A stretch of 64,000 nt of DNA from Sphingobacteriales bacterium (GTDB taxonomy: Bacteria; Bacteroidota; Bacteroidia; Chitinophagales; Chitinophagaceae): the NCBI GenBank assembly GCA_016185185.1, contig JACPOD010000036.1:1-64000 (forward strand), in the 5' to 3' direction. Of the stretch, positions 1-64,000 are shown piece by piece; positions within the stretch are counted from its first letter, which is position 1; every line of letters starts with the position of its first letter. The translations under genes and the position numbers were made by a program. The notes beneath the pieces were generated by a model. The model made no database searches, was not told the origin of the DNA, and saw only the letters and a list, made by a program, of their open reading frames with translations.

Positions 1-1
1 C

Positions 2-391
2 AACAATCTTCCGTCCGGTTATCACCGGGATTTTCAATTGCTGAAAGAACAACTCTTCCCTGCTTTTGAAAAACTCCGCAACTGTATGGATATGATGCAA
101 CTGATGCTGAGTAATATGAAAGTGAAAGAGGATATACTGGGAAATAATTTGTATAAATACTTGTTTAGTGTTGAAGAAGTAAACAAACTGGCTTTATCCG
201 GTGTTCCTTTCAGGGAAGCATATAAACAAGTGGGACAAATGATTGAATCCGGAAACTTCAATCCTTCCAAGGAAGTTAAGCATACACATGAAGGAAGTAT
301 TGGCAATCTCTGCAATGATAAGATTACAGCGATGATGGAGAAGGAGTTGGGTGAGTTTAAGTTTTGGGATGAGCAAACATTGATTGCTTAA
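2..391 (+). CDS. argH: Argininosuccinate lyase, C-terminal part (cut by window start)
   Basis: The frame is open from base 2, so only the last 129 residues are present. The fragment starts with NLPSGYHRDFQ, a conserved stretch of argininosuccinate lyases, and continues with the helical C-terminal domain of that family (fumarase/aspartase superfamily). The enzyme splits argininosuccinate into arginine and fumarate in the cytoplasm, the last step of arginine synthesis. The catalytic serine loop lies upstream of the window and cannot be checked. The stop codon shares two bases with the stop of the convergent gene that follows. The family call rests on the C-terminal motif and length only, but the match is characteristic. 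Confidence 0.85.
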   Translation, partial: NNLPSGYHRDFQLLKEQLFPAFEKLRNCMDMMQLMLSNMKVKEDILGNNLYKYLFSVEEVNKLALSGVPFREAYKQVGQMIESGNFNPSKEVKHTHEGSIGNLCNDKITAMMEKELGEFKFWDEQTLIA

Positions 392-1947
392 ACTGTTTGT
401 TTCTTATTCTTCTCCCTCTTCAAATACTTCTCCCTTATAATATCCTGCACAGGAACATTTTCAATCTTACTCTCCAGCCAGGAAATAATATCGAGATACA
501 TAAAGGAACGACTTTCTAATGGGTTGTCTTCATACTTTTTCAGTTTCTCTCTTAATGTACCAAACGCATCCTTAAATTGCTTGGGATTCAAATGAAACGA
601 TTTTCGGATGAACTTAAATATCTCTTCCTCCACCACACTCAGGTTTTCCATCTTCGCCATAAAACGATAAACGGATTTTATCAAATGTTCCAATATATCG
701 TAATTGCCCATTTCAAAATGTGCAATTAGATGAAGCAAACGGGCATAACATTGTAAATCGGTACGCAAATCAATCTTCCACTGAATTACTTTGTTGAGAT
801 AATCAATGGTTTTTTCATTGTTACCGCTACCAAAATATAAACAGGCTATTTTATAATAGAAAACAAGAATGCGGTGTAAATCCAGTTTCGTTTCAAACTC
901 ATCCAGCTTTTCTTCTAAATGCGGAACTAATTTTAATCCCTGTGTAAAGCTTCCTTCTAAAAAGTGTTTATTGATTTTAGCCACATACAGGTACATAAAA
1001 GTTTGTACCCGGTTATTATCATTGGCATTTCCTTCTTTACTGCGGTAGAAATTTTCAAACTGGTGAAGCGTTTCATCAAAGCGTTTTGTATTCTGTAACA
1101 GGAAATGTGCATTCAGCAAATTGTGCAAACCTTTAATGTAGTACTGTGCTTCCACTTTTTTCATAGAGGGTTCCTGTTCAAACAGGTCCACCCATTTTTG
1201 TGTGTAGCGGTAATACATGATTAAATCCTGCAGAATAAATCCATACCAGCTATAGCTTTGGTACAAATACATCTTTTCATAAAAACCGTTAAATGATTTT
1301 ACATTAGCCGGCAAGCCGGCCTGGAAGAATCGTTTAATTGCATCTTCATCTTTTTTATTCCGTGCATGACCATGTTTGATATACCAGCCATACAACTGTA
1401 AAGAAAGATTGGAAAGTTTGCCAATCATAGCAATACGGTCATCCACATCATCCACTTCGGTAGCTAATAACTCAGCCCGGTTTTCCATACTGCGGGTGAT
1501 ATAAAGCGCTTCAATCTTCTTTTCAAAAATCAACGCCTGTAACAAAAAGGTATGCTGGTTGTGCGACCGGGCATTTTCTTTAATCTTATCAATAATCTTC
1601 AGCGTTTGCAGGTATAGTCCCTTGTTAAATAAAATCCGGGCATAATCCATTTGCTCATGTAACTGCAATTCAATATTATTTTCGTCTTTAAGTATACGAA
1701 CGCTTGCGAGTATTTGTTTATAGAGGTGAGCTTTTAAGTTTGAAAGTTGTTGTTTCTTAATGCTTTTGTTTTTTAATAACAACTGTTCGTCATACTCCTT
1801 CATTTTATCCAAAGCATCAAAGAGCTGAATAATTTTCATATCGCTGGTGGCAGAGTTGCGTTTTACGAACAATTTAAAGTTCCGCTTCTCCGCTTTTTCA
1901 AGCGATTTTATTAATTGAAATAATTCATCTGTCCTCCTGTTGGGCAT
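388..1947 (-). CDS. Uncharacterised helical-repeat (TPR-like) protein
   Basis: A 519-residue soluble protein with no signal peptide or membrane segment. Nearly the whole length is predicted amphipathic helix with many Tyr, Leu and Lys residues, the look of a TPR-like or other alpha-solenoid scaffold. The first 60 residues (for example ELFQLIKSLEKAEKRNFKLF) are strongly charged. I do not recognise a catalytic motif. Large TPR-like proteins of this kind are common in Chitinophagaceae and are usually left hypothetical. It stands alone, converging on argH with overlapping stop codons and divergent from leuA, so the neighbours give no hint of its job. A protein-interaction role is inference. Confidence 0.7.
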   Translation of the reverse strand: MPNRRTDELFQLIKSLEKAEKRNFKLFVKRNSATSDMKIIQLFDALDKMKEYDEQLLLKNKSIKKQQLSNLKAHLYKQILASVRILKDENNIELQLHEQMDYARILFNKGLYLQTLKIIDKIKENARSHNQHTFLLQALIFEKKIEALYITRSMENRAELLATEVDDVDDRIAMIGKLSNLSLQLYGWYIKHGHARNKKDEDAIKRFFQAGLPANVKSFNGFYEKMYLYQSYSWYGFILQDLIMYYRYTQKWVDLFEQEPSMKKVEAQYYIKGLHNLLNAHFLLQNTKRFDETLHQFENFYRSKEGNANDNNRVQTFMYLYVAKINKHFLEGSFTQGLKLVPHLEEKLDEFETKLDLHRILVFYYKIACLYFGSGNNEKTIDYLNKVIQWKIDLRTDLQCYARLLHLIAHFEMGNYDILEHLIKSVYRFMAKMENLSVVEEEIFKFIRKSFHLNPKQFKDAFGTLREKLKKYEDNPLESRSFMYLDIISWLESKIENVPVQDIIREKYLKREKNKKQTV

Positions 1948-2060
1948 CGTAGTTTGTTTAACCTGTAACCCTTACTGGCAAAGGGTTACATTAAATTAGG
2001 TGCGGCATAGCTGGTGTAAAAGCAAGTGCATTTTTGTTTCCTGAATCTGCACTATTACGA

Positions 2061-2130
2061 TAAATTTGTAAGACAGGCTGTAAGTTTTGTTATTGGCAAG
2101 CAACACAAAAATAAGCAGCCTGTTTTTTTA
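2061..2130 (+). promoter_or_regulatory. Candidate leuA promoter -7 box and terminator-like 5' hairpin
   Basis: TAAATTTG at 2061-2068 fits the Bacteroidota -7 consensus TAnnTTTG, though no TTTG lies at the ideal distance upstream. It is followed at once by an 8-bp inverted repeat (ACAGGCTG at 2073-2080 with CAGCCTGT at 2116-2123) running into a T tract that ends about 20 bases before the leuA ATG. The shape is that of an intrinsic terminator in the leader and could attenuate leuA. No separate Leu-rich leader peptide with its own stop codon was found, so the mechanism is open. Confidence 0.4.
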
Positions 2131-2149
2131 TCTTTTACAACAGCAATTT

Positions 2150-3319
2150 ATGTCAGATAAACGAATTTACATCTTCGACACAACATTAAGGGACGGCGAA
2201 CAGGTTCCGGGTTGTAAACTCAATAAAAAAGAGAAAATCGAATTAGCCCTGCAGATAGAAGCACTTGGCGTGGACGTTCTGGAAGCAGGGTTTCCTATTT
2301 CATCTCCTGGTGATTTTGATTCCGTAAGCGAGATAGCTACATTGGTAAAAAATGCATCGGTATGTGGTTTGAGTCGTGCTGTTGAAAAAGACATAGAAGT
2401 GGCAGCCGCTGCTATTAAGCATGCAGTTCGTCCACGTATACATACCGGTATCGGTACTTCTGATTATCATATCAAAGCAAAGTTCAACGCTACAAGAGAA
2501 GAAGTGTTGGAAAGAGCGGTAAAGGCAGTAAAGTTTGCAAAGAGTTTTGTAGAGGATATTGAATTTTACGCTGAAGATGCAGGAAGAACCGATAATGAAT
2601 ATTTAGCAAGGGTAGTGGAGGCTGTTATCGCTGCTGGAGCAACAGTAGTAAACATTCCGGATACAACTGGTTACTGTTTACCTCATCAGTACCAGGAAAA
2701 GATGGCTTACCTCATCAATAATGTTCCCAATATTGATAAAGCAATTCTCTCCTGTCATTGTCATAATGATTTAGGATTAGCTACCGCAAATTCTATTGCT
2801 GGTGTTATTGGTGGTGCAAGACAAATTGAATGCACGGTGAATGGTTTGGGTGAAAGAGCCGGTAATACTTCGCTGGAAGAAGTGGTGATGGTGTTAAAGC
2901 AACATGCTTACATGGGTTATTATACCAATATTAAAACAGAACAATTAAATCCTATCAGCCGTGCTGTGAGTGAAACCATGCGCATGCCGGTGCAACCTAA
3001 TAAAGCAATTGTGGGAAGCAATGCTTTTTCTCATTCATCCGGTATTCACCAGGATGGATTTTTAAAAGACTCTCAAACCTATGAAATCATCACTCCGGAA
3101 AGTGTGGGGGCTGATGGAAGCAAGATTGTACTAACGGCCCGCAGTGGGCGAAGTGCACTGGCTCATCGTTTTCAAAAACTGGGTTACCAGTTTACCCGGA
3201 ACGATATTGATATTTTATATAAAAAATTTCTGGAAGTAGCAGATAGTAAGAAAGAAGTGATGGAAGAAGATTTGCATGGGATGGCAACTGCTTATGTTCC
3301 GGAAGCAACAACCGTGTAG
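2150..3319 (+). CDS. leuA: 2-isopropylmalate synthase (short form without regulatory domain)
   Basis: LeuA condenses acetyl-CoA with 2-oxoisovalerate to 2-isopropylmalate, the first committed step of leucine synthesis. The 389-residue product has the HMG-CoA-lyase-like barrel signatures: [13 protein letters not shown] near residue 8, the metal-binding HCHNDLGLA near residue 205, and the loop NGLGERAGN. It ends soon after the [10 protein letters not shown] segment, so the C-terminal LeuA allosteric domain of the longer (about 510-residue) enzymes is missing; short forms of this size are usual in many Bacteroidota. The ATG at 2150 (MSDKRIYIF) was chosen over an upstream in-frame TTG at 2087, whose extra residues look unlike the family and lie in the hairpin. 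leuB follows directly; leuC and leuD are absent. Confidence 0.9.
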
Positions 3320-3348
3320 ATTTCTCTCATGTATAGTTTGAGTTTTAC

Positions 3349-3374
3349 GGCGCAGCGAAAGCTGCGCCTTCTTT
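3349..3374 (+). terminator. Strong GNRA-loop hairpin between leuA and leuB
   Basis: GGCGCAGC (3349-3356) pairs perfectly with GCTGCGCC (3361-3368) around a GAAA tetraloop and is followed by TTCTTT. The stem is very stable, but the T run is short, so it may be a leaky terminator or an mRNA-stabilising hairpin tuning leuB relative to leuA. Confidence 0.45.
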
Positions 3375-3411
3375 GAAGAAAAAAAATGATCCGTACTAAA
3401 ACAATAACCAA

Positions 3412-4533
3412 ATGAAAAAAAGAATTGCAGTAATTAATGGAGATGGCATTGGCCCGGAAGTAACCAAACAGGCTGTTCGGGTGCTGGATGCTGTTGCACA
3501 TCAATTCAATCACCAGTTTGATTACCAGTATTGCCTGATGGGAGCAGTAGCTATTGATGAAACAGGTTCACCGCTTCCCCAGGAAACAATAGATATTTGT
3601 CTCGATGCTGATGCTATACTGTTTGGGGCGATTGGGCATCCCAAATACGATAATGACCCCGGTTCTAAAGTTCGGCCAGAACAAGGTTTACTTGGTTTGC
3701 GCAAAGCTTTACAACTGTATGCCAACATTCGCCCCATTTTTTCTAATCCGTCTTTACAGCACCTTACCCCTTTCAAAAGCAAACAACTGGAAAATGTTGA
3801 CTTTGTTATTTTTCGTGAACTAACGGGTGGAATTTATTTTGGTAAAAAAGAGTTGAGTGAAGATAAAACAAGAGCAGTGGATGAATGCGTTTATACCACA
3901 GCAGAAATTGAACGTATTGCACATCTGGCTTTTCAATTTGCACAAAAGCCAGAAAGAAAAAAGAAACTGACACTGGTTGATAAAGCAAATGTATTAGAAA
4001 CGTCCCGTCTCTGGCGTAAAGTAGTAGCTGAAATAGCCAAACAATATCCTGATGTAAAAGTGGAGTATTTGTTTGTGGATAATGCTGCTATGCAGATCAT
4101 TTTAAATCCCAAACAATTTGATGTAATTCTTACGGAAAATATGTTTGGTGATATTATCAGTGATGAAGCAAGTGTACTGGCCGGTTCATTGGGAATGTTG
4201 CCTTCTGCATCTGTTGGTAATGGTCCTGTTTTGTTTGAACCCATTCACGGAAGTTATCCGCAGGCTGCAGGAAAAGATATTGCTAACCCCATTGGTTCTA
4301 TACTTTCAGCGGCTATGATGCTGGAACATTTTGGTCTTGCACAGGAAGCTGAATTAATAAAAGATGCAGTGAACTGGACATTAACCAATGGTTTTGTAAC
4401 TAAAGATATTGATCCCGTTAATTTTTATTTCACCAGTACGATTGGTGAACTGATCAGTGATTATGTGATGAATAAGATTCCCGGAAAGATCAATAAGGAT
4501 AATATAGAGTTGAGGAAATCAACGATAATATAG
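3412..4533 (+). CDS. leuB: 3-isopropylmalate dehydrogenase
   Basis: LeuB oxidises and decarboxylates 3-isopropylmalate to 4-methyl-2-oxopentanoate with NAD+, the third enzyme of leucine synthesis. The 373-residue product has the normal family length. It opens with KKRIAVINGDGIGPEV, the signature of the isocitrate/isopropylmalate dehydrogenase fold. LTENMFGDIISDEASVLAGS near residue 240 carries the metal-binding aspartates, and the NAD-binding GPVLFEPIHGSYPQAAGKDI segment follows. It sits 92 bases behind leuA with only a hairpin between them. The usual companions leuC and leuD (isopropylmalate isomerase) do not lie next to it as they do in many relatives, so the pathway needs genes elsewhere. 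Confidence 0.95.
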   Translation: MKKRIAVINGDGIGPEVTKQAVRVLDAVAHQFNHQFDYQYCLMGAVAIDETGSPLPQETIDICLDADAILFGAIGHPKYDNDPGSKVRPEQGLLGLRKALQLYANIRPIFSNPSLQHLTPFKSKQLENVDFVIFRELTGGIYFGKKELSEDKTRAVDECVYTTAEIERIAHLAFQFAQKPERKKKLTLVDKANVLETSRLWRKVVAEIAKQYPDVKVEYLFVDNAAMQIILNPKQFDVILTENMFGDIISDEASVLAGSLGMLPSASVGNGPVLFEPIHGSYPQAAGKDIANPIGSILSAAMMLEHFGLAQEAELIKDAVNWTLTNGFVTKDIDPVNFYFTSTIGELISDYVMNKIPGKINKDNIELRKSTII

Positions 4534-4547
4534 GCTGCAAGCTGCAG

Positions 4548-4606
4548 GCCATAAGCTACAGGTTTCCCTTGCAGCTTATGGCTAATAGCTAAAAGCTTTT
4601 TTAAAA
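4548..4606 (+). terminator. Inverted-repeat terminator region downstream of leuB
   Basis: GCCATAAGCT (4548-4557) pairs with AGCTTATGGC (4573-4582); a second small hairpin ending in AAAAGCTTTTTT follows. The stretch is built of the GCTGCAAGCTGCAGG / GCAGCTTATGG words seen as dispersed repeats in Bacteroidota. It probably ends the leu transcript before the ilv promoter. Confidence 0.5.
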
Positions 4607-4610
4607 GTTC

Positions 4611-4641
4611 TTTGTTTTATCAAATGGCGGTGTTATCTTAG
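4611..4641 (+). promoter_or_regulatory. ilv operon promoter (TTTG-N19-TATCTTAG)
   Basis: TTTG at 4611-4614 and TATCTTAG at 4634-4641 are separated by exactly 19 bases, as expected for the Bacteroidota primary sigma factor (TTTG at -33, TAnnTTTG at -7). The predicted start lies just before the leader peptide ATG at 4659. The same 19-base spacing is found before the thr leader and before the XRE repressor gene. Confidence 0.6.
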
Positions 4642-4658
4642 CATTCTATCACACTTCT

Positions 4659-4754
4659 ATGTTGAATAACAGAATAAATAGTGTCATTAATCTCCTGGCC
4701 ATTGTGCTGGTGGTTGTCATTATTAATCCTGCAACAGGAGGTGGATGTTTGTAA
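4659..4754 (+). CDS. ilvL: ilv operon leader peptide
   Basis: A 31-codon ORF starting 18 bases after a good promoter -7 box. Fifteen of its 31 residues are Ile, Leu or Val, with the core LLAIVLVVVIINP followed by a Gly-rich tail. In composition and order this closely resembles the E. coli IlvL leader (hydrophobic run, then Pro, then Gly). A Rho-independent terminator follows 24 bases after the stop. The reading is a classical attenuation leader: ribosome stalling at the Ile/Leu/Val codons when charged tRNA is short would prevent the terminator from forming. The peptide is seen in the sequence; the regulation is inferred from the known Proteobacterial mechanism. Confidence 0.8.
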   Translation: MLNNRINSVINLLAIVLVVVIINPATGGGCL

Positions 4755-4777
4755 ATAAATAAAAACTTAAGATACCA

Positions 4778-4805
4778 AACCCGCCTCCAAAGGGCGGGTT
4801 TTTTT
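4778..4805 (+). terminator. ilv attenuator terminator
   Basis: AACCCGCC (4778-4785) pairs with GGCGGGTT (4793-4800) across a 7-base loop and runs into TTTTT. It lies between the ilv leader peptide and the first structural gene, the place of an attenuator. I did not work out an anti-terminator pairing fully. Confidence 0.8.
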
Positions 4806-4820
4806 ATGCGGCCTCCCCAA

Positions 4821-4837
4821 CCCCTCCAAAGGAGGGG
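4821..4837 (+). repeat. G/C palindrome, boundary-element family
   Basis: CCCCTCC-AAA-GGAGGGG, a perfect 7-bp inverted repeat just after the ilv attenuator. It belongs to the family of C-run/AAA/G-run palindromes found at gene borders in this window. Confidence 0.7.
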
Positions 4838-4889
4838 CATAAAAGAGGTAATGTTTGAAAATAGTTTTTAAATAACGAAAATTAAAAGG

Positions 4890-4906
4890 CCTCCCTTTTG
4901 GGGAGG
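4890..4906 (+). repeat. G/C palindrome providing the ilvE ribosome-binding region
   Basis: CCTCCC-TTTT-GGGGAGG is followed by TTTGGAGGG and the ilvE ATG at 4920. The right arm of the repeat thus doubles as a Shine-Dalgarno-like purine run, which is rare in this phylum. Confidence 0.65.
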
Positions 4907-4919
4907 TTTGGAGGGCTTT

Positions 4920-5462
4920 ATGGCAAATTATTACAACGAGAGCACGGTGCTTTACTTAAACGGAGAGTTTGTAAAAGCATCAGAAGCAAAAATTGATTTA
5001 TACAGTCAGTCTTTGCACTATGGCTATGCTGTGTTTGAAGGAATCCGTTCTTATAAAAATGTAAATGGCGAAACTAAAATTTTTAAAGAGCAGGAGCATT
5101 TTGACCGCTTAAGAAATTCTGCTGTGGCAATGAATATGCCTTACCCATGGACGAATGAAGAACTGATCGCAGCTACGTACGAAGTATTAAAACGAAATAA
5201 TCTCCAGGATGCTTATATAAGACCAGTGGTGTATGCACCGGCCAATATGAGTTTTGTTCCCAACGAAGAGTCATTCATCTTCATCGAAGTTTGGGAAATG
5301 CTTCCCTTCTTTGGTGAAAAGTTATTGAAGGTGATGACGTCGCCTTTTCAGCGTCCCAATCCAAAAGGATTTAAGATCACTGCTAAAGCAAGTGGTCATT
5401 ATGTAAATTCAATTTTCAGAGATACACAGAGCAGTTTTAGTATAACATCGAAACCCGTCTGA
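4920..5462 (+). pseudogene. ilvE: Branched-chain aminotransferase, truncated (C-terminal part missing)
   Basis: The first 160-170 residues read as a class IV PLP-dependent branched-chain aminotransferase: VLYLNGEFVKASEAKIDLYS, LHYGYAVFEGIRSY and TAKASGHYVNS, the last with the lysine expected to hold PLP. Family members are about 290-300 residues, but this one loses homology after NSIF and stops at residue 180. The missing part would contain the EGPGANFF-like strand and the distal cofactor-binding residues. The break falls at a palindromic repeat (5455-5488) followed by more repeat words up to ilvD. The enzyme would make Val, Leu and Ile from their oxo acids. The fragment is very unlikely to be active, so another aminotransferase must act unless the sequence is mis-assembled. 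The ATG at 4920 was chosen by family similarity. Confidence 0.8.
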
Positions 5463-5488
5463 ATCCGACGAAGGAGGAGTCTGGCGGG
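5455..5488 (+). repeat. Palindromic repeat at the ilvE breakpoint (same family as in rarA)
   Basis: Starts CCGTCTGAATCCG and ends GAGTCTGGCGG. The same outer words, in reverse orientation, form the in-frame insert in rarA at 35573-35607. It is an imperfect palindrome. The ilvE stop codon lies inside it. Confidence 0.8.
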
Positions 5489-5550
5489 TATGAAAGAGTT
5501 GAACCGCAGAGGCGGGGAGATGCAGAGAAATGTAATGATTAAAAAGCTGA

Positions 5551-5590
5551 ATAGAATTGTTACAGCACAAGTGAGTGACACAACAGACGA
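5551..5590 (+). repeat. Dispersed repeat with core ACAAGTGAGTGACACAACAG
   Basis: The sequence around the core is almost the same as at 10891-10929 before ilvC. Inverted, more diverged copies lie near 49310-49340 and 49473-49505. All copies are intergenic. Function unknown. Confidence 0.75.
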
Positions 5591-5645
5591 TGAACAAAGA
5601 AATAAAGTTGATTAAAAAAATCTATTTATAACAAAACATAATAAT

Positions 5646-5665
5646 CTCCCTTTAGGGGATAGGGG
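5646..5665 (+). repeat. G/C boundary element directly before ilvD
   Basis: CTCCCTTTAGGGGATAGGGG is followed by T and the ilvD ATG at 5667. It matches the element before thrC in sequence and orientation. The G-run lies where a ribosome-binding site would be. Confidence 0.75.
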
Positions 5666-5666
5666 T

Positions 5667-7352
5667 ATGGCAGAACTAAATAAATATTCGAAAGTCTTAA
5701 CACAGGATCCCACTCAACCTGCGGCACAGGCAATGTATTATGCTATTGGATTTAAAGAAGAAGATTTTAATAAAGCCCAGGTGGGTATTGCCAGTATGGG
5801 TTGGGATGGTAACCCCTGTAATATGCACTTGAATGATCTGGCAACGAGTGTGAGAAGCAGTGTGAATGCTACTGATGGTTTATTGGGATTGCGTTTTCAT
5901 ACCATCGGTGTGAGTGACGGACAAAGTATGGGAACCGATGGAATGCGGTACAGTTTAGTAAGCCGTGATGTAATTGCTGATAGTATTGAAACCAATGCAG
6001 GTGCTCAATATTATGATGCATTAATTACCATACCAGGCTGTGATAAAAATATGCCCGGCTCCATTATGGCAATGGGAAGATTGAATCGTCCGGGTATTAT
6101 GTTGTATGGTGGTACAATTGCCCCTGGTCATTATAAGGGTCAGGATTTAAATATCGTAAGTGCTTTTGAAGCATTGGGACAAAAGATTGCCGGCACATTA
6201 AGTGAAAATGATTTTAAAGGAATTGTTCAGCATTCGTGTCCGGGTGCGGGTGCATGTGGTGGTATGTACACCGCTAACACTATGGCAAGTGCCATTGAAG
6301 CATTAGGAATGAGTTTGCCCAATTCTTCGAGCAATCCGGCATTGAGTGAAGAAAAACAAAAAGAATGTGCTGCTGTTGGTGCCGCTATAAAATTATTATT
6401 GGAGAAAGATATCAAACCAAAAGATATCATGACACGTAAAGCATTTGAAAATGCCATTACGGTTGTCATGGTGTTGGGTGGAAGTACCAATGCCGTATTG
6501 CATTTAATTGCTATGGCAAAGAGTGTGGATGTTCCGTTAACGCAGGATGATTTCCAGCTTATCAGTAATAAAATTCCGGTACTGGCAGATTTTAAACCCT
6601 CGGGAAAATATTTGATGGAAGACCTGCATCAGTATGGTGGTGTGCCGGCTGTGATGAAATATTTATTAAAGAAAGGTTTGTTGCATGGTGATTGCTTAAC
6701 AGTTACAGGAAAAACTGTTGCAGAGAATTTAGCGGATGCACCAGATTTGGATTTTGAACAACAAAAGATCATCATGCCTTTGGAAAACCCCTTAAAGGCA
6801 ACGGGTCATTTACAAATATTATACGGTAACCTGGCAGAGAAAGGAAGTGTTGCCAAGATCAGCGGCAAAGAAGGAGAACGGTTTGAAGGAACGGCAAGGG
6901 TATTTGATGGTGAAAAAGATTTGATCGCCGGTATTCAATCAGGCAAAGTGCATGCAGGTGATGTTGTAGTGATAAGATATATCGGTCCTAAAGGTGCTCC
7001 TGGTATGCCGGAGATGTTAAAACCAACAGGAGCGATCATCGGTGCCGGGTTAGGTAAAAGTGTAGCATTAATTACAGATGGAAGATTTAGTGGAGGAACA
7101 CATGGGTTCGTTGTTGGTCACATCACGCCTGAAGCATTTGAAGGAGGGTTGATCGGACTGGTACAGGATAACGACATCATTGAAATTGATGCAGTAAAAA
7201 ATACACTTACATTAAAAGTAGCAGCAGAAGTGATAGCCGAAAGAAGAAAAAACTGGAAACAACCACCGTTAAAAGCAACCCGTGGCATTTTATACAAATA
7301 TGCCAGAACAGTAAAAGATGCCAGCGAAGGTTGTGTAACCGATGAATTTTAG
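5667..7352 (+). CDS. ilvD: Dihydroxy-acid dehydratase
   Basis: IlvD dehydrates 2,3-dihydroxy-isovalerate and -methylvalerate to the oxo acids that precede valine/leucine and isoleucine. The product has 561 residues, the normal size. Cluster-binding motifs are present: GCDKNMPG near residue 126 and [16 protein letters not shown] near residue 192, holding the cysteines of the Fe-S cluster. The C-terminal [19 protein letters not shown] segment is also typical of the IlvD/Edd family. It is the first intact structural gene after the ilv attenuator and is preceded by a G/C boundary element in place of a normal leader. The oxo acids it makes would be aminated by IlvE, whose gene just upstream is broken. 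Confidence 0.96.
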
Positions 7353-7425
7353 CACAACGGGTGAATAGAAATAAAAAGTTGAAATGCTTAGTTGTAAAAA
7401 TAATTAATAAACAAAAGCCTGGTCT

Positions 7426-7444
7426 CCCTCTCTATGGGAGAGGG
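7426..7444 (+). repeat. G/C palindrome before the DinB-type gene
   Basis: CCCTCTC-TATGG-GAGAGGG, followed by AAAAAAGGGTGAGGCT and the ATG at 7461. A near relative lies at 12247-12270. Again the repeat ends where the next gene starts. Confidence 0.7.
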
Positions 7445-7460
7445 AAAAAAGGGTGAGGCT

Positions 7461-7952
7461 ATGACAAAACATTATTTCATAGAATTAGCGGATTATAATA
7501 TCTGGGCCAATAATATCCAGTGTGAATGGTTGGAACAATTAACGGAAGAGCAATGGAAACAGCATATTGTCAGCAGCTTTAACAGCATACAGGAAACAGT
7601 GTTGCATGTTATTGCTGCGGAGAATATTTGGTTACAGCGTTTGGAGAAAGAAGAAAAAACGGATTGGCTGCAGGGAAACTATACCGGTACAAAAGCTGAG
7701 CATATTGTTTTATGGAAAAGTTTGTCACAAAAACTAAAAGATTTTGTGATTGATATGGATGAAAAGTTGCTGAAGGAAAATCTTGATTTTAAAAGATTAA
7801 ATGGTGAGGTGTATTCAATGCCGCATTACCAGGTGCTGGCACATGTTTTCAATCATTCCACCTATCACCGCGGGCAATTGATTACCATGTTACGACAAGC
7901 AGGGTTTACAGCAGTTGGATCAACAGATATGCTTGGGTATTTCAAAAAATGA
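7461..7952 (+). CDS. DinB/YfiT-type four-helix metal-binding protein
   Basis: A 163-residue protein of the DinB/DUF664 four-helix-bundle superfamily. It has the three spaced histidines that bind a divalent metal in this fold: one in ETVLHVIAAENIW near residue 48 and two in HVFNHSTYHRGQL near residue 130. DinB homologues include thiol-dependent transferases and many proteins of unknown function; the substrate cannot be told. The ATG at 7461 gives the usual start (MTKHYFIELADYN) and removes nine residues that the repeat upstream would encode. It lies inside the ilv operon between ilvD and ilvB, with no obvious reason in the pathway. Confidence 0.8.
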   Translation: MTKHYFIELADYNIWANNIQCEWLEQLTEEQWKQHIVSSFNSIQETVLHVIAAENIWLQRLEKEEKTDWLQGNYTGTKAEHIVLWKSLSQKLKDFVIDMDEKLLKENLDFKRLNGEVYSMPHYQVLAHVFNHSTYHRGQLITMLRQAGFTAVGSTDMLGYFKK

Positions 7953-8001
7953 TTGGTTTAATTGACCAGCATAAGTTGGTTAATGAATAAAAAACTATTT
8001 T

Positions 8002-9750
8002 ATGGATACATTAGAATTAAAGAAACAAAAAGCGGAAGAAGTAAAATCGGTTACGATCAGTGGAGGTGCAGCTGTGCTGGAAGCTTTTTTAGCAGAGGAT
8101 GTGGATACCATCTTTGGCTATCCGGGGGGTGCTATTATGCCTATCTATGATGCATTGTATGATTATAATGAAAGAGTAAAACATATACTGGTTCGTCACG
8201 AACAAGGGGCTATTCATGCCGCACAGGGTTTTGCCAGGGCCAGTGGAAGAACCGGAGTGGTGTTTGCCACCAGCGGACCTGCGGCAACCAATTTAGTGAC
8301 AGGTTTAGCAGATGCTATGATTGACAGTACCCCATTGGTTTGTGTAACAGGCCAGGTGTTTGCCCATTTGCTTGGTACGGATGCTTTCCAGGAAACAGAT
8401 ATCATCAATATCACTACGCCGGTAACAAAATGGAATTACCAGGTAACGGATGCTAAAGAAATTCCTGCTGTATTAGCGAAAGCATTTCATATTGCAGGAA
8501 GCGGAAGGCCCGGACCTGTTTTGATTGATATTACTAAGAATGCTCAGTTGCAGATGTTTGAATATAGCGGTTATACCAAGTGTAATCATATCCGCAGCTA
8601 TCGGCCTAAACCAATCGTTAGAAAAAAATATATAGAGGAAGCAGCCAAACTTATTAATGAAGCAAAAAAACCATTCGTAATCTTTGGTCAGGGTGTGATT
8701 CTTGGCAAAGCTGAAAAAGAATTTATAAAATTTATTGAAAAAGGTGGTTTACCCGCAGCCTGGACCATTATGGGTATGAGTGCAATTCCAACAGATCATC
8801 CGCTGGGAGTAGGTATGCTGGGTATGCATGGGAATTATGGTCCGAATTTATTGACGAATGAATGTGATGTGTTGATTGCAATAGGTATGCGTTTTGATGA
8901 TCGTGTAACCGGCCGATTGGATAAATATGCCAGGCAGGCAAAAATTATTCATTTGGATATTGACCCTGCCGAAATTGATAAAAATGTAAAAGCAACAGTG
9001 GGTGTGTGGGGTGATTGTAAAGAAACATTGCCAATGCTAACAGAATTAATTGATCAGAAAATTTACCCTCAGTGGTTACAACAGTTTAAAGACTGTATGA
9101 TAAAAGAAGAAGCAAAAGTGATGAAGGAAGAATTGAACCCAACAAAGGATGAATTAACAATGGGGGAAGTAATTAACCTGCTGAATGAGTTAACGAAGGG
9201 TGATGCTATTATTGTAACGGATGTTGGTCAGCACCAGATGGTGGCCTGCCGCTATGCAAAAATGAACCAGAGTAAAAGTAATATCACCAGTGGTGGATTG
9301 GGAACAATGGGATTTGCATTGCCTGCAGCTATTGGTGCTAAATATGGAGCACCGGAGAGAACGGTGGTTGCTGTAATTGGTGATGGCGGCATACAGATGA
9401 CGATACAGGAGTTGGGAACAATCATGCAGTTTAAACCGGATGTAAAAATTTTAATTCTGAATAATAGTTTCCTCGGAATGGTTCGCCAGTGGCAGGAACT
9501 CTTTCATCAAAACAGGTATTCGTTTGTAAATATCACCAGTCCTGATTTTGTACAGGTAGCAAAAGGATATTATATCGACGGGCAAAGTGTAAATGAAAGA
9601 AGCAAACTGAAAGGTGCTTTAGAAACCATGCTTAATCATAAAGGAAGTTATTTACTGGAAGTAAAAGTGGGTAAAGAAAACAATGTATTCCCGATGGTGC
9701 CACAGGGCCGTGGAGTATCAGAAATAATTTTATGTAAAGAAGATCTGTAG
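8002..9750 (+). CDS. ilvB: Acetolactate synthase, large (catalytic) subunit
   Basis: Thiamine-diphosphate enzyme that joins two pyruvates, or pyruvate and 2-oxobutyrate, to form the acetohydroxy acids of valine/leucine and isoleucine synthesis. At 582 residues it has the normal length. Motifs are IFGYPGGAIMPIYDAL near residue 36, EQGAIHAAQGFARASG with the catalytic glutamate near residue 64, and the ThDP/Mg motif beginning GDGGIQMT near residue 458 and ending with the Asn pair of ILNNSF. FLGMVRQWQELF is typical of true biosynthetic AHAS. The regulatory subunit ilvN follows after a broken small gene. Confidence 0.96.
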   Translation: MDTLELKKQKAEEVKSVTISGGAAVLEAFLAEDVDTIFGYPGGAIMPIYDALYDYNERVKHILVRHEQGAIHAAQGFARASGRTGVVFATSGPAATNLVTGLADAMIDSTPLVCVTGQVFAHLLGTDAFQETDIINITTPVTKWNYQVTDAKEIPAVLAKAFHIAGSGRPGPVLIDITKNAQLQMFEYSGYTKCNHIRSYRPKPIVRKKYIEEAAKLINEAKKPFVIFGQGVILGKAEKEFIKFIEKGGLPAAWTIMGMSAIPTDHPLGVGMLGMHGNYGPNLLTNECDVLIAIGMRFDDRVTGRLDKYARQAKIIHLDIDPAEIDKNVKATVGVWGDCKETLPMLTELIDQKIYPQWLQQFKDCMIKEEAKVMKEELNPTKDELTMGEVINLLNELTKGDAIIVTDVGQHQMVACRYAKMNQSKSNITSGGLGTMGFALPAAIGAKYGAPERTVVAVIGDGGIQMTIQELGTIMQFKPDVKILILNNSFLGMVRQWQELFHQNRYSFVNITSPDFVQVAKGYYIDGQSVNERSKLKGALETMLNHKGSYLLEVKVGKENNVFPMVPQGRGVSEIILCKEDL

Positions 9751-9762
9751 AATTAGCACCTG

Positions 9763-10053
9763 ATGATTACAGAGATAGCTCTTTTAAATATCATACCGGG
9801 AAAAAACCAGGAGTTTGAAAAAGCTTTTGATAAGGCACAGGAAATTATTTCTTCCATGAAGGGATATCTGGAGCATGAGCTTCAAAAATGTGTGGAAGAA
9901 GAAAACAAATACCTGTTACTGGTTTGATGGGAAACGTTCGAAGACCATACAGAAGGGTTTAGAAAACATGAAAGGTACAATGATTGGAGAAAATTGTTGC
10001 ATCATTTTTATCATCCCTTCCCGGTAGTAGAACATTATAAAAAAGTTTATTGA
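9763..10053 (+). pseudogene. ABM-family (antibiotic biosynthesis monooxygenase-like) gene with an in-frame stop
   Basis: The frame from ATG 9763 to TGA 10051-10053 encodes a 96-codon ferredoxin-like ABM-fold protein: ITEIALLNIIPGKNQEFEKA at the start, and WETFEDHTEGFR then the HHFYHPFPVVEHY tail. A single TGA at 9925-9927 interrupts it exactly where the family has a charged residue before WE. CGA to TGA is one C-to-T change away from an intact gene. Both halves are conserved and in the same frame. ABM proteins are small haem-degrading or quinone/flavin-independent monooxygenases, or unknowns; no function can be assigned. It sits between ilvB and ilvN, so its translation would have coupled the two. 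Confidence 0.7.
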
Positions 10054-10066
10054 TAAAATAACTGAT

Positions 10067-10657
10067 ATGCAAAAACAGGAATATACAATTACGGTGTACA
10101 CAGAGAACCAGGTTGGTTTGCTGAACCGTATTGCTATTATTTTTTCAAGAAGGAAAATTAATATTGAAAGTTTAAATACATCTCCATCTGAAGTGGATAG
10201 TGTGCATCGCTTTACCATTGTCATTAATGAGTTTGAAGAAGTAGTACGCAAACTTTGCCGGCAAATAGAAAAGCAGGTAGATGTATTAAAAGCTTACTAC
10301 AATACTAATGATGAAATCGTTTGGCAGGAGCTGGCAATGTATAAAGTTCCTACTGAAGTGATACAGGAAGAAGTAAAAGTGGAACGGCTGTTGAGTCAGC
10401 ATGGTGCTAAAGCGGTTGTGATCCGTAAAGATTACACGGTATTTGAAGTAAGCGGGCATCGTGAAGAAACGGATAAGTTGATTGAGGTGCTGGAACCATA
10501 CGGGTTGATTGAATTTGTTCGCAGCGGGAGGGTGGCTATTATCAAAAAGAGTGATGGTTTTCACAATAAACTGAAAGAATTTGAATACCGGGAGCCGGGC
10601 GAACATGCAGTAGAGAATGAGTTTTTGGATAAAAACCAGGAAGTATTTAGTATGTAG
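10067..10657 (+). CDS. ilvN: Acetolactate synthase, small (regulatory) subunit
   Basis: A 196-residue regulatory subunit. The N-terminal ACT domain (residues 5-75, ITVYTENQVGLLNRIAIIFSRRKINIESL) is the part that binds valine for feedback inhibition; the C-terminal half (residues 85-170) is the second ACT-like domain of longer IlvN/IlvH proteins. The ATG at 10067 lies 13 bases after the stop of the broken ABM gene, so transcription with ilvB is likely. The stop codon TAG is followed with no gap by a G/C boundary element that begins a longer intergenic repeat also found behind ilvC. Confidence 0.93.
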   Translation: MQKQEYTITVYTENQVGLLNRIAIIFSRRKINIESLNTSPSEVDSVHRFTIVINEFEEVVRKLCRQIEKQVDVLKAYYNTNDEIVWQELAMYKVPTEVIQEEVKVERLLSQHGAKAVVIRKDYTVFEVSGHREETDKLIEVLEPYGLIEFVRSGRVAIIKKSDGFHNKLKEFEYREPGEHAVENEFLDKNQEVFSM

Positions 10658-10790
10658 CCCCCTGTCCCCCCAAAGGGGGAACTTAGGTAGCTATTGCTTG
10701 AGTATAGGCAATGATAATCCTGATGAGAACTGAAGAATAGCTGATGTGGTAGAACTATAAGTTTGGTAAGAACAAAAGCACCGCTCTTTC
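10658..10790 (+). repeat. About 130-bp intergenic repeat behind ilvN (copy 1)
   Basis: Begins right after the ilvN stop with the palindromic C-run/AAA/G-run element (10658-10682). It then shares several words with the region behind ilvC: TAGCTGATGTGGTAGAAC (10738-10755) and AGCACCGCTC (10777-10786). No ORF. The rest of the gap to ilvC holds another C/G inverted repeat near 10825, a dispersed repeat and an A/T-rich repeat. Confidence 0.75.
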
Positions 10791-10890
10791 TCCCTTTGAA
10801 AAAAAACTCAAAAATTAGTTAACTATCCCCTGCCTGGAGGGGCGCATTGAGTAAATGATTGCAATAAGGGAATTGGGGTGGGTTTGCTAA

Positions 10891-10929
10891 ATAGAATTGT
10901 TTTAGTACAAGTGAGTGACACAACAGAAG
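10891..10929 (+). repeat. Dispersed ACAAGTGAGTGACACAACAG repeat, second copy
   Basis: Shares ATAGAATTGTT, then the core, with the copy behind ilvE at 5551-5590, in the same orientation. It lies about 85 bases before ilvC. Confidence 0.75.
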
Positions 10930-10972
10930 ATAAATAGTAGTACAAAAGCTGATAAAATAAAAAGAAAAATAA

Positions 10973-11006
10973 TTTTCAAATTTTTAAATTTTCAAATCTT
11001 CAAATT
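10973..11006 (+). repeat. TTCAAAT-rich repeat before ilvC
   Basis: Alternating words TTTTCAAATT, TTTAAATTTT and CAAATCTTCAAATT end six bases before the ilvC ATG. The same word set, on the other strand, lies directly before dnaJ (48456-48489). Weakly self-complementary and A/T-rich. Confidence 0.6.
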
Positions 11007-11012
11007 GATTTT

Positions 11013-12080
11013 ATGGCAAAATTAAATTTCGGTGGTACCGAAGAAAATGTAGTAACAAGAGATGAGTTTCCACTCGCAAAAGCACAAGAAGTATTAAAGA
11101 ATGAAACCATCGCTGTAATTGGTTACGGCGTTCAGGGCCCCGGACAGGCATTGAACCAGAGAGATAATGGTATCAATGTAATTGTTGGTCAGCGTAAAAA
11201 TTCCAAAACATGGGATAAAGCGGTTCGTGATGGTTTTGTACCTGGTGAAACTTTGTTTGAAATTGAAGAAGCTTTACAACGTGGTACTATCATTTGCTAC
11301 CTGTTAAGTGATGCTGCACAAATTGCATTATGGCCAACCGTTAAAAAACATCTTACTCCCGGTAAAGCGTTATACTTCTCTCATGGATTTGGTATCACTT
11401 TTAATGAACAAACCGGAATTATACCGCCTGCTGATGTGGATGTATTCTTAGTAGCTCCTAAAGGGTCAGGAACATCTTTACGCAGAATGTTTTTACAGGG
11501 CCGTGGTTTAAACAGCTCTTACGCTATTTTCCAGGATGCAACCGGTAAAGCAAAAGATCGAGTAATTGCTTTGGGTATTGCTGTAGGAAGTGGTTATTTG
11601 TTTGAAACAGATTTCAAGAAAGAAGTATATAGCGATTTAACTGGTGAAAGAGGTACACTGATGGGAGCCATCCAGGGAATTTTCGCTGCGCAGTATCAAG
11701 TATTGCGTGAAAGAGGTCATTCTCCTTCTGAAGCGTTCAATGAAACAGTGGAGGAGTTAACCCAATCATTAATGCCGCTCGTTGCTGAAAATGGTATGGA
11801 CTGGATGTATGCTAACTGTTCTACCACAGCACAACGAGGTGCTCTCGACTGGTGGAAAAAATTCCGTGATGCAACATTGCCTGTGTTCAATGATCTGTAC
11901 ACTAGTGTAGCAACTGGCAAAGAATCTCAGCGTTCTATCGACAGTAACTCACAACCTGATTACCGTGAAAAATTAGATGCTGAATTGGAAGAGTTGCGTG
12001 AAAGTGAAATGTGGCAGGCTGGTAAAACAGTTCGTTCCCTTCGTCCGGAAAATCAGCCGGCCAAAGCAGAAACAATATAA
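11013..12080 (+). CDS. ilvC: Ketol-acid reductoisomerase
   Basis: IlvC isomerises and reduces acetolactate and acetohydroxybutyrate with NADPH and Mg2+. The 355-residue product has an N-terminal Rossmann domain (IAVIGYGVQGPGQALNQRDNG near residue 34) whose GxGxxG loop and following GQRK basic residues suggest NADPH. The C-terminal knotted domain contains the metal-binding segment DLTGERGTLMGAIQG near residue 210 and a later Glu-rich helix (FNETVEELTQSLMPLV). The segment DVDVFLVAPKGSGTSLRR is conserved in the family. It is the last gene of the ilv cluster, and its TAA is followed directly by a boundary element. Confidence 0.96.
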   Translation: MAKLNFGGTEENVVTRDEFPLAKAQEVLKNETIAVIGYGVQGPGQALNQRDNGINVIVGQRKNSKTWDKAVRDGFVPGETLFEIEEALQRGTIICYLLSDAAQIALWPTVKKHLTPGKALYFSHGFGITFNEQTGIIPPADVDVFLVAPKGSGTSLRRMFLQGRGLNSSYAIFQDATGKAKDRVIALGIAVGSGYLFETDFKKEVYSDLTGERGTLMGAIQGIFAAQYQVLRERGHSPSEAFNETVEELTQSLMPLVAENGMDWMYANCSTTAQRGALDWWKKFRDATLPVFNDLYTSVATGKESQRSIDSNSQPDYREKLDAELEELRESEMWQAGKTVRSLRPENQPAKAETI

Positions 12081-12285
12081 CCCCCTGTCCCCCTAAAGGG
12101 GGAATTTGGTTAGCTACTGTTTTGGTAATAGCAATTATTCTTTTATGAAAGTCGGATTTAGATGAATTGTGGTTAGTTTGATATGATGAAAAAAGTTTAT
12201 AGCTGATGTGGTAGAACAAAAAGTTTGGATATAAAAAGAAGCACCGCTCCCTCTCCTTCACGAGAGGGAGAAGGAGGGCGAGGTT
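12081..12285 (+). repeat. Intergenic repeat behind ilvC (copy 2)
   Basis: Starts immediately after the ilvC stop with the C-run/AAA/G-run palindrome (12081-12104). It repeats TAGCTGATGTGGTAGAAC (12200-12217) and AGCACCGCTC (12240-12249) of the copy behind ilvN, then ends in the palindrome CTCCCTCTC...GAGAGGGAG (12247-12270). The rest of the gap up to gltB is A/T-rich; no clear promoter or leader peptide was found there. Confidence 0.75.
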
Positions 12286-12443
12286 CTAACTAACACTCGT
12301 TTTAATTGTGAAAAATACTCGTATAATTCAGCAATCAAACGCCTGTTATTTTGTAATTTTAAGCGTTGCTTGCATAAATCCAATTACCCTGTTTAAAAAC
12401 CCGTGTACTTTATTGAATATTATCTAAAAACTCAACCTGATAA

Positions 12444-15400
12444 ATGACAAGCAACAGAGGTTTATACGATCCTTCTTTTGAGCATGATGCCTGTGGTATT
12501 GGTTTCGTAGCAAGTATTAAGGGCTCAAAATCCCATCAGCATATCAGTGATGCATTAACTGTGTTGGAAAACATGGAACACCGCGGTGCCTGTGGTTGTG
12601 AAAACAATACAGGCGATGGTGCTGGTATTATGATACAAACACCTCATGAATTTTTCTTTGAAGAATGTTTGAAGCTGGGTATTCATCTTCCTTCTTTTGG
12701 TAAATATGGTGTAGGTGTTATTTTTTTTCCCAGGGAAATTAAATTAAGAGAAGAGTGCCGTGATATTTTTAATCGTACTGCAGAAAAGTTGGGATTGGAA
12801 ATTCTTGTTTATAGAAAAGTGCCTGTAAATCCTGAAGGAATTGGACCTACCGCTTTAAGTGTGGAGCCGGAAATGGAACAGGTTTTTGTTGCATGCCCTG
12901 ATCATATCAATAATCCCGATGAGTTTGAAAAAAAATTATTTGTGTTGCGTAATCACGCATCACATCTTATCAATAGTACCGTAAAGAAAGATGCCATTGG
13001 ATTTTATATTGCCTCACTTTCTTACAAAACAATTGTATACAAAGGCCAGTTAACAAGTACGCAGGTAAGAAATTATTTTCCTGACCTGAGTAATAAAAGA
13101 GTGGTTAGTGCTTTTGGTTTGGTACATTCCCGTTTTGCTACCAATACATTTCCATCGTGGAAACTGGCGCAGCCATTTCGCTTTATTGCTCACAATGGTG
13201 AAATCAACACACTCCAGGGAAATTTAAACTGGTTGAAATCAAGTGAACATGGTTTTACATCTCCTGATTTTTCAAAAGAAGAAATGGAGATGCTGTTGCC
13301 AATCGTAACCAGCGGTCAGTCGGACTCTGCATGTTTAGATAACATGATAGAGTTACTAATAATGACAGGAAGAAGTTTACCACATGTAATGATGATGTTA
13401 ATTCCCGAAGCATGGGATGGCAATGAGCAGATGGATCCTGTGAAGAAAGCATTTTATGAATATCATGCATCCATCATGGAACCGTGGGATGGTCCTGCTT
13501 CTATTTCATTTACCGATGGAAAAATTATCGGTGCTACGTTAGACAGAAATGGTCTTCGTCCTTCACGATATTGTATTACGAATGATGATCGTGTTATTAT
13601 GGCCAGTGAAACTGGTGTTTTGCCCATTGATCCATCAACTATCATTAAAAAGGGAAGGTTGCATCCGGGTAAAATGTTTGTAGTGGATATGGAGCAGGGA
13701 AGAATCATCAGCGATGATGAACTGAAGCAAAAGATCTGTACACAAAAACCATATGCGGATTGGTTGAACCAGAATAAAATCCGGTTAGAAGAATTACCAG
13801 AACCAAGAGTTGCTTTTACGCATTTGAGTGATGAAAACATTTTAAAATATCAAAAAGCCTTTGGTTATTCAACAGAAGATATTGATACGATAATAAAGCC
13901 AATGGCCCTTGAAGGGAAAGAACCTATTGGTTCTATGGGAACAGATACACCATTAGCAGTATTGAGTGACCAGCCTCAGCATTTATCATCTTATTTTAAA
14001 CAATTATTTGCACAGGTAACAAATCCGCCTATTGACCCGATACGAGAAAGAATGGTAATGAGTTTGGCTGCATTTGTTGGTAACAATGGAAATTTACTGG
14101 AAGAAGATCCGATGCATTGTCACACTGTGGCTCTAAAGCAACCGATCCTTACGTCAACCGAATTAGAAAAAATCAGAAGTATTGATACAGGGAAGTTCCA
14201 GGCAAAAACATTGCAAACATATTTTAGGGCAGATGGTAAACCAGATTCTTTAAAGAAAGGATTAGACCGGTTATGCCGTTATGCTGAAGATGCTGTACAT
14301 GATGGTTTTGAAGTGTTGATACTTTGTGACCGTGCAGTTGACAGTGATCATGCTACCATCCCATCATTATTGGCTACGGGGGCAGTACATCATCATCTTA
14401 TCCGTAAAGGATTGCGTGGCGAAGTAGGTATTGTTGTGGAAGCAGGTGATGTATGGGAAGTGCATCATTTTGCCTGTTTAATTGCATTTGGCGCCACAGC
14501 TATCAATCCATATTTAGCACTGGCTTCCATCCGTAATTTAAAAGTAAATGGTAAACTGGAAACAGAATTAGAGTGGGAAACACTACGCAAAAATTATATT
14601 AAAGCAGTGTGTGATGGTTTATTGAAAGTGTTCTCTAAAATGGGAATCTCTACTTTACAATCTTACCAGGGCGCACAGATATTTGAAATACTGGGTTTGA
14701 ACCAGGAAGTAGTTGATAAATATTTTACCGGAGCAACAAGCAGAATACAAGGCATTGGTTTAGATGAAATAGCCAAAGAAGCATTGGCAAAGCATTGGTT
14801 TGCTTTCAGCAGAAAAGATATTCCGGTTGACCGGTTACCAGTGGGTGGTGTTTACCAATGGAAACGCAAAGGGGAATTCCATTTGTTCAATCCGACAACA
14901 ATTCACTTGTTGCAGTATTCAACTAAAATGAATGATTATGCAACATTTAAAAAATATTCAAAGCATGTAAATGATCAGAGCGAAAAAGCAGCCACGCTTA
15001 GAAGTTTATTTGAATTCAAACGCAATCGTCCTTCTATTTCTGTAGAAGAAGTAGAAGCTGCTGAAAAAATATACAAACGTTTTGCTACAGGTGCTATGAG
15101 TTTTGGCTCTATATCATGGGAAGCTCATACCACATTAGCCATTGCCATGAATCGTCTTGGGGGCAAAAGCAATACCGGGGAGGGCGGAGAAGATGAAAGA
15201 AGATATACTCCATTGGAAAATGGAGATTCAATGCGCAGCGCCATTAAACAAGTAGCCAGTGCGAGGTTTGGCGTAACAAGTTTATATCTCACCGAAGCAG
15301 ATGAATTACAAATTAAAATGGCACAGGGTGCCAAGCCGGGAGAAGGTGGTCAGTTACCCGGGCATAAAGTAGATGAATGGATTGGTAAAACCCGTCACTC

Positions 15401-16961
15401 TACACCGGGAGTAGGATTGATATCTCCTCCTCCGCATCACGATATTTATTCAATAGAAGATTTAGCACAATTAATATTTGATTTAAAGAATGCTAATCGC
15501 AATGCCCGAATTAATGTGAAGCTGGTAAGTAAGGCTGGTGTAGGTACAATCGCAGCTGGTGTTACTAAAGCAAAAGCAGATGTGGTGTTGATCAGCGGTC
15601 ATGATGGTGGTACAGGTGCATCACCAATATCTTCAATAAAACATGCAGGTTTGCCATGGGAATTAGGTTTGGCAGAAACACATCAAACACTCGTTAAAAA
15701 TAAATTACGCAGCAGGGTAGTAGTACAGGCTGATGGTCAAATGAAAACCGGTCGAGATATTGCTATTGCAGCATTACTTGGCGCAGAAGAATGGGGTGTG
15801 GCAACAGCAGCATTAGTGGTTGAAGGTTGTATTATGATGCGTAAATGTCATCTGAATACCTGTCCTGTAGGAGTAGCAACACAAGACCCGGAATTACGTA
15901 AACGCTTTACTGGTAATGCAGATCATGTAGTTAATTTCTTTAAGTTTTTAGTCCAGGAGTTAAGAGAGATCATGGCCGAACTTGGGTTTAGAACAGTGAA
16001 TGAAATGATCGGCCAGGTAGATTCTTTGCAGATGAGAGAAAATATTCACCACTGGAAATTCAGTAAACTTGATTTGTCGCCAATTCTTTACAAAGAACCA
16101 TCGTCCATTTATACTTCTCTTTATTGCACAGAAGAGCAAGATCATGGTTTAACAGAGGCGTTAGACTGGAAATTATTAGAAGCAGCAAAACCAGCATTGG
16201 AAAAGAAAGAAAAAGTAATGGCTTCATTTGTAATAAAGAATACAGACCGGACGGCTGGAACAATTCTTTCCAACGAAATCACAAAAAAATATCGTGATGC
16301 AGGGTTGCCTGATGATACAATTCATTTTAAATATAAAGGAACAGCAGGACAAAGTTTTGCGGCATTTAATACCAAAGGCATCACACACGAACTGGAAGGC
16401 GATGCAAATGATTATTTTGGTAAGGGATTAAGCGGGGCACGATTAATCATTTATCCTGATCAGAAATCAACATATACTCCTGAAGATAATATTGTGATAG
16501 GAAATGTGGCATTTTATGGCGCAACAAGCGGGGAAGCGTTTATCCGCGGTAAAGCAGGGGAACGTTTTGCCGTTCGTAATTCTGGTGCCAGTGTGGTAGT
16601 TGAAAGTGTGGGAGATCATGGTTGCGAATATATGACGGGTGGTACAGCAATTATTCTTGGTGAAACAGGAAGGAACTTTGCTGCAGGAATGAGTGGTGGT
16701 ATTGCTTATGTGTATGATGTTAAAGGAACTTTTGCCGGAAATTGTAATACGGAGATGGTTGATTTGGATACTGTGAGTGAAGAAGACAGTTTAGACCTGA
16801 AAGAAATGATTCAAAAACATTTTGAATATACCAGGAGTACTGTTGCTAAATTTATTTTAAATGATTTTGAAAACCAGGTGAAGAATTTTGTAAAAGTATT
16901 TCCACGGGATTATAAAAAAGTCTTAAGAGAAAGGAAACAAAAAGTAGTAGTAGAAAAGTAA
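12444..16961 (+). CDS. gltB: Glutamate synthase (NADPH), large subunit
   Basis: GOGAT large chain: the N-terminal glutamine amidotransferase releases ammonia, which is channelled to the FMN site and added to 2-oxoglutarate. The 1505 residues are the expected length. The nucleophile Cys17 lies in [12 protein letters not shown] after a short propeptide. The central and FMN-binding domains show [16 protein letters not shown] near residue 905, the synthase core HDGGTGASP, and the 3Fe-4S cysteines in [19 protein letters not shown] near residue 1130. The C-terminal beta-helix domain (GxxxG repeats) follows. gltD starts 33 bases later, so the two subunits are co-transcribed. Confidence 0.97.
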
Positions 16962-16994
16962 AATGCTAAACAATAAAATTTATAAAAAATATAA

Positions 16995-18497
16995 ATGGGT
17001 AAGCCAACCGGATTTTTAGAATTTACAAGAGATTTACCTGCAAAGAGAAAAGTGCAGGAACGGGTAGGTGACTACAAAGAGTTTATTGAGAAATTTCCGG
17101 AAGAGAAATTGAATCAGCAAGCTTCCCGTTGCATGAACTGTGGTATTCCATTTTGTCACAGTGGATGTCCTTTGGGCAATGTGATTCCTGAATTTAATGA
17201 TGCGGTATATCGTAAGAACTGGAAAGAGGCCTATGAGATTCTTTCCTCTACCAATAATTTTCCTGAGTTTACTGGTCGCATTTGTCCCGCACCATGCGAA
17301 AGTGCCTGTGTGTTGGGAATTAATCAACCACCAGTTGCGATTGAAGAAATTGAAAAGCATATTATTGAAATAGCATTTGAGAAGGGTTTTGTAAAACCAC
17401 GTAAGCCTAATGTTAGAACCGGTAAAAAAGTAGCGGTTGTTGGTTCTGGTCCTGCTGGTTTAGCGGCGGCAGTACAATTAAACTATGCTGGTCATGCAGT
17501 AACGGTGTTTGAAAGAGATGATGCACCGGGTGGATTGTTGCGTTATGGCATCCCTGATTTTAAATTGGAGAAATGGATAATCGCCCGGAGAGTAAGAGTG
17601 ATGGAAGAAGAAGGCATAGTATTCAAATGCCATAGCAACGTAGGGGTAAATGTTAGTGTGAATGATTTACTACGAGAATACCATGCGATTGTTTTAGCGG
17701 GGGGTTCTACTGTACCCCGTGATTTACCAATTCCTGGAAGAGAGTTGAAAGGCGTTTATTTTGCAATGCAGTTTTTAAAGCAGCAAAATAAAAGAGTGAG
17801 TAGTAAAGACCCATTAGCTAACGCAGCAATTGAAAGTAATATTTTCACTGAAAATATTTTGGCGCATAATAAAAATGTAGTGGTGATTGGTGGGGGTGAT
17901 ACAGGTAGTGATTGTGTAGGAACATCGAATCGGCATGGAGCAACGTCTGTGACTCAATTTGAGTTATTGCCAAAACCGCCAGAGTCAAGAACTGAGTTTA
18001 TGCCATGGCCTACTTATCCCATGACATTAAAAACATCTTCATCCCATGAAGAAGGAGCCAATAGAAAATGGGCCATTGCTACTAAAGAGTTTGTTGGCGA
18101 TTCTAATGGTAATTTAAAAGCATTAAAGATTGTTGACCTTGAGTGGAAGTTTACCGAAGACGGCAAGCCGGCACAGTTTATGGAAAGAGAAGAGAGCGAA
18201 AGGGAGATCCCTTGTGAATTGGCTTTGCTGGCAATGGGCTTTTTACATCCGCAACACAAAGGTTTGATTGATGAACTTGGAGTAGAAAAGGATGAAAGGG
18301 GTAATGTAAAAGCTACAGAAAAAAATTATCATACTAATATCAATAAAGTGTTTACTGCAGGTGATATGAGACGTGGGCAAAGCCTTGTTGTTTGGGCCAT
18401 TAGTGAGGGTAGAGAATGTGCCCGTAAGGTAGATGAGTTTTTAGTAGGGGTATCTCTTTTAGAAAGTAAAGACCAAAATTTAATTCTTTCATTATAA
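16995..18497 (+). CDS. gltD: Glutamate synthase (NADPH), small subunit
   Basis: GltD passes electrons from NADPH through FAD and two 4Fe-4S clusters to GltB. The 500-residue product has the N-terminal cluster motif CMNCGIPFCHSGCPLGN near residue 46 and the second set in GRICPAPCESACVLGI near residue 95. The FAD-binding Rossmann loop KKVAVVGSGPAGLAAA is near residue 145 and the NADPH loop NVVVIGGGDTGSDCVG near residue 293. The C-terminal FTAGDMRRGQSLVVWAI motif closes the FAD site. It ends the glt operon, followed by a strong terminator. Confidence 0.97.
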   Translation: MGKPTGFLEFTRDLPAKRKVQERVGDYKEFIEKFPEEKLNQQASRCMNCGIPFCHSGCPLGNVIPEFNDAVYRKNWKEAYEILSSTNNFPEFTGRICPAPCESACVLGINQPPVAIEEIEKHIIEIAFEKGFVKPRKPNVRTGKKVAVVGSGPAGLAAAVQLNYAGHAVTVFERDDAPGGLLRYGIPDFKLEKWIIARRVRVMEEEGIVFKCHSNVGVNVSVNDLLREYHAIVLAGGSTVPRDLPIPGRELKGVYFAMQFLKQQNKRVSSKDPLANAAIESNIFTENILAHNKNVVVIGGGDTGSDCVGTSNRHGATSVTQFELLPKPPESRTEFMPWPTYPMTLKTSSSHEEGANRKWAIATKEFVGDSNGNLKALKIVDLEWKFTEDGKPAQFMEREESEREIPCELALLAMGFLHPQHKGLIDELGVEKDERGNVKATEKNYHTNINKVFTAGDMRRGQSLVVWAISEGRECARKVDEFLVGVSLLESKDQNLILSL

Positions 18498-18518
18498 TAT
18501 TTTTACTTAATAATCAGC

Positions 18519-18549
18519 AGGCCATTTCATTTTTTGAAATGGCCTTTTT
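18519..18549 (+). terminator. Terminator of the gltBD operon
   Basis: AGGCCATTTCA (18519-18529) pairs perfectly with TGAAATGGCCT (18535-18545) over a five-T loop and runs into TTTTT. The gap from here to amtB is A/T-rich and must hold the amtB promoter, but no box stood out. Confidence 0.9.
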
Positions 18550-18729
18550 AATTCGGATTCAAAATCAACCAACTAAGTTTATTCGAATAATTTAAAAGCT
18601 AACAATCATTAATATTAATAAATATAAAATGTGAATTAATTTGATAGATTATATCTAATATTTTAATATTTTTGGTTTAAATTATAAAATTATAATTATT
18701 TATAATTTGAAATTTAAAACAAAGTTTAT

Positions 18730-20133
18730 ATGAAGAAATTAACTTTTAAACAAGTAGCTCCTTTTTTGGTATTAGCAATGGTGGCGGTTGCAGCAATTTT
18801 TATTAAGCCGGTAACTGATTTTGCAGATTCATCAAAATATAACGGAGCTGATGTGGCCTGGATTATTGTAGCTACGGCACTGGTATTTTTAATGACTCCT
18901 GGCCTGGCGTTCTTTTATGGTGGAATGGTACATCGCAAGAACGTAATTTCTACTATGATTAAAAGTGTAGTGGCAGCGGGTATTGTAAGTATCATTTGGG
19001 TTGTGGTAGGCTATAGTCTTGCTTTTGGTGATTCCATGAAAATAAGTGGTTATGGTGTTATTGGAAATCCGCTCACCCATTTGTTTTTTAAAGGAGTCAA
19101 CTCTGGTGAACCCTGGAGCCTGGCACCAACTATTCCAAAAACCCTGTTCTCATTATTCCAGTTGATGTTTGCCATTATTACTCCCGGTCTTGTAGTGGGA
19201 GCCGTTGCAGAGCGAATCCGTTTTACATCTTATATCCTATTTACAGCATTATTCAGTTTGCTTGTATATGCACCTTTAGCACACTGGAGCTGGCATCCTG
19301 ATGGGTTTTTATTTAAGATGGGTGCTTTAGACTTTGCAGGTGGTACGGTAGTACATATATCTGCCGGTTGTGCGGCTTTAGCAGGTGCTTTGGTATTAAA
19401 ACGCAGAAAGTCACATATTGAAAACAGAGAAATTCCTCCTGCTAATGTACCATATGTATTAATTGGTACCGGATTACTTTGGTTTGGTTGGTTTGGTTTT
19501 AATGCAGGCTCTGCATTAGGAGCAAATGCACTATCTGTTTCCGCATTTGCAACAACAAATACTGCTGCTGCCGCTGCCGGTTTATCCTGGATGTTTTTTG
19601 ATGTGGCCCGTGGTAAGAAACCTTCGGTACTTGGTTTCTGCATAGGTGCCGTTGTTGGATTAGTTGCTATTACACCTGCTGCAGGTTTTGTTGCCATTCC
19701 GCAGAGTATATTTATCGGCGTAATTGCAGCCATTATTTCAAACGTAGCAGTACATTTCAAACAAAAATCTACTTTAGATGATACATTAGATGTATTCCCC
19801 TGTCACGGTTTAGGTGGTATGGTAGGTATGGTGCTTACTGGTGTGTTTGCCACAAAAGCAGTTAACTCAGCTGGTAACGACGGGTTATTCTATGGTAATA
19901 CTGCCTTCTTTTTTACGCAATTAAAGGCGATGGCTATTGCCGTAACATACAGTTTTACAGTTTCCTTCGCTATATTTAAATTCATCAACTTCATTCTTCC
20001 ATTACGTGTAAGTGAAGAAGATGAAGAGATGGGTCTCGATGCTTCACAACATAACGAAAAGTATCTCCAGGGTACATTGCTTGTTCATAGTAACGGTTCT
20101 TTAAAAGAAACTATGACAGAAGAACATAGATAA
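18730..20133 (+). CDS. amtB: Ammonium transporter (Amt), first copy
   Basis: An inner-membrane ammonium channel of 467 residues with 11 expected membrane segments. The pore histidines lie in AGGTVVHISAGCAALAG near residue 213 and FPCHGLGGMVGMVLTG near residue 357. FFYGGMVHRKNVISTM is the typical first-helix loop. The C-terminal tail is short and charged (SEEDEEMGLDASQHNEKYL), of the type contacted by PII protein GlnK, though no glnK gene is nearby. It lies behind gltBD, then a porin and a second transporter follow, making an ammonium uptake and assimilation block. Confidence 0.93.
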   Translation: MKKLTFKQVAPFLVLAMVAVAAIFIKPVTDFADSSKYNGADVAWIIVATALVFLMTPGLAFFYGGMVHRKNVISTMIKSVVAAGIVSIIWVVVGYSLAFGDSMKISGYGVIGNPLTHLFFKGVNSGEPWSLAPTIPKTLFSLFQLMFAIITPGLVVGAVAERIRFTSYILFTALFSLLVYAPLAHWSWHPDGFLFKMGALDFAGGTVVHISAGCAALAGALVLKRRKSHIENREIPPANVPYVLIGTGLLWFGWFGFNAGSALGANALSVSAFATTNTAAAAAGLSWMFFDVARGKKPSVLGFCIGAVVGLVAITPAAGFVAIPQSIFIGVIAAIISNVAVHFKQKSTLDDTLDVFPCHGLGGMVGMVLTGVFATKAVNSAGNDGLFYGNTAFFFTQLKAMAIAVTYSFTVSFAIFKFINFILPLRVSEEDEEMGLDASQHNEKYLQGTLLVHSNGSLKETMTEEHR

Positions 20134-20142
20134 AAATTAAAA

Positions 20143-20189
20143 GGTACAGCTAAATAAAGGGCTTCTGCGAAAAGCCCATCAGCTGTACC
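20143..20189 (+). other. Nested stem-loop between amtB and the porin gene
   Basis: GGTACAGCT (20143-20151) pairs with AGCTGTACC (20181-20189), and inside it GGGCTT (20159-20164) pairs with AAGCCC (20172-20177). No T run follows at once, so it looks more like an mRNA processing or stability element that sets the ratio of transporter to porin than a full terminator. Confidence 0.55.
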
Positions 20190-20216
20190 ATTTAATAACA
20201 CTTAAAATCAATTACA

Positions 20217-21287
20217 ATGTTAAGAAAAAAAATTAACACAAGTATCTTATGTGCATTACTCGGGGTACTATCAGCTAAGGCCCAAACAGATTCAACTACT
20301 AACCCACCACCTGCCACTACTTTTACATTTTCTGTAGATGCTTATTACAAGTCAGATTTTGCTAATCAGCTTTCAAATAATAAAACAAGTTTCACCAATT
20401 CAAATAATTCCTTTGAATTAGGAATGGCATCCATACGGATTGACCATAGTTTTGGAAAAATAGCTGCTACAGCAGATCTTGGCTTTGGACGAAGGGCAGA
20501 AGAATTTTCTTATAATGATGGTGAGACTGGTGCAGGGAAAAAAAATGGTTTTTTAACCCTGGCGGTAATAAAGCAGGCTTATATAAGCTACGCTCCATCT
20601 TCAAAAATTAAATTTACAGTTGGTAAATGGGCAACACATGTTGGGTGGGAATTATTAGATGCTTATGCTAACAGGAACTACAGCATGAGTTATGGTTTTT
20701 CTTACGGACCTTTCTTTCATACAGGTATAAAAGCAGATATTTCGTTAGGAGGAAAAACTGCTTTTATGATAGGTATTGCTAATCCAACCGATAACGCCAC
20801 AACTACTTCCCCCCGCAAAGTTGCCATTGCTCAATTAAGTACTGGTACAAAAGACGATAAGCTGAAAGCTTACCTCAATTTTCAGGGTACAAAAGATTTA
20901 ACACAATTTGATTTAGTGCTGAACGGAAACATCAGCAGTAAGTTTTCTATAAATTATGATGGAACCATTCAAAGCATCAAAGATGGGTCAACAAAAAGCT
21001 GGTCCAGTAACGCATTGTATTTAAATTACGATCCTACAAGTAAATTTGGTCTATCCTTGAGAGGCGAATACTTTGATGATAAAAAAAAACTAAACGTATT
21101 TAGTGATGCAAATGCTGGTGGAAATATTTTCGCTGCCACTCTTTCTGCAAACTTCCATATCGATAATCTTACGATCATCCCGGAAATACGACTGGATAAC
21201 GCAAGTCAGGAAATCTTTCTTAAAAATAATGGTTCAGGAACAAAAAGTGCCGGCAATTTTCTAATTGCAGCAGTATATAAGTTCTAG
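20217..21287 (+). CDS. Outer-membrane beta-barrel porin of the ammonium locus
   Basis: A 356-residue exported protein. Residues 1-23 are a signal peptide ending in a SAKAQ-like cleavage site. The mature part alternates short beta strands with a pattern typical of putative beta-barrel porin families (for example IKFTVGKWATHVGWELLDAY, with a plug-like loop). The last residues LIAAVYKF end in Phe, the usual C-terminal signature of outer-membrane barrels. It is placed between two amt genes and is probably the outer-membrane route for ammonium or a small nitrogen compound; that substrate is inferred from context only. Confidence 0.75.
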   Translation: MLRKKINTSILCALLGVLSAKAQTDSTTNPPPATTFTFSVDAYYKSDFANQLSNNKTSFTNSNNSFELGMASIRIDHSFGKIAATADLGFGRRAEEFSYNDGETGAGKKNGFLTLAVIKQAYISYAPSSKIKFTVGKWATHVGWELLDAYANRNYSMSYGFSYGPFFHTGIKADISLGGKTAFMIGIANPTDNATTTSPRKVAIAQLSTGTKDDKLKAYLNFQGTKDLTQFDLVLNGNISSKFSINYDGTIQSIKDGSTKSWSSNALYLNYDPTSKFGLSLRGEYFDDKKKLNVFSDANAGGNIFAATLSANFHIDNLTIIPEIRLDNASQEIFLKNNGSGTKSAGNFLIAAVYKF

Positions 21288-21341
21288 TAGCAGTTTACCG
21301 AAATCCGACAGCAATTATTATTAATCATCAAAAAAATTATT

Positions 21342-22940
21342 ATGAGAAAAGTAATGCCTAACATTTCTTTAAGGAGAGTTATTTCTGCTGCGATAGTAAT
21401 GCTTGTGGTTGTATTAATGGCAATACCCGGCGCATTGAATGCTCAGGACGCAACCGGCGCCAATACCGGAACTATTAATGATGTGGATGCAACAGCTGCT
21501 AAAGTAATTGACAGTATTGCAAATGCAAAAGATACAAGTATCGCTGCTGTGAGCAGTAATGTAAACAAATTAGCAGTAGCTGTTCAGACAATTGGAAATG
21601 CTGATGGACATAATAAAATTGCCATCAATATTATGTGGACATTACTTGCGGGGTTTCTTGTTATGTTTATGCAGGCAGGTTTTGCTTTAGTTGAAACCGG
21701 TTTTACACAAAAGAAAAACGTAGCGCATACAATGGGTATGAACTTCTTAGTGTATTCGCTTGGTATGATAGGATTCTGGATTTGTGGTTTCGCTTTCATG
21801 TTTGGCGGGGCACTCAATGCAGCTACTTTGGGAGGGGCGCCAGGAGTAATACCGCATGAATACACTGTTCATCTTTTTGGTCATGATTTTGGTATTATCG
21901 GTTCTGTTGGCTTTTTTCTCAACAGTAAAGTATATGATGTAGGAGTTTTTACTCTTTTCTTATTTCAGATGGTATTTATGGATACCACCGCTACTATTCC
22001 AACTGGTTCCATGGCAGAAAGATGGTCATTCAAATCATTTATAATTTTTGGTTTGTTTATTTCCATGTTTGTTTATCCAATTTTTGGTAACTGGGTATGG
22101 GGTGGAGGCTGGTTAGCAGCGTTAGGTGTAAATTTTGGATTGGGTCATGGGCATGTTGATTTTGCCGGTTCTTCAGTAGTACATATGGTGGGTGGCGTTG
22201 CGGCATTAGCAGGCGCTATCATTATCGGCCCAAGAAAAGGTAAGTATGGGCCTAACGGTGAAGTAAACACTATCCCTGGTCATAATATACCAATGGCTAT
22301 ACTGGGTACATTTATTCTGGCATTTGGATGGTTTGGATTTAACCCCGGATCTACATTAGCTGGTGGTGATCTGCGCATCGGCGTTGTTGCTGTTAATACA
22401 ATGATGGCAGGTACAGCGGGTACATTAGCCGCACTATTTTATATGTATGCAAGAGGTCAAAAGCCTGACCCGGGAATGTTATGTAATGGTTTATTAGCCG
22501 GGCTTGTGGCTATAACAGCCCCTTGCGCATTTGTTAATTCTATTTCTGCCGTTATAATTGGAGCCATTGCAGGTATACTGGTTATACTGGCATATAATCT
22601 TCTGGACAGAAAACTAAAAATTGATGATCCCGTTGGTGCATTTGCTGTACATGGGGTTAATGGTGCATGGGGAGTACTTTCCCTGGGATTATTTGCCGAT
22701 GGTTCATATGGTGATGGCTGGAATGGTGTTCCCGGAACCGTTAAAGGTTTATTTTATGGTGATAGTAGTCAGTTTTTTGCACAATTAATAGGCACCGCTA
22801 CATGTTTCATATTCGTTTATGTGGTGATGTATCTGTTTTTTAAATTAACAAATAAGATCGTTCCATTAAGAGTTAAAGAAGCAGATGAAATTGCAGGTCT
22901 TGATATACCCGAAATGGGTGTACATGGTTACGTTGACTAA
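21342..22940 (+). CDS. Ammonium transporter (Amt), second copy with N-terminal extension
   Basis: A 532-residue Amt/Rh-family protein. It has an N-terminal signal-like hydrophobic segment (residues 10-35, ending near NAQDATG) and a 60-residue periplasmic linker before the first pore helix. The Amt core starts at MWTLLAGFLVMFMQAGFALV. Pore histidines lie in AGSSVVHMVGGVAALAGA and FAVHGVNGAWGVLSLG, and AFGWFGFNPGSTLAGG is conserved. It differs clearly from the first copy in length and sequence, so this is not a recent duplication. A terminator follows before nhaA. Confidence 0.92.
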   Translation: MRKVMPNISLRRVISAAIVMLVVVLMAIPGALNAQDATGANTGTINDVDATAAKVIDSIANAKDTSIAAVSSNVNKLAVAVQTIGNADGHNKIAINIMWTLLAGFLVMFMQAGFALVETGFTQKKNVAHTMGMNFLVYSLGMIGFWICGFAFMFGGALNAATLGGAPGVIPHEYTVHLFGHDFGIIGSVGFFLNSKVYDVGVFTLFLFQMVFMDTTATIPTGSMAERWSFKSFIIFGLFISMFVYPIFGNWVWGGGWLAALGVNFGLGHGHVDFAGSSVVHMVGGVAALAGAIIIGPRKGKYGPNGEVNTIPGHNIPMAILGTFILAFGWFGFNPGSTLAGGDLRIGVVAVNTMMAGTAGTLAALFYMYARGQKPDPGMLCNGLLAGLVAITAPCAFVNSISAVIIGAIAGILVILAYNLLDRKLKIDDPVGAFAVHGVNGAWGVLSLGLFADGSYGDGWNGVPGTVKGLFYGDSSQFFAQLIGTATCFIFVYVVMYLFFKLTNKIVPLRVKEADEIAGLDIPEMGVHGYVD

Positions 22941-22955
22941 TCAGATTCTTAAAAA

Positions 22956-22984
22956 AGTTGCAGGTTTTTCCTGCAACTGTTTTC
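22956..22984 (+). terminator. Terminator after the second ammonium transporter
   Basis: AGTTGCAGG (22956-22964) pairs with CCTGCAACT (22970-22978) around TTTTT and is followed by GTTTTC. A moderately strong intrinsic terminator; nhaA starts 43 bases later. Confidence 0.75.
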
Positions 22985-23026
22985 TTAAATAAAGCTAACC
23001 TTCCACATACATAAATCTGTTGGGCA

Positions 23027-24256
23027 ATGAGAAGATTGATAAAAAAGGCATTTAACCCAATACGTATCTTCTTAAATGATAGCCGGGCAACCGGAGTTAT
23101 ATTGCTTTGCTGTACCGTAATTTCTATATGCTTATCAAACTTCCCTTTTTCAGGCGAAACGTACAAAAACCTTTGGCATAAAGAATTTTTGCATACTTCC
23201 TTTTTTATTATACCCGGAAGTTTTTCCCATTGGATTAATGATTTCCTAATGGCCTTTTTCTTCTTACTCGCTGGTATGGAAATAAAAAGAGAATTAATAA
23301 CCGGTGAATTGTCTTCTGTAAAAAGAGCGGTATTGCCATTCGGTGCTGCATTGGGTGGCATGATTGTTCCGGCATGTATTTTTCTTTTGTTTAATGCAGG
23401 CAGTTCGTATGCGCATGGTTGGGGAATACCAACTGCTACCGATATTGCTTTTTCGCTGGGAGTTGCATCTTTATTTGGGAAAAAAATACCGGTAGGGTTA
23501 AAAATATTATTAATGGCATTGGCTATTATTGATGACCTTGGTGCTATTATAGTAATTGCTCTTTTTTATGGTGGACAAATAAGGTGGATCTTTTTAGCTA
23601 TTTCAGCTCTCTTGTATGTTTTTTTATGGGTATGTAATATTCGTAAGGTAAAATTTGGTTTCATACAAATTGTATTATCCGTTTTACTCTGGTTTTGTAT
23701 TTTAAATTCCGGTATTGAAGGAAGTATTACCGGTGTATTAGTGGCATTTGCTTTGCCAATAAACATGTTGCCTAAAATTGAAAAGGCCATTCATGGCTAT
23801 GTTAACTTTTTTATCATTCCATCATTTGCACTGGCAAATACGGCTATTTTAATGCCGGGTAATATAATCGAATCATTAAGTTCTACTATAAGTATAGGAG
23901 TAATAGCAGGATTGGTTATTGGGAAACCGCTGGGAATTTTTCTTTTTAGCCGGTTAATGATTTTATTTAAAATTGCTCACCTGCCACATAACGTCACCTG
24001 GAAACATTTATTCGGGATGGGTACTCTTGCCGGTATTGGGTTTACCATGTCAATATTTACAACCAACCTGGCGTTTGACATGGAAATTTCTAAAGACATT
24101 TCTAAGATCTCAATTCTAATCAGTATGATCCTTTCTCTGGCAATAAGCTGGATGTATTTTAAATTAATCGATATTAAAATTCAGGTTGTTCCTGAGAAAA
24201 GAGTGTTTAAATTCCCCCAAAAAGAATTTGATACAGAAGTACCCGTTATAGCGTAA
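23027..24256 (+). CDS. nhaA: Na+/H+ antiporter NhaA
   Basis: An inner-membrane antiporter of 409 residues that exchanges external protons for internal Na+ and keeps cytoplasmic pH. The ion-binding aspartate pair is seen in ALAIIDDLGAIIVIALFYGG near residue 167, and the discontinuous helix motif TATDIAFSLGVASLFG lies near residue 138. FMSIFT-like glycine-rich helix GIGFTMSIFTTNLAF is near residue 340. Eleven to twelve hydrophobic segments are evident. It follows the ammonium genes but is separated by a terminator, so it may have its own promoter. Confidence 0.95.
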   Translation: MRRLIKKAFNPIRIFLNDSRATGVILLCCTVISICLSNFPFSGETYKNLWHKEFLHTSFFIIPGSFSHWINDFLMAFFFLLAGMEIKRELITGELSSVKRAVLPFGAALGGMIVPACIFLLFNAGSSYAHGWGIPTATDIAFSLGVASLFGKKIPVGLKILLMALAIIDDLGAIIVIALFYGGQIRWIFLAISALLYVFLWVCNIRKVKFGFIQIVLSVLLWFCILNSGIEGSITGVLVAFALPINMLPKIEKAIHGYVNFFIIPSFALANTAILMPGNIIESLSSTISIGVIAGLVIGKPLGIFLFSRLMILFKIAHLPHNVTWKHLFGMGTLAGIGFTMSIFTTNLAFDMEISKDISKISILISMILSLAISWMYFKLIDIKIQVVPEKRVFKFPQKEFDTEVPVIA

Positions 24257-24307
24257 ACAATCATTGAGTTATTTAAGTAAGTATTTCATATAAGCTACGA
24301 ACTCGTT

Positions 24308-24340
24308 AAACACCTCATTTCTATGAGGTGTTTATTTTTT
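24308..24340 (+). terminator. Terminator of nhaA
   Basis: AAACACCTCAT (24308-24318) pairs perfectly with ATGAGGTGTTT (24323-24333) over a TTTC loop, followed by ATTTTTT. A textbook intrinsic terminator facing the convergent small gene. Confidence 0.92.
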
Positions 24341-24392
24341 ACGAATGATTCATAAAAAATTATTAAGTCATGCAGATAGGTTATGACTGGTT

Positions 24393-24734
24393 TTATTCTG
24401 TGGGGATATGTTTTATTTTATTTACAATTTCCAGGTCACCTTCTGAAAGTGCTTCCCACCATTCATCATTTACATCATCTAAGCGGTATTCTGAATCAAC
24501 AATATAGTCTCCGTTTTCATCTATTTCATAAAAACAATTATTTAATGTGTCCAGTACACTGTTGACAGATTTTAATTGCACAAACAAAAGTCGGCTGACT
24601 AATTTTTTATTTACTTTTTGTTCTAAAAATTCTACTCTTTTTTCCAGGTCAAGAACCCGATCGTCTTTCCTTGCTAACAAAAAAGTTACTATAAAAAGGG
24701 AAAAAAGAATTACAATAAATAGTACCTGAATCAT
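24393..24734 (-). CDS. Small membrane-anchored coiled-coil protein, unknown
   Basis: A 113-residue protein with one N-terminal membrane helix (residues 2-20, VLFIVILFSLFIVTFLLA), a short heptad-patterned coiled coil (residues 25-48, LDLEKRVEFLEQKVNKKL), and an acidic C-terminal part (DENGDYIVDSEYRLDDVNDEWWEALSEGD). I do not recognise the family. Codon use and amino-acid make-up look like those of a real gene. It lies downstream of ppc on the same strand, separated by a stable hairpin, and could be transcribed with it. Confidence 0.6.
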   Translation of the reverse strand: MIQVLFIVILFSLFIVTFLLARKDDRVLDLEKRVEFLEQKVNKKLVSRLLFVQLKSVNSVLDTLNNCFYEIDENGDYIVDSEYRLDDVNDEWWEALSEGDLEIVNKIKHIPTE

Positions 24735-24771
24735 TCGCAGTGATTTAAGTGTTAATTACTAAGTGTTGTTT

Positions 24772-24797
24772 CCGCTACTTGTAAGTAGCGGTTTTTT
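24772..24797. terminator. Hairpin between ppc and the small membrane gene
   Basis: CCGCTACT (24772-24779) pairs with AGTAGCGG (24784-24791) around TGTA. A T tract follows only on the plus strand, so as a terminator it would work against plus-strand transcription; for the minus-strand genes it would be a plain hairpin. Confidence 0.5.
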
Positions 24798-27372
24798 AAG
24801 CTGAGTTCCTTCCTGCATTTATTATTCCAAACGAACAACGCATAACCAGTTTCTCATAATTTGCTTTATTTGGATTGGGAATTAGTTGCTCTTCCGATTC
24901 CCTTACCCTGGCAATTGCATATTGCTGTATAGTTAACAAAGGCAATACAATTCTTTCCCGCATTTGAACCGATAATTGTTCTACAGGATAATCTGCCATC
25001 AGGTCATGTTTACCTGAAAGCTTAAATACATATTGTTGGGTGAGCTGGTACTCTTCATAAATCAGGTTTCTTAATTCACCATATACCGGATGCCTCGATA
25101 AATACTCTGTTAATGGAAAGAAACATTTTTTCATGGCCATCTCGCAATTATCCATTAACGTTTTAAAGAAAAGCGAGTTTTTATATAAGGCTTTTACTTC
25201 ATTAAATCGTCCTTTATCATCCATTGCTTTTAGAGCAGTCCCCACGCCAAAATAACCTGTAACATTTTGTTTTAACTGACTCCATGCCCCCACATACGGT
25301 ATAGCTCTCAGATCTTTTAATGACAACCGTGTACCACCACCACGTTTTGCCGGTCTTGATCCTATATTGGTTTCAGCATAAAAGCGTAAAGGGCTAACCT
25401 GTGATAAATAATTTAAAAAGTCGGGATGATTCTTTAATGAAACATATGAAGCAAAACTGGCTTCGGCTAATTCCTGTAATAAACCCTCTTCATTTTTTTC
25501 TAAAGTAACATGACGGGATGAAAATAAGTCGTTGCTAATGCCTGCGTTGATCAATTGCTCAATGTTGAACTGGGCCGCATCAATAGTGCCAAAATTGGAA
25601 CTAACAGTTTGCCCTTGTATGGTTAGTTGTATTTCTTTGTTCGAAATATTCCTGCCCATACTGGCATAAAATTTATGTGTTTTACCACCACCTCTTGCCG
25701 GAGGGCCGCCACGACCATCAAAAAACACTACATCAATATCATATTTGCGGCTGATAGCAGTAAGTTCTTCCTTTGCTTTATAAATACTCCAGTTAGCCAT
25801 TAAATAACCACCATCTTTTGTACCATCACTAAAGCCAAGCATAATGGTTTGACGATTATTCTTTAATTGCAAGTGCTGATGATATGTTTCATTGGTGTAT
25901 AATGCTTCCATTATGGCACCGGCATGTTTCAAATCATCTATGGTTTCAAACAGCGGAACAATATCAATCTTTAACTCTTCTTTCTTCCAGCCGCCTAACT
26001 TGAACAATGCATATACTTCCATTACATTCAGTACACTGTTACACTGGCTGATGATATAACGGTCGCAACCTTCGTTACCATTGTACTGGCGAATTTCTTT
26101 GATGGCCTTAACGCTGTCAATGGTATCATTGAATAATGAATCACTTAATTCAATGCTTTCATTATTAGTTTCCAGTGATGAAAGTAATTGTACTTTCTCA
26201 TCTTCACTTAACCCATTATAATTCTTTGGCAATAAAGAGCTGTTAGCTGCAACAGCATCCAATACTTTGCCATGTACTGAGCTATCCTGTCTTATATCCA
26301 ATGTGGCAAAGTGCAAACCAAATACTTCAACCTTATTAATCAGGCTGTTTACCAAATGCACAAATAAACTGTTATGCTGATAAATTAATGTATCCCTTAT
26401 TTGATTAAGGGTTCCCAAAATTTCTTTTTTCGTTAAATCGGTTTTTTGCCCAGGAATAAAAATATTGTTATACAATTTTTTCTCCAGCTCATTTAAAGGT
26501 TGTTCAACACCTTTAAACGTAAGGCGGCGTTTAAGTTTTCTCACATCCAGATAATAACATTTAATGATACTTCCACGTAATGCATCTGCAACTTTTAAAG
26601 TGGTAGCCACCGTAACAAAAGGATTGCCATCACGATCGCCACCTGGCCAGAATCCCATTTTAATGACCGGGTTTTCTTTTGACAAACTATCTCTGAATCG
26701 GGTTTTCAGTAGGGAAATAATCCGGCCCGAAGCCTGGTAAAAAATATTTTCCATATACCATATCAAACTGATGGCTTCATCGTATGGTGTGGGTTTTTGT
26801 TGTTTGAAAAATGGTGTTTTACCTAATTGTTGCAAGTAAACATTTATCTGGCCAACATTATTATCTGCAATCGCTTTAGAGAGATCGGTAATAATACCTA
26901 ATACTGTTCCTGGATAAAATTGTGTGGGGTGTGCTGTTAGCACCAGGCGAATACAAAAATCTTCGAGCTTTTTTGCTAAAGCTTCTTCGTTATTAGTTTG
27001 AATGATCTCTGTTTCCAAATGTTTCAAAGTACCCGGCCCATTCATATCATTGACTTCACGGAAAGCGGCGTCTTCCAGCGCATCAAACAAAACCACTTGT
27101 CTTTCTACATACTGAACAAAACGAAAAAGCAGGTCAAGTTTATCGTTTTCATTTGTGTATTGTGTTTGTTTCTGTAAGAACTCTTCAATAATTTCTGAAG
27201 GGCTTTGTTTCTTTTTATAGCCATCCTCACAATTATTTAATAGCAGCGATAATAATATTCCTGTCTTTTCAATGCGGTGAAAAGGCAGTGAAGTAAATAA
27301 ACTGTTGTACAATTGAAACTTAATGCCTACCTGGTTCTTAAAAACCGATAAACCTGCAGATTCCTGGTTCAT
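24796..27372 (-). CDS. ppc: Phosphoenolpyruvate carboxylase
   Basis: Adds bicarbonate to PEP to form oxaloacetate, refilling the TCA cycle and feeding aspartate. The 858-residue product has the catalytic histidine motif LVLTAHPTQ near residue 143, GFWPGGDRDGNPFV near residue 243, GFSDGTKDGG near residue 507 and the glycine loop FFDGRGGPPARGGG near residue 543 in the form usual for Bacteroidota. The C terminus (NAGRNSA) replaces the NTG of E. coli. It is divergent from the thr operon across a 305-base spacer that holds the thr leader, placing the source of aspartate carbon beside the pathway that uses it. Confidence 0.95.
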   Translation of the reverse strand: MNQESAGLSVFKNQVGIKFQLYNSLFTSLPFHRIEKTGILLSLLLNNCEDGYKKKQSPSEIIEEFLQKQTQYTNENDKLDLLFRFVQYVERQVVLFDALEDAAFREVNDMNGPGTLKHLETEIIQTNNEEALAKKLEDFCIRLVLTAHPTQFYPGTVLGIITDLSKAIADNNVGQINVYLQQLGKTPFFKQQKPTPYDEAISLIWYMENIFYQASGRIISLLKTRFRDSLSKENPVIKMGFWPGGDRDGNPFVTVATTLKVADALRGSIIKCYYLDVRKLKRRLTFKGVEQPLNELEKKLYNNIFIPGQKTDLTKKEILGTLNQIRDTLIYQHNSLFVHLVNSLINKVEVFGLHFATLDIRQDSSVHGKVLDAVAANSSLLPKNYNGLSEDEKVQLLSSLETNNESIELSDSLFNDTIDSVKAIKEIRQYNGNEGCDRYIISQCNSVLNVMEVYALFKLGGWKKEELKIDIVPLFETIDDLKHAGAIMEALYTNETYHQHLQLKNNRQTIMLGFSDGTKDGGYLMANWSIYKAKEELTAISRKYDIDVVFFDGRGGPPARGGGKTHKFYASMGRNISNKEIQLTIQGQTVSSNFGTIDAAQFNIEQLINAGISNDLFSSRHVTLEKNEEGLLQELAEASFASYVSLKNHPDFLNYLSQVSPLRFYAETNIGSRPAKRGGGTRLSLKDLRAIPYVGAWSQLKQNVTGYFGVGTALKAMDDKGRFNEVKALYKNSLFFKTLMDNCEMAMKKCFFPLTEYLSRHPVYGELRNLIYEEYQLTQQYVFKLSGKHDLMADYPVEQLSVQMRERIVLPLLTIQQYAIARVRESEEQLIPNPNKANYEKLVMRCSFGIINAGRNSA

Positions 27373-27451
27373 TAACTATTGTTAGTTTACGATTGACAAA
27401 TGGGCAAGCATCAAAAGAGGCTTGAAATTACATAATAATTTCATTGTGGCA

Positions 27452-27481
27452 TTTGTTTTTATTGATTTAGTTGCTATCTTG
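27452..27481 (+). promoter_or_regulatory. thr operon promoter (TTTG-N19-TATCTTG)
   Basis: TTTG at 27452-27455 and TATCTTG at 27475-27481 are separated by 19 bases, the same layout as the ilv promoter at 4611. Initiation would fall just before the leader peptide ATG at 27497. The ppc promoter must lie on the other strand of the same spacer but was not clear. Confidence 0.6.
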
Positions 27482-27496
27482 CTGCCACTTCAAACA

Positions 27497-27583
27497 ATGG
27501 TAAGAAATATAACATATCAATTCACTGTTACAGCAATTTTGGTTGCTGCTTCTACCACTGCAACTACCACAACAATCCGCTAA
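27497..27583 (+). CDS. thrL: thr operon leader peptide
   Basis: A 28-codon ORF, 15 bases after a good -7 box, whose product holds nine Thr and three Ile. The C-terminal part reads ASTTATTTTIR: six Thr close to the end, then Ile. This is the composition of the E. coli ThrL leader, where shortage of charged tRNA-Thr or tRNA-Ile stalls the ribosome and lets the thr operon be read. A perfect 8-bp hairpin overlaps the last codons and the stop. thrA starts 94 bases later. Coding sense is supported by composition and position; no homologue could be checked. Confidence 0.8.
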   Translation: MVRNITYQFTVTAILVAASTTATTTTIR

Positions 27584-27592
27584 TGCGGATTG
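27573..27592 (+). promoter_or_regulatory. Hairpin over the thr leader stop codon
   Basis: CAATCCGC (27573-27580) pairs perfectly with GCGGATTG (27585-27592); the loop TAAT contains the leader stop. A ribosome at the stop or at the last Thr codons would melt it. No T run follows, so this is not an intrinsic terminator by itself. Confidence 0.6.
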
Positions 27593-27677
27593 AAATTACA
27601 CATATTACCAATTGGGCTTTAGCTGCACACTTTCAAAAAGAAATCTTAACTCTGTTTAAATAATTAATGTTACTAAA

Positions 27678-30137
27678 ATGAATGTTTTAAAATTTGGCGG
27701 TACTTCAGTAGGAAGTGCTGATGCTATAAAAAAGGTAATGAAGATTGTGAGCGAACGGGTGGTAAATGAAAAAATTATTTTGGTGGTATCTGCATTGGGT
27801 GGAACTACCGATGCACTGATTGCCTGTGGTACATTAGCTGCATCAGGCGATGAAGGGTATAAAGAAAATTTGCAAAAGATAGAACACCGGCATTTAGAAA
27901 CGGTGAAGGAACTGATACCAGTACAAAATCAAAGTAGTGTACTGAGTTTGGTAAAGAAGATGTGTAATGAAATTGAAGATATCTGCAATGGTGTGTTTTT
28001 GTTAAATGAATTATCAGAAAGAACAAAGGACAGGATTGTGAGTTATGGGGAGTTGATGTCTTCTCAAATTATTTCAGCTGCTTTTCAGCTCAATGGTGTA
28101 AAGAATGCCTGGCTGAATTCAAGAACCGTGATTAAGACAAATTCCAATTATAGTTTTGCTGCAGTTGATTTTGCTGTTACCAATAAAAATGTTATTGACT
28201 TTGTGGCATCAGTAAAAGATAATTTAATTGTTGCTCCCGGCTTTATTGCATCGGACAGTAACAATATCACTACTACTTTAGGAAGAGGGGGTTCTGATTA
28301 TACAGCTGCTATTTATGCTGCTGCTGTAAATGCAGAAGTATTAGAAATATGGACGGATGTAAGTGGTATGATGACTGCTGACCCACGTTGGGTTACCAAT
28401 GCTAAAGTAATTCCCTCTATTTCTTACCTGGAAGCAATGGAGCTATCTCATTTTGGTGCAAAAGTTATTTATCCGCCAACGATTCAACCGGTGATGAGCA
28501 AAGGCATTCCGGTATTAATTAAAAACAGTTTTGCTCCACAGGATGCCGGAACATTAATTCAGAATAAAGTGGAAGTAAACGGAAGTATTATCCGTGGTAT
28601 TTCATCCATTAATAATATTACACTCATTAGTTTGGAAGGAAGTGGCATGGTGGGCATACCCGGTTTCTCTAAACGTTTATTTGAAGCATTGAGCAATGCA
28701 AAGATCAATGTGATATTGATTACACAAAGCTCATCTGAGCATTCTATTTGTGTGGCAGTTGATGCTGCCGCTGCTGATAAAGCAAAAGAAGTAGTTGATG
28801 CAGCATTTGAATACGAAATTTCCATTGGTAAAGTAGAACCATTGATAGTAGAAAAGGAATTATCAATTGTGGCATTAGTAGGGGATAATATGAAAAATCA
28901 CACCGGTATCAGCGGAAGAATGTTTTCTTCATTAGGTAGGAATGGTGTGAATGTAAGAGCAATTTCACAAGGCTCATCTGAAAGAAATATTTCTGCAGTT
29001 ATTGGTACTGCTGATGTAAGAAAAGCAGTAAACGTATTGCATGAAGATTTCTTTGAAACAACTTATAAGCAGGTTAACTTATTTATTGTTGGTACAGGAA
29101 ATGTAGGAGCAAAGTTGATTGGTCAGTTAAAACAACAGTTAGGTTATTTGCAGCAACAAATGCGTTTGCAGATAAGAGTAATTGGATTAGCCAACAGCCG
29201 TAAAATGCTGATTAATGAGGAAGGGATTGACCTGAATGACTGGAAACAATTATTAGATAATGGAGGAAAAGCATCACTTCAGCAATTTGTTGATGAGATC
29301 ATCAAACGTAATCTGCGAAACAGTGTGTTTGTTGATATTACCGCCAATGATGTAGTAGCTTCAGTTTACAACCAGTTATTGCAAAAAAGTGTGGCCGTGG
29401 TGGCATGTAATAAAATTGCAGCTTCTTCCGTGTATGAAAATTATCAGAAGCTGAAAGATTTGTCAAGAGAGTTTAATGCGCCGTTTTTATTTGAAACCAA
29501 TGTAGGTGCAGGCTTGCCGGTGATTGGTACTTTAAATGATTTAAAACGCAGTGGTGATAAAGTAAATAAAATACAGGCAGTACTTTCAGGAACACTCAAT
29601 TTTGTTTTCAATAATTATGATGGTTCAAGGACTTTTGCGGAAGTAGTGAAACAGGCGCAGGATGAAGGATACACTGAACCGGATCCACGTTTGGATTTAG
29701 GTGGCACAGATGTGATGCGTAAGATTATGATTTTAGCAAGAGAATCGGGTGAGCAAATAGAAATGAACGATATCGCTAATAATTCATTTATGCCTTCTTC
29801 TTGTATGGAAGGTTCTGTAGATGATTTTTATAAAGAAATGACAAAGCATGAAGCACATTTTAAAAAGTTATATAAAGAAGCTGCTGACAAAAATTGTAAA
29901 TTAAAATTTGTTGCTTCCTTTATTGGCTCCCCTTCAGGGGTTGGAGGCACAGCCAATGTAGGTTTGCAGCATATTCCTGCGGAAAGTGATTTTTATCACC
30001 TGTATGGAAAAGATAACCTCGTGTTGTTCTATACTGAGCGTTATCCTGAACAGCCATTGGTGATTAAAGGTGCCGGAGCCGGTGCAGATGTTACTGCTTC
30101 GGGTGTGTTTGCAGATATTATTCGTGCAGCGAAATAG
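27678..30137 (+). CDS. thrA: Bifunctional aspartate kinase / homoserine dehydrogenase
   Basis: Fusion of 819 residues catalysing the first and third steps from aspartate to homoserine. The kinase domain begins MNVLKFGGTSVGSADAIKKV and has TTLGRGGSDYTA near residue 200. Two ACT domains (about 310-460) bind the feedback inhibitor threonine. The dehydrogenase domain starts at VNLFIVGTGNVGAKLIG near residue 468, with KIAASSVYENY, SGTLNF and the DPRLDLGGTDVMRK segment. Near residues 750-758 the residues SPSGVGG come from a G/C palindrome inserted in frame at an exposed loop before the final strands. Its TAG is followed directly by another such element. Confidence 0.95.
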   Translation: MNVLKFGGTSVGSADAIKKVMKIVSERVVNEKIILVVSALGGTTDALIACGTLAASGDEGYKENLQKIEHRHLETVKELIPVQNQSSVLSLVKKMCNEIEDICNGVFLLNELSERTKDRIVSYGELMSSQIISAAFQLNGVKNAWLNSRTVIKTNSNYSFAAVDFAVTNKNVIDFVASVKDNLIVAPGFIASDSNNITTTLGRGGSDYTAAIYAAAVNAEVLEIWTDVSGMMTADPRWVTNAKVIPSISYLEAMELSHFGAKVIYPPTIQPVMSKGIPVLIKNSFAPQDAGTLIQNKVEVNGSIIRGISSINNITLISLEGSGMVGIPGFSKRLFEALSNAKINVILITQSSSEHSICVAVDAAAADKAKEVVDAAFEYEISIGKVEPLIVEKELSIVALVGDNMKNHTGISGRMFSSLGRNGVNVRAISQGSSERNISAVIGTADVRKAVNVLHEDFFETTYKQVNLFIVGTGNVGAKLIGQLKQQLGYLQQQMRLQIRVIGLANSRKMLINEEGIDLNDWKQLLDNGGKASLQQFVDEIIKRNLRNSVFVDITANDVVASVYNQLLQKSVAVVACNKIAASSVYENYQKLKDLSREFNAPFLFETNVGAGLPVIGTLNDLKRSGDKVNKIQAVLSGTLNFVFNNYDGSRTFAEVVKQAQDEGYTEPDPRLDLGGTDVMRKIMILARESGEQIEMNDIANNSFMPSSCMEGSVDDFYKEMTKHEAHFKKLYKEAADKNCKLKFVASFIGSPSGVGGTANVGLQHIPAESDFYHLYGKDNLVLFYTERYPEQPLVIKGAGAGADVTASGVFADIIRAAK
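29926..29948 (+). repeat. G/C boundary-type palindrome inserted in frame within thrA
   Basis: CTCCCCTTCAGGGG followed by TTGGAGGC, closely matching the elements before thrB and behind dnaJ. It adds about seven residues to the dehydrogenase domain without breaking the frame. Confidence 0.65.
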
Positions 30138-30162
30138 CCCCCTTACCCCCTAAAGGGGGAAT
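30138..30162 (+). repeat. G/C boundary element directly after thrA
   Basis: Begins at the base after the thrA TAG: a C-run, TTA, then CCCCCTAAAGGGGG and AATT. Same form and position as behind ilvN and ilvC. Confidence 0.8.
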
Positions 30163-30190
30163 TATAAGTTTTAAAAAACAAAATCAGGAA

Positions 30191-31053
30191 ATGAATTTAG
30201 ATGCAAAAAAAAATATTTCTTACTCCCCTTTAGGGGTCGGGGGCTCAGGGGTTACGATACATGCAACAAAGATGAATTCAATTTACCAACAGAACCGGAA
30301 AAGAATGTCGCTGGTGTGGTATTACTTTCAATGATGGAGAAATTGAATAATCCGATTGGATTTGAATTAACGATAGAAAAGCACATAAAACCTGGAAGTG
30401 GTATCGGATCCAGTGCAGCGAGTGCAGCAGGTGCGGCTGTTGCGGCTAATGAATTATTGAATAAGCAATTCAGCAAAGAAGAACTGGTGCAATTTGCTAT
30501 GAATGGTGAGAAACTGGCATCGGGTGTAAAACATGCGGATAATATTGCTCCCTGTATTTACGGTGGCGTTACATTGATACGCAGTATTCATCCCCTGGAT
30601 ATTGTACAGGTGCCGGCACCGGAATTATATGTTACTGTTGTTCATCCGCAAATTGAAGTACGAACTTCTGATGCACGACAAATACTGAAGAAACAAATTC
30701 TGCTGAAGGATGCGATTAAGCAATGGGGCAATGTGGCGGGGTTAGTCGCAGGGTTTATCAAGAACGATTATGATTTGATTGGGCGTTCACTGGAAGATGT
30801 AATTATTGAACCGGTGAGAAGTATTTTAATTCCGGGATTCGATGAAGTAAAATCAAAGAGCAAAGAAGCTGGTGCATTGGGCGGTGGTATATCTGGATCC
30901 GGGCCATCTATCTTTATGCTGAGTAAAGATGAAGCATCAGCTAAAGCAGTGGAAGGAGTGATGCAGGAAACGTATAACAAAATTGGTATTGATTATAATA
31001 CTTACGTTACAAAAATCAATGGAGAAGGAGTGAGAGTAGTGAATGGTGAATAG
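30191..31053 (+). pseudogene. thrB: Homoserine kinase, damaged N-terminal region
   Basis: From about base 30271 the frame reads as a GHMP homoserine kinase: DEFNLPTEPEKNVAGV, the ATP-binding loop KPGSGIGSSAASAAGA and GGGISGSGPSIFML at the C terminus. A plausible original start is ATG 30191 (MNLDAKKNIS), but right after it a G/C palindrome (30223-30250) stands where the family has the N-terminal strand APATVANVVCGFD and about 40 further residues. A family-like GVTIHAT then lies in another frame, needing a -1 shift near 30268 to reach the kinase body. Two lesions are therefore visible. A product started internally (GTG 30316) would lack the N-terminal substrate-binding part. Threonine synthesis would be blocked unless another thrB exists. 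Confidence 0.75.
30223..30250 (+). repeat. G/C boundary-type palindrome within broken thrB
   Basis: CTCCCCTTTAGGGG followed by TCGGGGGCTCAGGGG. It has the orientation of elements that lie before start codons, and it lies at the junction where the N-terminal part of homoserine kinase is lost. Confidence 0.75.
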
Positions 31054-31095
31054 TCAATGGTCAATAAAATTTAAAAAATATTAAAACTAAATAAT

Positions 31096-31119
31096 TCCCC
31101 CTTTAGGGGGCTAGGGGGT
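31096..31119 (+). repeat. G/C boundary element directly before thrC
   Basis: CCCCCTTTAGGGGG, CTAGGGGG, then T and the ATG. It forms an inverted pair with the element behind thrA and matches that before ilvD. Confidence 0.8.
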
Positions 31120-32418
31120 ATGAAATACTATAGTTTAAATCATCAATCACCAACAACAGATTTTAAAGAAGCAACCATTCGTGGACAAGCACCGGATAAA
31201 GGATTATACTTCCCTGAAGTTATTCCGCAGGTAGATAATGAACTGATTGAAAATATTGAACAATATTCCAACGAAGAAATTGCATTCCGTGTTATTCGTC
31301 CTTATGTTGGCGATGTAATTCCGGATGAGGAATTGAAAAGGATTGTAAAGGAAACTATCAACTTCTCTATTCCATTAGTTAAAGTAACCGATGATATTTA
31401 TTCATTAGAATTATTTCACGGACCCACACTGGCATTTAAAGATGTTGGTGCAAGGTTCATGAGTCGCTGCCTGGGTTATTTTGTAAAAGACCAGCAAAAG
31501 AAAGTGATTGTACTGGTGGCAACATCTGGTGATACGGGTGGAGCAGTTGCCAATGGATTTTATAATGTGGAAGGAGTGGAGGTGGTGATATTATATCCTT
31601 CTGGCAAAGTAAGTTCGGTACAGGAAAAACAATTAACCACCTTAGGTAACAATATTCATGCATTGGAAGTAAAAGGAAATTTTGATGATTGTCAGCAAAT
31701 GGTGAAAAGAGCTTTTGCTGATGAAGAGCTAACCAGTCGGTTGTTTTTAACTTCAGCAAACTCTATTAATGTTGCCCGCTGGTTACCACAACAGTTCTAT
31801 TATTTCCTTGCCTGGAAACAATGGCCATATAAAAATGAGCCGCCTGTGATATGTGTGCCGAGTGGAAATTTTGGAAATATCTGTGCCGGTATGCTGGCAA
31901 ACCAATCAGGGTTACCCGTGAAGAAATTTATTGCTGCGTGTAATGCCAATGATATTATTCCAAATTATCTCCACAGTGGTAAATTAAATTTAAAACCAGC
32001 AGTTGCCACTATCAGTAATGCAATGGATGTGGCTAACCCAAGTAATTTCATACGTATAATGGAATTATTTCATCAACATTTAGATGAAACAAAAGCCATG
32101 CTGGAATCCTGTAGTATTGATGATGCTACTACCAGGCGAACAATCAAAACTGTTTACGATAAATACCACTATTTACTTGACCCGCATTCTGCTGTTGCTT
32201 TTAAAGCAATGGAAGATTATCAGCAACAACATCCATCACAAAAAGGGATCATTGTAAGTACAGCACACCCTGTTAAATTCCCGGAAGTAGTAGAACAGGA
32301 GATTGGTAGAAAAATTGACATACCTGATTCAGTAAAAGGTATAATGGACAAGCAGTCAGTTAAAACAACTATTGAAGTTGATTATGAATCTTTGACAAAT
32401 TTTATAAAAAATATATAG
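31120..32418 (+). CDS. thrC: Threonine synthase
   Basis: PLP enzyme turning O-phosphohomoserine into threonine and phosphate. The 432-residue product has the PLP-lysine motif GPTLAFKDVGARFMSR near residue 97, SGDTGGAVANGF near residue 133, and the phosphate-binding VPSGNFGNICAG near residue 247. The C-terminal AHPVKFPEVVE segment is typical. The last third is repeated 690 bases downstream. This copy ends in TAG where the downstream copy has CAG and continues for five more residues; the loss of five C-terminal residues is probably harmless. Confidence 0.93.
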   Translation: MKYYSLNHQSPTTDFKEATIRGQAPDKGLYFPEVIPQVDNELIENIEQYSNEEIAFRVIRPYVGDVIPDEELKRIVKETINFSIPLVKVTDDIYSLELFHGPTLAFKDVGARFMSRCLGYFVKDQQKKVIVLVATSGDTGGAVANGFYNVEGVEVVILYPSGKVSSVQEKQLTTLGNNIHALEVKGNFDDCQQMVKRAFADEELTSRLFLTSANSINVARWLPQQFYYFLAWKQWPYKNEPPVICVPSGNFGNICAGMLANQSGLPVKKFIAACNANDIIPNYLHSGKLNLKPAVATISNAMDVANPSNFIRIMELFHQHLDETKAMLESCSIDDATTRRTIKTVYDKYHYLLDPHSAVAFKAMEDYQQQHPSQKGIIVSTAHPVKFPEVVEQEIGRKIDIPDSVKGIMDKQSVKTTIEVDYESLTNFIKNI

Positions 32419-32503
32419 GCATCAGTTAAGACATGAGAAAAACAAAAAAAACCTCATCACTACAGGGGTTGTTATGCATGTATTCATTTTTTTTTATTTC
32501 CAA

Positions 32504-32548
32504 GGCGAGTGTCATGTGGATTTGTGTGCAGTTATTGTGGCACTCGCC
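32504..32548 (+). repeat. REP-like stem-loop A behind thrC
   Basis: GGCGAGTGTCA pairs with TGGCACTCGCC (one mismatch) around a loop of about 23 bases. The arms match those of a second stem-loop at 32692-32735. Together they resemble REP elements moved by REP-associated Y1 transposases; no transposase gene is in the window. Confidence 0.65.
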
Positions 32549-32691
32549 GTGAGGATATGCACTATAGCTCCATCATCATTCATCATCTTTTTTCCAATTG
32601 ACTCTCATTATTCATAAGAGTGAAACTGACTATCCATTATCTTGCATTGGTATCAGCAGGTAAACAATTGAGCAGCAGTGCAGGTGTTGAC

Positions 32692-32735
32692 GGCGAGTGC
32701 CACAGCCCAATGCGCAGGCCCACACGACACTCGCC
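32692..32735 (+). repeat. REP-like stem-loop B before the second thrC fragment
   Basis: GGCGAGTG (32692-32699) pairs with CACTCGCC (32728-32735); the inner loop differs from stem-loop A. It ends 31 bases before the duplicated thrC sequence starts. Confidence 0.65.
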
Positions 32736-32766
32736 TGGGAATGCGGGAGACTTGGCAGAGAAGGGG

Positions 32767-33126
32767 CATTTAGATGAAACAAAAGCCATGCTGGAATCCT
32801 GCAGTATTGATGATGCTACTACGAAGAAGACTATTAAGACTGTTTACGATAAATATCATTATCTGCTCGACCCGCATTCTGCTGTAGCTTTTAAAGCAAT
32901 GGAGGATTATCAGCAACAACATCCATCACAAAAAGGAATTATTGTAAGTACAGCACATCCTGTTAAGTTTCCGGAAGTAGTGGAACAGGAGATTGGTAGA
33001 AAAATTGACATACCTGATTCAGTAAAAGGTATAATGGACAAGCAGTCAGTTAAAACAACTATTGAAGTTGATTATGAATCTTTGACAAATTTTATAAAAA
33101 ATATACAGGCATCAGTTAAGACATGA
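32767..33126 (+). pseudogene. Second, partial thrC (C-terminal third only)
   Basis: From base 32767 the sequence repeats thrC 32077-32447 and reads as the last 119 residues of threonine synthase, ending IQASVKT. The first 200 bases differ from the main copy at many positions, nearly all silent (one change of RR to KK), while the last 165 bases differ at only two. The catalytic domain is missing, so it is not functional. The silent-change pattern says this copy evolved as a coding gene before it arrived here. The frame stays open upstream through the REP-like stem-loop but that part is not protein-like. Confidence 0.85.
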
Positions 33127-33300
33127 GAAAAACAAAACTCACATCTAAGCGAGATTTTGTTTTAATAGTTTAAAAGGCAAAGAATGGTAAAATAAAAATC
33201 CAATGATTTTGCTAATTGGTTTTTCACAGAGAACTGGATTAAGCAATAAATACGAATGGTTCTTTTATTGCATACTTTGCCATGAAGATCTTTTTATAAG

Positions 33301-34293
33301 TTAAAAACGGTATGATGGGCATCGTACCTGCCTCAACCTGTTATTGTCAATTGAACTTAATAAATTCCCAAACTTATATGATATTCTGAAGGAGTAAGAG
33401 AAGTAAGCATCATTTCGTTTAGGATTCCCTCTTCTTCTTCCGGCACCATATGGAGATCGTAATTGCAGGTTAGTTAAACCTTGCCCAAGAAAATACCTGG
33501 CATATGTTTGTTGCTGTGCAGTCAAATAAGGCGCTATTTGGTTTATATCAGCGTAACGGATACTTACATCGTCAATATAATCAGTAAAAGTTTTTCTGTG
33601 CAATACTTCTAGTCCAACTACCAATTTATCTGTCGCATCATATTTTATACCTAACCCCATTGGTATCATTAGCCCTGATAAATCATATTCCTTTCTCCCG
33701 GGAATAATGCCTTCCCCTTCCAATCTCAGGGGTTTTAAATCAACCCAGGTTTTTTTGCCTGTAGAAGGATCAACATAGGGTGACTGAGGATTGAAATGAA
33801 ACCATCCGGCACCAATAACTCCATAATAGCGGAGCCTTGGAATATAATCATACTTCATATTAGCAATTACCGAAGGGTAAATTTCAAATGCTCCATAAAC
33901 TTCCTGTAGATTTGACCTGAATTCGATATCTCTTACTTTCCTGGTTAATTCCCAGTGCCCGTTTGTATTGATGTATGAATCGTCGCCTGTTAATTGAGTA
34001 ATATTTCCTGCAATTCTAAAACCAAACCAATCGTTTGGATAGGCAGTTAAATAAATACCTTTCATCAGCTTAGTTACAGGAAAGTTATAATCTTTTATAA
34101 AATAAGTTCCTTTGCCTCTGTTTCCCCCTAAGTCGCCCAAAAATACAGAGGGTCCTATATCTAAACCTGCTTCAAATTTGAGCCTGTTTAATGAAAAATT
34201 TATTTGTGAATGTACAGATGACGGAATGAGAAGAACCGTGATGGTCAGGGTATAGGTTAGCTGTTTAAGAAAGTGTAAGCCACGATTTCTCAT
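33301..34293 (-). CDS. Exported outer-membrane beta-barrel protein (DUF6089-like)
   Basis: A 330-residue protein counted from MRNRGLHFLK at 34293; the longer ORF upstream has no signal-like start. Residues 8-30 form a signal peptide ending VHSQ. The mature start FEAGLDIGPSVFLGDLGGNRGKGT resembles the N terminus of DUF6089-type barrels of Bacteroidota, where a conserved LGD-GG strand opens an 8-stranded barrel. Alternating aromatic strands run to FSYSFRISYKFGNLL near the C terminus. The role in the outer membrane is unknown. It stands alone, with no obvious partner gene; 174 bases without clear features separate it from the thrC fragment. Confidence 0.7.
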   Translation of the reverse strand: MRNRGLHFLKQLTYTLTITVLLIPSSVHSQINFSLNRLKFEAGLDIGPSVFLGDLGGNRGKGTYFIKDYNFPVTKLMKGIYLTAYPNDWFGFRIAGNITQLTGDDSYINTNGHWELTRKVRDIEFRSNLQEVYGAFEIYPSVIANMKYDYIPRLRYYGVIGAGWFHFNPQSPYVDPSTGKKTWVDLKPLRLEGEGIIPGRKEYDLSGLMIPMGLGIKYDATDKLVVGLEVLHRKTFTDYIDDVSIRYADINQIAPYLTAQQQTYARYFLGQGLTNLQLRSPYGAGRRRGNPKRNDAYFSYSFRISYKFGNLLSSIDNNRLRQVRCPSYRF

Positions 34294-34490
34294 ACTACTG
34301 GATTTTTGTTTTTCTTTATTCTCTGGATATTGAACATTCAATATTAGAAAAGTTTCGCCTTTATTCCAAATTTCTATAGTGGAAATTGTACTCATCAGGC
34401 AGTTTTTTGGTTTCTAACTTACTGAAAACGAATAAACACGGTTAATATTGCGTATTTACCACATTAAGTTAGGAAAAATAGTGATATGAC

Positions 34491-34934
34491 CTACTGCCGA
34501 ATCATATAAATGTGATCAATCCCATCCTCATCATAGATTTCACCCGCTTGTTTAAAGCCGAGTGATTCATAGAATTTTTTTAGATATAACTGCGCACCAA
34601 TTTTAATTGGGCCTTCTCCAAATAGCTGGTAAGTGAGCTTAATTCCGTTGGTCATTAATTCTTTTCCAATACCTGTTCCACGGCCTTTTGGTGAACTTAC
34701 CACCCTGCCAATGGAGGGGTAATCATAGACAACGCCAGAGGGAACGATGCGGATATAAGCAGCCAGGTATCCATCCCCCCAGCCCATATAATGCCAGCAA
34801 TGCTGGTCTTTATCATCAGCATCCTGAAACACACAATTTTGCTCCACTACAAAAACCTCATTTCTTAATTGAAGAATAGCATACAACTCATGAGGAGTTA
34901 ACTCGTCAAACTTTTTTAAAACCCAATTTGTCAT
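34491..34934 (-). CDS. ElaA-family GNAT N-acetyltransferase
   Basis: A 147-residue GCN5-related acetyltransferase. FDELTPHELYAILQLRNEVFVVEQNC near the start and the HCWHYMGWGDG strand are the signature of the ElaA subgroup. The acetyl-CoA pyrophosphate loop RVVSSPKGRGTGIGKELM lies near residue 77 (R/Q-xx-G-x-G/A form), and YLKKFYESLGFKQAGEIYDEDGIDHI is the typical C-terminal half. The substrate is not known for the subgroup. Its stop is one base from that of nothing else; rarA starts on the same strand upstream and the two are spaced by a single base, so they form an operon. Confidence 0.87.
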   Translation of the reverse strand: MTNWVLKKFDELTPHELYAILQLRNEVFVVEQNCVFQDADDKDQHCWHYMGWGDGYLAAYIRIVPSGVVYDYPSIGRVVSSPKGRGTGIGKELMTNGIKLTYQLFGEGPIKIGAQLYLKKFYESLGFKQAGEIYDEDGIDHIYMIRQ

Positions 34935-34935
34935 T

Positions 34936-36225
34936 TCAGTAATTGTATTTGTCTTTCCAGCGTTCTTTTAAAAATTTCCGTAACTCTTCTTCTCTTGCAT
35001 TCTTGCCGGGATCGTACATTTTTTTGCCCGATAATTCTTTGGGTAAATATTCCTGTTCCATAAAATTACCTTCACCCATATGAGAATATTTATAGCTTTT
35101 GCCATAATCCATATCCTTCATCATCCTTGTTGGTGCATTGCGGATATGTAAGGGAACAGGTAAATCACCCAGTTGCTTTATGGCATTAAAAGCTTCACCA
35201 ATAGCAACCGTAGCGGAATTACTTTTTGGCGAAGAAGCTAAATAGATGGCACATTGCGATAAAATCAAGCTCGATTCGGGATAGCCAATTTTATTCACCG
35301 CATCAAAACAGGCATTGGCCATTACAATTCCCGTTGGATTAGCATTACCGATGTCTTCACTTGCCAGTATCACCAATCTTCTGGCAATAAATTTTACATC
35401 TTCACCTCCCTCAATCATTCTTGCCAGCCAATATACAGCTGCATTGGGGTCGCTGCCACGGATGGATTTGATAAAGGCTGAAATGATGTCGTAATGTTGT
35501 TCTCCTTTTTTATCATACAGTGCAATTTTCTTTTGGGCGATGCTCATTACTAACTCGTCTGTAATAATTAAACCGCCAGACTCCGGCTCGACGCCGGATT
35601 CAGACGGTGCAGCTTCACAAACCAGTTCTAATAAATTGAGTAATTTTCTTGCATCACCACCTGAGATTTTTATTAAAGCTGATGTTTCTTTTAACTCATT
35701 TTTTTTTGGTTTGAGAAATTCATCAGTAGCTATGGCATGATGTAACAATTCCACTAATTCTTTTTCACCCAATGGTTTTAATACATATACCTGGCAGCGA
35801 CTGAGTAAGGCTGAGTTCACCTCAAAGGATGGATTTTCCGTGGTGGCGCCAATCAGGGTAACAATTCCTTTTTCAACAGCGCCTAACAAGGCATCCTGCT
35901 GTCCTTTATTAAAGCGATGAATTTCATCAATGAATAAGATAGCTTTTTCTTTGTTCTTTGCTTCTTCAATTATTTCTCTCACTTCTTTTACTCCTGAAGA
36001 GATAGCACTTAATGTATAGAAAGGAACTTTTAAAGTATGTGCAATAATATTGGCGATGGTTGTTTTGCCCGTACCCGGTGGTCCCCATAAAATCATGGAA
36101 GGAACTTTGCCATGTTCAATAGCGGTACGCAACACACTTCCTTTGCCGGTGAGGTGTTGCTGACCAGCCAGTTCTTCGAGTGAAACTGGTCTTAACCGTT
36201 CTGCTAATGGGGTGGATGAATTCAC
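34936..36225 (-). CDS. rarA: Replication-associated recombination ATPase RarA/MgsA
   Basis: AAA+ ATPase of the clamp-loader type that acts at stalled replication forks. The 429-residue product has MILWGPPGTGKTTIANIIA (Walker A) near residue 45, AILFIDEIHRFNKGQQDALL (Walker B and following helix) near residue 95, the sensor GATTENPSFE near residue 128, and the C-terminal tetramerisation domain with GSDPNAAVYWLARM. Residues 206-218 (APSESGVEPESGG) are encoded by a 35-bp palindromic repeat inserted in frame between two helices of the lid region, absent from typical RarA. It is co-transcribed with the acetyltransferase gene one base downstream. Confidence 0.94.
   Translation of the reverse strand: MNSSTPLAERLRPVSLEELAGQQHLTGKGSVLRTAIEHGKVPSMILWGPPGTGKTTIANIIAHTLKVPFYTLSAISSGVKEVREIIEEAKNKEKAILFIDEIHRFNKGQQDALLGAVEKGIVTLIGATTENPSFEVNSALLSRCQVYVLKPLGEKELVELLHHAIATDEFLKPKKNELKETSALIKISGGDARKLLNLLELVCEAAPSESGVEPESGGLIITDELVMSIAQKKIALYDKKGEQHYDIISAFIKSIRGSDPNAAVYWLARMIEGGEDVKFIARRLVILASEDIGNANPTGIVMANACFDAVNKIGYPESSLILSQCAIYLASSPKSNSATVAIGEAFNAIKQLGDLPVPLHIRNAPTRMMKDMDYGKSYKYSHMGEGNFMEQEYLPKELSGKKMYDPGKNAREEELRKFLKERWKDKYNY
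35573..35607 (-). repeat. Palindromic repeat inserted in frame within rarA
   Basis: Begins CCGCCAGACTCCGGC and ends GCCGGATTCAGACGG on the plus strand, an imperfect 15-bp inverted repeat. It is the same element as at the ilvE breakpoint. The total of 35-39 bases is read through without a stop. Confidence 0.8.
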
Positions 36226-36246
36226 TCCTCAAATTACTAAATAAAA

Positions 36247-36759
36247 TTATTGCTGGGTGTTTCCAAATAAGTGCTGGTATTTTTTGAGAAATGAAAATGT
36301 GTAAACAAGATGAATAATCAGTATAACTGCAAAACCTAACAATCCCCACGACATTGTTGACATCATTTTAATAAAGGCATCAGCATCAAATCCTGCCGGT
36401 TTGCTGGTTTGCATAGCCAGCATTTGATCGACATATTTTCTCAACTCAGCTTTACTGGTGTTCATTAAAGTAATGGTGTTGAGTAAGGTCATTACCCCCA
36501 TTGCCGAAGAAACATAACCATTCACTTTTATCCAGTCTTTTAAAGAGGATTTGCAGGGCTGGTTATTGATAATTCCCCTAAAAAGAAAAATTGTACTGCA
36601 AATGGTGTAGATAGTAAACCCAACCATCATAAATACCGGGAACAGCAATGCCGGGTTTGCCAGTGCAACAAACAGCATGAAGAAGGCCAGTATGCCAAAG
36701 ATTACGGCAAAAGGCAGCAGGATAAACGTTAAGACTTTATAGAGGGTAAGCTGGTTCAT
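36247..36759 (-). CDS. Membrane protein of unknown function (about four segments)
   Basis: A 170-residue protein with four hydrophobic segments: about residues 8-30, 38-60, 82-98 and 135-155. A soluble loop (MNTSKAELRKYVDQMLAMQTSKPAG) joins segments three and four. I do not recognise a domain or catalytic motif. It lies 21 bases upstream of rarA on the same strand and may be transcribed with it. A repeat-flanked ATPase gene starts divergently behind its 5' end. Confidence 0.65.
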   Translation of the reverse strand: MNQLTLYKVLTFILLPFAVIFGILAFFMLFVALANPALLFPVFMMVGFTIYTICSTIFLFRGIINNQPCKSSLKDWIKVNGYVSSAMGVMTLLNTITLMNTSKAELRKYVDQMLAMQTSKPAGFDADAFIKMMSTMSWGLLGFAVILIIHLVYTFSFLKKYQHLFGNTQQ

Positions 36760-36813
36760 ATTATTTTTTCTAAGGCCGCAAAGCTATGGAAAGAAAACGA
36801 AACCCTCCATTCT

Positions 36814-36845
36814 GAAACAAAGTTGTTTGAAACAATTTTGTTTCA
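36814..36845 (+). repeat. Flanking palindromic repeat, left copy (ATPase unit)
   Basis: Two tandem palindromes of the form GAAACAAnnTTGTTT share a border and end in TTTCATATT. It lies 24 bases before the ATPase ATG, in the promoter region. A right copy lies behind the gene at 38028-38059. Confidence 0.8.
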
Positions 36846-36869
36846 TATTTTTAGGCAAATGTTTTGGGT

Positions 36870-38006
36870 ATGGCAAGACCTTTCAATTACGGCAAACTGG
36901 CCAATGAAGACTACTTCACCAACAGGGACAGGGAAAGCAAATGGCTGGAAACGCAAATCAATGCAGGCATCAACTGTATGTTGATTTCCCCGAGGCGCTG
37001 GGGCAAATCATCGCTTATACTGCATACGGCCAAACGGATGCGGAGAAAAAATAAACAACTTGTTTTTTGTTTCATTGATTTGTATAATATCCGGAGTGAA
37101 CAGGAATTCCTCCAGCTATATTCCTCTGCGATTATAAAAGCCACTTCTTCCTCCTTTGAGGAGGCGGTAAAAAATGTAAAAAGTTTTTTTAAACAAATCA
37201 TCCCTTCGGTAAGCCTTAACCCCGACCCGGCCAGTGAAATTGAACTAAGTTTTAACTGGAAGGAACTGCAAAAAAATATGTCGGAGGTGTTGAATTTGCC
37301 CAATAAAATTGCCCATCAGAAAAAAATACAATTGGTGGTTTGTGTGGATGAATTTCAGAACATCAGTTTTATGGAAGATGGTATCGCCTTTCAAAAAAAA
37401 ATGAGGGCACACTGGCAGGCGCACCAGCATATAAGTTATGTGCTGTACGGCAGTCGCCGCCATTTGATGATGGAGTTTTTTACGAAGAGCAGTATGCCCT
37501 TTTATAAGTTTGGTGAAATATTGTTTCTTGAAAAAATAGCAGAAGAACACTGGGTGCCTTTTATTGTAAAACGGTTTAAAGAAACCGGTAAAACTATTTC
37601 CGGGGCATTGGCAGCACAGATAGCAAAGTTGATGGAAAACCATCCCTATTTTGTACAGCAACTGGCGCAGGCGGTATGGCAGCACACCAGTAAAAAAACA
37701 ATCGCTGATGACTTAACACAGGCCATAGAAGAACTGCTTGACCAGTACACCATCCTATACCAGAAAGAAGCGGATATGCTGACGAATTACCAGTTAAATT
37801 TTTTAAAGGCGCTTTGCCATAAAGAAACATCATTTACCAGCACAGCCGTATTAAATAATTATAACCTCGGCACCTCCACTAATATTTCCAGGATAAAAAC
37901 GGCTTTGCAGAACCACGAAATAATTGATGTGCTGGGCAGGCAGGTAAGTTTTAACGACCCCATGTTTGAAATATGGCTGAAGAAAAGATATTTTAAAATG
38001 GAATAA
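36870..38006 (+). CDS. Archaeal-type (PF01637-like) P-loop ATPase with C-terminal winged helix
   Basis: A 378-residue ATPase. The segment MLISPRRWGKSSLILHTA near residue 36 is the Walker A form typical of the archaeal ATPase family (RRxGKS), and LVVCVDEFQNISF near residue 150 is Walker B. SYVLYGSRRHLMMEFF is the sensor strand. The last 75 residues look like a winged helix (NYNLGTSTNISRIKTALQNHEIIDVL). The ATG at 36870 was chosen over a TTG two codons earlier. The gene is enclosed by a pair of near-identical 32-bp repeats and lies tail-to-tail with an Mrr nuclease gene. The biochemical role of this family is unknown; a mobile or defence role is inference. Confidence 0.8.
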   Translation: MARPFNYGKLANEDYFTNRDRESKWLETQINAGINCMLISPRRWGKSSLILHTAKRMRRKNKQLVFCFIDLYNIRSEQEFLQLYSSAIIKATSSSFEEAVKNVKSFFKQIIPSVSLNPDPASEIELSFNWKELQKNMSEVLNLPNKIAHQKKIQLVVCVDEFQNISFMEDGIAFQKKMRAHWQAHQHISYVLYGSRRHLMMEFFTKSSMPFYKFGEILFLEKIAEEHWVPFIVKRFKETGKTISGALAAQIAKLMENHPYFVQQLAQAVWQHTSKKTIADDLTQAIEELLDQYTILYQKEADMLTNYQLNFLKALCHKETSFTSTAVLNNYNLGTSTNISRIKTALQNHEIIDVLGRQVSFNDPMFEIWLKKRYFKME

Positions 38007-38027
38007 GCAATTACTGGTGCCACATCT

Positions 38028-38059
38028 GAAACAAAATTGTTTGAAACAAAGTTGTTTCA
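38028..38059 (+). repeat. Flanking palindromic repeat, right copy (ATPase unit)
   Basis: TCTGAAACAAAATTGTTTG followed by AAACAAAGTTGTTTCAT, the same layout and orientation as the left copy at 36814-36845, starting 21 bases after the ATPase stop. Confidence 0.8.
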
Positions 38060-38072
38060 TATTATAATACAG

Positions 38073-39002
38073 TTATTCTTCATCAAAAGAATCCAAATCG
38101 ATTTTCTTTATTTCATAAGTTGACTGAACAGAAACACCAAGGTTATAATCAATCATGTACTGGGCTAATTTTTCACCATCAACCAAAACAATTTTAGTTT
38201 CATTTTTTGGGGCATAATCAATTGCGTCTTTTGTAAAAGAAGAAGTGGTTATAAAAATCCCTTTTTTAGCACCTTGACCTGCTAATGCACCAACAAATTT
38301 TTGTAACTCAGGCCTGCCTACTGTTCCTTCCCATCTTTTTGCCTGTACATAAATTACATCTAACCCTAACTTATCTTCTTTAATAATTCCATCAATACCT
38401 TCATCGCCACTTTTGCCTATCGCCTTGCCTGCATCTTGTATAGAGCCGCCATAACCCATCTTAACTAAAAGTTCAACAACTATTCTTTCAAAAAAAGATG
38501 GATGAACTGATTTGAGTTTTGATAATAATTCTTGTTCTAATGTTTCTCTTATTTTTATATACCCTGACTCTAAAAGTTCTTCTGGGGTTTGTATCGTGTT
38601 TTCAGTTATTTCACTAGGAAATTCTTCATTTAATGATTCTTCTTTCTTTTTATACCTGAAAGATTTAATCTTCTCATTATAATCGGAGAACTTATCCATC
38701 AAGTAACGGATATTTATTGAAGATGGATTTTCATCAAGTACTTGTCTTCCCCTTTCTGTAATTTGTATAGTCCATTTTGCCGTGTTCTCAATAAGGCCGG
38801 CCATTTTTAAATGTGCCCTTGCCCAATGTATACGGTTATTAATTACTGTCCTTTTTAAATTTGGCAGCAACTGATTTTGTTCTTCCTCCGTTAAATTAAA
38901 ATGTTTAGCTATTACAGGCACAGATTCGGCTGTTGTATGCGGCTTGCCATCACTCAAGAATTTTAATAAAGGCAACATGGTTTGTTGATAATCTGGTATC
39001 AT
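38073..39002 (-). CDS. Mrr-type (type IV) restriction endonuclease
   Basis: A 309-residue protein read from MIPDYQQTMLPLLKFLSDGK at 39002; the longer ORF start lies in the aspS terminator. Residues 5-95 form the Mrr_N winged-helix DNA-binding domain. The C-terminal Mrr_cat domain shows GDEGIDGIIKEDKLGLDVIY then VQAKRWEGTVGRPELQKFVG: the D and QAK of the PD-(D/E)xK nuclease site. Such enzymes cut DNA with foreign methylation and need no partner methylase. It lies between aspS and the repeat-flanked ATPase, converging with the latter, so the two may form a small accessory patch. Confidence 0.88.
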   Translation of the reverse strand: MIPDYQQTMLPLLKFLSDGKPHTTAESVPVIAKHFNLTEEEQNQLLPNLKRTVINNRIHWARAHLKMAGLIENTAKWTIQITERGRQVLDENPSSINIRYLMDKFSDYNEKIKSFRYKKKEESLNEEFPSEITENTIQTPEELLESGYIKIRETLEQELLSKLKSVHPSFFERIVVELLVKMGYGGSIQDAGKAIGKSGDEGIDGIIKEDKLGLDVIYVQAKRWEGTVGRPELQKFVGALAGQGAKKGIFITTSSFTKDAIDYAPKNETKIVLVDGEKLAQYMIDYNLGVSVQSTYEIKKIDLDSFDEE

Positions 39003-39018
39003 AATGATTTGTTTAAAT

Positions 39019-39047
39019 AAAAAACCTGTCAGTAAATCTAACAGGTT
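39019..39047 (-). terminator. Terminator of aspS
   Basis: On the minus strand AACCTGT and ACAGGTT (39041-39047 with 39023-39029) pair over an 11-base loop and run into six T. It lies between aspS and the Mrr gene. Confidence 0.8.
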
Positions 39048-39100
39048 AAAAATAATATAGAATTTCCATAAATGCCTGGCCATTTCAAATGGCTTAACAT

Positions 39101-40951
39101 TTATTCTTTCACATCTAATTTAATACTCAGCTCCACCAACTGCTTGCCATCAATAGTACTCGGTGCATCCAGCATTACATCTCTTCCACTGTTATTTTTA
39201 GGGAAAGCAATAAAATCACGGATGCTTTCACTGCCACCAAGGATAGCACAAAGCCTGTCAAAACCAAATGCCAGACCACCATGCGGCGGAGCACCATATT
39301 CAAATGCACCTAATAAGAATCCAAACTTGTGTAGCTGTTCTTCTTTATCCATTCCGAGTGCGGCAAACATTTTTTCCTGTAACTCCCTCTGGAAAATCCT
39401 TATAGAACCACCGCCAATTTCATTTCCATTTAACACCATATCATAGGCATTGGCTTTAATGCCGGCATAAGGATGTTTTAAATATTCAGAAGCATTTTCC
39501 CCGCCTGACTGTCGGGCAGGAATAACAGGATTGTTGTTTATCATCACTTCAATATGGTCGGGCTTGGGCGATGTAAAAGGATGGTGACGGGCAACCCATC
39601 TGTTTTCTTCTTCTGCATATTCAAATAAAGGAAAATCGAGCACCCATAATAATTTAAAATCATTGGCTTTGCGCAAACCTAATTTATCAGCCATATACAT
39701 CCTTAAATCACTAATGGCTTTACGGGTCCTTTCTTCTGCACCGGCTAATATCAAAATCAAATCGCCGGCTTTTGCGCCGGCAGCATCAGCAATGGCTTTT
39801 AATTTTTCTTCGCTGTAAAATTTATCTACACTGCTTTTATAAGTTCCGTCATTATTAACTTTTATAAACACCAATCCCTTCATTCCAATCTGCGGACGTT
39901 TAACCCATTCTGTTAATTCATCAGTTTGTTTGCGGGTGTATTCACTGCAGCCGGGTACAGCAATGGCCAAAACTGTGGCCCCCCCGCCCCCCAATGGGGG
40001 GATTGAAAACATCTCCTCTTCCAATACTGCTTCTTTACCTGGAAACATATGTTTTGCAAAAACAAGGTTTGCGATTTTCATTCCAAAACGTATGTCGGGT
40101 TTATCATTTCCATATTGCCACATTGCTTCTTCCCAGGTCATTCGTTCTACTGTTTCAGTGTAGTCAATGCCTTTTACATCTTTAAAAATCCTTTTTATCA
40201 AACCCTCAAACATATTAAGGATATCTTCCTGCTGTACAAAACTCATTTCGCAGTCTATCTGTGTAAACTCAGGCTGACGGTCGGCCCGCAAATCCTCATC
40301 CCTGAAACATTTTACAATTTGATAGTAACGGTCGTATCCACTTACCATCAGCAATTGCTTAAATGTTTGTGGACTTTGTGGCAATGCATAAAACTGTCCT
40401 GCATTCATCCTGCTTGGCACCACAAAATCCCTTGCCCCCTCAGGCGTTGATTTAATTAAGAAAGGCGTTTCAATATCCATGAAATTATTTTCATGCAAGT
40501 AGTTCCTTGCACTGCGGTTAACAGCATAACGCAGTTCTAAATTTTTCTTTACGGCATTACGGCGCAAATCGAGGAAACGGTATTTCATCCGCAGATCATC
40601 ACCACCATCTGTATCATCCTGTATAGTGAATGGAGGAGTAACGGCTTTATTCAAAATGTTGAACGCACTCACTAATAGTTCAATTTCACCGGTAGGAATA
40701 TTGGCATTCTTGCTGCTGCGTTCATTTACTTTTCCTTTGGCCTGTAATACAAACTCACGGCCAAGCGGATTGGCATCTAACTGTTCATTTAAAGTTTCTG
40801 TAAACATTAGTTGTGTGATGCCATAGCGGTCACGCAGGTCAACAAACGTAATGCTGCCAAACTTACGAACGGTTTGCACCCATCCGGCCAGTGTTACTTC
40901 TTTGTTTGCATCAGCCAGTCTTAATTCGCCGCAGGTATGAGTTCTGTACAT
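39101..40951 (-). CDS. aspS: Aspartyl-tRNA synthetase with two repeat-derived inserts
   Basis: Class II synthetase charging tRNA-Asp. The 616 residues exceed the usual 580-590. The OB-fold anticodon-binding domain (1-110, [20 protein letters not shown]), motif 2 in [18 protein letters not shown] near residue 220, the bacterial GAD insert, and motif 3 in [13 protein letters not shown] near residue 575 are all present. Two stretches look foreign: residues 316-325 ([12 protein letters not shown]) are encoded by a C-run/G-run palindrome, and residues 475-484 ([10 protein letters not shown]) by CCTGACTGTCGGGCAGG. Both keep the frame and sit in surface loops (GAD domain and just before the catalytic [10 protein letters not shown] strand), so the enzyme is probably active. 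Confidence 0.95.
39504..39520 (-). repeat. In-frame palindrome in aspS (CCTGACTGTCGGGCAGG type)
   Basis: A 17-base imperfect palindrome of the CCTGxCxGxCxGxCAGG type common in Bacteroidota intergenic DNA. Here it encodes PARQSG within aspS. Confidence 0.65.
39979..40002 (-). repeat. In-frame G/C boundary-type palindrome in aspS
   Basis: CCCCCC-AAT-GGGGGG preceded by a further C-run, the same plan as the boundary elements. It encodes the PPLGGGG stretch of aspS. Confidence 0.75.
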
Positions 40952-41139
40952 ATTGCTTAGTTGAAAAGTTTATAAGTTGACAGGTAAACAGGGGGAAGAC
41001 GTATCAACTTTTCAACCTGTAAACTTGTTAACTTTTTTCGAGCCGCAAAGATAATGAGCGGTTGGCGTTTTCAGAAACCTTATTAATGAATATGTAAACC
41101 TTAAATTTGGTGCATCCATTTGGGGTATAACCAAAACTT

Positions 41140-44100
41140 ATGAGGAAATTATTACTCTTATCCGCTGCTTTTTGCATGGCTTTATATTCCTTTAGCCAGG
41201 TTGATTTAAAAACCATTCGTAAACAAAGCTGGCAGGTGTTTATTTATAAAATACCGGTTGATACTGCGGAGAAATATATCAGGAAAGGCGTATCCAGTTC
41301 CGACCATTATTTGAATGAAACACCTTTTGCAGTAGTTCCTAAGACCCGGCTGGATTATGATTCACTTCCCATTGGTAACTACCTGATTTTTTCTGTTATA
41401 GATAATGAACTCAAAATGGAGTATTACTGCCAAACCAATTTGTGGGTAATGCCTGTAAATAACCAGCACCGTGTTCAACTGGAAGTAAAAGATGTTAATG
41501 GAGAATATTATGATAATGCAACTGTATGGGTTAATGGAAGGAAGATGGATTATAATGCAAAAGCAAAAACATGGCAGGTTAAAAATAGGTTTCCTGACGA
41601 AGCACTGATTAAAGCGGGAGTGGAAGGTGACACCATGCTGGCTGTTTTAACTGCTAAGGATGATTTGTACGATAATTCTGTAAGTAAACAACGCTGGCAA
41701 AAATTCCGCTCAGCAAAACTGGGACGAATAATTACCTGGCCCTATTATACAGTTAAGCGAATGATTGAGAGACCGGCCAGTGAATGGTTCAGAAAAAAGC
41801 GCCGTTACATTCCGCAGCGGGGTTATGTATTGTTTAATAAACCGTTGTATAAACCGGGTGATACATTAAAGCTGAAAGGTTACCTGGTAAATAATCATTG
41901 GCGTCAGTATAAAAAACCATTAAGCCTTCACCTTAATTATTACGTTAATGGCAGCTATATAAATAAAAAATTAACCACATTAAGACCAGTAAGTGCCGGT
42001 GCATTTGTATATGATTTTGTGCTGGGCGATTCATTAGAGAGCGATTTAACTTATACACTTGAATTTCATAATAAAAAAAATAAAAAAGTTTTATGGAAGA
42101 ACTTCCGCATGGAAGATTATTTGCTGGATGAAGTAACTTCTTATACTATCCGTTCGCAAAAAGAAAACTATTACTCAAAAAAGCTGTTGCCACTTTTATC
42201 AACAGTAATAACGAAGTTCAGGAGCGGACTGCCACCATTCATTACGAACCTGAAATCGATGTGATTGATGTAAAGCAAACGGCAGATTCAATTGTTGCTG
42301 TGTATTTAAAAAATGGGAAACCGAAAACAGCAAACGGCAGCTTAATGAAAAGCTATACAGATAAAACTATACCCATTCGTTTCCCTTTCGCAGAAAAAAT
42401 TGATACTTATACGGAGGGTTATGATTTTTATGTGGAAAATGAAAAAGGTAAAACCATTTGCCGTAATGATTACAAAATACAAAACGATTATAGCTTAAGT
42501 TTTTCAAGGCTGCAGCATCAGGATACCAGTGGTTTTATTTTATATAATCCCAATAAAGCTACGGTGCACTTTACTGTTTTTTATGGTAATAAAATAATTG
42601 ATAAAAGCGGCAGTAGAGAGGAAGCAATTGTATGGAAGCAAAAATTGGATAAGGGTAAAGCATACAGAGTGGAGTGGCAGTATATATGGGCAGGTGCAGA
42701 AAGAAAAGGCTCGGAAAGTATAGCAGTGATGGATAAAGTGGCTTCCCTGCAAATAAACGGAGCTGCCACTGTATTTCCCGGAATGAAAGATACCATTACC
42801 GTTAAAGCAATGGATTATAAAAACAGGCCATTGCCTGGTATGAACCTTACCGCAGTAAGTTATAACAGCCAGTTTGCAAAAGATATTAAAGTACCGGAGC
42901 CGCCTTTTCTCCACCGCTTCCATGGGCCACGAAGAATTGTAAGAGATAATTTTGAAATGGAGATTGCTGAGTTTACAGAATCATTAGTATTGGGAAAATA
43001 TAAACAATGGGTTAAACGCTTTAGTTTGGATACTATGCCGTATTACCAGTTACTGTTTCCTGCCAATGGTATGCAGGTTATAAAAAAATATATTACTGAT
43101 TTTACTCCGCAACTTTCTGTATTTGCAGTAGACAGTGGAGTGCAGCAGGAGGTTTATTTACTTTATATCAACCGCCAGTTGGCTTATTACAATGGTACAA
43201 CCGATAAATCGGTTTACAGTTTTGCAGTATATCCCGGTTATGTACAAATTGGGATACGGTTAAGAGATAAATATATTGAGCTTGACAGTATTTACCTGCA
43301 ACCTAATTACAAGCATGATATTTTTATTGATGTGAACCATCTGCCTGCGCATGCTTTTACGATACAAAAACCATCCTACTGGCTTACAACAGAAAAAGCC
43401 GAACTGGAAAATAATTTATGGCAACTGGCAAATGATTATAAACCCAATTATGGTTATGTATGGCAGGGAGATAAAGTTTTTTATCTGGGTTCGGGTGGTA
43501 AACATATAGTGGGGCCATTTACTCCTTACAGAGAACTCCAATTTTTCAAACCCGGCGGCTTCGATTTTAAATTTGATTTTGAAGCCGGTTATGAGTACAG
43601 TATTAAACCGGCAATGGTACGGTTAGAAAAGAAATCAATTTTTTCTTCACAAGAAAAAGAAATTGCATTGCCAAATATTAAAAATACTGTTTGGCAAATG
43701 GGAGATACATTGGGGCCGCCCCCAGTTATTCAGTATAAAAAAGAAATTACCCCACACTTTTATGGTGAATATGGGGTTGATTATATTGGTTATAAACCAG
43801 GTTATGGTAAACTGGTAATTGAATTGCCAAAAGATTCTGTATGGCGTTATGTTATTCTGTTACCAAAAAATACCCCGTGGAAAAAGAAGGTGCGGATGGA
43901 CAGGTCAACAATATTTAATTCATTGGAACCGGGTGCATATGAACTGGTGCTGATAAGTGATAAAAACTTTGTTCTGCATTTAAAAGATATTACAGTAAAG
44001 GCTGATAATACTATTTGTATAAAAAATAAAGATGATAATTATAGTTTATACAGCGAAGCGCTGGATACTTATTTAAGAGCGGAAAAGCCAGAAGAGAGAA

Positions 44101-46691
44101 TTGAAATAAAAGAAGAAAGGAGAGTGGAACCGGTTGGTGTGAAAATTATGCCCGGTAAAGCATCCGTTAAAGGCTGGGTGAAAGATAAAAAAGGTAAATC
44201 TCCCATAGCTGGCGCATCAGTAAGAATTAAAGGTTACACAACAGGAGTATTGGCCGATGCAAAAGGTTATTATGTGTTGAATAATATAGCACCGGGAAAT
44301 TATACATTGCAGTTCATGGCGGTTGGTTATGCTATGCAGGAGAAAAAGATTGACTTAACAGAAGGTGGAGTTGATATTGTGAATGCTGAATTGAATATTT
44401 CCGCACAACACCTGGATGAAGTTGTAGTAACTGGTTATGGGATTTCGAGACAGAGCAAGGCACTAGGCTTCAGCGTAAGTTCAGTACAGGGAATTGATTT
44501 AACCGGTACTCTTACCGGAAAAGTTGCCGGTTTACAAATTCAGGGAAATAGTTCTCCTGGAAGTGGAGCTACAATTGTTTTAAGAGGTGCTTCTTCTTTA
44601 AATTTCAAGTCACAACCTTTGTATGTGGTAAATGGTATTGCATTTGATGACCTGCCGCCAGGCCTTGATACAACAGGTATGGCTATTTCCATTTTAAAAG
44701 ATGCTTCTGCAGTAAGCCTTTATGGTGCAAGAGCTGCTAATGGCGTTATAGTTATCAATTCTAAAGATTTTGTAACTGCCATTTCATTAAGAGAAAAATT
44801 CAGGGACTATGCTTTCTGGCAACCCAACTTAATTACCAATAAAAATGGTGAAGCAAAGTTTGCCGTTACTTACCCGGATAATATTACCAGCTGGCAAACA
44901 TTTGTTGTGGGGATGGATAAGAAAAGACGTATTGCCAAATCATCTTTCAATGTAAAATCATTTAAACCATTACTTGCCCAGCTTTCTGCACCACAATTTT
45001 TAACAGAAGGCGACAGTGCTGTTTTCATTGGTAAAAAAACAAATTATTCTTCGGAGGATAATCAGTTGAAAGAAACATTCAGCATACAAAATATAACAGT
45101 ATTTGAAAAATCATCTATTATAAAAACCAATAGCGCCGATACAAGTGAACTGGATGTAAGTGCTGCTGGCACAGATACATTGACGGTTCAATATTCTATA
45201 CAGTCTGCCGGTGGTTTTGCAGATGGTGAATTGAGAAAGATTCCGGTATTTAAAAGAGGAACAGAAGAAACTATCGGCAAGTTTTGGGTATTGGATAAAG
45301 ATACTGTAGTTGATTATGCTGCTCAATCCAATAGCAGCGATGTAATCATTCATGCCCAAAATAATACGCTGGATGTTTTGCTGAATGAATTAGACTGGCT
45401 TAAAAATTATCCTTACTACTGCATGGAGCAAACAGCTTCTAAGTTAAAAGGGTTGGTGATGGAGAAAAAAATCAGGTTATTTCTTAAGCAAAAATTTGAT
45501 GGAGAAAAAGATATAAATAAACTGAAAGAAAAAATACAAAAAGCACAGTTATACGAAGGTGGCTGGCCCTGGTGGGAAAATGGTAAAGCCAATCTTGCTA
45601 TCACCAATTATATTAGCAGGACATTGCTCACTATGCGGGGAGAAGTGGAACTGGAATCATCCATCCGGAATGCACTGTTGTATTTACAAAACCAATTGCC
45701 CAATTTAAAAAGAGATGATTTGCTTGCAACGCTGGTAACATTAAGCGAAGCAAAGCACCTGATGAATTTTGAAAGTTATTTAAACAATATCCCTTTTGAT
45801 TCACTTGCTGGTCACCAGCAATGGCAATATGTAAGTATAAAGCAGCAGCAGAAAATGGATTATATTACGGAGCTGAAGAAGCTGCTGAAAACAAAACAAG
45901 AAACCATGCCTGGTGGTCTATACTTTGGCACAGAAGGCTGGTGGTGGAGCAGCAATGCATCGGCAACTACTGTGGAAGCATATAAAGTACTGGGAAAAGA
46001 TGGAAACTATGATGAACTGCTGAAACAGATTGTTCAATACTTTATGGAGAAGAGAAATAAAAGCCACTGGACAAATACAGTGGAGGCAGCATCCATTGTA
46101 TCAACTATTTTACCACGATTTACTGTAAGTAATATCACAACACCCGCATCGCTAAGGGTTACCGGCGATACAACATTTGTAATAAAAGATTTTCCATTCA
46201 CCATTAAAACTTCTTCATTAGTAAAAAAATTACAGGTTGATAAAATGGGTGGCGGATTAGTTTATTTAACAGCTTTTCAAAAAGTATTTAACCCTGTTCC
46301 CGAACCTGTAAAAAATAATTTTATCATCAAATCCTGGTTTGAAAAAAGTGGGAAACAAATTCAAACTATTAAAGCAGGAGAGAAGATGGTAATGCAGGTG
46401 GAAGTAAATGCTTTAAAAGATGCCGAGTATGTGCAGATAGAAATACCCATCCCGGCCGGATGTACTTATGCTGAAAAGAAACAGGACTATTGGGGCAACC
46501 ATAAAGAATACCTGAAAAACAAAACAGTAATTTTTGTGGAGAAAATGTATGCTGGTACACATCGCTTTTCTATTGAACTGGAACCGAGATACACAGGTAA
46601 ATACTTTATTAACCCCGCCAAAGCTGAGTTGATGTATTTCCCCACTTTCTATGGACGGGATGAAATGAAAAAAGTGGAAATAGAAAAGTAA
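41140..46691 (+). CDS. Alpha-2-macroglobulin-like protein with embedded TonB plug domain, in two frames
   Basis: Two ORFs (41140-42264 and 42261-46691) join by a -1 shift at 42177-42183 into one protein of about 1850 residues. The signal peptide is MRKLLLLSAAFCMALYSFSQ. The first part has MG domains (YVLFNKPLYKPGDTLKLKGY, the MG2 signature). Bases 44160-44400 encode a carboxypeptidase-regulatory beta-sandwich and 44400-44765 a SusC-type plug (LTGKVAGLQIQ, LRGASSLNF, YGARAANGVIVINS). The alpha-2-macroglobulin domain follows (NITSWQTFVVGMDKKRR). The alpha-helical domain starts with CMEQTASK near 45420, keeping Cys and Gln of the thioester. Such proteins trap proteases at the cell surface. The ORF2 reading before its own ATG matches the family, so the shift is real or a sequence error. 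Confidence 0.85.
42177..42183 (+). promoter_or_regulatory. Slippery heptamer A_AAA_AAG at the frame junction
   Basis: In the first frame the codons read TCA-AAA-AAG, so A_AAA_AAG has exactly the phase of a canonical -1 slippery site. After slipping, the next codon is GCT and the protein continues AVATFINSNNEVQ in the second frame. Loss of one A from a run of seven would give the same picture. Confidence 0.6.
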
Positions 46692-46692
46692 A

Positions 46693-47094
46693 CTACATCG
46701 TATCCATTTCATCCTTATGCCGGGGTTTCCACCAGGCATAATAGTAAAGCAGCATTGAAACACCAATACAAAACGGAATCATGGCGCTATGTTTTCCTGA
46801 AAGCCCCCAAAAAAGTATTTTCTCATCAAAATGAAAAAACTCACTTATCATCCACAGTGAGTTGGCGCTAATCCAAAAAGTGATGGCGAGGTTATGGGTT
46901 AATTCAGAAACCAGGTTTCTTGTACGCCAGGCTATAATAATTGAAATGATAAGTGTTGGAAAAATCATGGCTATACCTAACGGCCGCCAAACCATACACC
47001 AACTGATGTCTTTAAAAAGCCAGAACACAATATGTAAATTTTCCATTTTACGGAAGCGGACGGGGATGGAATAAACGTTATCTGAATTATTCAT
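46693..47094 (-). CDS. Small polytopic membrane protein of unknown function
   Basis: A 133-residue protein with three or four hydrophobic segments (about residues 38-55, 68-85, 105-122) rich in Trp and Ile, and a charged C-terminal end (KPRHKDEMDTM). I do not recognise it. It converges on the macroglobulin-like gene, with only one base between the stops. Upstream lies a gap bracketed by a pair of inverted G/C elements that also holds the dnaJ terminator. Confidence 0.6.
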   Translation of the reverse strand: MNNSDNVYSIPVRFRKMENLHIVFWLFKDISWCMVWRPLGIAMIFPTLIISIIIAWRTRNLVSELTHNLAITFWISANSLWMISEFFHFDEKILFWGLSGKHSAMIPFCIGVSMLLYYYAWWKPRHKDEMDTM

Positions 47095-47155
47095 CTTTTA
47101 AGCAGGTAGTGTTAAGTAAAATCTATCGGTTGGATAGTGTATCCTTACAAATATA

Positions 47156-47176
47156 CCCCCTGCCCCTAAAGGGGAG
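47156..47176 (+). repeat. G/C boundary element, left arm of an intergenic pair
   Basis: CCCCCTGCCCCTAAAGGGG; with the inverted element at 47253-47277 it brackets the spacer behind dnaJ. Confidence 0.7.
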
Positions 47177-47209
47177 TAATTTTTTGTTATCAATTATTTT
47201 TCTTTTTAT

Positions 47210-47238
47210 AAAAAAGTCCTGCCATCGGCAAGACTTTT
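47210..47238 (-). terminator. Terminator of the grpE-dnaJ operon
   Basis: On the minus strand AAAAGTC-T-TGCC pairs with GGCA-G-GACTTTT around GAT and continues into T residues. It lies about 40 bases behind dnaJ. Confidence 0.8.
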
Positions 47239-47252
47239 AACTACGTTTATAC

Positions 47253-47277
47253 TCCCCCCTTCAGGGGGCTGGGGGGC
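47253..47277 (-). repeat. G/C boundary element directly after dnaJ
   Basis: Read in the direction of dnaJ, the stop TAG is followed by CCCCCCAG and CCCCCTGAAGGGGGG. Same form and place as behind ilvN, ilvC and thrA. Confidence 0.8.
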
Positions 47278-48449
47278 TAACTAAACATCTCTTTCATCTT
47301 CTCAAAAAAGCTTTTATCGCCTTTGCCAGGGTTAGGCTGGAAGTTGGGAGCATGAGAAAGCTTTTCCATCATTTGTTTTTCTTCAGCAGTGAGATGTTGC
47401 GGTGTCCATACATTTACATGAATAAGCTCATCACCTTTTTCATAACTGTTTACTGAAGGAAAACCTTTTCCTTTTAGTCTGAATATTTTTCCGCTCTGTG
47501 TGCCTGCAGGGATTTTAATTTTTGCTTTTCCATCAATGGTTGGTACCTGTATTTCTGCGCCGAACACTGCTTGAGGAATGGAAATATGTAAATCAAACAC
47601 CACATTCAACCCATCTCTTTGCAGTTGTGGATGTGCTTCTTCTTCAATCAGCACTATTAAATCACCGGCCGTACCGCCTCTTTCACCGGCATTACCTTTT
47701 CCGCCCACACTCAACTGCATTCCTTCCTGTACACCCGCAGGTATATCAATGGTAACTGTTTCTTCACCATAAATTCTTCCTTCACCTTTGCAATGCGTAC
47801 ACTTATTGGCAATAGTTGTTCCTTCACCATTACAGGTAGGACAGGTAGTAACTGTTTGCATCTGACCTAAAAAAGTATTGCTAACCCTTCTTACCTGACC
47901 CTGGCCACCACAGGTACCGCAAGTTTGTATTGACGATTTGTCTTTTGCACCGCTACCACCACAAGTGGTACAGGGAATGTGTTTTTTTACTTTTACAGTT
48001 TTAGAAGCACCTTTAGCAATCTCTTCATAAGTCATTTTTAGTTTGATACGAAGATTACTTCCTCTTACACCTCTTGTTCTTCCGCCACCTCCTCTGCTTC
48101 TTTGTCCGCCGCCACCAAAAAAACTTCCAAACACATCATCGCCAAAAATATCTCCAAACTGACTGAAGATATCATCCATATTCATTCCACCACCAGGGCC
48201 ACCATGTCCACGGCTATTACCGCTTACGCCAGCATGGCCATAACGATCGTACTGTGTTCTTTTATCTGCATCACTTAAAATTTCATAAGCTTCGGCAGCT
48301 TCTTTAAATTTTTCTTCAGCTTCTTTGTTTCCCGGGTTACGGTCGGGGTGATATTGCATGGCCACTTTCCGATAAGCTTTTTTTATCTCATCAGCAGTAG
48401 CAGTCTTGCTTACTCCCAGTAATTCGTAATAATCTCTTTTATTTGACAT
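47277..48449 (-). CDS. dnaJ: Chaperone DnaJ
   Basis: Hsp40 co-chaperone that delivers unfolded proteins to DnaK and stimulates its ATPase. The 390-residue product is a full type I DnaJ: J domain (residues 1-70) with the HPD motif in [12 protein letters not shown], a Gly/Phe-rich linker (80-130), and four zinc-binding CxxCxGxG repeats ([32 protein letters not shown]) near 155-225. The substrate-binding beta domains end the protein. grpE lies 82 bases upstream on the same strand; dnaK is not in the window. The spacer carries a TTCAAAT repeat also found before ilvC. Confidence 0.97.
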
Positions 48450-48455
48450 CTACTT

Positions 48456-48489
48456 AATTTGAAAATTTGAAGATTTGAAAATTTGAAGA
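48456..48489 (-). repeat. TTCAAAT-rich repeat before dnaJ
   Basis: Read in the dnaJ direction: CTTCAAATTTTCAAATC then TTCAAATTTTCAAATT, ending just before the ATG. It matches the repeat before ilvC (10973-11006) in words and position. Confidence 0.6.
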
Positions 48490-48531
48490 TGATTTTTCAT
48501 TGTCACATCTTCAAATCGTCTCATCATCACA

Positions 48532-49122
48532 TCAGTTACCTACCACCACTTTTGCAAAACGAATCAATTTATCGTTGAGGTAATAACCTTTTACTATTTC
48601 ATCCAGCACTTTACCTTTTAACGCTTCTGTTGGTGCCGAAATTTGCGTAATGGCTTCATGCTTCTCCACATCAAAATCCTGGTTAATACTTTCCATTGCT
48701 TTTAATCCTTTTGATTGCATATTGCTGCGGAGTTTATTAAACACTAATTGTATTCCTTCTTTTATCACTGCCACATCTTCGCTGGATTGCATTACTTTTT
48801 CTGCCCGGTCGCAATCATCCAGCACATCCAGTAAAGAAACGATCACATCTTTGCCGGCCGTTTGTATCAATTCAATTCTTTCTTTGGCATTACGGCGCTT
48901 GTAATTATCAAACTCGGCCAGCAGGCGGATGTATTTATCTTTCTGTTCTGCTAATTGTGTTTGTAATTTTCCCAATTCATCTTCGGTTGCAACCGCATCA
49001 TTGAGATGTGTGGTGCCGGCCATGTTTTCATCGGCGTTAATACCCATATCCATTGCTGGTTGTTCAGCTTCCAGGGCCTGTCCATTTGTTTCTTCCGCAG
49101 GGTTTTGTTTTTTTTCCTTCAT
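48532..49122 (-). CDS. grpE: Nucleotide exchange factor GrpE
   Basis: GrpE releases ADP from DnaK and so resets the Hsp70 cycle. The 196-residue product has a disordered acidic first 50 residues, then the long helix (LGKLQTQLAEQKDKYIRLLAEFDNYKRRNAKERIEL) that forms the dimer coiled coil. The beta-wing domain at the C terminus ends with GYYLNDKLIRFAKVVVGN, the family signature. It is followed by dnaJ on the same strand, the usual heat-shock pair. No clear heat-shock promoter or CIRCE-type element was seen upstream. Confidence 0.95.
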   Translation of the reverse strand: MKEKKQNPAEETNGQALEAEQPAMDMGINADENMAGTTHLNDAVATEDELGKLQTQLAEQKDKYIRLLAEFDNYKRRNAKERIELIQTAGKDVIVSLLDVLDDCDRAEKVMQSSEDVAVIKEGIQLVFNKLRSNMQSKGLKAMESINQDFDVEKHEAITQISAPTEALKGKVLDEIVKGYYLNDKLIRFAKVVVGN

Positions 49123-49669
49123 AGTTCGTTTATTTATGTCAATCCTTCAGGTAAAATAATATTTTACTGAAAATTTTACGTTTTCAGCTAAAATGGAGCG
49201 CAAAGGTACAATGGGCAAAGCATTTGCCAATAGCCAATTTGCAGCCAAATTGACGCTGATTATTAGGAAAAAAGAAGATTATATACCCGGCTTTTAAAAC
49301 CATGGGCATCGTTCCTTGTGTCACTCACTTGTACTTTCTGTTCTCTATTCAGCTTTTCTTTTACCGCTGAGAACAGGAGTTAATTGAGTTTTCGCAGAGT
49401 AGTTTATAATAACTCTGCGCAAACTCTGCCCCTCTCGTTCTCAGCGGTGAAGCGTTCTCACAAATCTAAAGGTCATTCACTTGTACTGCAACAACTCTAT
49501 TCAACTTTTTTTAATCACAGGGCCACGGTGAACACAGAGTTACACGGAGCCTCTCTGTGAATTTCCCTGCTCCTGTGTTTCTGTGGTTCAATAAATCACA
49601 TCCGATCATCCAACAAAAAAAGGGCAGAGCCTCCGCTCCACCCCACATTATGCGCAAACACTAAGTTGA
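49123..49669. repeat. Repeat-rich gap with no intact gene
   Basis: Holds two inverted relatives of the ACAAGTGAGTGACA repeat (near 49310-49340 and 49473-49505). Between them lie words such as CGCTGAGAACAGGAG ... GTTCTCAGCGGTG that form a long inverted arrangement (49363-49450). Near 49515-49590 there is a second inverted set of the AACCACAGAGGCACAGAG kind common in bacterial intergenic DNA. No convincing ORF. It looks like a place where several small elements have gathered. Confidence 0.6.
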
Positions 49670-50333
49670 TTAAAATTCAAAACCCACTGTAACACCTCCG
49701 CTCCGGTTATAGGCTTTGATATTTGCATTTTTATCAATGGGAGATAAACCATGTGTATAATAACCATTCAGGCTAAACCCGTTTTTAAATTTATAGGACA
49801 TGCCACCAGTTAATCCCATATCCCATTGATTGGTATTGCTGGTAAGATCAACTTTTTGATTTATCAGATTAAAACCAAGCACACTACTTCGGATGTTCAA
49901 AGTATTCTTCACCAAATAACTTGCCTGAGGACCGGCTTTAATACTCAATCCTTCTACTGGAGTTACTCTGGCCAGTGCATCTAATCCAATATAGCTGCTG
50001 GTATTAATTAAGTCAGCCTTAACATTTAATAGCTTTTAAAAAGTAGAATTAAAATCACCCGAAATTTTATATCCTTTTTACTGGTAACTCAGGCCTGTTT
50101 CCACGCCAAATGTTTTGTCAACAGGAATAGAAGCATAAGTCCTTCCTGTAAAGCCAAATTTACTTTTCTGGTCAATAATTCCCCTGGTAATATTAAAAAC
50201 ATTGTTGAGCGATTGTATTGCATCACCTTTCAGTGAAGAAACATTAGCGCCAGCCTGCACACCAAACGATACTTGTGCGGAGGAGGAATAGGCAACAACA
50301 ATAAGCGTAATAACACTGAGTAAAATTTTTTTC
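49670..50333 (-). pseudogene. Outer-membrane beta-barrel protein gene with two in-frame stops
   Basis: Read from ATG 50333 (MKKILLSVITLIVVAYSSSAQ, a signal peptide), the frame shows a PorT/OmpA-like small barrel: VSFGVQAGANVSSLKGD, FGVETGLSYQ, KGYKISGDFNS, LLNVKADLI, YIGLDALARVTPVEGLSIKAGP and a C-terminal SGGVTVGFEF ending in Phe. TAA codons at 50078-50080 and 50036-50038 break it in the same frame, 14 codons apart; no frameshift is needed. About 220 codons in all, the usual size for outer-membrane protein beta-barrel (PF13568-like) members. It is broken unless the stops are errors or are suppressed. Confidence 0.75.
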
Positions 50334-50440
50334 ATGGTTTTTGTTTTAGTTGTTAGTATGATAGTAGTTATTGAAATACCGTGCCAGCGATTCATAAAAA
50401 AATGTTAGAGCCTTGCATTGCAGAAACGTATTTTTGCCGC

Positions 50441-51613
50441 ATGTTAAAAGTTGTACTTAAAAGAAAGATTTCGCCGAGAGTAGTAAACGGTCACCCGTGG
50501 ATATTTGGTAACGAAGTGAATTTAATAGATGAGGCTGCCAAAGCAGGAGATATTGTTGAAGTATTTACACATGATCATAAATTTGTAGGCAGGGGGTATA
50601 TTAATCCGCAGTCACAAATAGTAGTGCGGTTGCTGACTAGAGAGAAGAACGAAGTGGTGAACGATGATTTTTTTTACAATCGCTTATTAAAAGCATGGAA
50701 TTACCGCCAGCAGTTAGGCTACGTAGAAAACTGCCGGCTGATTTTTGGTGAAGCAGATTATATGCCTCAGTTAATCATTGATAAATTCAATGATTATTTT
50801 GTCATTCAAACCCTGGCCTTAGGTATAGATAAATGGAACCCAGCCATCGTAGGAGCTATTAATAAAATATTTAAACCCAAGGGCATTTACGAACGTAATG
50901 ATGTTCCGGTCCGTGAGCTTGAAGGTTTACAGCAGCAAAAAGGATTTTTATCGGATCCCTTCCCAACTGAGATCACCATCAACGAAAATGGAATACAGTT
51001 TTTTGTAGATGTAGAAAATGGGCAAAAGACCGGATACTTTTTAGACCAGCAGGATAACCGTCGTGCCATTCAGCATATTGTAAAAGGGGCTGATGTACTG
51101 GGCGCATTTTGTTACACAGGTACTTTTGAAATTCATGCGGCCCATTATGGGGCCAAATCAGTTTTGGGACTGGATATTTCGGAGAATGCCTGCGCCATGG
51201 CCAGAAAAAATGCTGCACTTAACAACCTGCAGGATGTTTGCACATTTCAATGTGTCAATGCATTTGATGTATTAAAGACCTGGGTTAAAGATGGTAGAAA
51301 ATATGATGTAGTAATGCTTGACCCGCCATCCTTTACCAAAACAAGGGCGACCATAGAAAAAGCCATCACCGGTTATAAAGAAATCAATTTAAGAGGGATG
51401 AAACTTATAAAGCCCGGTGGGTTTTTAGTTACGTCATCCTGTACCAACCTGGTGCAACCTGAAATGTTTTTAAATATTATTGAAATGGCTGCTAAAGATG
51501 CCCGGAGAAAATTACGCCAGGTAACATTTCAGGCACAAGCATCTGACCATCCTATTATTCGTGGATGGGAGAATACGAATTATTTAAAATTTTTGATTGT
51601 ACAGGTTGAATAA
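50441..51613 (+). CDS. RlmI/RlmK-type class I SAM-dependent rRNA methyltransferase
   Basis: A 390-residue protein starting at ATG 50441 (MLKVVLKRKISPRVVNGHPWIF); the ORF upstream of this lies in the 5' region of the divergent gene. The N-terminal PUA domain (residues 1-75) has the GHPWIFGNEV motif of RlmI. A central linker domain follows, then the SAM-binding fold with VLGAFCYTGTFEIHAAHYGAKSV and VLGLDISENA. YDVVMLDPPSFTKTRATIEKA is the catalytic DPP motif. E. coli RlmI makes m5C1962 in 23S rRNA; the exact target here is inferred. It is divergent from the broken barrel gene. Confidence 0.9.
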   Translation: MLKVVLKRKISPRVVNGHPWIFGNEVNLIDEAAKAGDIVEVFTHDHKFVGRGYINPQSQIVVRLLTREKNEVVNDDFFYNRLLKAWNYRQQLGYVENCRLIFGEADYMPQLIIDKFNDYFVIQTLALGIDKWNPAIVGAINKIFKPKGIYERNDVPVRELEGLQQQKGFLSDPFPTEITINENGIQFFVDVENGQKTGYFLDQQDNRRAIQHIVKGADVLGAFCYTGTFEIHAAHYGAKSVLGLDISENACAMARKNAALNNLQDVCTFQCVNAFDVLKTWVKDGRKYDVVMLDPPSFTKTRATIEKAITGYKEINLRGMKLIKPGGFLVTSSCTNLVQPEMFLNIIEMAAKDARRKLRQVTFQAQASDHPIIRGWENTNYLKFLIVQVE

Positions 51614-51693
51614 TTAAAACTTACAATTCTAAAGTTGTCTGAAACCTTCCATAAAGCAGAATAATAAATCTTGGAAATCTTAAAAAGGGAATT

Positions 51694-52035
51694 TTATTTT
51701 ACCACCTGGAACTTTCCGGCTTCTAATATTTTGCCAGTCTGATCACGAAGCTGGTAGATATAAACACCACGGTTAAACTGGTCAAGGTTTATGGTGTTTT
51801 TTTGGTTTACGTTTTGGAGTTCGTAAACTTTCTTTCCCACAAAATTATAGATCTGGAAACTGTAGGATTTATCGTAATTCTTCTGAAACTCAAAATTGAT
51901 AACTGTTATGGCAGGGTTGGGGTAATACTTTACCATTTTAATGGTAGCATCACCTGAATTCCCGCTTCTTACCTGAGCCGATGTACCAAAGGCCAACAGG
52001 AGCATAAAGGGTAATATAAATAACAGTTTTCGCAC
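51694..52035 (-). CDS. Tiny exported protein consisting of a T9SS sorting domain
   Basis: 113 residues: signal peptide 1-21 (LLFILPFMLLLAFGTSAQ), then a linker of about 12 residues, and a complete type A C-terminal sorting domain (VKYYPNPAITVINFEF, YDKSYSFQIYNFVGKKVYEL, GVYIYQLRDQTGKILEAGKFQVVK). This domain normally sits at the end of large proteins and takes them through the type IX secretion system, after which it is cleaved by PorU-type proteases. Here there is almost no cargo. It could be a decoy, a remnant, or a surface protein made only of the domain. No other T9SS gene is in the window. Confidence 0.85.
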   Translation of the reverse strand: MRKLLFILPFMLLLAFGTSAQVRSGNSGDATIKMVKYYPNPAITVINFEFQKNYDKSYSFQIYNFVGKKVYELQNVNQKNTINLDQFNRGVYIYQLRDQTGKILEAGKFQVVK

Positions 52036-52146
52036 TCTAACAAAAATAGTATAATATGATTGGGATTACAAATAATTTATATAAGGGGGAAAAGAGAAAG
52101 ACAGGTCATGATAAGAACCTGCCTGTATTTTAACACTTGTTTTCAA

Positions 52147-52617
52147 TTAGTTAAGAGAAGATAGGGTTGCATTGATCGCTTCAAAGTTGGGAAGATCCCC
52201 TGCACTTTCGAGTACTTCTGCGTAGCGTATAATTCCTGATTTATCGATAATAAAGGCCGATCGTTTGGAAACACCTTTCATATCTAAAATCCAATCGTGG
52301 TATAAAGACCCATAAGCTGCTGATACATCTTTATTAAAATCACTTAATAATGGAAAATTATAGTGATGGTCCTCTTTATATTTTTTTAAAGTAAAAACAG
52401 AATCAACCGATATGCCTAACACCTGAGCTTCCGCATTGGAATAACGGCTGATATCGTCCCTTACACTGCAGAGTTCTTTGGTACAGGTTCCTGTAAAAGC
52501 TTGCGGAAAGAAAAGCAACAAAACATTTTTTCCTTTTAAGTGACTAAGCGTAACTTTTTCTTTTTCGCTGTTATAGAGGGTAAAATCTGGTGCCGCCTGG
52601 CCTGCTTCAGGTTTCAT
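52147..52617 (-). CDS. Peroxiredoxin (AhpC/TSA, BCP/AhpE type)
   Basis: A 156-residue thioredoxin-fold peroxidase that reduces hydroperoxides. APDFTLYNSEKEKVTLSHLKGK and LLLFFPQAFTGTCTKELCSVRD carry the peroxidatic Cys of the TxxC motif near residue 45, with a second Cys five positions later as in atypical two-Cys members. The conserved Arg lies in KRSAFIIDKSGIIRY. No signal peptide, so cytoplasmic. It stands alone between the sorting-domain gene and aquaporin, divergent from the latter. Confidence 0.9.
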   Translation of the reverse strand: MKPEAGQAAPDFTLYNSEKEKVTLSHLKGKNVLLLFFPQAFTGTCTKELCSVRDDISRYSNAEAQVLGISVDSVFTLKKYKEDHHYNFPLLSDFNKDVSAAYGSLYHDWILDMKGVSKRSAFIIDKSGIIRYAEVLESAGDLPNFEAINATLSSLN

Positions 52618-52730
52618 ATTTTTTTTGTTTGTGTATAAAATGTGGAGAGCGAGTTAATGCAATCCTTTACTTTAGTCCGTTAACAATCGTCTCTGCAAAT
52701 TGTTATAAATTTTTAACCAAACCAACTTTT

Positions 52731-53342
52731 ATGAACAAGTACATTACTGAATTTATCGGTACTTTCTTTTTAGTTATGGCCGTAGGGCTTGCCGGTGGTG
52801 ACCATGCGGTTCTTATTATCGCCGCTACTTTAATGGTAGTGATTTATGCAGGTGGTCATATTTCAGGGGCACATTATAACCCTGCCGTAACGCTGGCAGT
52901 TTTGCTAAGAGGAAAATGTACACTTAACGATGCCATTATTTACTGGATCGTTCAATTGGCTGCTGCTGCAGCTGCTGCCTTTACTGTAACTTATTTTAAA
53001 GGTGCCGCTGCTGCGCCAATTATTATAGAAGACACTACAAAAGCTATTGTTGCCGAAGTACTGGGCACTTTTGCATTAGCCTATGTAATATTAAACGTGG
53101 CTACCGCAAAAGGAACTTCTGGAAATAGTTTTTATGGGTTGGCTATAGGCTTTACTGTATTTGCGATGGGCTCTTTATTGGGTGGTTATTCTGGCGGTGC
53201 ATTTAATCCCGCAGTTGCATTAGGCGCCAGTTTAATGAAAGTATTTGACTGGAGTAATTTCTGGATCTATCTGGTGGCTTGTTTTGGCGGTGCAATATTA
53301 GCAGCCATTGTCTTTAAAGTATGTAATGCCGGAGATAAATAG
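52731..53342 (+). CDS. Aquaporin / MIP-family channel
   Basis: A 203-residue channel with six hydrophobic segments and both pore half-helices: SGAHYNPAVTLAVLL near residue 42 and SGGAFNPAVALGASL near residue 157, giving two intact NPA motifs. The second NPA is followed by a small residue (A) rather than Asp and the selectivity-filter region carries HYNPAVT, closer to water-specific aquaporins than to glycerol facilitators. The ATG at 52731 gives MNKYITEFIGTFFLV as first helix; an upstream extension of the ORF is not protein-like. A strong terminator follows. Confidence 0.92.
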   Translation: MNKYITEFIGTFFLVMAVGLAGGDHAVLIIAATLMVVIYAGGHISGAHYNPAVTLAVLLRGKCTLNDAIIYWIVQLAAAAAAAFTVTYFKGAAAAPIIIEDTTKAIVAEVLGTFALAYVILNVATAKGTSGNSFYGLAIGFTVFAMGSLLGGYSGGAFNPAVALGASLMKVFDWSNFWIYLVACFGGAILAAIVFKVCNAGDK

Positions 53343-53369
53343 ATTAACTACAGTACGCTTAATAAAAAG

Positions 53370-53398
53370 AAAACCTCCCGTTTAAACGGGAGGTTTTT
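53370..53398 (+). terminator. Terminator of the aquaporin gene
   Basis: AAAACCTCCCGTTT pairs with AAACGGGAGG and runs into TTTTT; the stem is a near-perfect palindrome. Confidence 0.9.
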
Positions 53399-53819
53399 GC
53401 TTCTTAGGGTTTCTGGGTAAGCAACCATAGAAGCGTTTTCAGGGTACAATTAAAAACGGGACACAACCCGGATTAAGGGTTGTTTTTTGCCCATCTTCTT
53501 AAACTGCAAACAAAACATGTCAGTTGTCTGCAGATCATAGAAGCAGTTTTCAATGGGTAAGCTTGTTACAATATGATTATTGAAAATGTTTTTAGCAAAA
53601 GAATTATCAGAAAAAAGAGAAGTGTAGAATTTTGTCACAGAATTTGTTTTTCTTATTGGATAATGGGCAACTAAAATAAAAAGTTTTAATAAAAATAAAA
53701 TACATTACAGCCTCTTCTTTTAAAAATCGGGTACAAATAACCACTCACAATCGTAATACTACTTTTTATAAAAAGGATTATTACGGCTGCATAATGAAAA
53801 CTTTATTATTTTTAGTAAG
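53399..53819. other. A/T-rich gap with no recognised gene
   Basis: About 420 bases between the aquaporin terminator and the Nif3-like gene. The only ORF is a 62-codon minus-strand one at 53450-53638 without family likeness or start context. A TTTA-rich stretch near 53690-53800 may hold the promoter of the next gene. Nothing else was seen. Confidence 0.5.
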
Positions 53820-54917
53820 ATGAAGATTTCAGAAATAGTAAATCAGTTAGAAGCTACAGCTCCCTTATCCTTACAGGAATCATACGATAATGCAGGGTTG
53901 CTTACAGGAATGCCGCAATGGGAATGTACCGGTGTTCTGTGTGCCCTTGATGCTACGGAAGCAGTAGTGATAGAAGCTATTGAAAAAAAATGTAATCTCA
54001 TAGTTGCCCATCACCCTATTATTTTTACCGGATTAAAAAAAATTAATGGCAGGAATTATGTGGAGAAGACTGTGATAGCTGCCATTAAAAATGATATTGC
54101 TATTTATGCTATTCACACCAATCTCGACAATGTATCTCATGGCGTTAATAAACTAATTGCTGATAAAATCGGGTTGACCAATACCTCCATTCTTTTGCCC
54201 AAAGACGATTTGCTAAAAAAACTTTTTGTTTTTGTTCCATCGGAACATTGTGAAAAAGTAAGAGATGCGATTTTTTTTGCAGGTGGTGGTAATATCGGCA
54301 ATTACAGTGAATGCAGTTTTGGCGTAGAGGGTAATGGAACTTTTAAGGCAAATGAAGGTACTAACCCCTTTGTAGGAGAAATAGGTAGCCGCCATCAGGA
54401 AAAAGAAGTGAAAATTGAGGTGATTTTTCCGGCCTGGCTTGAAAACAAAATTTTGTCTGCAATGATCAGGTCACACCCTTATGAAGAAGTCGCCTATGAC
54501 ATCATTTCGCTAAACAACACTTTCCAACAAGTTGGCGCCGGTATGATTGGCGAGCTGCCCAAAAAGCTGGATGAGCAGGATTTCCTTGAGAAGATTAAAG
54601 CTGATTTCGGCCTCTCTATTATCCGTCACACCTCATTAACGGGCAAACCTGTGCAAAAAGTGGCAGTATGCGGTGGGGCAGGAAGCTTCCTGATTTCCAA
54701 AGCATTAAATGCAGGTGCAGACTTTTATATTACTGCCGATGTAAAGTACCACGAGTTTTTTGATGCCAATAACAGTATGGTAATTGCGGATATTGGCCAT
54801 TTTGAAAGCGAACAGTTTACAATTGACTTTTTAGTTGAATTTTTGGAACAAAAATTCCCTACCTTTGCCGTCCTTAAATCGGGCATAAAAACAAACCCGG
54901 TTCAATATTTTACCTGA
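53820..54917 (+). CDS. Nif3-like dinuclear metal-centre protein
   Basis: A 365-residue member of the Nif3/YbgI family (GTP cyclohydrolase 1 type 2-like). The metal ligands are visible in CNLIVAHHPIIFTGLKKING near residue 57, AIHTNLDNVSHG near residue 98, and ADVKYHEFFDANNSMVIADIGHFESE near residue 305. The central insert (residues 130-235, FVPSEHCEKVRDAIFFAGGGNIGNYSEC) is the PII-like domain of longer members. The family forms ring-shaped hexamers with two metals; true function is unsettled. It is followed one base later by the zinc-ribbon gene, a pairing conserved in many bacteria. Confidence 0.92.
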   Translation: MKISEIVNQLEATAPLSLQESYDNAGLLTGMPQWECTGVLCALDATEAVVIEAIEKKCNLIVAHHPIIFTGLKKINGRNYVEKTVIAAIKNDIAIYAIHTNLDNVSHGVNKLIADKIGLTNTSILLPKDDLLKKLFVFVPSEHCEKVRDAIFFAGGGNIGNYSECSFGVEGNGTFKANEGTNPFVGEIGSRHQEKEVKIEVIFPAWLENKILSAMIRSHPYEEVAYDIISLNNTFQQVGAGMIGELPKKLDEQDFLEKIKADFGLSIIRHTSLTGKPVQKVAVCGGAGSFLISKALNAGADFYITADVKYHEFFDANNSMVIADIGHFESEQFTIDFLVEFLEQKFPTFAVLKSGIKTNPVQYFT

Positions 54918-54918
54918 T

Positions 54919-55674
54919 ATGGCACAAGTAAAAGACTTCTCAGTAGAAGAAAAATTAAGTTCCCTCATTACTGTACAAAAAATAGAAAGCAAGCTGGATG
55001 AAATCCAAATTCTTCGTGGTGAGCTGCCTATGGAAGTGAGCGACCTGGAAGATGAAATACAGGGGTTAAATGCCCGTAAAACAAGGATCGAAGAAGAAAT
55101 TAATGGTATCCAGGAATTCATCAACAGCAAGAAAGATGCGATGAAAGAAGCGGAAGCGTTGATCAAGAAGTACGAGAAACAAACGGATAATGTGAAAAAC
55201 AGCCGTGAGTTTGAAGCCGTGAATAAAGAAATTGAGATGCAGACACTTGAGGTAAAACTGGCTGAAAAGCATATTAAAGATGCTAATGAAGAAATAGCTG
55301 AAAAATCCAAACAATTAGAATCTGCTAAAAAAGCAATTGGGGCGAAAGAGGGGAATCTCAATCATAAAAAAGGGGAACTGGAAAAAATTATTGCTGAAAC
55401 GGATAAAGAAGAAAAGCATTACAATAAACTGGATAAGGATGCCCGTGAAGCAGTTGACTCACGTTTATTGACAAGCTTTGACCGTATTCGGGGAAATTAT
55501 CGTAACGGGTTAGCTGTTGTACCTATTGTTCGTGATGCCTGTGGTGGTTGCTACAACTCTATCCCCCCACAACGCCAAAGTGAGATCAAGCAAAGGAAAA
55601 AAATAATTGTTTGTGAAAACTGTGGCCGTATCCTTGTAGATAATGACCTGCATGATACAATAGAAGTAAAATAA
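54919..55674 (+). CDS. Coiled-coil protein with C4 zinc ribbon (CT398/CdsZ type)
   Basis: A 251-residue protein. Residues 15-180 are long charged helices forming an antiparallel coiled coil; the end holds a four-cysteine zinc ribbon, DACGGCYNSIPPQRQSEIKQ then IIVCENCGRILVDND. This is the layout of the CT398/CdsZ family (C4-type zinc ribbon). Members have been linked to flagellar or secretion ATPases and RNA polymerase sigma-54 partners in other bacteria, but the role in Bacteroidota is not known. It starts one base after the Nif3-like gene. Confidence 0.9.
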   Translation: MAQVKDFSVEEKLSSLITVQKIESKLDEIQILRGELPMEVSDLEDEIQGLNARKTRIEEEINGIQEFINSKKDAMKEAEALIKKYEKQTDNVKNSREFEAVNKEIEMQTLEVKLAEKHIKDANEEIAEKSKQLESAKKAIGAKEGNLNHKKGELEKIIAETDKEEKHYNKLDKDAREAVDSRLLTSFDRIRGNYRNGLAVVPIVRDACGGCYNSIPPQRQSEIKQRKKIIVCENCGRILVDNDLHDTIEVK

Positions 55675-55694
55675 GTTTTACTACACCATATTTT

Positions 55695-55726
55695 AAAGGC
55701 ACTGTAATTACAGTGCCTTTTTCTTT
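55695..55726 (+). terminator. Terminator after the zinc-ribbon gene
   Basis: AAAGGCACTGTAATTACAG pairs with itself (palindrome ending TGCCTTT) and runs into TTTTTC. Confidence 0.9.
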
Positions 55727-55762
55727 TGGATGAATTAATGATTTGACAGATTTTTACGTCTT

Positions 55763-57253
55763 GTGAATAAACACTGCCCCTTTATAATCTCATTACTGCT
55801 TTTTATATCTGCAAATGCATATGCAGAAAAGAAATTTGATTTTAATGCCAGCTGCCTGAAAGCCTATAAAGAAATAGTAAAACTGAGACTCAATACCGGG
55901 CAAGAAATTTTAAATGAAGAAAAGAAAAACAATCCGGATAACCTCATTCCTTATTTTTTGGAAAACTATATTGATTTCTTTGTTTTATTTTTTAATGAAG
56001 ACCCGGCGGAATATAAAAAAAGAATTAAGAATCTTTCACAGAGACTGGATATGATGGATGCAGGACCGGCAGGTTCCCCATTAAATAAGTACACAAAAGC
56101 CATCATAAATTTTCAATGGGCATCTATTAAAGTAAAGTTTGGTTACCGTTGGGAGGCTGGTTGGCAGTTCCGTCGTGCTTATTTGCAGGTAAAAGATAAT
56201 AAAGAGAAATTCCCGGGGTTTCAACCCAATAATATGCTTTATGGTGCCATGCAAACAGTTGCAGGTACCATTCCCAATGGATATAAATGGTTGAGCAATT
56301 TATTGGGGATTAAAGGCAGTATAAAAACCGGGATGAATTTATTAGAAGGGTTTTTAAATTCAGATGATGCATGGGTTCCTGTATTTAAAGAAGAAGCTGT
56401 TTTTTATTATGCCTATTTAAAGTTTCATGTGCTGAATGAAAAAGAAGAAGTGTTTCAATACATCCGTGAGCAACAATTAGACGTGGTAAATAATCATTTA
56501 TATGCCTATATGACTGCAAACCTTGCCATCAACAATAAACAATCAGCCTATGCAATACAAATCATTCAGCAGCGAAAAGTATCTGCCGAATATTTGCAAA
56601 CTCCCGTTTGGGATTTAGAATTGGGTTATGCAAAACTTAACCACCTGGAAAACGATGCAAATGTTTACCTGCAGCGATATGTTGATTCTTTTAGAGGAAA
56701 ATTTTATCTGAAAGATGCATTACAAAAATTAAGCTGGTATTATTATCTAAAAGGCAATCAACCCGATGCAGAGAAATACCGTCAGCTTGTTTTATTAAAA
56801 GGGAATACAGATACGGATGCTGATAAGCAGGCATATAAAGATGTAAAATCTGGTAAATGGCCTTTGCTCATTTTACTCAGGGCCAGATTGCTGAACGATG
56901 GCGGCTATCATAAAGAAGCGTTGACTCAGTTAACAGGAAAATCCGCCCATGATTTTAATTTAATTGACGACCAGGTAGAATTTAGCTACCGGCTTGCCCG
57001 TATTTATGATGACCTTGGGAGGGAGGATGAAGCAGTGCAGGCCTATTCATATACCATTAATAAAGGAGAAAAATTAAAACAATATTATGCAGCAAGGGCT
57101 GCTATTCAGCTCGGATTTATTTATGAAAAAAAGGGAGAAAAAGGATTGGCTGTTAGTTGGTACCAACGCTGTTTGGATATGGATGACCATGATTATAAAA
57201 ACTCACTCGACCAGAAAGCCAAAGCAGGGATAGCAAGGTGTAAGGGAGAATAA
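55763..57253 (+). CDS. Exported TPR-like helical protein
   Basis: A 496-residue protein starting with GTG at 55763. Residues 1-22 form a signal peptide (FIISLLLFISANAYAEKK). The rest is mainly alpha helix, with recognisable TPR units at the end (SYRLARIYDDLGREDEAVQAYSYTI, ARAAIQLGFIYEKKGEKGLAVSWYQRCL). It is probably periplasmic or lipid-free at the inner side of the outer membrane. Similar proteins in Bacteroidota are annotated only as TPR-repeat. It is followed, after a spacer of about 117 bases, by recN, which does not suggest a shared task. Confidence 0.8.
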   Translation: MNKHCPFIISLLLFISANAYAEKKFDFNASCLKAYKEIVKLRLNTGQEILNEEKKNNPDNLIPYFLENYIDFFVLFFNEDPAEYKKRIKNLSQRLDMMDAGPAGSPLNKYTKAIINFQWASIKVKFGYRWEAGWQFRRAYLQVKDNKEKFPGFQPNNMLYGAMQTVAGTIPNGYKWLSNLLGIKGSIKTGMNLLEGFLNSDDAWVPVFKEEAVFYYAYLKFHVLNEKEEVFQYIREQQLDVVNNHLYAYMTANLAINNKQSAYAIQIIQQRKVSAEYLQTPVWDLELGYAKLNHLENDANVYLQRYVDSFRGKFYLKDALQKLSWYYYLKGNQPDAEKYRQLVLLKGNTDTDADKQAYKDVKSGKWPLLILLRARLLNDGGYHKEALTQLTGKSAHDFNLIDDQVEFSYRLARIYDDLGREDEAVQAYSYTINKGEKLKQYYAARAAIQLGFIYEKKGEKGLAVSWYQRCLDMDDHDYKNSLDQKAKAGIARCKGE

Positions 57254-57370
57254 TTCGTATAATTGGGAGGTTTTATGGAAAAGTTTTAAAGCAAGTCTTG
57301 CTGTTATTGACATCAAATTTTGAAACCAACTAATTTCAAAATTGTCTAATTGCTATATCTTAGTGCCTTC

Positions 57371-59026
57371 ATGCTGAAGAATCTTCATATACAGAATTAT
57401 GCGATCATTGATGAACTCACTATTAAATTTTCATCACAGTTAAATATTATCACTGGTGAAACCGGCGCAGGTAAATCTATTTTGATGGGAGCCCTGGGTT
57501 TGATACTCGGTAACAGAGCCGATACATCTGTTTTATCTGATAAAGAAAAGAAGTGTGTTATAGAAGGAAGTTTTTCTACTGCAGAAAAGAAAGAAGTAAA
57601 ATCATTTTTAAAAGCAAATGACCTCGATGAAACTGGGGAACTGGTAGCCAGAAGAGAAATTACTGCCAATGGAAAATCAAGGGCTTTTATCAATGATACA
57701 CCGGTAAATCTTTCTCAATTACAGCAACTTTCTTCCCTGCTGGTTGATCTGCATCAACAATTTGATACGCTGGAATTAACTGAAAATGATTTTCAGAGAG
57801 AAGTACTGGATGCTTTAGCTGGTAATGAAAACCTCTTACAGCAATACCAGGCTGTTTACAAAAACTATTTGTCAGTAAAAAAAGAATGGGAGGAATTAAC
57901 TGTCCGTCAATCTTCCGCCAATAAGGAATTAGACTATTATAAATTTTTATTCGGGGAATTAGAAGATGTTTCGTTAAAAGAAAACGAACTGGAAGAGCTG
58001 GAAACTGAATTAAAATTACTTAACAGTTCAGAAGAAATTAAATCAGTTTTATCTGCTGCTGTTTATAGTTTACAGGAAGGGGAACAGCCTGTAGTGCAAC
58101 AATTAAAAGCATTGGTAAATCAATTGAACAGTTTTGCTTCATTGCATACCCAATTGCCCGAGCTGGTGCAACGTTTACAATCATCTCAAATTGAAATAAG
58201 CGATATTGCTTCAGAACTCGAATATATCAATGATGCTGTTAACTACGATGCCAAACGAATTGAAATAGTGAATGACAGGCTTTCTGCAGGGTATAAACTG
58301 CTGAAAAAGCATTCTGTTAAAACAACCAATGAGTTGCTGCTCATACAGGCGGACCTGGAGCAAAAATTACAGCAGGTACTGAACATTGAAGAAATGATCA
58401 GTAAAAAATTAAAGGCGACAGAACAACTACTGAAAGAAGCAACTGCAATCTCATCCAAATTAACTGAACAAAGAATCAAACAGGTAAAACCTTTAGAAGA
58501 TAAAGTAAATAAATTGCTGCTGCAGGTGGGTATGCCCAATGCAAGACTGAAAGTGGAAGTAAAATCTTCTGCCTTAAATTTATCCGGAGCCGATGCGATT
58601 GAGTTTTTATTTGATGCCAATAAAAACAATCGGTTTGAGCCGGTTAGTAAAGTGGCAAGTGGTGGGGAATTAAGCCGTTTAATGCTTTCTATTAAATCAC
58701 TGGTAGCACAGTCCGTTTCCATGCCTACATTGATTTTTGACGAAATTGATACTGGCATTAGTGGGGAAGCAGCCAGGCAAGTTGGCATTATTATGAAAGG
58801 ACTGGCAAAGAGACACCAGGTGATTGCTATCACACATCAGCCGCAAATAGCTGCCAGGGCAGACGCCCATTATTTTGTTTATAAAAAGGAAAGCCTTGGC
58901 AAAATAAAAACTCATGTACGGTTATTGGATGACAAAGAAAGGGTGGAAGCTATTGCAAAAATGCTGAGTGGCGAACAGCTAAGTGATGCCTCAATTAAGA
59001 TTGCAAAGGAAATGGTGGAAGGATAA
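57371..59026 (+). CDS. recN: DNA repair ATPase RecN
   Basis: An SMC-like ATPase that tethers DNA ends during double-strand-break repair. The 551-residue product has the N-terminal Walker A (IITGETGAGKSILMGALG near residue 27) with the Q-loop RSFINDTPVNLSQL-type region, a shorter antiparallel coiled coil (about 150-370), and the C-terminal signature KVASGGELSRLMLSIK, Walker B LIFDEIDTGISGEAA and the H-loop AITHQPQIAARAD. The ATG at 57371 (MLKNLHIQNYAIIDEL) is the family start; seven codons upstream are non-homologous. Confidence 0.96.
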   Translation: MLKNLHIQNYAIIDELTIKFSSQLNIITGETGAGKSILMGALGLILGNRADTSVLSDKEKKCVIEGSFSTAEKKEVKSFLKANDLDETGELVARREITANGKSRAFINDTPVNLSQLQQLSSLLVDLHQQFDTLELTENDFQREVLDALAGNENLLQQYQAVYKNYLSVKKEWEELTVRQSSANKELDYYKFLFGELEDVSLKENELEELETELKLLNSSEEIKSVLSAAVYSLQEGEQPVVQQLKALVNQLNSFASLHTQLPELVQRLQSSQIEISDIASELEYINDAVNYDAKRIEIVNDRLSAGYKLLKKHSVKTTNELLLIQADLEQKLQQVLNIEEMISKKLKATEQLLKEATAISSKLTEQRIKQVKPLEDKVNKLLLQVGMPNARLKVEVKSSALNLSGADAIEFLFDANKNNRFEPVSKVASGGELSRLMLSIKSLVAQSVSMPTLIFDEIDTGISGEAARQVGIIMKGLAKRHQVIAITHQPQIAARADAHYFVYKKESLGKIKTHVRLLDDKERVEAIAKMLSGEQLSDASIKIAKEMVEG

Positions 59027-59027
59027 A

Positions 59028-59249
59028 ATGGAATACTGGCTTCATGATCCAATTTTACTTATTTCGCTCATAATGGTTGGTGTGCCCGGCTACTTGTTAA
59101 CCCGCTATTTAGAAAAAAAGATACAGCCACGGTAAAGCATTGGCCGGTTTCTTTTATACCTGGTTATTATAATTTCTTTTGCCTTTATATTGACAGTTTT
59201 GTTTTCATTTTTTGTGGGGATGTGGATCAGGAATCAAATCAGTCAATAA
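59028..59249 (+). pseudogene. Small two-segment membrane protein gene with one in-frame stop
   Basis: The ATG at 59028 follows the recN stop by one base. The first 35 codons (MEYWLHDPILLISLIMVGV, then PGYLLTRYLEKKIQPR) hold one membrane helix and end at TAA 59133-59135. The same frame then goes straight on with SIGRFLLYLVIIISFAFILT, a second membrane helix, and VGMWIRNQISQ to a TAA at 59247-59249. The joined 73-residue two-helix protein is convincing. The stop may come from one C-to-T change in CAA. Function unknown. Confidence 0.55.
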
Positions 59250-59301
59250 ATTTTCAATTCATTCTTCTTTCTTATTTTTAGGCCCTCAAATAAAACGGTT
59301 T

Positions 59302-60117
59302 ATGTCAAACAACTTACTAGCAGGAAAAAAAGGAATCATCTTTGGTGCACTGGACGAAAAATCGATTGCCTGGCGTACAGCTTTAAAAGCGTATGATGAA
59401 GGGGCACAATTAGTGTTGACCAATGCTCCTGTTGCGCTGCGCATGGGTGAAATAAACAAACTGGCCGAAACATGCGGCAATGCACCTGTAATTCCAGCCG
59501 ATGTTACGAGTATGGATGATCTTAAAAATCTTTTTACCAAAAGCATGGAACATTTTGATGGGAAGGTAGATTTTGTGCTGCATTCCATTGGTATGAGTTT
59601 GAATGTTCGTAAGGGCAAACATTATACAGAAATGGATTATACCTGGAACCAAAAAACATTGGATATTTCAGCTATGAGCTTGCACCGTGTTCTCCGCACA
59701 GCCTGGGATATGGATGCTATTAGTGACTGGGGCAGTGTGGTGGCCCTAACTTATATAGCTGCACAAAGGGTGTTTCCTGATTATAATGAAATGGCAGATG
59801 CTAAAGCTTTATTAGAAAGCGTAACAAGAAGTTTTGGTTATCATTATGGTGTTCGTAATAAAGTTCGCATCAACACTATATCACAATCCCCCACCAAAAC
59901 AACGGCAGGAAGTGGTGTAAAAGGATTTGATGGTTTTATTTCTTATGCAGAAAAGATGAGTCCCCTTGGTAATGCCGGTGCTGATGATTGTGCTAACTAT
60001 TGCGTAACACTTTTTAGTGACCTTACTAAGTTTGTTACGATGCAAAACCTCTTCCATGATGGCGGTTTCTCCTTTACCGGAGTAACAAATGCCGTGATTG
60101 AGCAGATGGAGAAATAA
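59302..60117 (+). CDS. fabI: Enoyl-[acyl-carrier-protein] reductase (NADH)
   Basis: Reduces the enoyl-ACP double bond in the last step of each fatty-acid elongation cycle. The 271-residue short-chain dehydrogenase has the FabI-type nucleotide loop GKKGIIFGALDEKSIAW (GxxxxxSIAW, specific to FabI) near residue 8, and the catalytic Tyr/Lys spaced by six in FPDYNEMADAKALLES near residue 158. NTISQSPTKTTAGSGVKGFD is the substrate-binding loop region. The start ATG 59302 agrees with the family; the ORF extends upstream into non-homologous sequence. FabI is the target of triclosan and isoniazid-type drugs. Confidence 0.95.
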   Translation: MSNNLLAGKKGIIFGALDEKSIAWRTALKAYDEGAQLVLTNAPVALRMGEINKLAETCGNAPVIPADVTSMDDLKNLFTKSMEHFDGKVDFVLHSIGMSLNVRKGKHYTEMDYTWNQKTLDISAMSLHRVLRTAWDMDAISDWGSVVALTYIAAQRVFPDYNEMADAKALLESVTRSFGYHYGVRNKVRINTISQSPTKTTAGSGVKGFDGFISYAEKMSPLGNAGADDCANYCVTLFSDLTKFVTMQNLFHDGGFSFTGVTNAVIEQMEK

Positions 60118-60153
60118 TAATTAGAAGTTGAAATTATAAAAATTGCCGCTCTC

Positions 60154-60450
60154 TTATCCAATCAAACGGAAAAGCAGGGCGGCAATTCCGTATATAACTG
60201 TTACAATAAAAATGCCTTTAGCTGTCTGATCTTTTTGCAGATTTATATAAAGCGTAAAAATAGCCGCATTGGCCAGCAGCGATAAACTCACTACTACCGT
60301 AATAAGGCTTTTATTATTTTTCAGGAAACTTAAAAAATCTCCCAGGCTGTATGTTGGATAAAATTTAATAAAATAATAGATAAAGAACCCAACAAAAGGC
60401 GCAATGATTCCCAGAATAATACCGAGTTTAAGGTTATCTCTTTTTAACAT
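60154..60450 (-). CDS. Small membrane protein coupled to surE
   Basis: A 98-residue protein with three hydrophobic segments (about residues 10-28, 48-66, 80-97). I do not recognise the family. Its ATG shares one base with the surE stop (TAATG), so translation is coupled. Conserved coupling would suggest a joint role, but nothing in the sequence shows one. Confidence 0.7.
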   Translation of the reverse strand: MLKRDNLKLGIILGIIAPFVGFFIYYFIKFYPTYSLGDFLSFLKNNKSLITVVVSLSLLANAAIFTLYINLQKDQTAKGIFIVTVIYGIAALLFRLIG

Positions 60451-61238
60451 TAGTGGTTCCAGTTTTTTTCTAATTGTTGCTTTAAAACGTAATTCGTTAA
60501 ATCAAATTGTACAGGCACCACACTAACATAATTATTTTTTAAGGCCCACACATCAGTATCTCTGCTTTTATCAAAGTTTACAAATTCCCCGGTAAGCCAG
60601 TAATATTTTCTGCCACCCGGGTCACGGCGTTCGTCAAAATCTTCTTCATATTTGGCATAAGCCTGTTTACATATTTTGATACCTTTTATTAGCGACTCAC
60701 TTATGTTGGGAATATTTACATTAAGGCAAAAATGCTTATCAATTTTTTTAATAGACAACACTTGTTGTACAATTTTCCTTGCATATTTTTTGGCGCCGGC
60801 AAAATCGGCTTCCACACTTAAGTCAAGTAATGAAAAACCAATGGACGGAATATTTTCAATAGAGGCTTCTATTGCAGCACTCATCGTTCCGCTATAAATT
60901 ACATTGATAGAATGATTGGCGCCATGATTAATCCCACTCAGGCAAATATCCGGTTTGCGGTGCAAAATTTTATCCACCGCCAGTTTTACACAATCCACCG
61001 GTGTGCCGCTGGTACTCCATGTTTCCACGCCTTCATAAATATGCAATGCACTCATGCGGAGGGGAGAGCCGATAGTAATAGCATGCCCCATACCTGATTG
61101 TGGTTTATCCGGAGCTACTACTACAACACGGCCCAGATCTTTTACTGCTTCTACTAAATTGCGGATACCGGGTGCAGTAACACCATCATCATTGGTGATG
61201 AGTATAATAGATTCCTCTTTTTTCTTTTTAGTTGCCAT
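60450..61238 (-). CDS. surE: 5'/3'-nucleotidase SurE
   Basis: A nucleoside monophosphate phosphatase of stationary-phase survival. The 262-residue product, read from ATG 61238 (MATKKKKEESIILITNDDGV), has the metal-binding NDDG motif near residue 15, GMGHAITIGSPLRM near residue 55, and the conserved SGINHGANHSINVIYSGTMSAAIEA near residue 108 with the Asn ligands. The longer ORF begins five codons upstream without family likeness. It lies divergent from the XRE repressor gene. Confidence 0.94.
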   Translation of the reverse strand: MATKKKKEESIILITNDDGVTAPGIRNLVEAVKDLGRVVVVAPDKPQSGMGHAITIGSPLRMSALHIYEGVETWSTSGTPVDCVKLAVDKILHRKPDICLSGINHGANHSINVIYSGTMSAAIEASIENIPSIGFSLLDLSVEADFAGAKKYARKIVQQVLSIKKIDKHFCLNVNIPNISESLIKGIKICKQAYAKYEEDFDERRDPGGRKYYWLTGEFVNFDKSRDTDVWALKNNYVSVVPVQFDLTNYVLKQQLEKNWNH

Positions 61239-61321
61239 AATTATTCGCTGCAAAAATCAGTATTAATTAGCGGATACCCAAATGGCCTTTTTATTACCGG
61301 TTGAAAAAAAGAATAAATAAA

Positions 61322-61352
61322 TTTGGAAATACTAAATCATTTAGTATTTTGC
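61322..61352 (+). promoter_or_regulatory. Promoter with palindromic operator of the XRE/S24 gene
   Basis: TTTG (61322-61325), 19 bases, then TATTTTGC (61345-61352) is a good promoter. The spacer is almost filled by a perfect 23-base palindrome, AAATACTAAAT - C - ATTTAGTATTT (61327-61349). A regulator bound there would block RNA polymerase. The palindrome lies 22 bases before the regulator ATG, so autorepression is likely. Confidence 0.75.
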
Positions 61353-61370
61353 AGCTAAATCCATTAGTGT

Positions 61371-62123
61371 ATGTCTATAGCAGGAAAAAATTTAAAATAC
61401 CTTCGCAAACTGCGTGGGTGGACACAGGAAGAATTTTCCAACAAACTCGGAATTAAACGTTCCCTCATCGGAGCTTATGAAGAGGGAAGAGCTGACCCAA
61501 GATTAGAGGTATTGGAAATAGTAAGTGAAATGTTTAAACTTACACTCGATGACCTTTTAAGAAAGGATTTGAGTGAGGTAAAAGGAAGCAGCTATCTTGC
61601 CAGGCGTCGTCAGCAAAAATTACTGGCAGACAGTAATGTTATTCATTTCGTTCCTGTTAAAGCGGCCGCTGGTTATCTGGCCGGCTATGCCGATCCTGAA
61701 TTTATAGATGAATTAAATACATTCACTTTACCAATGTTAACTTCCGGTAATTACCGGGCATTTGAAATTGTAGGTGATTCCATGTTGCCTACACCAAGTG
61801 GTTCCGTCATTGTGGGAGAAAAAGTTGATGCACTGGATGAGGTCAAAAATAATTTTGCCTATATCGTTATCAGCCGTAATGAAGGGATTGTATATAAAAG
61901 AATGCTCAGGAATAATAAAACAAAGAACAAATACACCCTGATGAGCGATAACCCGCAGTACCAACCCTACCAGGTAAATGCAGAAGATATTATTGAAGTT
62001 TGGCAAGCCCAGGTAGTAATTAATAAAGTGGGTTCTCAACAAAGATGGGATGTAGCCTCACTGGGCAGCCTTGTCAGCAATCTGCAGGAACAGGTAAGTA
62101 TGCTGAAAAGGAAAATGAATTAA
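61371..62123 (+). CDS. XRE-family repressor with S24 (LexA-like) domain
   Basis: A 250-residue regulator. Residues 5-65 are an HTH of the XRE/Cro type (LRKLRGWTQEEFSNKLGIKR, SLIGAYEEGRADPRLEVLEI). A linker (SYLARRRQQKLLADSNVIHF) leads to the S24 peptidase-like domain with AFEIVGDSMLPTPSGSVIVG near residue 128 (Ser) and GIVYKRML near residue 170 (Lys), the Ser-Lys pair used for self-cleavage in LexA and phage repressors. The expected AG/CG cleavage site would be in the linker (KAAAGYLAGYAD). A perfect palindromic operator overlaps its own promoter. It ends with a short coiled coil. No phage genes are nearby, so it is probably a stand-alone stress regulator. Confidence 0.88.
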   Translation: MSIAGKNLKYLRKLRGWTQEEFSNKLGIKRSLIGAYEEGRADPRLEVLEIVSEMFKLTLDDLLRKDLSEVKGSSYLARRRQQKLLADSNVIHFVPVKAAAGYLAGYADPEFIDELNTFTLPMLTSGNYRAFEIVGDSMLPTPSGSVIVGEKVDALDEVKNNFAYIVISRNEGIVYKRMLRNNKTKNKYTLMSDNPQYQPYQVNAEDIIEVWQAQVVINKVGSQQRWDVASLGSLVSNLQEQVSMLKRKMN

Positions 62124-62149
62124 TGTTTACATTTTTTTATCAATAGTTT

Positions 62150-62174
62150 AAAGACCTTGTAAAAGGTCTTTTTT
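62150..62174 (+). terminator. Terminator of the XRE/S24 gene
   Basis: AAAGACCTT pairs with AAGGTCTTT around GTAA and continues into TTTTTT. Confidence 0.9.
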
Positions 62175-62237
62175 GTTTTGAGTATAACAAGGTATGTACT
62201 GTTTTTTCAGGTATTTTTACAACTATAATCATACTGC

Positions 62238-63686
62238 ATGAATTCAATACCTGAAGAGGTTAAAGCATTTTTTGAAAGCTGGAAACCCGGCCCTGATACT
62301 ACCATTCAAACATTACCCCAGGCAGGCAGCAACCGCCATTATTTTAGGGTATTTCAAAATAACAGTTCTTATATCGTAACATTTAATCCAACCAATGTAC
62401 CGGAGAATAATGCTTTTATAGAATTCAGCCGGCATTTTTTTATCAAGCAATTACCTGTACCGGAAATCCTTCATGCAGATGCTGAAAAAAAACATTACAT
62501 CCAGTCGGATCTTGGAGACATATCCCTGTTTCAGCTGGTACAGCAACATGGGTATAACGATTATATATTCGAACTTTATAAAAAGAGCTTTGCACAACTG
62601 GCAAGATTACAGGTAGAAGGCGGACAAAACTTAGATTACAATAATTGTATTGCAACCAAATCTTTTGATAAACATGCTATCTATTCTGACCTGTTATATT
62701 TTAAATATTATTTCCTGCGGGCCTTGCAATTACCTTATGATAAAAATTTATTGCTGAACGATTTTGAAATGCTCAGCAGCTACCTGGTGCAGGAAGATCA
62801 TAAGTTTTTTATGCACCGTGATTGCCAGAGCCGAAATGTAATGGTAAAAGATGACCGGGTTTATTTTATCGATTACCAGGGAGGTATGCAGGGTGCCCTG
62901 CAGTATGATGTTGCTTCCATGTTATGGCAGGCAAGGGCTGCCCTACCTTACGACTGGAGGGATGAGTTGTATGATTATTATTACAATCATGTTAATACTT
63001 TATTGGGTAACCGTTTGCACAAACCATATTTTAAGGATAACTATGATGGTTTTGTACTCATACGTATGCTGCAAACATTAGGAGCTTATGGTTTCCGGGG
63101 TTTGTTTGAACGCAAACCACATTTTATTTCCAGTATTCCTTTTGCTTTAAAAAATCTTCGGTGGTTTTTGCAAAATAAAAATATTCCCATCCGTTTACCT
63201 GAGTTACAAAAAATATTATGGGCGATTGCAGATGATAAAATTATTGAACGTTATGATACCATTAAAGCAGGACCGGAGTGTAAGCTAAAAGTAAAGGTGA
63301 GCAGCTTTTCCTATAAAAAAGGGATGCCGGAAGATCTAAGTGGGAATGGTGGCGGGTTTGTTTTTGACTGCAGAGGCATTTATAATCCCGGACGGCAGGA
63401 AGAGTTTAAAAAATTAACGGGCAGAGATAAAGAGGTACAGGAGTTCCTGCTGCATGAAAGTGAAATGCCATCTTTTCTTCAATATGTTTATGGCATTGTT
63501 GATATAACCGTACAGGATTATATTAAGCGGGGGTTTGAGAATTTAATGATAAGTTTTGGTTGTACCGGCGGGCAACACCGCTCTGTTTTTGCAGCAGATA
63601 GTCTAGCCAAACACCTCCAGGAAAAATTTAATGTCGTTACCGAGATCCATCATATAGAACAGGAGTCAAAAAACTGGATAAACTAA
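62238..63686 (+). CDS. AmgK-like sugar kinase fused to RapZ C-terminal domain
   Basis: A 482-residue fusion. Residues 1-335 are an aminoglycoside-phosphotransferase-fold kinase: GSNRHYFRVFQNNSSYIVTF (nucleotide loop), FMHRDCQSRNVMVKDDRVYF (Brenner motif, catalytic Asp) and FIDYQGGMQG (metal Asp), with likeness to AmgK, which phosphorylates N-acetylmuramate and GlcNAc at C1 in wall recycling. Residues 358-480 match the C-terminal domain of RapZ (VSSFSYKKGMPEDLSGN, FDCRGIYNPGR, ISFGCTGGQHRSVFAADSLA), which in E. coli binds glucosamine-6-phosphate. A MurU-like nucleotidyltransferase gene follows after seven bases. The N-terminal P-loop part of RapZ is absent. Confidence 0.85.
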   Translation: MNSIPEEVKAFFESWKPGPDTTIQTLPQAGSNRHYFRVFQNNSSYIVTFNPTNVPENNAFIEFSRHFFIKQLPVPEILHADAEKKHYIQSDLGDISLFQLVQQHGYNDYIFELYKKSFAQLARLQVEGGQNLDYNNCIATKSFDKHAIYSDLLYFKYYFLRALQLPYDKNLLLNDFEMLSSYLVQEDHKFFMHRDCQSRNVMVKDDRVYFIDYQGGMQGALQYDVASMLWQARAALPYDWRDELYDYYYNHVNTLLGNRLHKPYFKDNYDGFVLIRMLQTLGAYGFRGLFERKPHFISSIPFALKNLRWFLQNKNIPIRLPELQKILWAIADDKIIERYDTIKAGPECKLKVKVSSFSYKKGMPEDLSGNGGGFVFDCRGIYNPGRQEEFKKLTGRDKEVQEFLLHESEMPSFLQYVYGIVDITVQDYIKRGFENLMISFGCTGGQHRSVFAADSLAKHLQEKFNVVTEIHHIEQESKNWIN

Positions 63687-63693
63687 AGAACCG

Positions 63694-64000
63694 ATGAAAG
63701 CAATGATCTTTGCAGCAGGATTGGGTACCCGGTTTAAACCATTTACTGATGTGCACCCAAAAGCACTGGCACTAGTAAACGGCAAGTCTTTACTACAGCG
63801 AAATATTGAATACTTTCAGCAATATGGAATTACCAATGTAGTAGTGAACGTACATCATTTTGCTGATCAGATCATTGAAGCCGTTCAAAAGAATAAAGGC
63901 TGGGGGTCTGATGTTATCATCAGCGATGAAACCAATGAAGTACTGGAAACAGGTGGGGGCCTATTAAAAGCAAAAGAAATGCTGATCAGTAGGGAGCCTT
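63694..64000 (+). CDS. murU: MurU-like sugar-1-phosphate nucleotidyltransferase, N-terminal part (cut by window end)
   Basis: The first 102 residues read MKAMIFAAGLGTRFKPFTDV, then PKALALVNGKSLLQRNIEYF: the GxGTRxxPxTxxxPK nucleotide-binding signature of the NTP_transferase family. VVNVHHFADQIIEAV and DETNEVLETGGGLLKAKEML follow as in MurU, which makes UDP-N-acetylmuramate from the sugar 1-phosphate. RmlA/GlmU-like relatives share the signature, so MurU is favoured mainly because an AmgK-like kinase lies seven bases upstream. The C-terminal two thirds lie outside the window. Confidence 0.75.
   Translation, partial: MKAMIFAAGLGTRFKPFTDVHPKALALVNGKSLLQRNIEYFQQYGITNVVVNVHHFADQIIEAVQKNKGWGSDVIISDETNEVLETGGGLLKAKEMLISREP

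Follow-up and report, generated by a model that had tools for sequence, protein, structure and literature searches.

In enteric bacteria, RapZ is known for acting with small RNAs; AmgK-MurU salvage is known for bypassing the target of fosfomycin in Pseudomonas. AnmK produces MurNAc-6-phosphate, for which MurQ is the other exit. In the AmgK-MurU-MupP route of P. putida and P. aeruginosa, the MurNAc-6-phosphate phosphatase MupP sits between AnmK and AmgK (PMC5371407; this and all other papers are cited for their accessible portions). The locus reported here, at the end of a window of 64,000 nucleotides (the whole stretch of DNA analyzed), resembles that route in that an AmgK-like gene lies beside a MurU-like gene. 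It differs in that both proteins score far under the equivalog cut-offs, in that the kinase is followed by an extra RapZ C-terminal domain (RapZ-C), and in that the NCBIfam equivalog for MupP was over its cut-off in none of the 50 genomes carrying a close relative of the kinase, as in none of 14 control genomes.

The C-terminal domain of E. coli RapZ (PMC5737377, PMC7073468, PMC9841335) shares with RapZ-C the same fold and the same cradle, C247-S254. Unlike that protein, the fusion lacks the RapZ N-terminal half, has most of the RNA contacts replaced and a glycine in place of His190, and here RapZ-C forms one protein with a sugar kinase or is linked to one. YvcJ of B. subtilis is likewise a RapZ relative without the RNA motif that is tied to amino-sugar metabolism, but it keeps the Walker NTPase half and is linked to GlmR rather than to AmgK-MurU (PMC7525490). 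Within the same phylum, AmgK and MurU have been proposed to supply UDP-MurNAc in the MurNAc salvage of Tannerella forsythia, and the accessible portions of these accounts make no mention of a RapZ domain (PMC7670621, PMC5790795). A bin titled Tannerella sp. carries the fusion (L143, among the best 80 of at least 593 matches). Searches of an open-access collection of papers for RapZ joined with AmgK, and for "RapZ C-terminal domain" with "fused", returned nothing; the one paper there that names RapZ together with Bacteroidetes concerns RNA degradation. The parts and the pathway are known, and what is new is the steady tie of RapZ-C to that pathway without the RapZ N-terminal half and without the RNA residues, although databases may well list the pairing.

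The fused gene and its MurU-like neighbor

The protein encoded at this locus is a genuine two-domain fusion of an AmgK-like kinase and RapZ-C (Table 1), as the preliminary description had claimed. Pfam searches of the open reading frame (E <= 0.01) recovered the APH fold and PF22740, the latter at 117.1 bits against a cut-off of 27 and over profile positions 1-117 of 121; at the same threshold, neither the N-terminal Walker half of RapZ (PF03668) nor a HAD domain was found in the protein. Among NCBIfam models, the RapZ equivalog NF003828 matched through its C-terminal half only (103.7 bits, cut-off 244). The top non-RapZ model was AmgK, with NF045759 at 56 bits, far under its cut-off of 550, and a second AmgK model, NF045698, at 28.6 bits where 500 are required. 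No model in the NCBIfam and Pfam scans of the fusion covers the kinase and RapZ-C as a pair.

Table 1. Features of the fusion locus (window coordinates).
Feature	Position	Strand	Remarks
AmgK-like kinase fused to RapZ C-terminal domain	62238..63686	+	482-aa ORF
APH-fold kinase domain, PF01636	62304..62981	+	residues 23-248; Pfam E 4.8e-14, over cut-off
Kinase catalytic loop HRDCQSRN	62814..62837	+	residues 193-200
RapZ C-terminal domain, PF22740	63285..63653	+	residues 350-472; E 6.6e-34 to 8.2e-35
Phosphate cradle CTGGQHRS	63561..63584	+	residues 442-449; counterpart of C247-S254 in E. coli RapZ
MurU-like nucleotidyltransferase	63694..64407, only 63694..64000 inside window	+	238 aa, read past window end
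Terminator-like hairpin with T-run	62150..62175	+	spotted by eye; between upstream repressor-like gene and fusion

D195 and N200 of the catalytic loop and the later D212 are invariant in an alignment of 46 kinase proteins, and we take them to be the catalytic Asp/Asn/Asp of an APH kinase. An AlphaFold2 model of the whole fusion had a mean pLDDT of 92.9 and a pTM of 0.79. The best structural match to its kinase part was a putative aminoglycoside phosphotransferase, 3csv (Z 29.9, rmsd 2.8, 311 aligned, model residues 3-341), and the structural kinase matches reach about residue 341, beyond the end of the Pfam domain at 248. RapZ-C modeled alone (pLDDT 93.7) superimposed on the E. coli RapZ C-terminal domain, 5o5s, with a Z of 20.2 and an rmsd of 1.4 over 122 aligned residues at 30 % identity. 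The fold matches next after RapZ were phosphofructokinases (Z 6.5), a likeness also found in the RapZ crystal paper (PMC5737377).

The downstream gene begins 7 nt after the fusion stop, and its best NCBIfam family is MurU, at 124.9 bits against an equivalog cut-off of 250 that is not reached. The placement of the kinase beside MurU in the preliminary description therefore stands, although the span given there, which ended at 64000, takes in only 63694-64000 of the gene. With this hairpin upstream, the fusion and MurU appear to form a transcription unit of their own. Judged from their families, the N-terminal kinase would phosphorylate the anomeric carbon of MurNAc, and probably also of GlcNAc, and the MurU-like enzyme would convert the kinase product to UDP-MurNAc.

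Joint occurrence of kinase, RapZ-C and MurU

Of 59 relatives, 35 carry a match covering most of the fusion, comprising 32 of 36 genomes of the same family (own genome counted in both figures) and 3 of 23 others in the order. The match in G034 is interrupted by a stop. Completeness of the own genome is 81 %. A scan of titled genome contigs matched at least 593 stretches, of which 589 were confirmed and the best 80 used. These best 80 of at least 593 span most of the length of the fusion, and their titles name Chitinophagales and Bacteroidales (Bacteroides, Phocaeicola, Parabacteroides, Prevotella, Alloprevotella, Tannerella) as well as Ignavibacteria, Calditrichia, Delongbacteria, Elusimicrobia, Acidobacteria (Acidobacteriaceae) and Gemmatimonadales; phyla were assigned by record title, and as many records come from metagenome binning, a given title may be in error. 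The Delongbacteria record, L116, has a stop inside the matched span. A product of chance, of a frame error or of assembly is ruled out by the matches in 35 of 59 relatives and in records titled as other phyla.

Five of the 80 loci (L116, L119, L134, L137 and L156) contain a stop in the span and were excluded from the counts of neighbors and residues, from the comparison of cradles with and without AnmK, and from the tree. Across the 75 fusion loci that we counted from the best 80 of at least 593 matches, a MurU relative was the sole neighbor to recur in more than five, and it lay downstream on the same strand in at least 44, with several loci ending early. Such recurrence, like the dimerization of the E. 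coli RapZ C-terminal domain (PMC5737377), would suit a RapZ-C that serves as a dimerization or docking part joining kinase and MurU, its pocket being a relic. We regard this as improbable, as 30 of the same 75 loci have no MurU relative in their flanks, some of which are short, and as the cradle is near invariant in an alignment of RapZ-C whose mean column identity is 58 %.

Among 395 genomes of the phylum, PF22740 was found in 49. RapZ-C is fused in 37 of the 49 (open frames of 476-524 aa) and a separate gene in 12 (134-169 aa); the loci of 41 profile-found genomes were read, and 8 of the 37 fused matches were counted without reading the locus. The preliminary description had held the RapZ N-terminal half to be missing, and PF03668, absent from the protein itself, was over its cut-off in 0 of the 395 genomes. 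Short PF03668 matches under the threshold occur in two genomes that lack RapZ-C. In the control searches for PF22740 and PF03668, 6 of 14 genomes were positive and B. subtilis was negative although its YvcJ is known, which indicates that searches of this kind can miss members of the RapZ family.

A kinase profile of 19 rows matched 135 of the 395 genomes, and at E <= 1e-70 it matched 50, namely all 49 genomes with RapZ-C and one more, G066; this figure is favored by the profile having been built solely from kinases in fusion with RapZ-C or adjacent to it, though it held no kinase from the four genomes in which RapZ-C and kinase genes lie apart. The other 85 matches fell in 84 genomes of family f37, whose more distant AmgK-like kinases (E 1e-29 to 1e-42) lie in frames without RapZ-C, and in G395, where the match is fragmentary. 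MurU followed the same pattern: a relative at E <= 3e-30 was present in 50 of the 50 kinase genomes (the weakest, in G356, has a stop inside) and in 0 of 30 RapZ-C-negative genomes selected for having AnmK, where the best match was 4.8e-16. RapZ-C thus accompanies the pair of salvage enzymes genome by genome and never, in our sample, the rest of RapZ.

The tie holds where the fusion does not. The kinase is still present in all 12 genomes with RapZ-C as a separate gene. In seven loci of family f23 (L070-L076) and in L065, the separate RapZ-C adjoins the kinase gene; MurU comes next in L065 and L071-L076; at L070, where the filtered frame list shows another frame in that place, a MurU match adjoins RapZ-C. 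In four genomes (G234, G323, G356 and G381) RapZ-C lies away from the kinase. In L069, RapZ-C and MurU are adjacent and the kinase is elsewhere in the genome, and in L066, L067 and L068 neither kinase nor MurU occurs within the 10 kb read, both being elsewhere in the genomes. G066, the only further genome with a close relative of the kinase but without RapZ-C, has the kinase (a 332-aa frame) and then MurU, with 23 nt between the matches, and is a natural absence of the domain.

The travelling together of kinase, RapZ-C and MurU suggests an RNA-independent task for RapZ-C in sugar metabolism. We consider it very probable, at roughly 0.85, that the domain functions without RNA as a component of AmgK-MurU salvage, in which it would provide a phospho-amino-sugar site. 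The preliminary description went further and suggested an ancestral use of the domain, which our data do not show. In a quick tree of RapZ-C (142 columns, identical rows removed, root unknown), eight separate f23 copies share a group with 49 fused copies at a support of 99, and the other four separate copies fall in two other places; with so few columns and a very long E. coli branch, the tree cannot say which architecture came first. The RapZ-C of the host's own GTDB family, f1, clusters in it with records titled Chitinophagaceae, such as L090 with G433, so that the host probably belongs to that family.

The RapZ-C pocket and its RNA-contact residues

We aligned 138 RapZ-C rows, from which identical ones had been removed, to E. 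coli K-12 RapZ. D182, R184, G246, C247, G249, G250, H252, S254 and H276 were kept in all 138, T248 and R253 in 137 and D202 in 133; the counts within the cradle are biased upward, as the rows were picked by the motif C[ST]GG.H. Each of the 41 profile-found genomes whose locus was read carries that motif. In E. coli RapZ, malonate and sulfate contact the backbone of T248 and G249 and the side chains of H190, H252 and R253 (PMC5737377). The window protein keeps T248, G249, H252 and R253, and its counterpart of H190 is Gly385, which is followed by Arg386. Gly takes this position in all 138 rows, each time within an NPG triplet; among the 75 fusions from the best 80 of at least 593 matches, this reads NPGR in 50 and NPGK in 19, and the pattern failed to parse the remaining 6.

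The RNA-contact residues fared differently from the cradle. In place of R238, 132 of the 138 rows have F; K251 corresponds to Q in 134 and K270 to V, I or L in 126. The tail K281-K283 is not kept. By the alignment, most RNA-contact parts are lost, the anion cradle is retained, and one pocket residue is changed throughout. A RapZ-C that still binds RNA and controls amino-sugar genes in the E. coli manner could appeal to its homology to the RapZ C-terminal domain and to K170, whose position keeps a lysine or arginine in 130 of the 138 rows; the replacements, the lack of the RapZ N-terminal half over cut-off in all 395 genomes, and the failure of any Rfam family to reach gathering score in the window make this highly improbable. 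The working of the domain without small RNAs, as the preliminary description proposed, agrees with the same replacements and the same lack.

The main competitor to our preferred reading, developed below, makes RapZ-C an allosteric sensor, in which an amino-sugar phosphate (GlcN6P or MurNAc-6-phosphate) or a UDP-sugar would raise or lower the activity of the kinase, acting in cis in the fusion and, where RapZ-C is a separate protein, by binding to the kinase. Direct regulation of this kind is what the preliminary description had put forward. The E. coli RapZ C-terminal domain alone binds GlcN6P with a KD of 10 nM by SPR (PMC7073468), and YvcJ binds UDP-GlcNAc (PMC7525490). A kinase tuned by an amino-sugar phosphate would also be plain biology. 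Yet His190 is needed in E. coli, where H190A is inactive (PMC9841335), and its replacement by Gly in every row makes the same ligand improbable, so that ligand and effect may differ from those of GlcN6P sensing. Nor does a pure sensor predict the RapZ-C copies that are remote from the kinase gene. We hold it, too, at somewhat less than even odds, only slightly behind the reading that we prefer.

In the reading that we tentatively prefer, though at somewhat less than even odds, RapZ-C would be a Cys-type amino-sugar 6-phosphate phosphatase that takes the place of MupP. It would remove the 6-phosphate, with MurNAc-6-phosphate as the first candidate substrate, and pass the free sugar to the kinase, as an unrelated stand-in for the HAD phosphatase MupP. 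The cradle CTGGQHRS is CX5RS, which we take to fit the signature CX5R(S/T) of Cys phosphatases. In the model of RapZ-C, this loop is placed after a strand and before a helix, with the Cys (97) closing strand 90-97 and R103-S104 opening helix 103-119. E. coli RapZ is inactive as C247A and as C247S, and the authors of that work suggest a possibly catalytic SH; the variants tested at C247 also lost RNA binding (PMC9841335), and as the loss of function goes along with this loss, the Cys may be structural, as a sensor would have it. NTPase and phosphatase activities are reported from earlier work for YvcJ (PMC7525490), and such activities are said to exist for HpaP, which we take to be a RapZ relative from its citation in PMC7073468. 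As a point against this reading, YvcJ has the Walker half and HpaP is reported to be an ATPase, and the phosphatase activity may belong to either half.

Amino-sugar phosphates and a candidate phosphatase

A phosphatase of MurNAc-6-phosphate might be expected to follow AnmK, which is present in 272 of the 395 phylum genomes and in 32 of the 49 with RapZ-C. It was not found in the other 17 of the 49, nor in 16 of 50 titled fusion genomes from the best 80 of at least 593 matches; the two samples share some genomes, and partial or weak matches were counted as present (G460 and G462 in the titled sample, G270 among the 49). The cradle is equally conserved in AnmK-positive and AnmK-negative genomes. 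A strict link to AnmK is thereby rejected as a rule, and MurNAc-6-phosphate derived from AnmK cannot be the whole story; a sensor, which requires no AnmK, fits these genomes.

At E <= 1e-70, MurQ was found in 21 of the 49 RapZ-C genomes and in all 30 of the RapZ-C-negative genomes with AnmK, counts that include two matches and one match, respectively, under the curated cut-off. Among the 62 AnmK-positive genomes tested, all 15 without MurQ carry RapZ-C (15 of 32 against 0 of 30), which a pure sensor does not predict. This combination of AnmK without MurQ occurs in 11 of the 12 genomes with a separate RapZ-C against 4 of the 37 with the fusion, counts that are not independent, eight of the 15 genomes belonging to family f23. 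AnmK and MurQ are both present in 17 of the 49 RapZ-C genomes, the own genome among them. By eye, the genomes whose kinases lack RapZ-C (G066 and the 84 of f37) stand outside the AnmK-positive list.

Searches for a phosphatase family behind RapZ-C gave PF22740 in 29 of 29 at a Pfam E <= 10 and otherwise scattered matches of E 0.03 or worse. Sequence-profile and fold searches of RapZ-C against the PDB returned RapZ and then phosphofructokinase-like and mixed weak matches; no phosphatase fold was among the matches listed, an outcome that does not argue such a fold away. HAD phosphatase matches number 3-9 per genome in 8 genomes, and of 30 HAD_2 loci there, the 10 that were scanned all stayed under the MupP cut-off of 359 bits, the best scoring 101; with HAD phosphatases so abundant, an unrecognized analogue of MupP is possible. 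We count in favor of the phosphatase the co-occurrence of the trio, the conserved cradle, the chemistry of C247 and of the RapZ relatives, the RapZ-C in every tested AnmK-positive genome without MurQ, the kinases without RapZ-C in genomes off the AnmK-positive list, and the lack of a MupP match over cut-off in the 50 kinase genomes, and against it the genomes where no AnmK was found, the presence of MurQ alongside AnmK, and the absence of a phosphatase fold from the matches listed. The two sides come out close to even.

It is conceivable, if on the whole unlikely, that RapZ-C originated as a Cys phosphatase of amino-sugar 6-phosphates, that when fused to AmgK it fills the MurNAc-6-phosphate phosphatase step of AmgK-MurU salvage across the Bacteroidota and neighboring phyla, and that E. 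coli RapZ arose from it later. The active site would then have been reused as a GlcN6P sensor and a grip on RNA, and such an origin would explain why C247S kills E. coli RapZ.

In summary, the fusion and its separate counterparts may offer a simple, RNA-free system in which the chemistry of the RapZ pocket could be measured and the purpose that RapZ-C served before RNA approached. RapZ-C would also be a candidate for the MurNAc-6-phosphate phosphatase, so far without a name, of some Bacteroidota and neighboring phyla.

Kinases and RapZ-C domains apart from one another

In one phylum genome (G066), profile searches placed the MurU gene directly after the AmgK-like kinase, with no RapZ-C part between them, and searches of the same genome for AnmK and MurQ detected neither. 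More distant AmgK-like kinases, also devoid of RapZ-C, occur in 84 genomes of the phylum draw (E 1e-29 to 1e-42), all of a single family (f37), and the list of AnmK-positive genomes in this draw, as read by eye, contains no member of that family. RapZ-C likewise exists as solitary genes of 133-165 aa (L066, L067 and L068, from G356, G234 and G323, respectively), around which the 10 kb read per locus contained no kinase and no MurU; these domains form a separate supported group in a quick, unrooted tree of 142 columns.

A conserved histidine of RapZ-C

Residue 472 of the fusion aligns with H276 of E. coli RapZ, follows the last strand and is histidine in 138 of 138 aligned rows. No role is assigned to H276 in the portions of the RapZ literature consulted.

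Amino-sugar genes in G066 and elsewhere in the host genome

Features located outside the fusion
Feature	Genome	Location	Basis
Kinase then MurU, RapZ-C part absent	G066	C44:46092-47785	profile matches to both genes
MurQ relative	host	C81:21189-21959	score above family cut-off
Second APH-type kinase	host	C22, L005 4997-6046	APH-type match; no NCBIfam match at 1e-6
Glucosamine-6-phosphate deaminase-like protein, 640 aa	host	C22, L005 6115-8037	NF002557, 1046 bits

The second kinase and deaminase-like genes face each other, in what is perhaps a catabolic amino-sugar kinase locus. The upstream ORF is, as judged by eye, LacI-like in appearance. Since a genome search detected AnmK in addition to the MurQ relative, the host seems to possess both exits for MurNAc, the catabolic and the anabolic.
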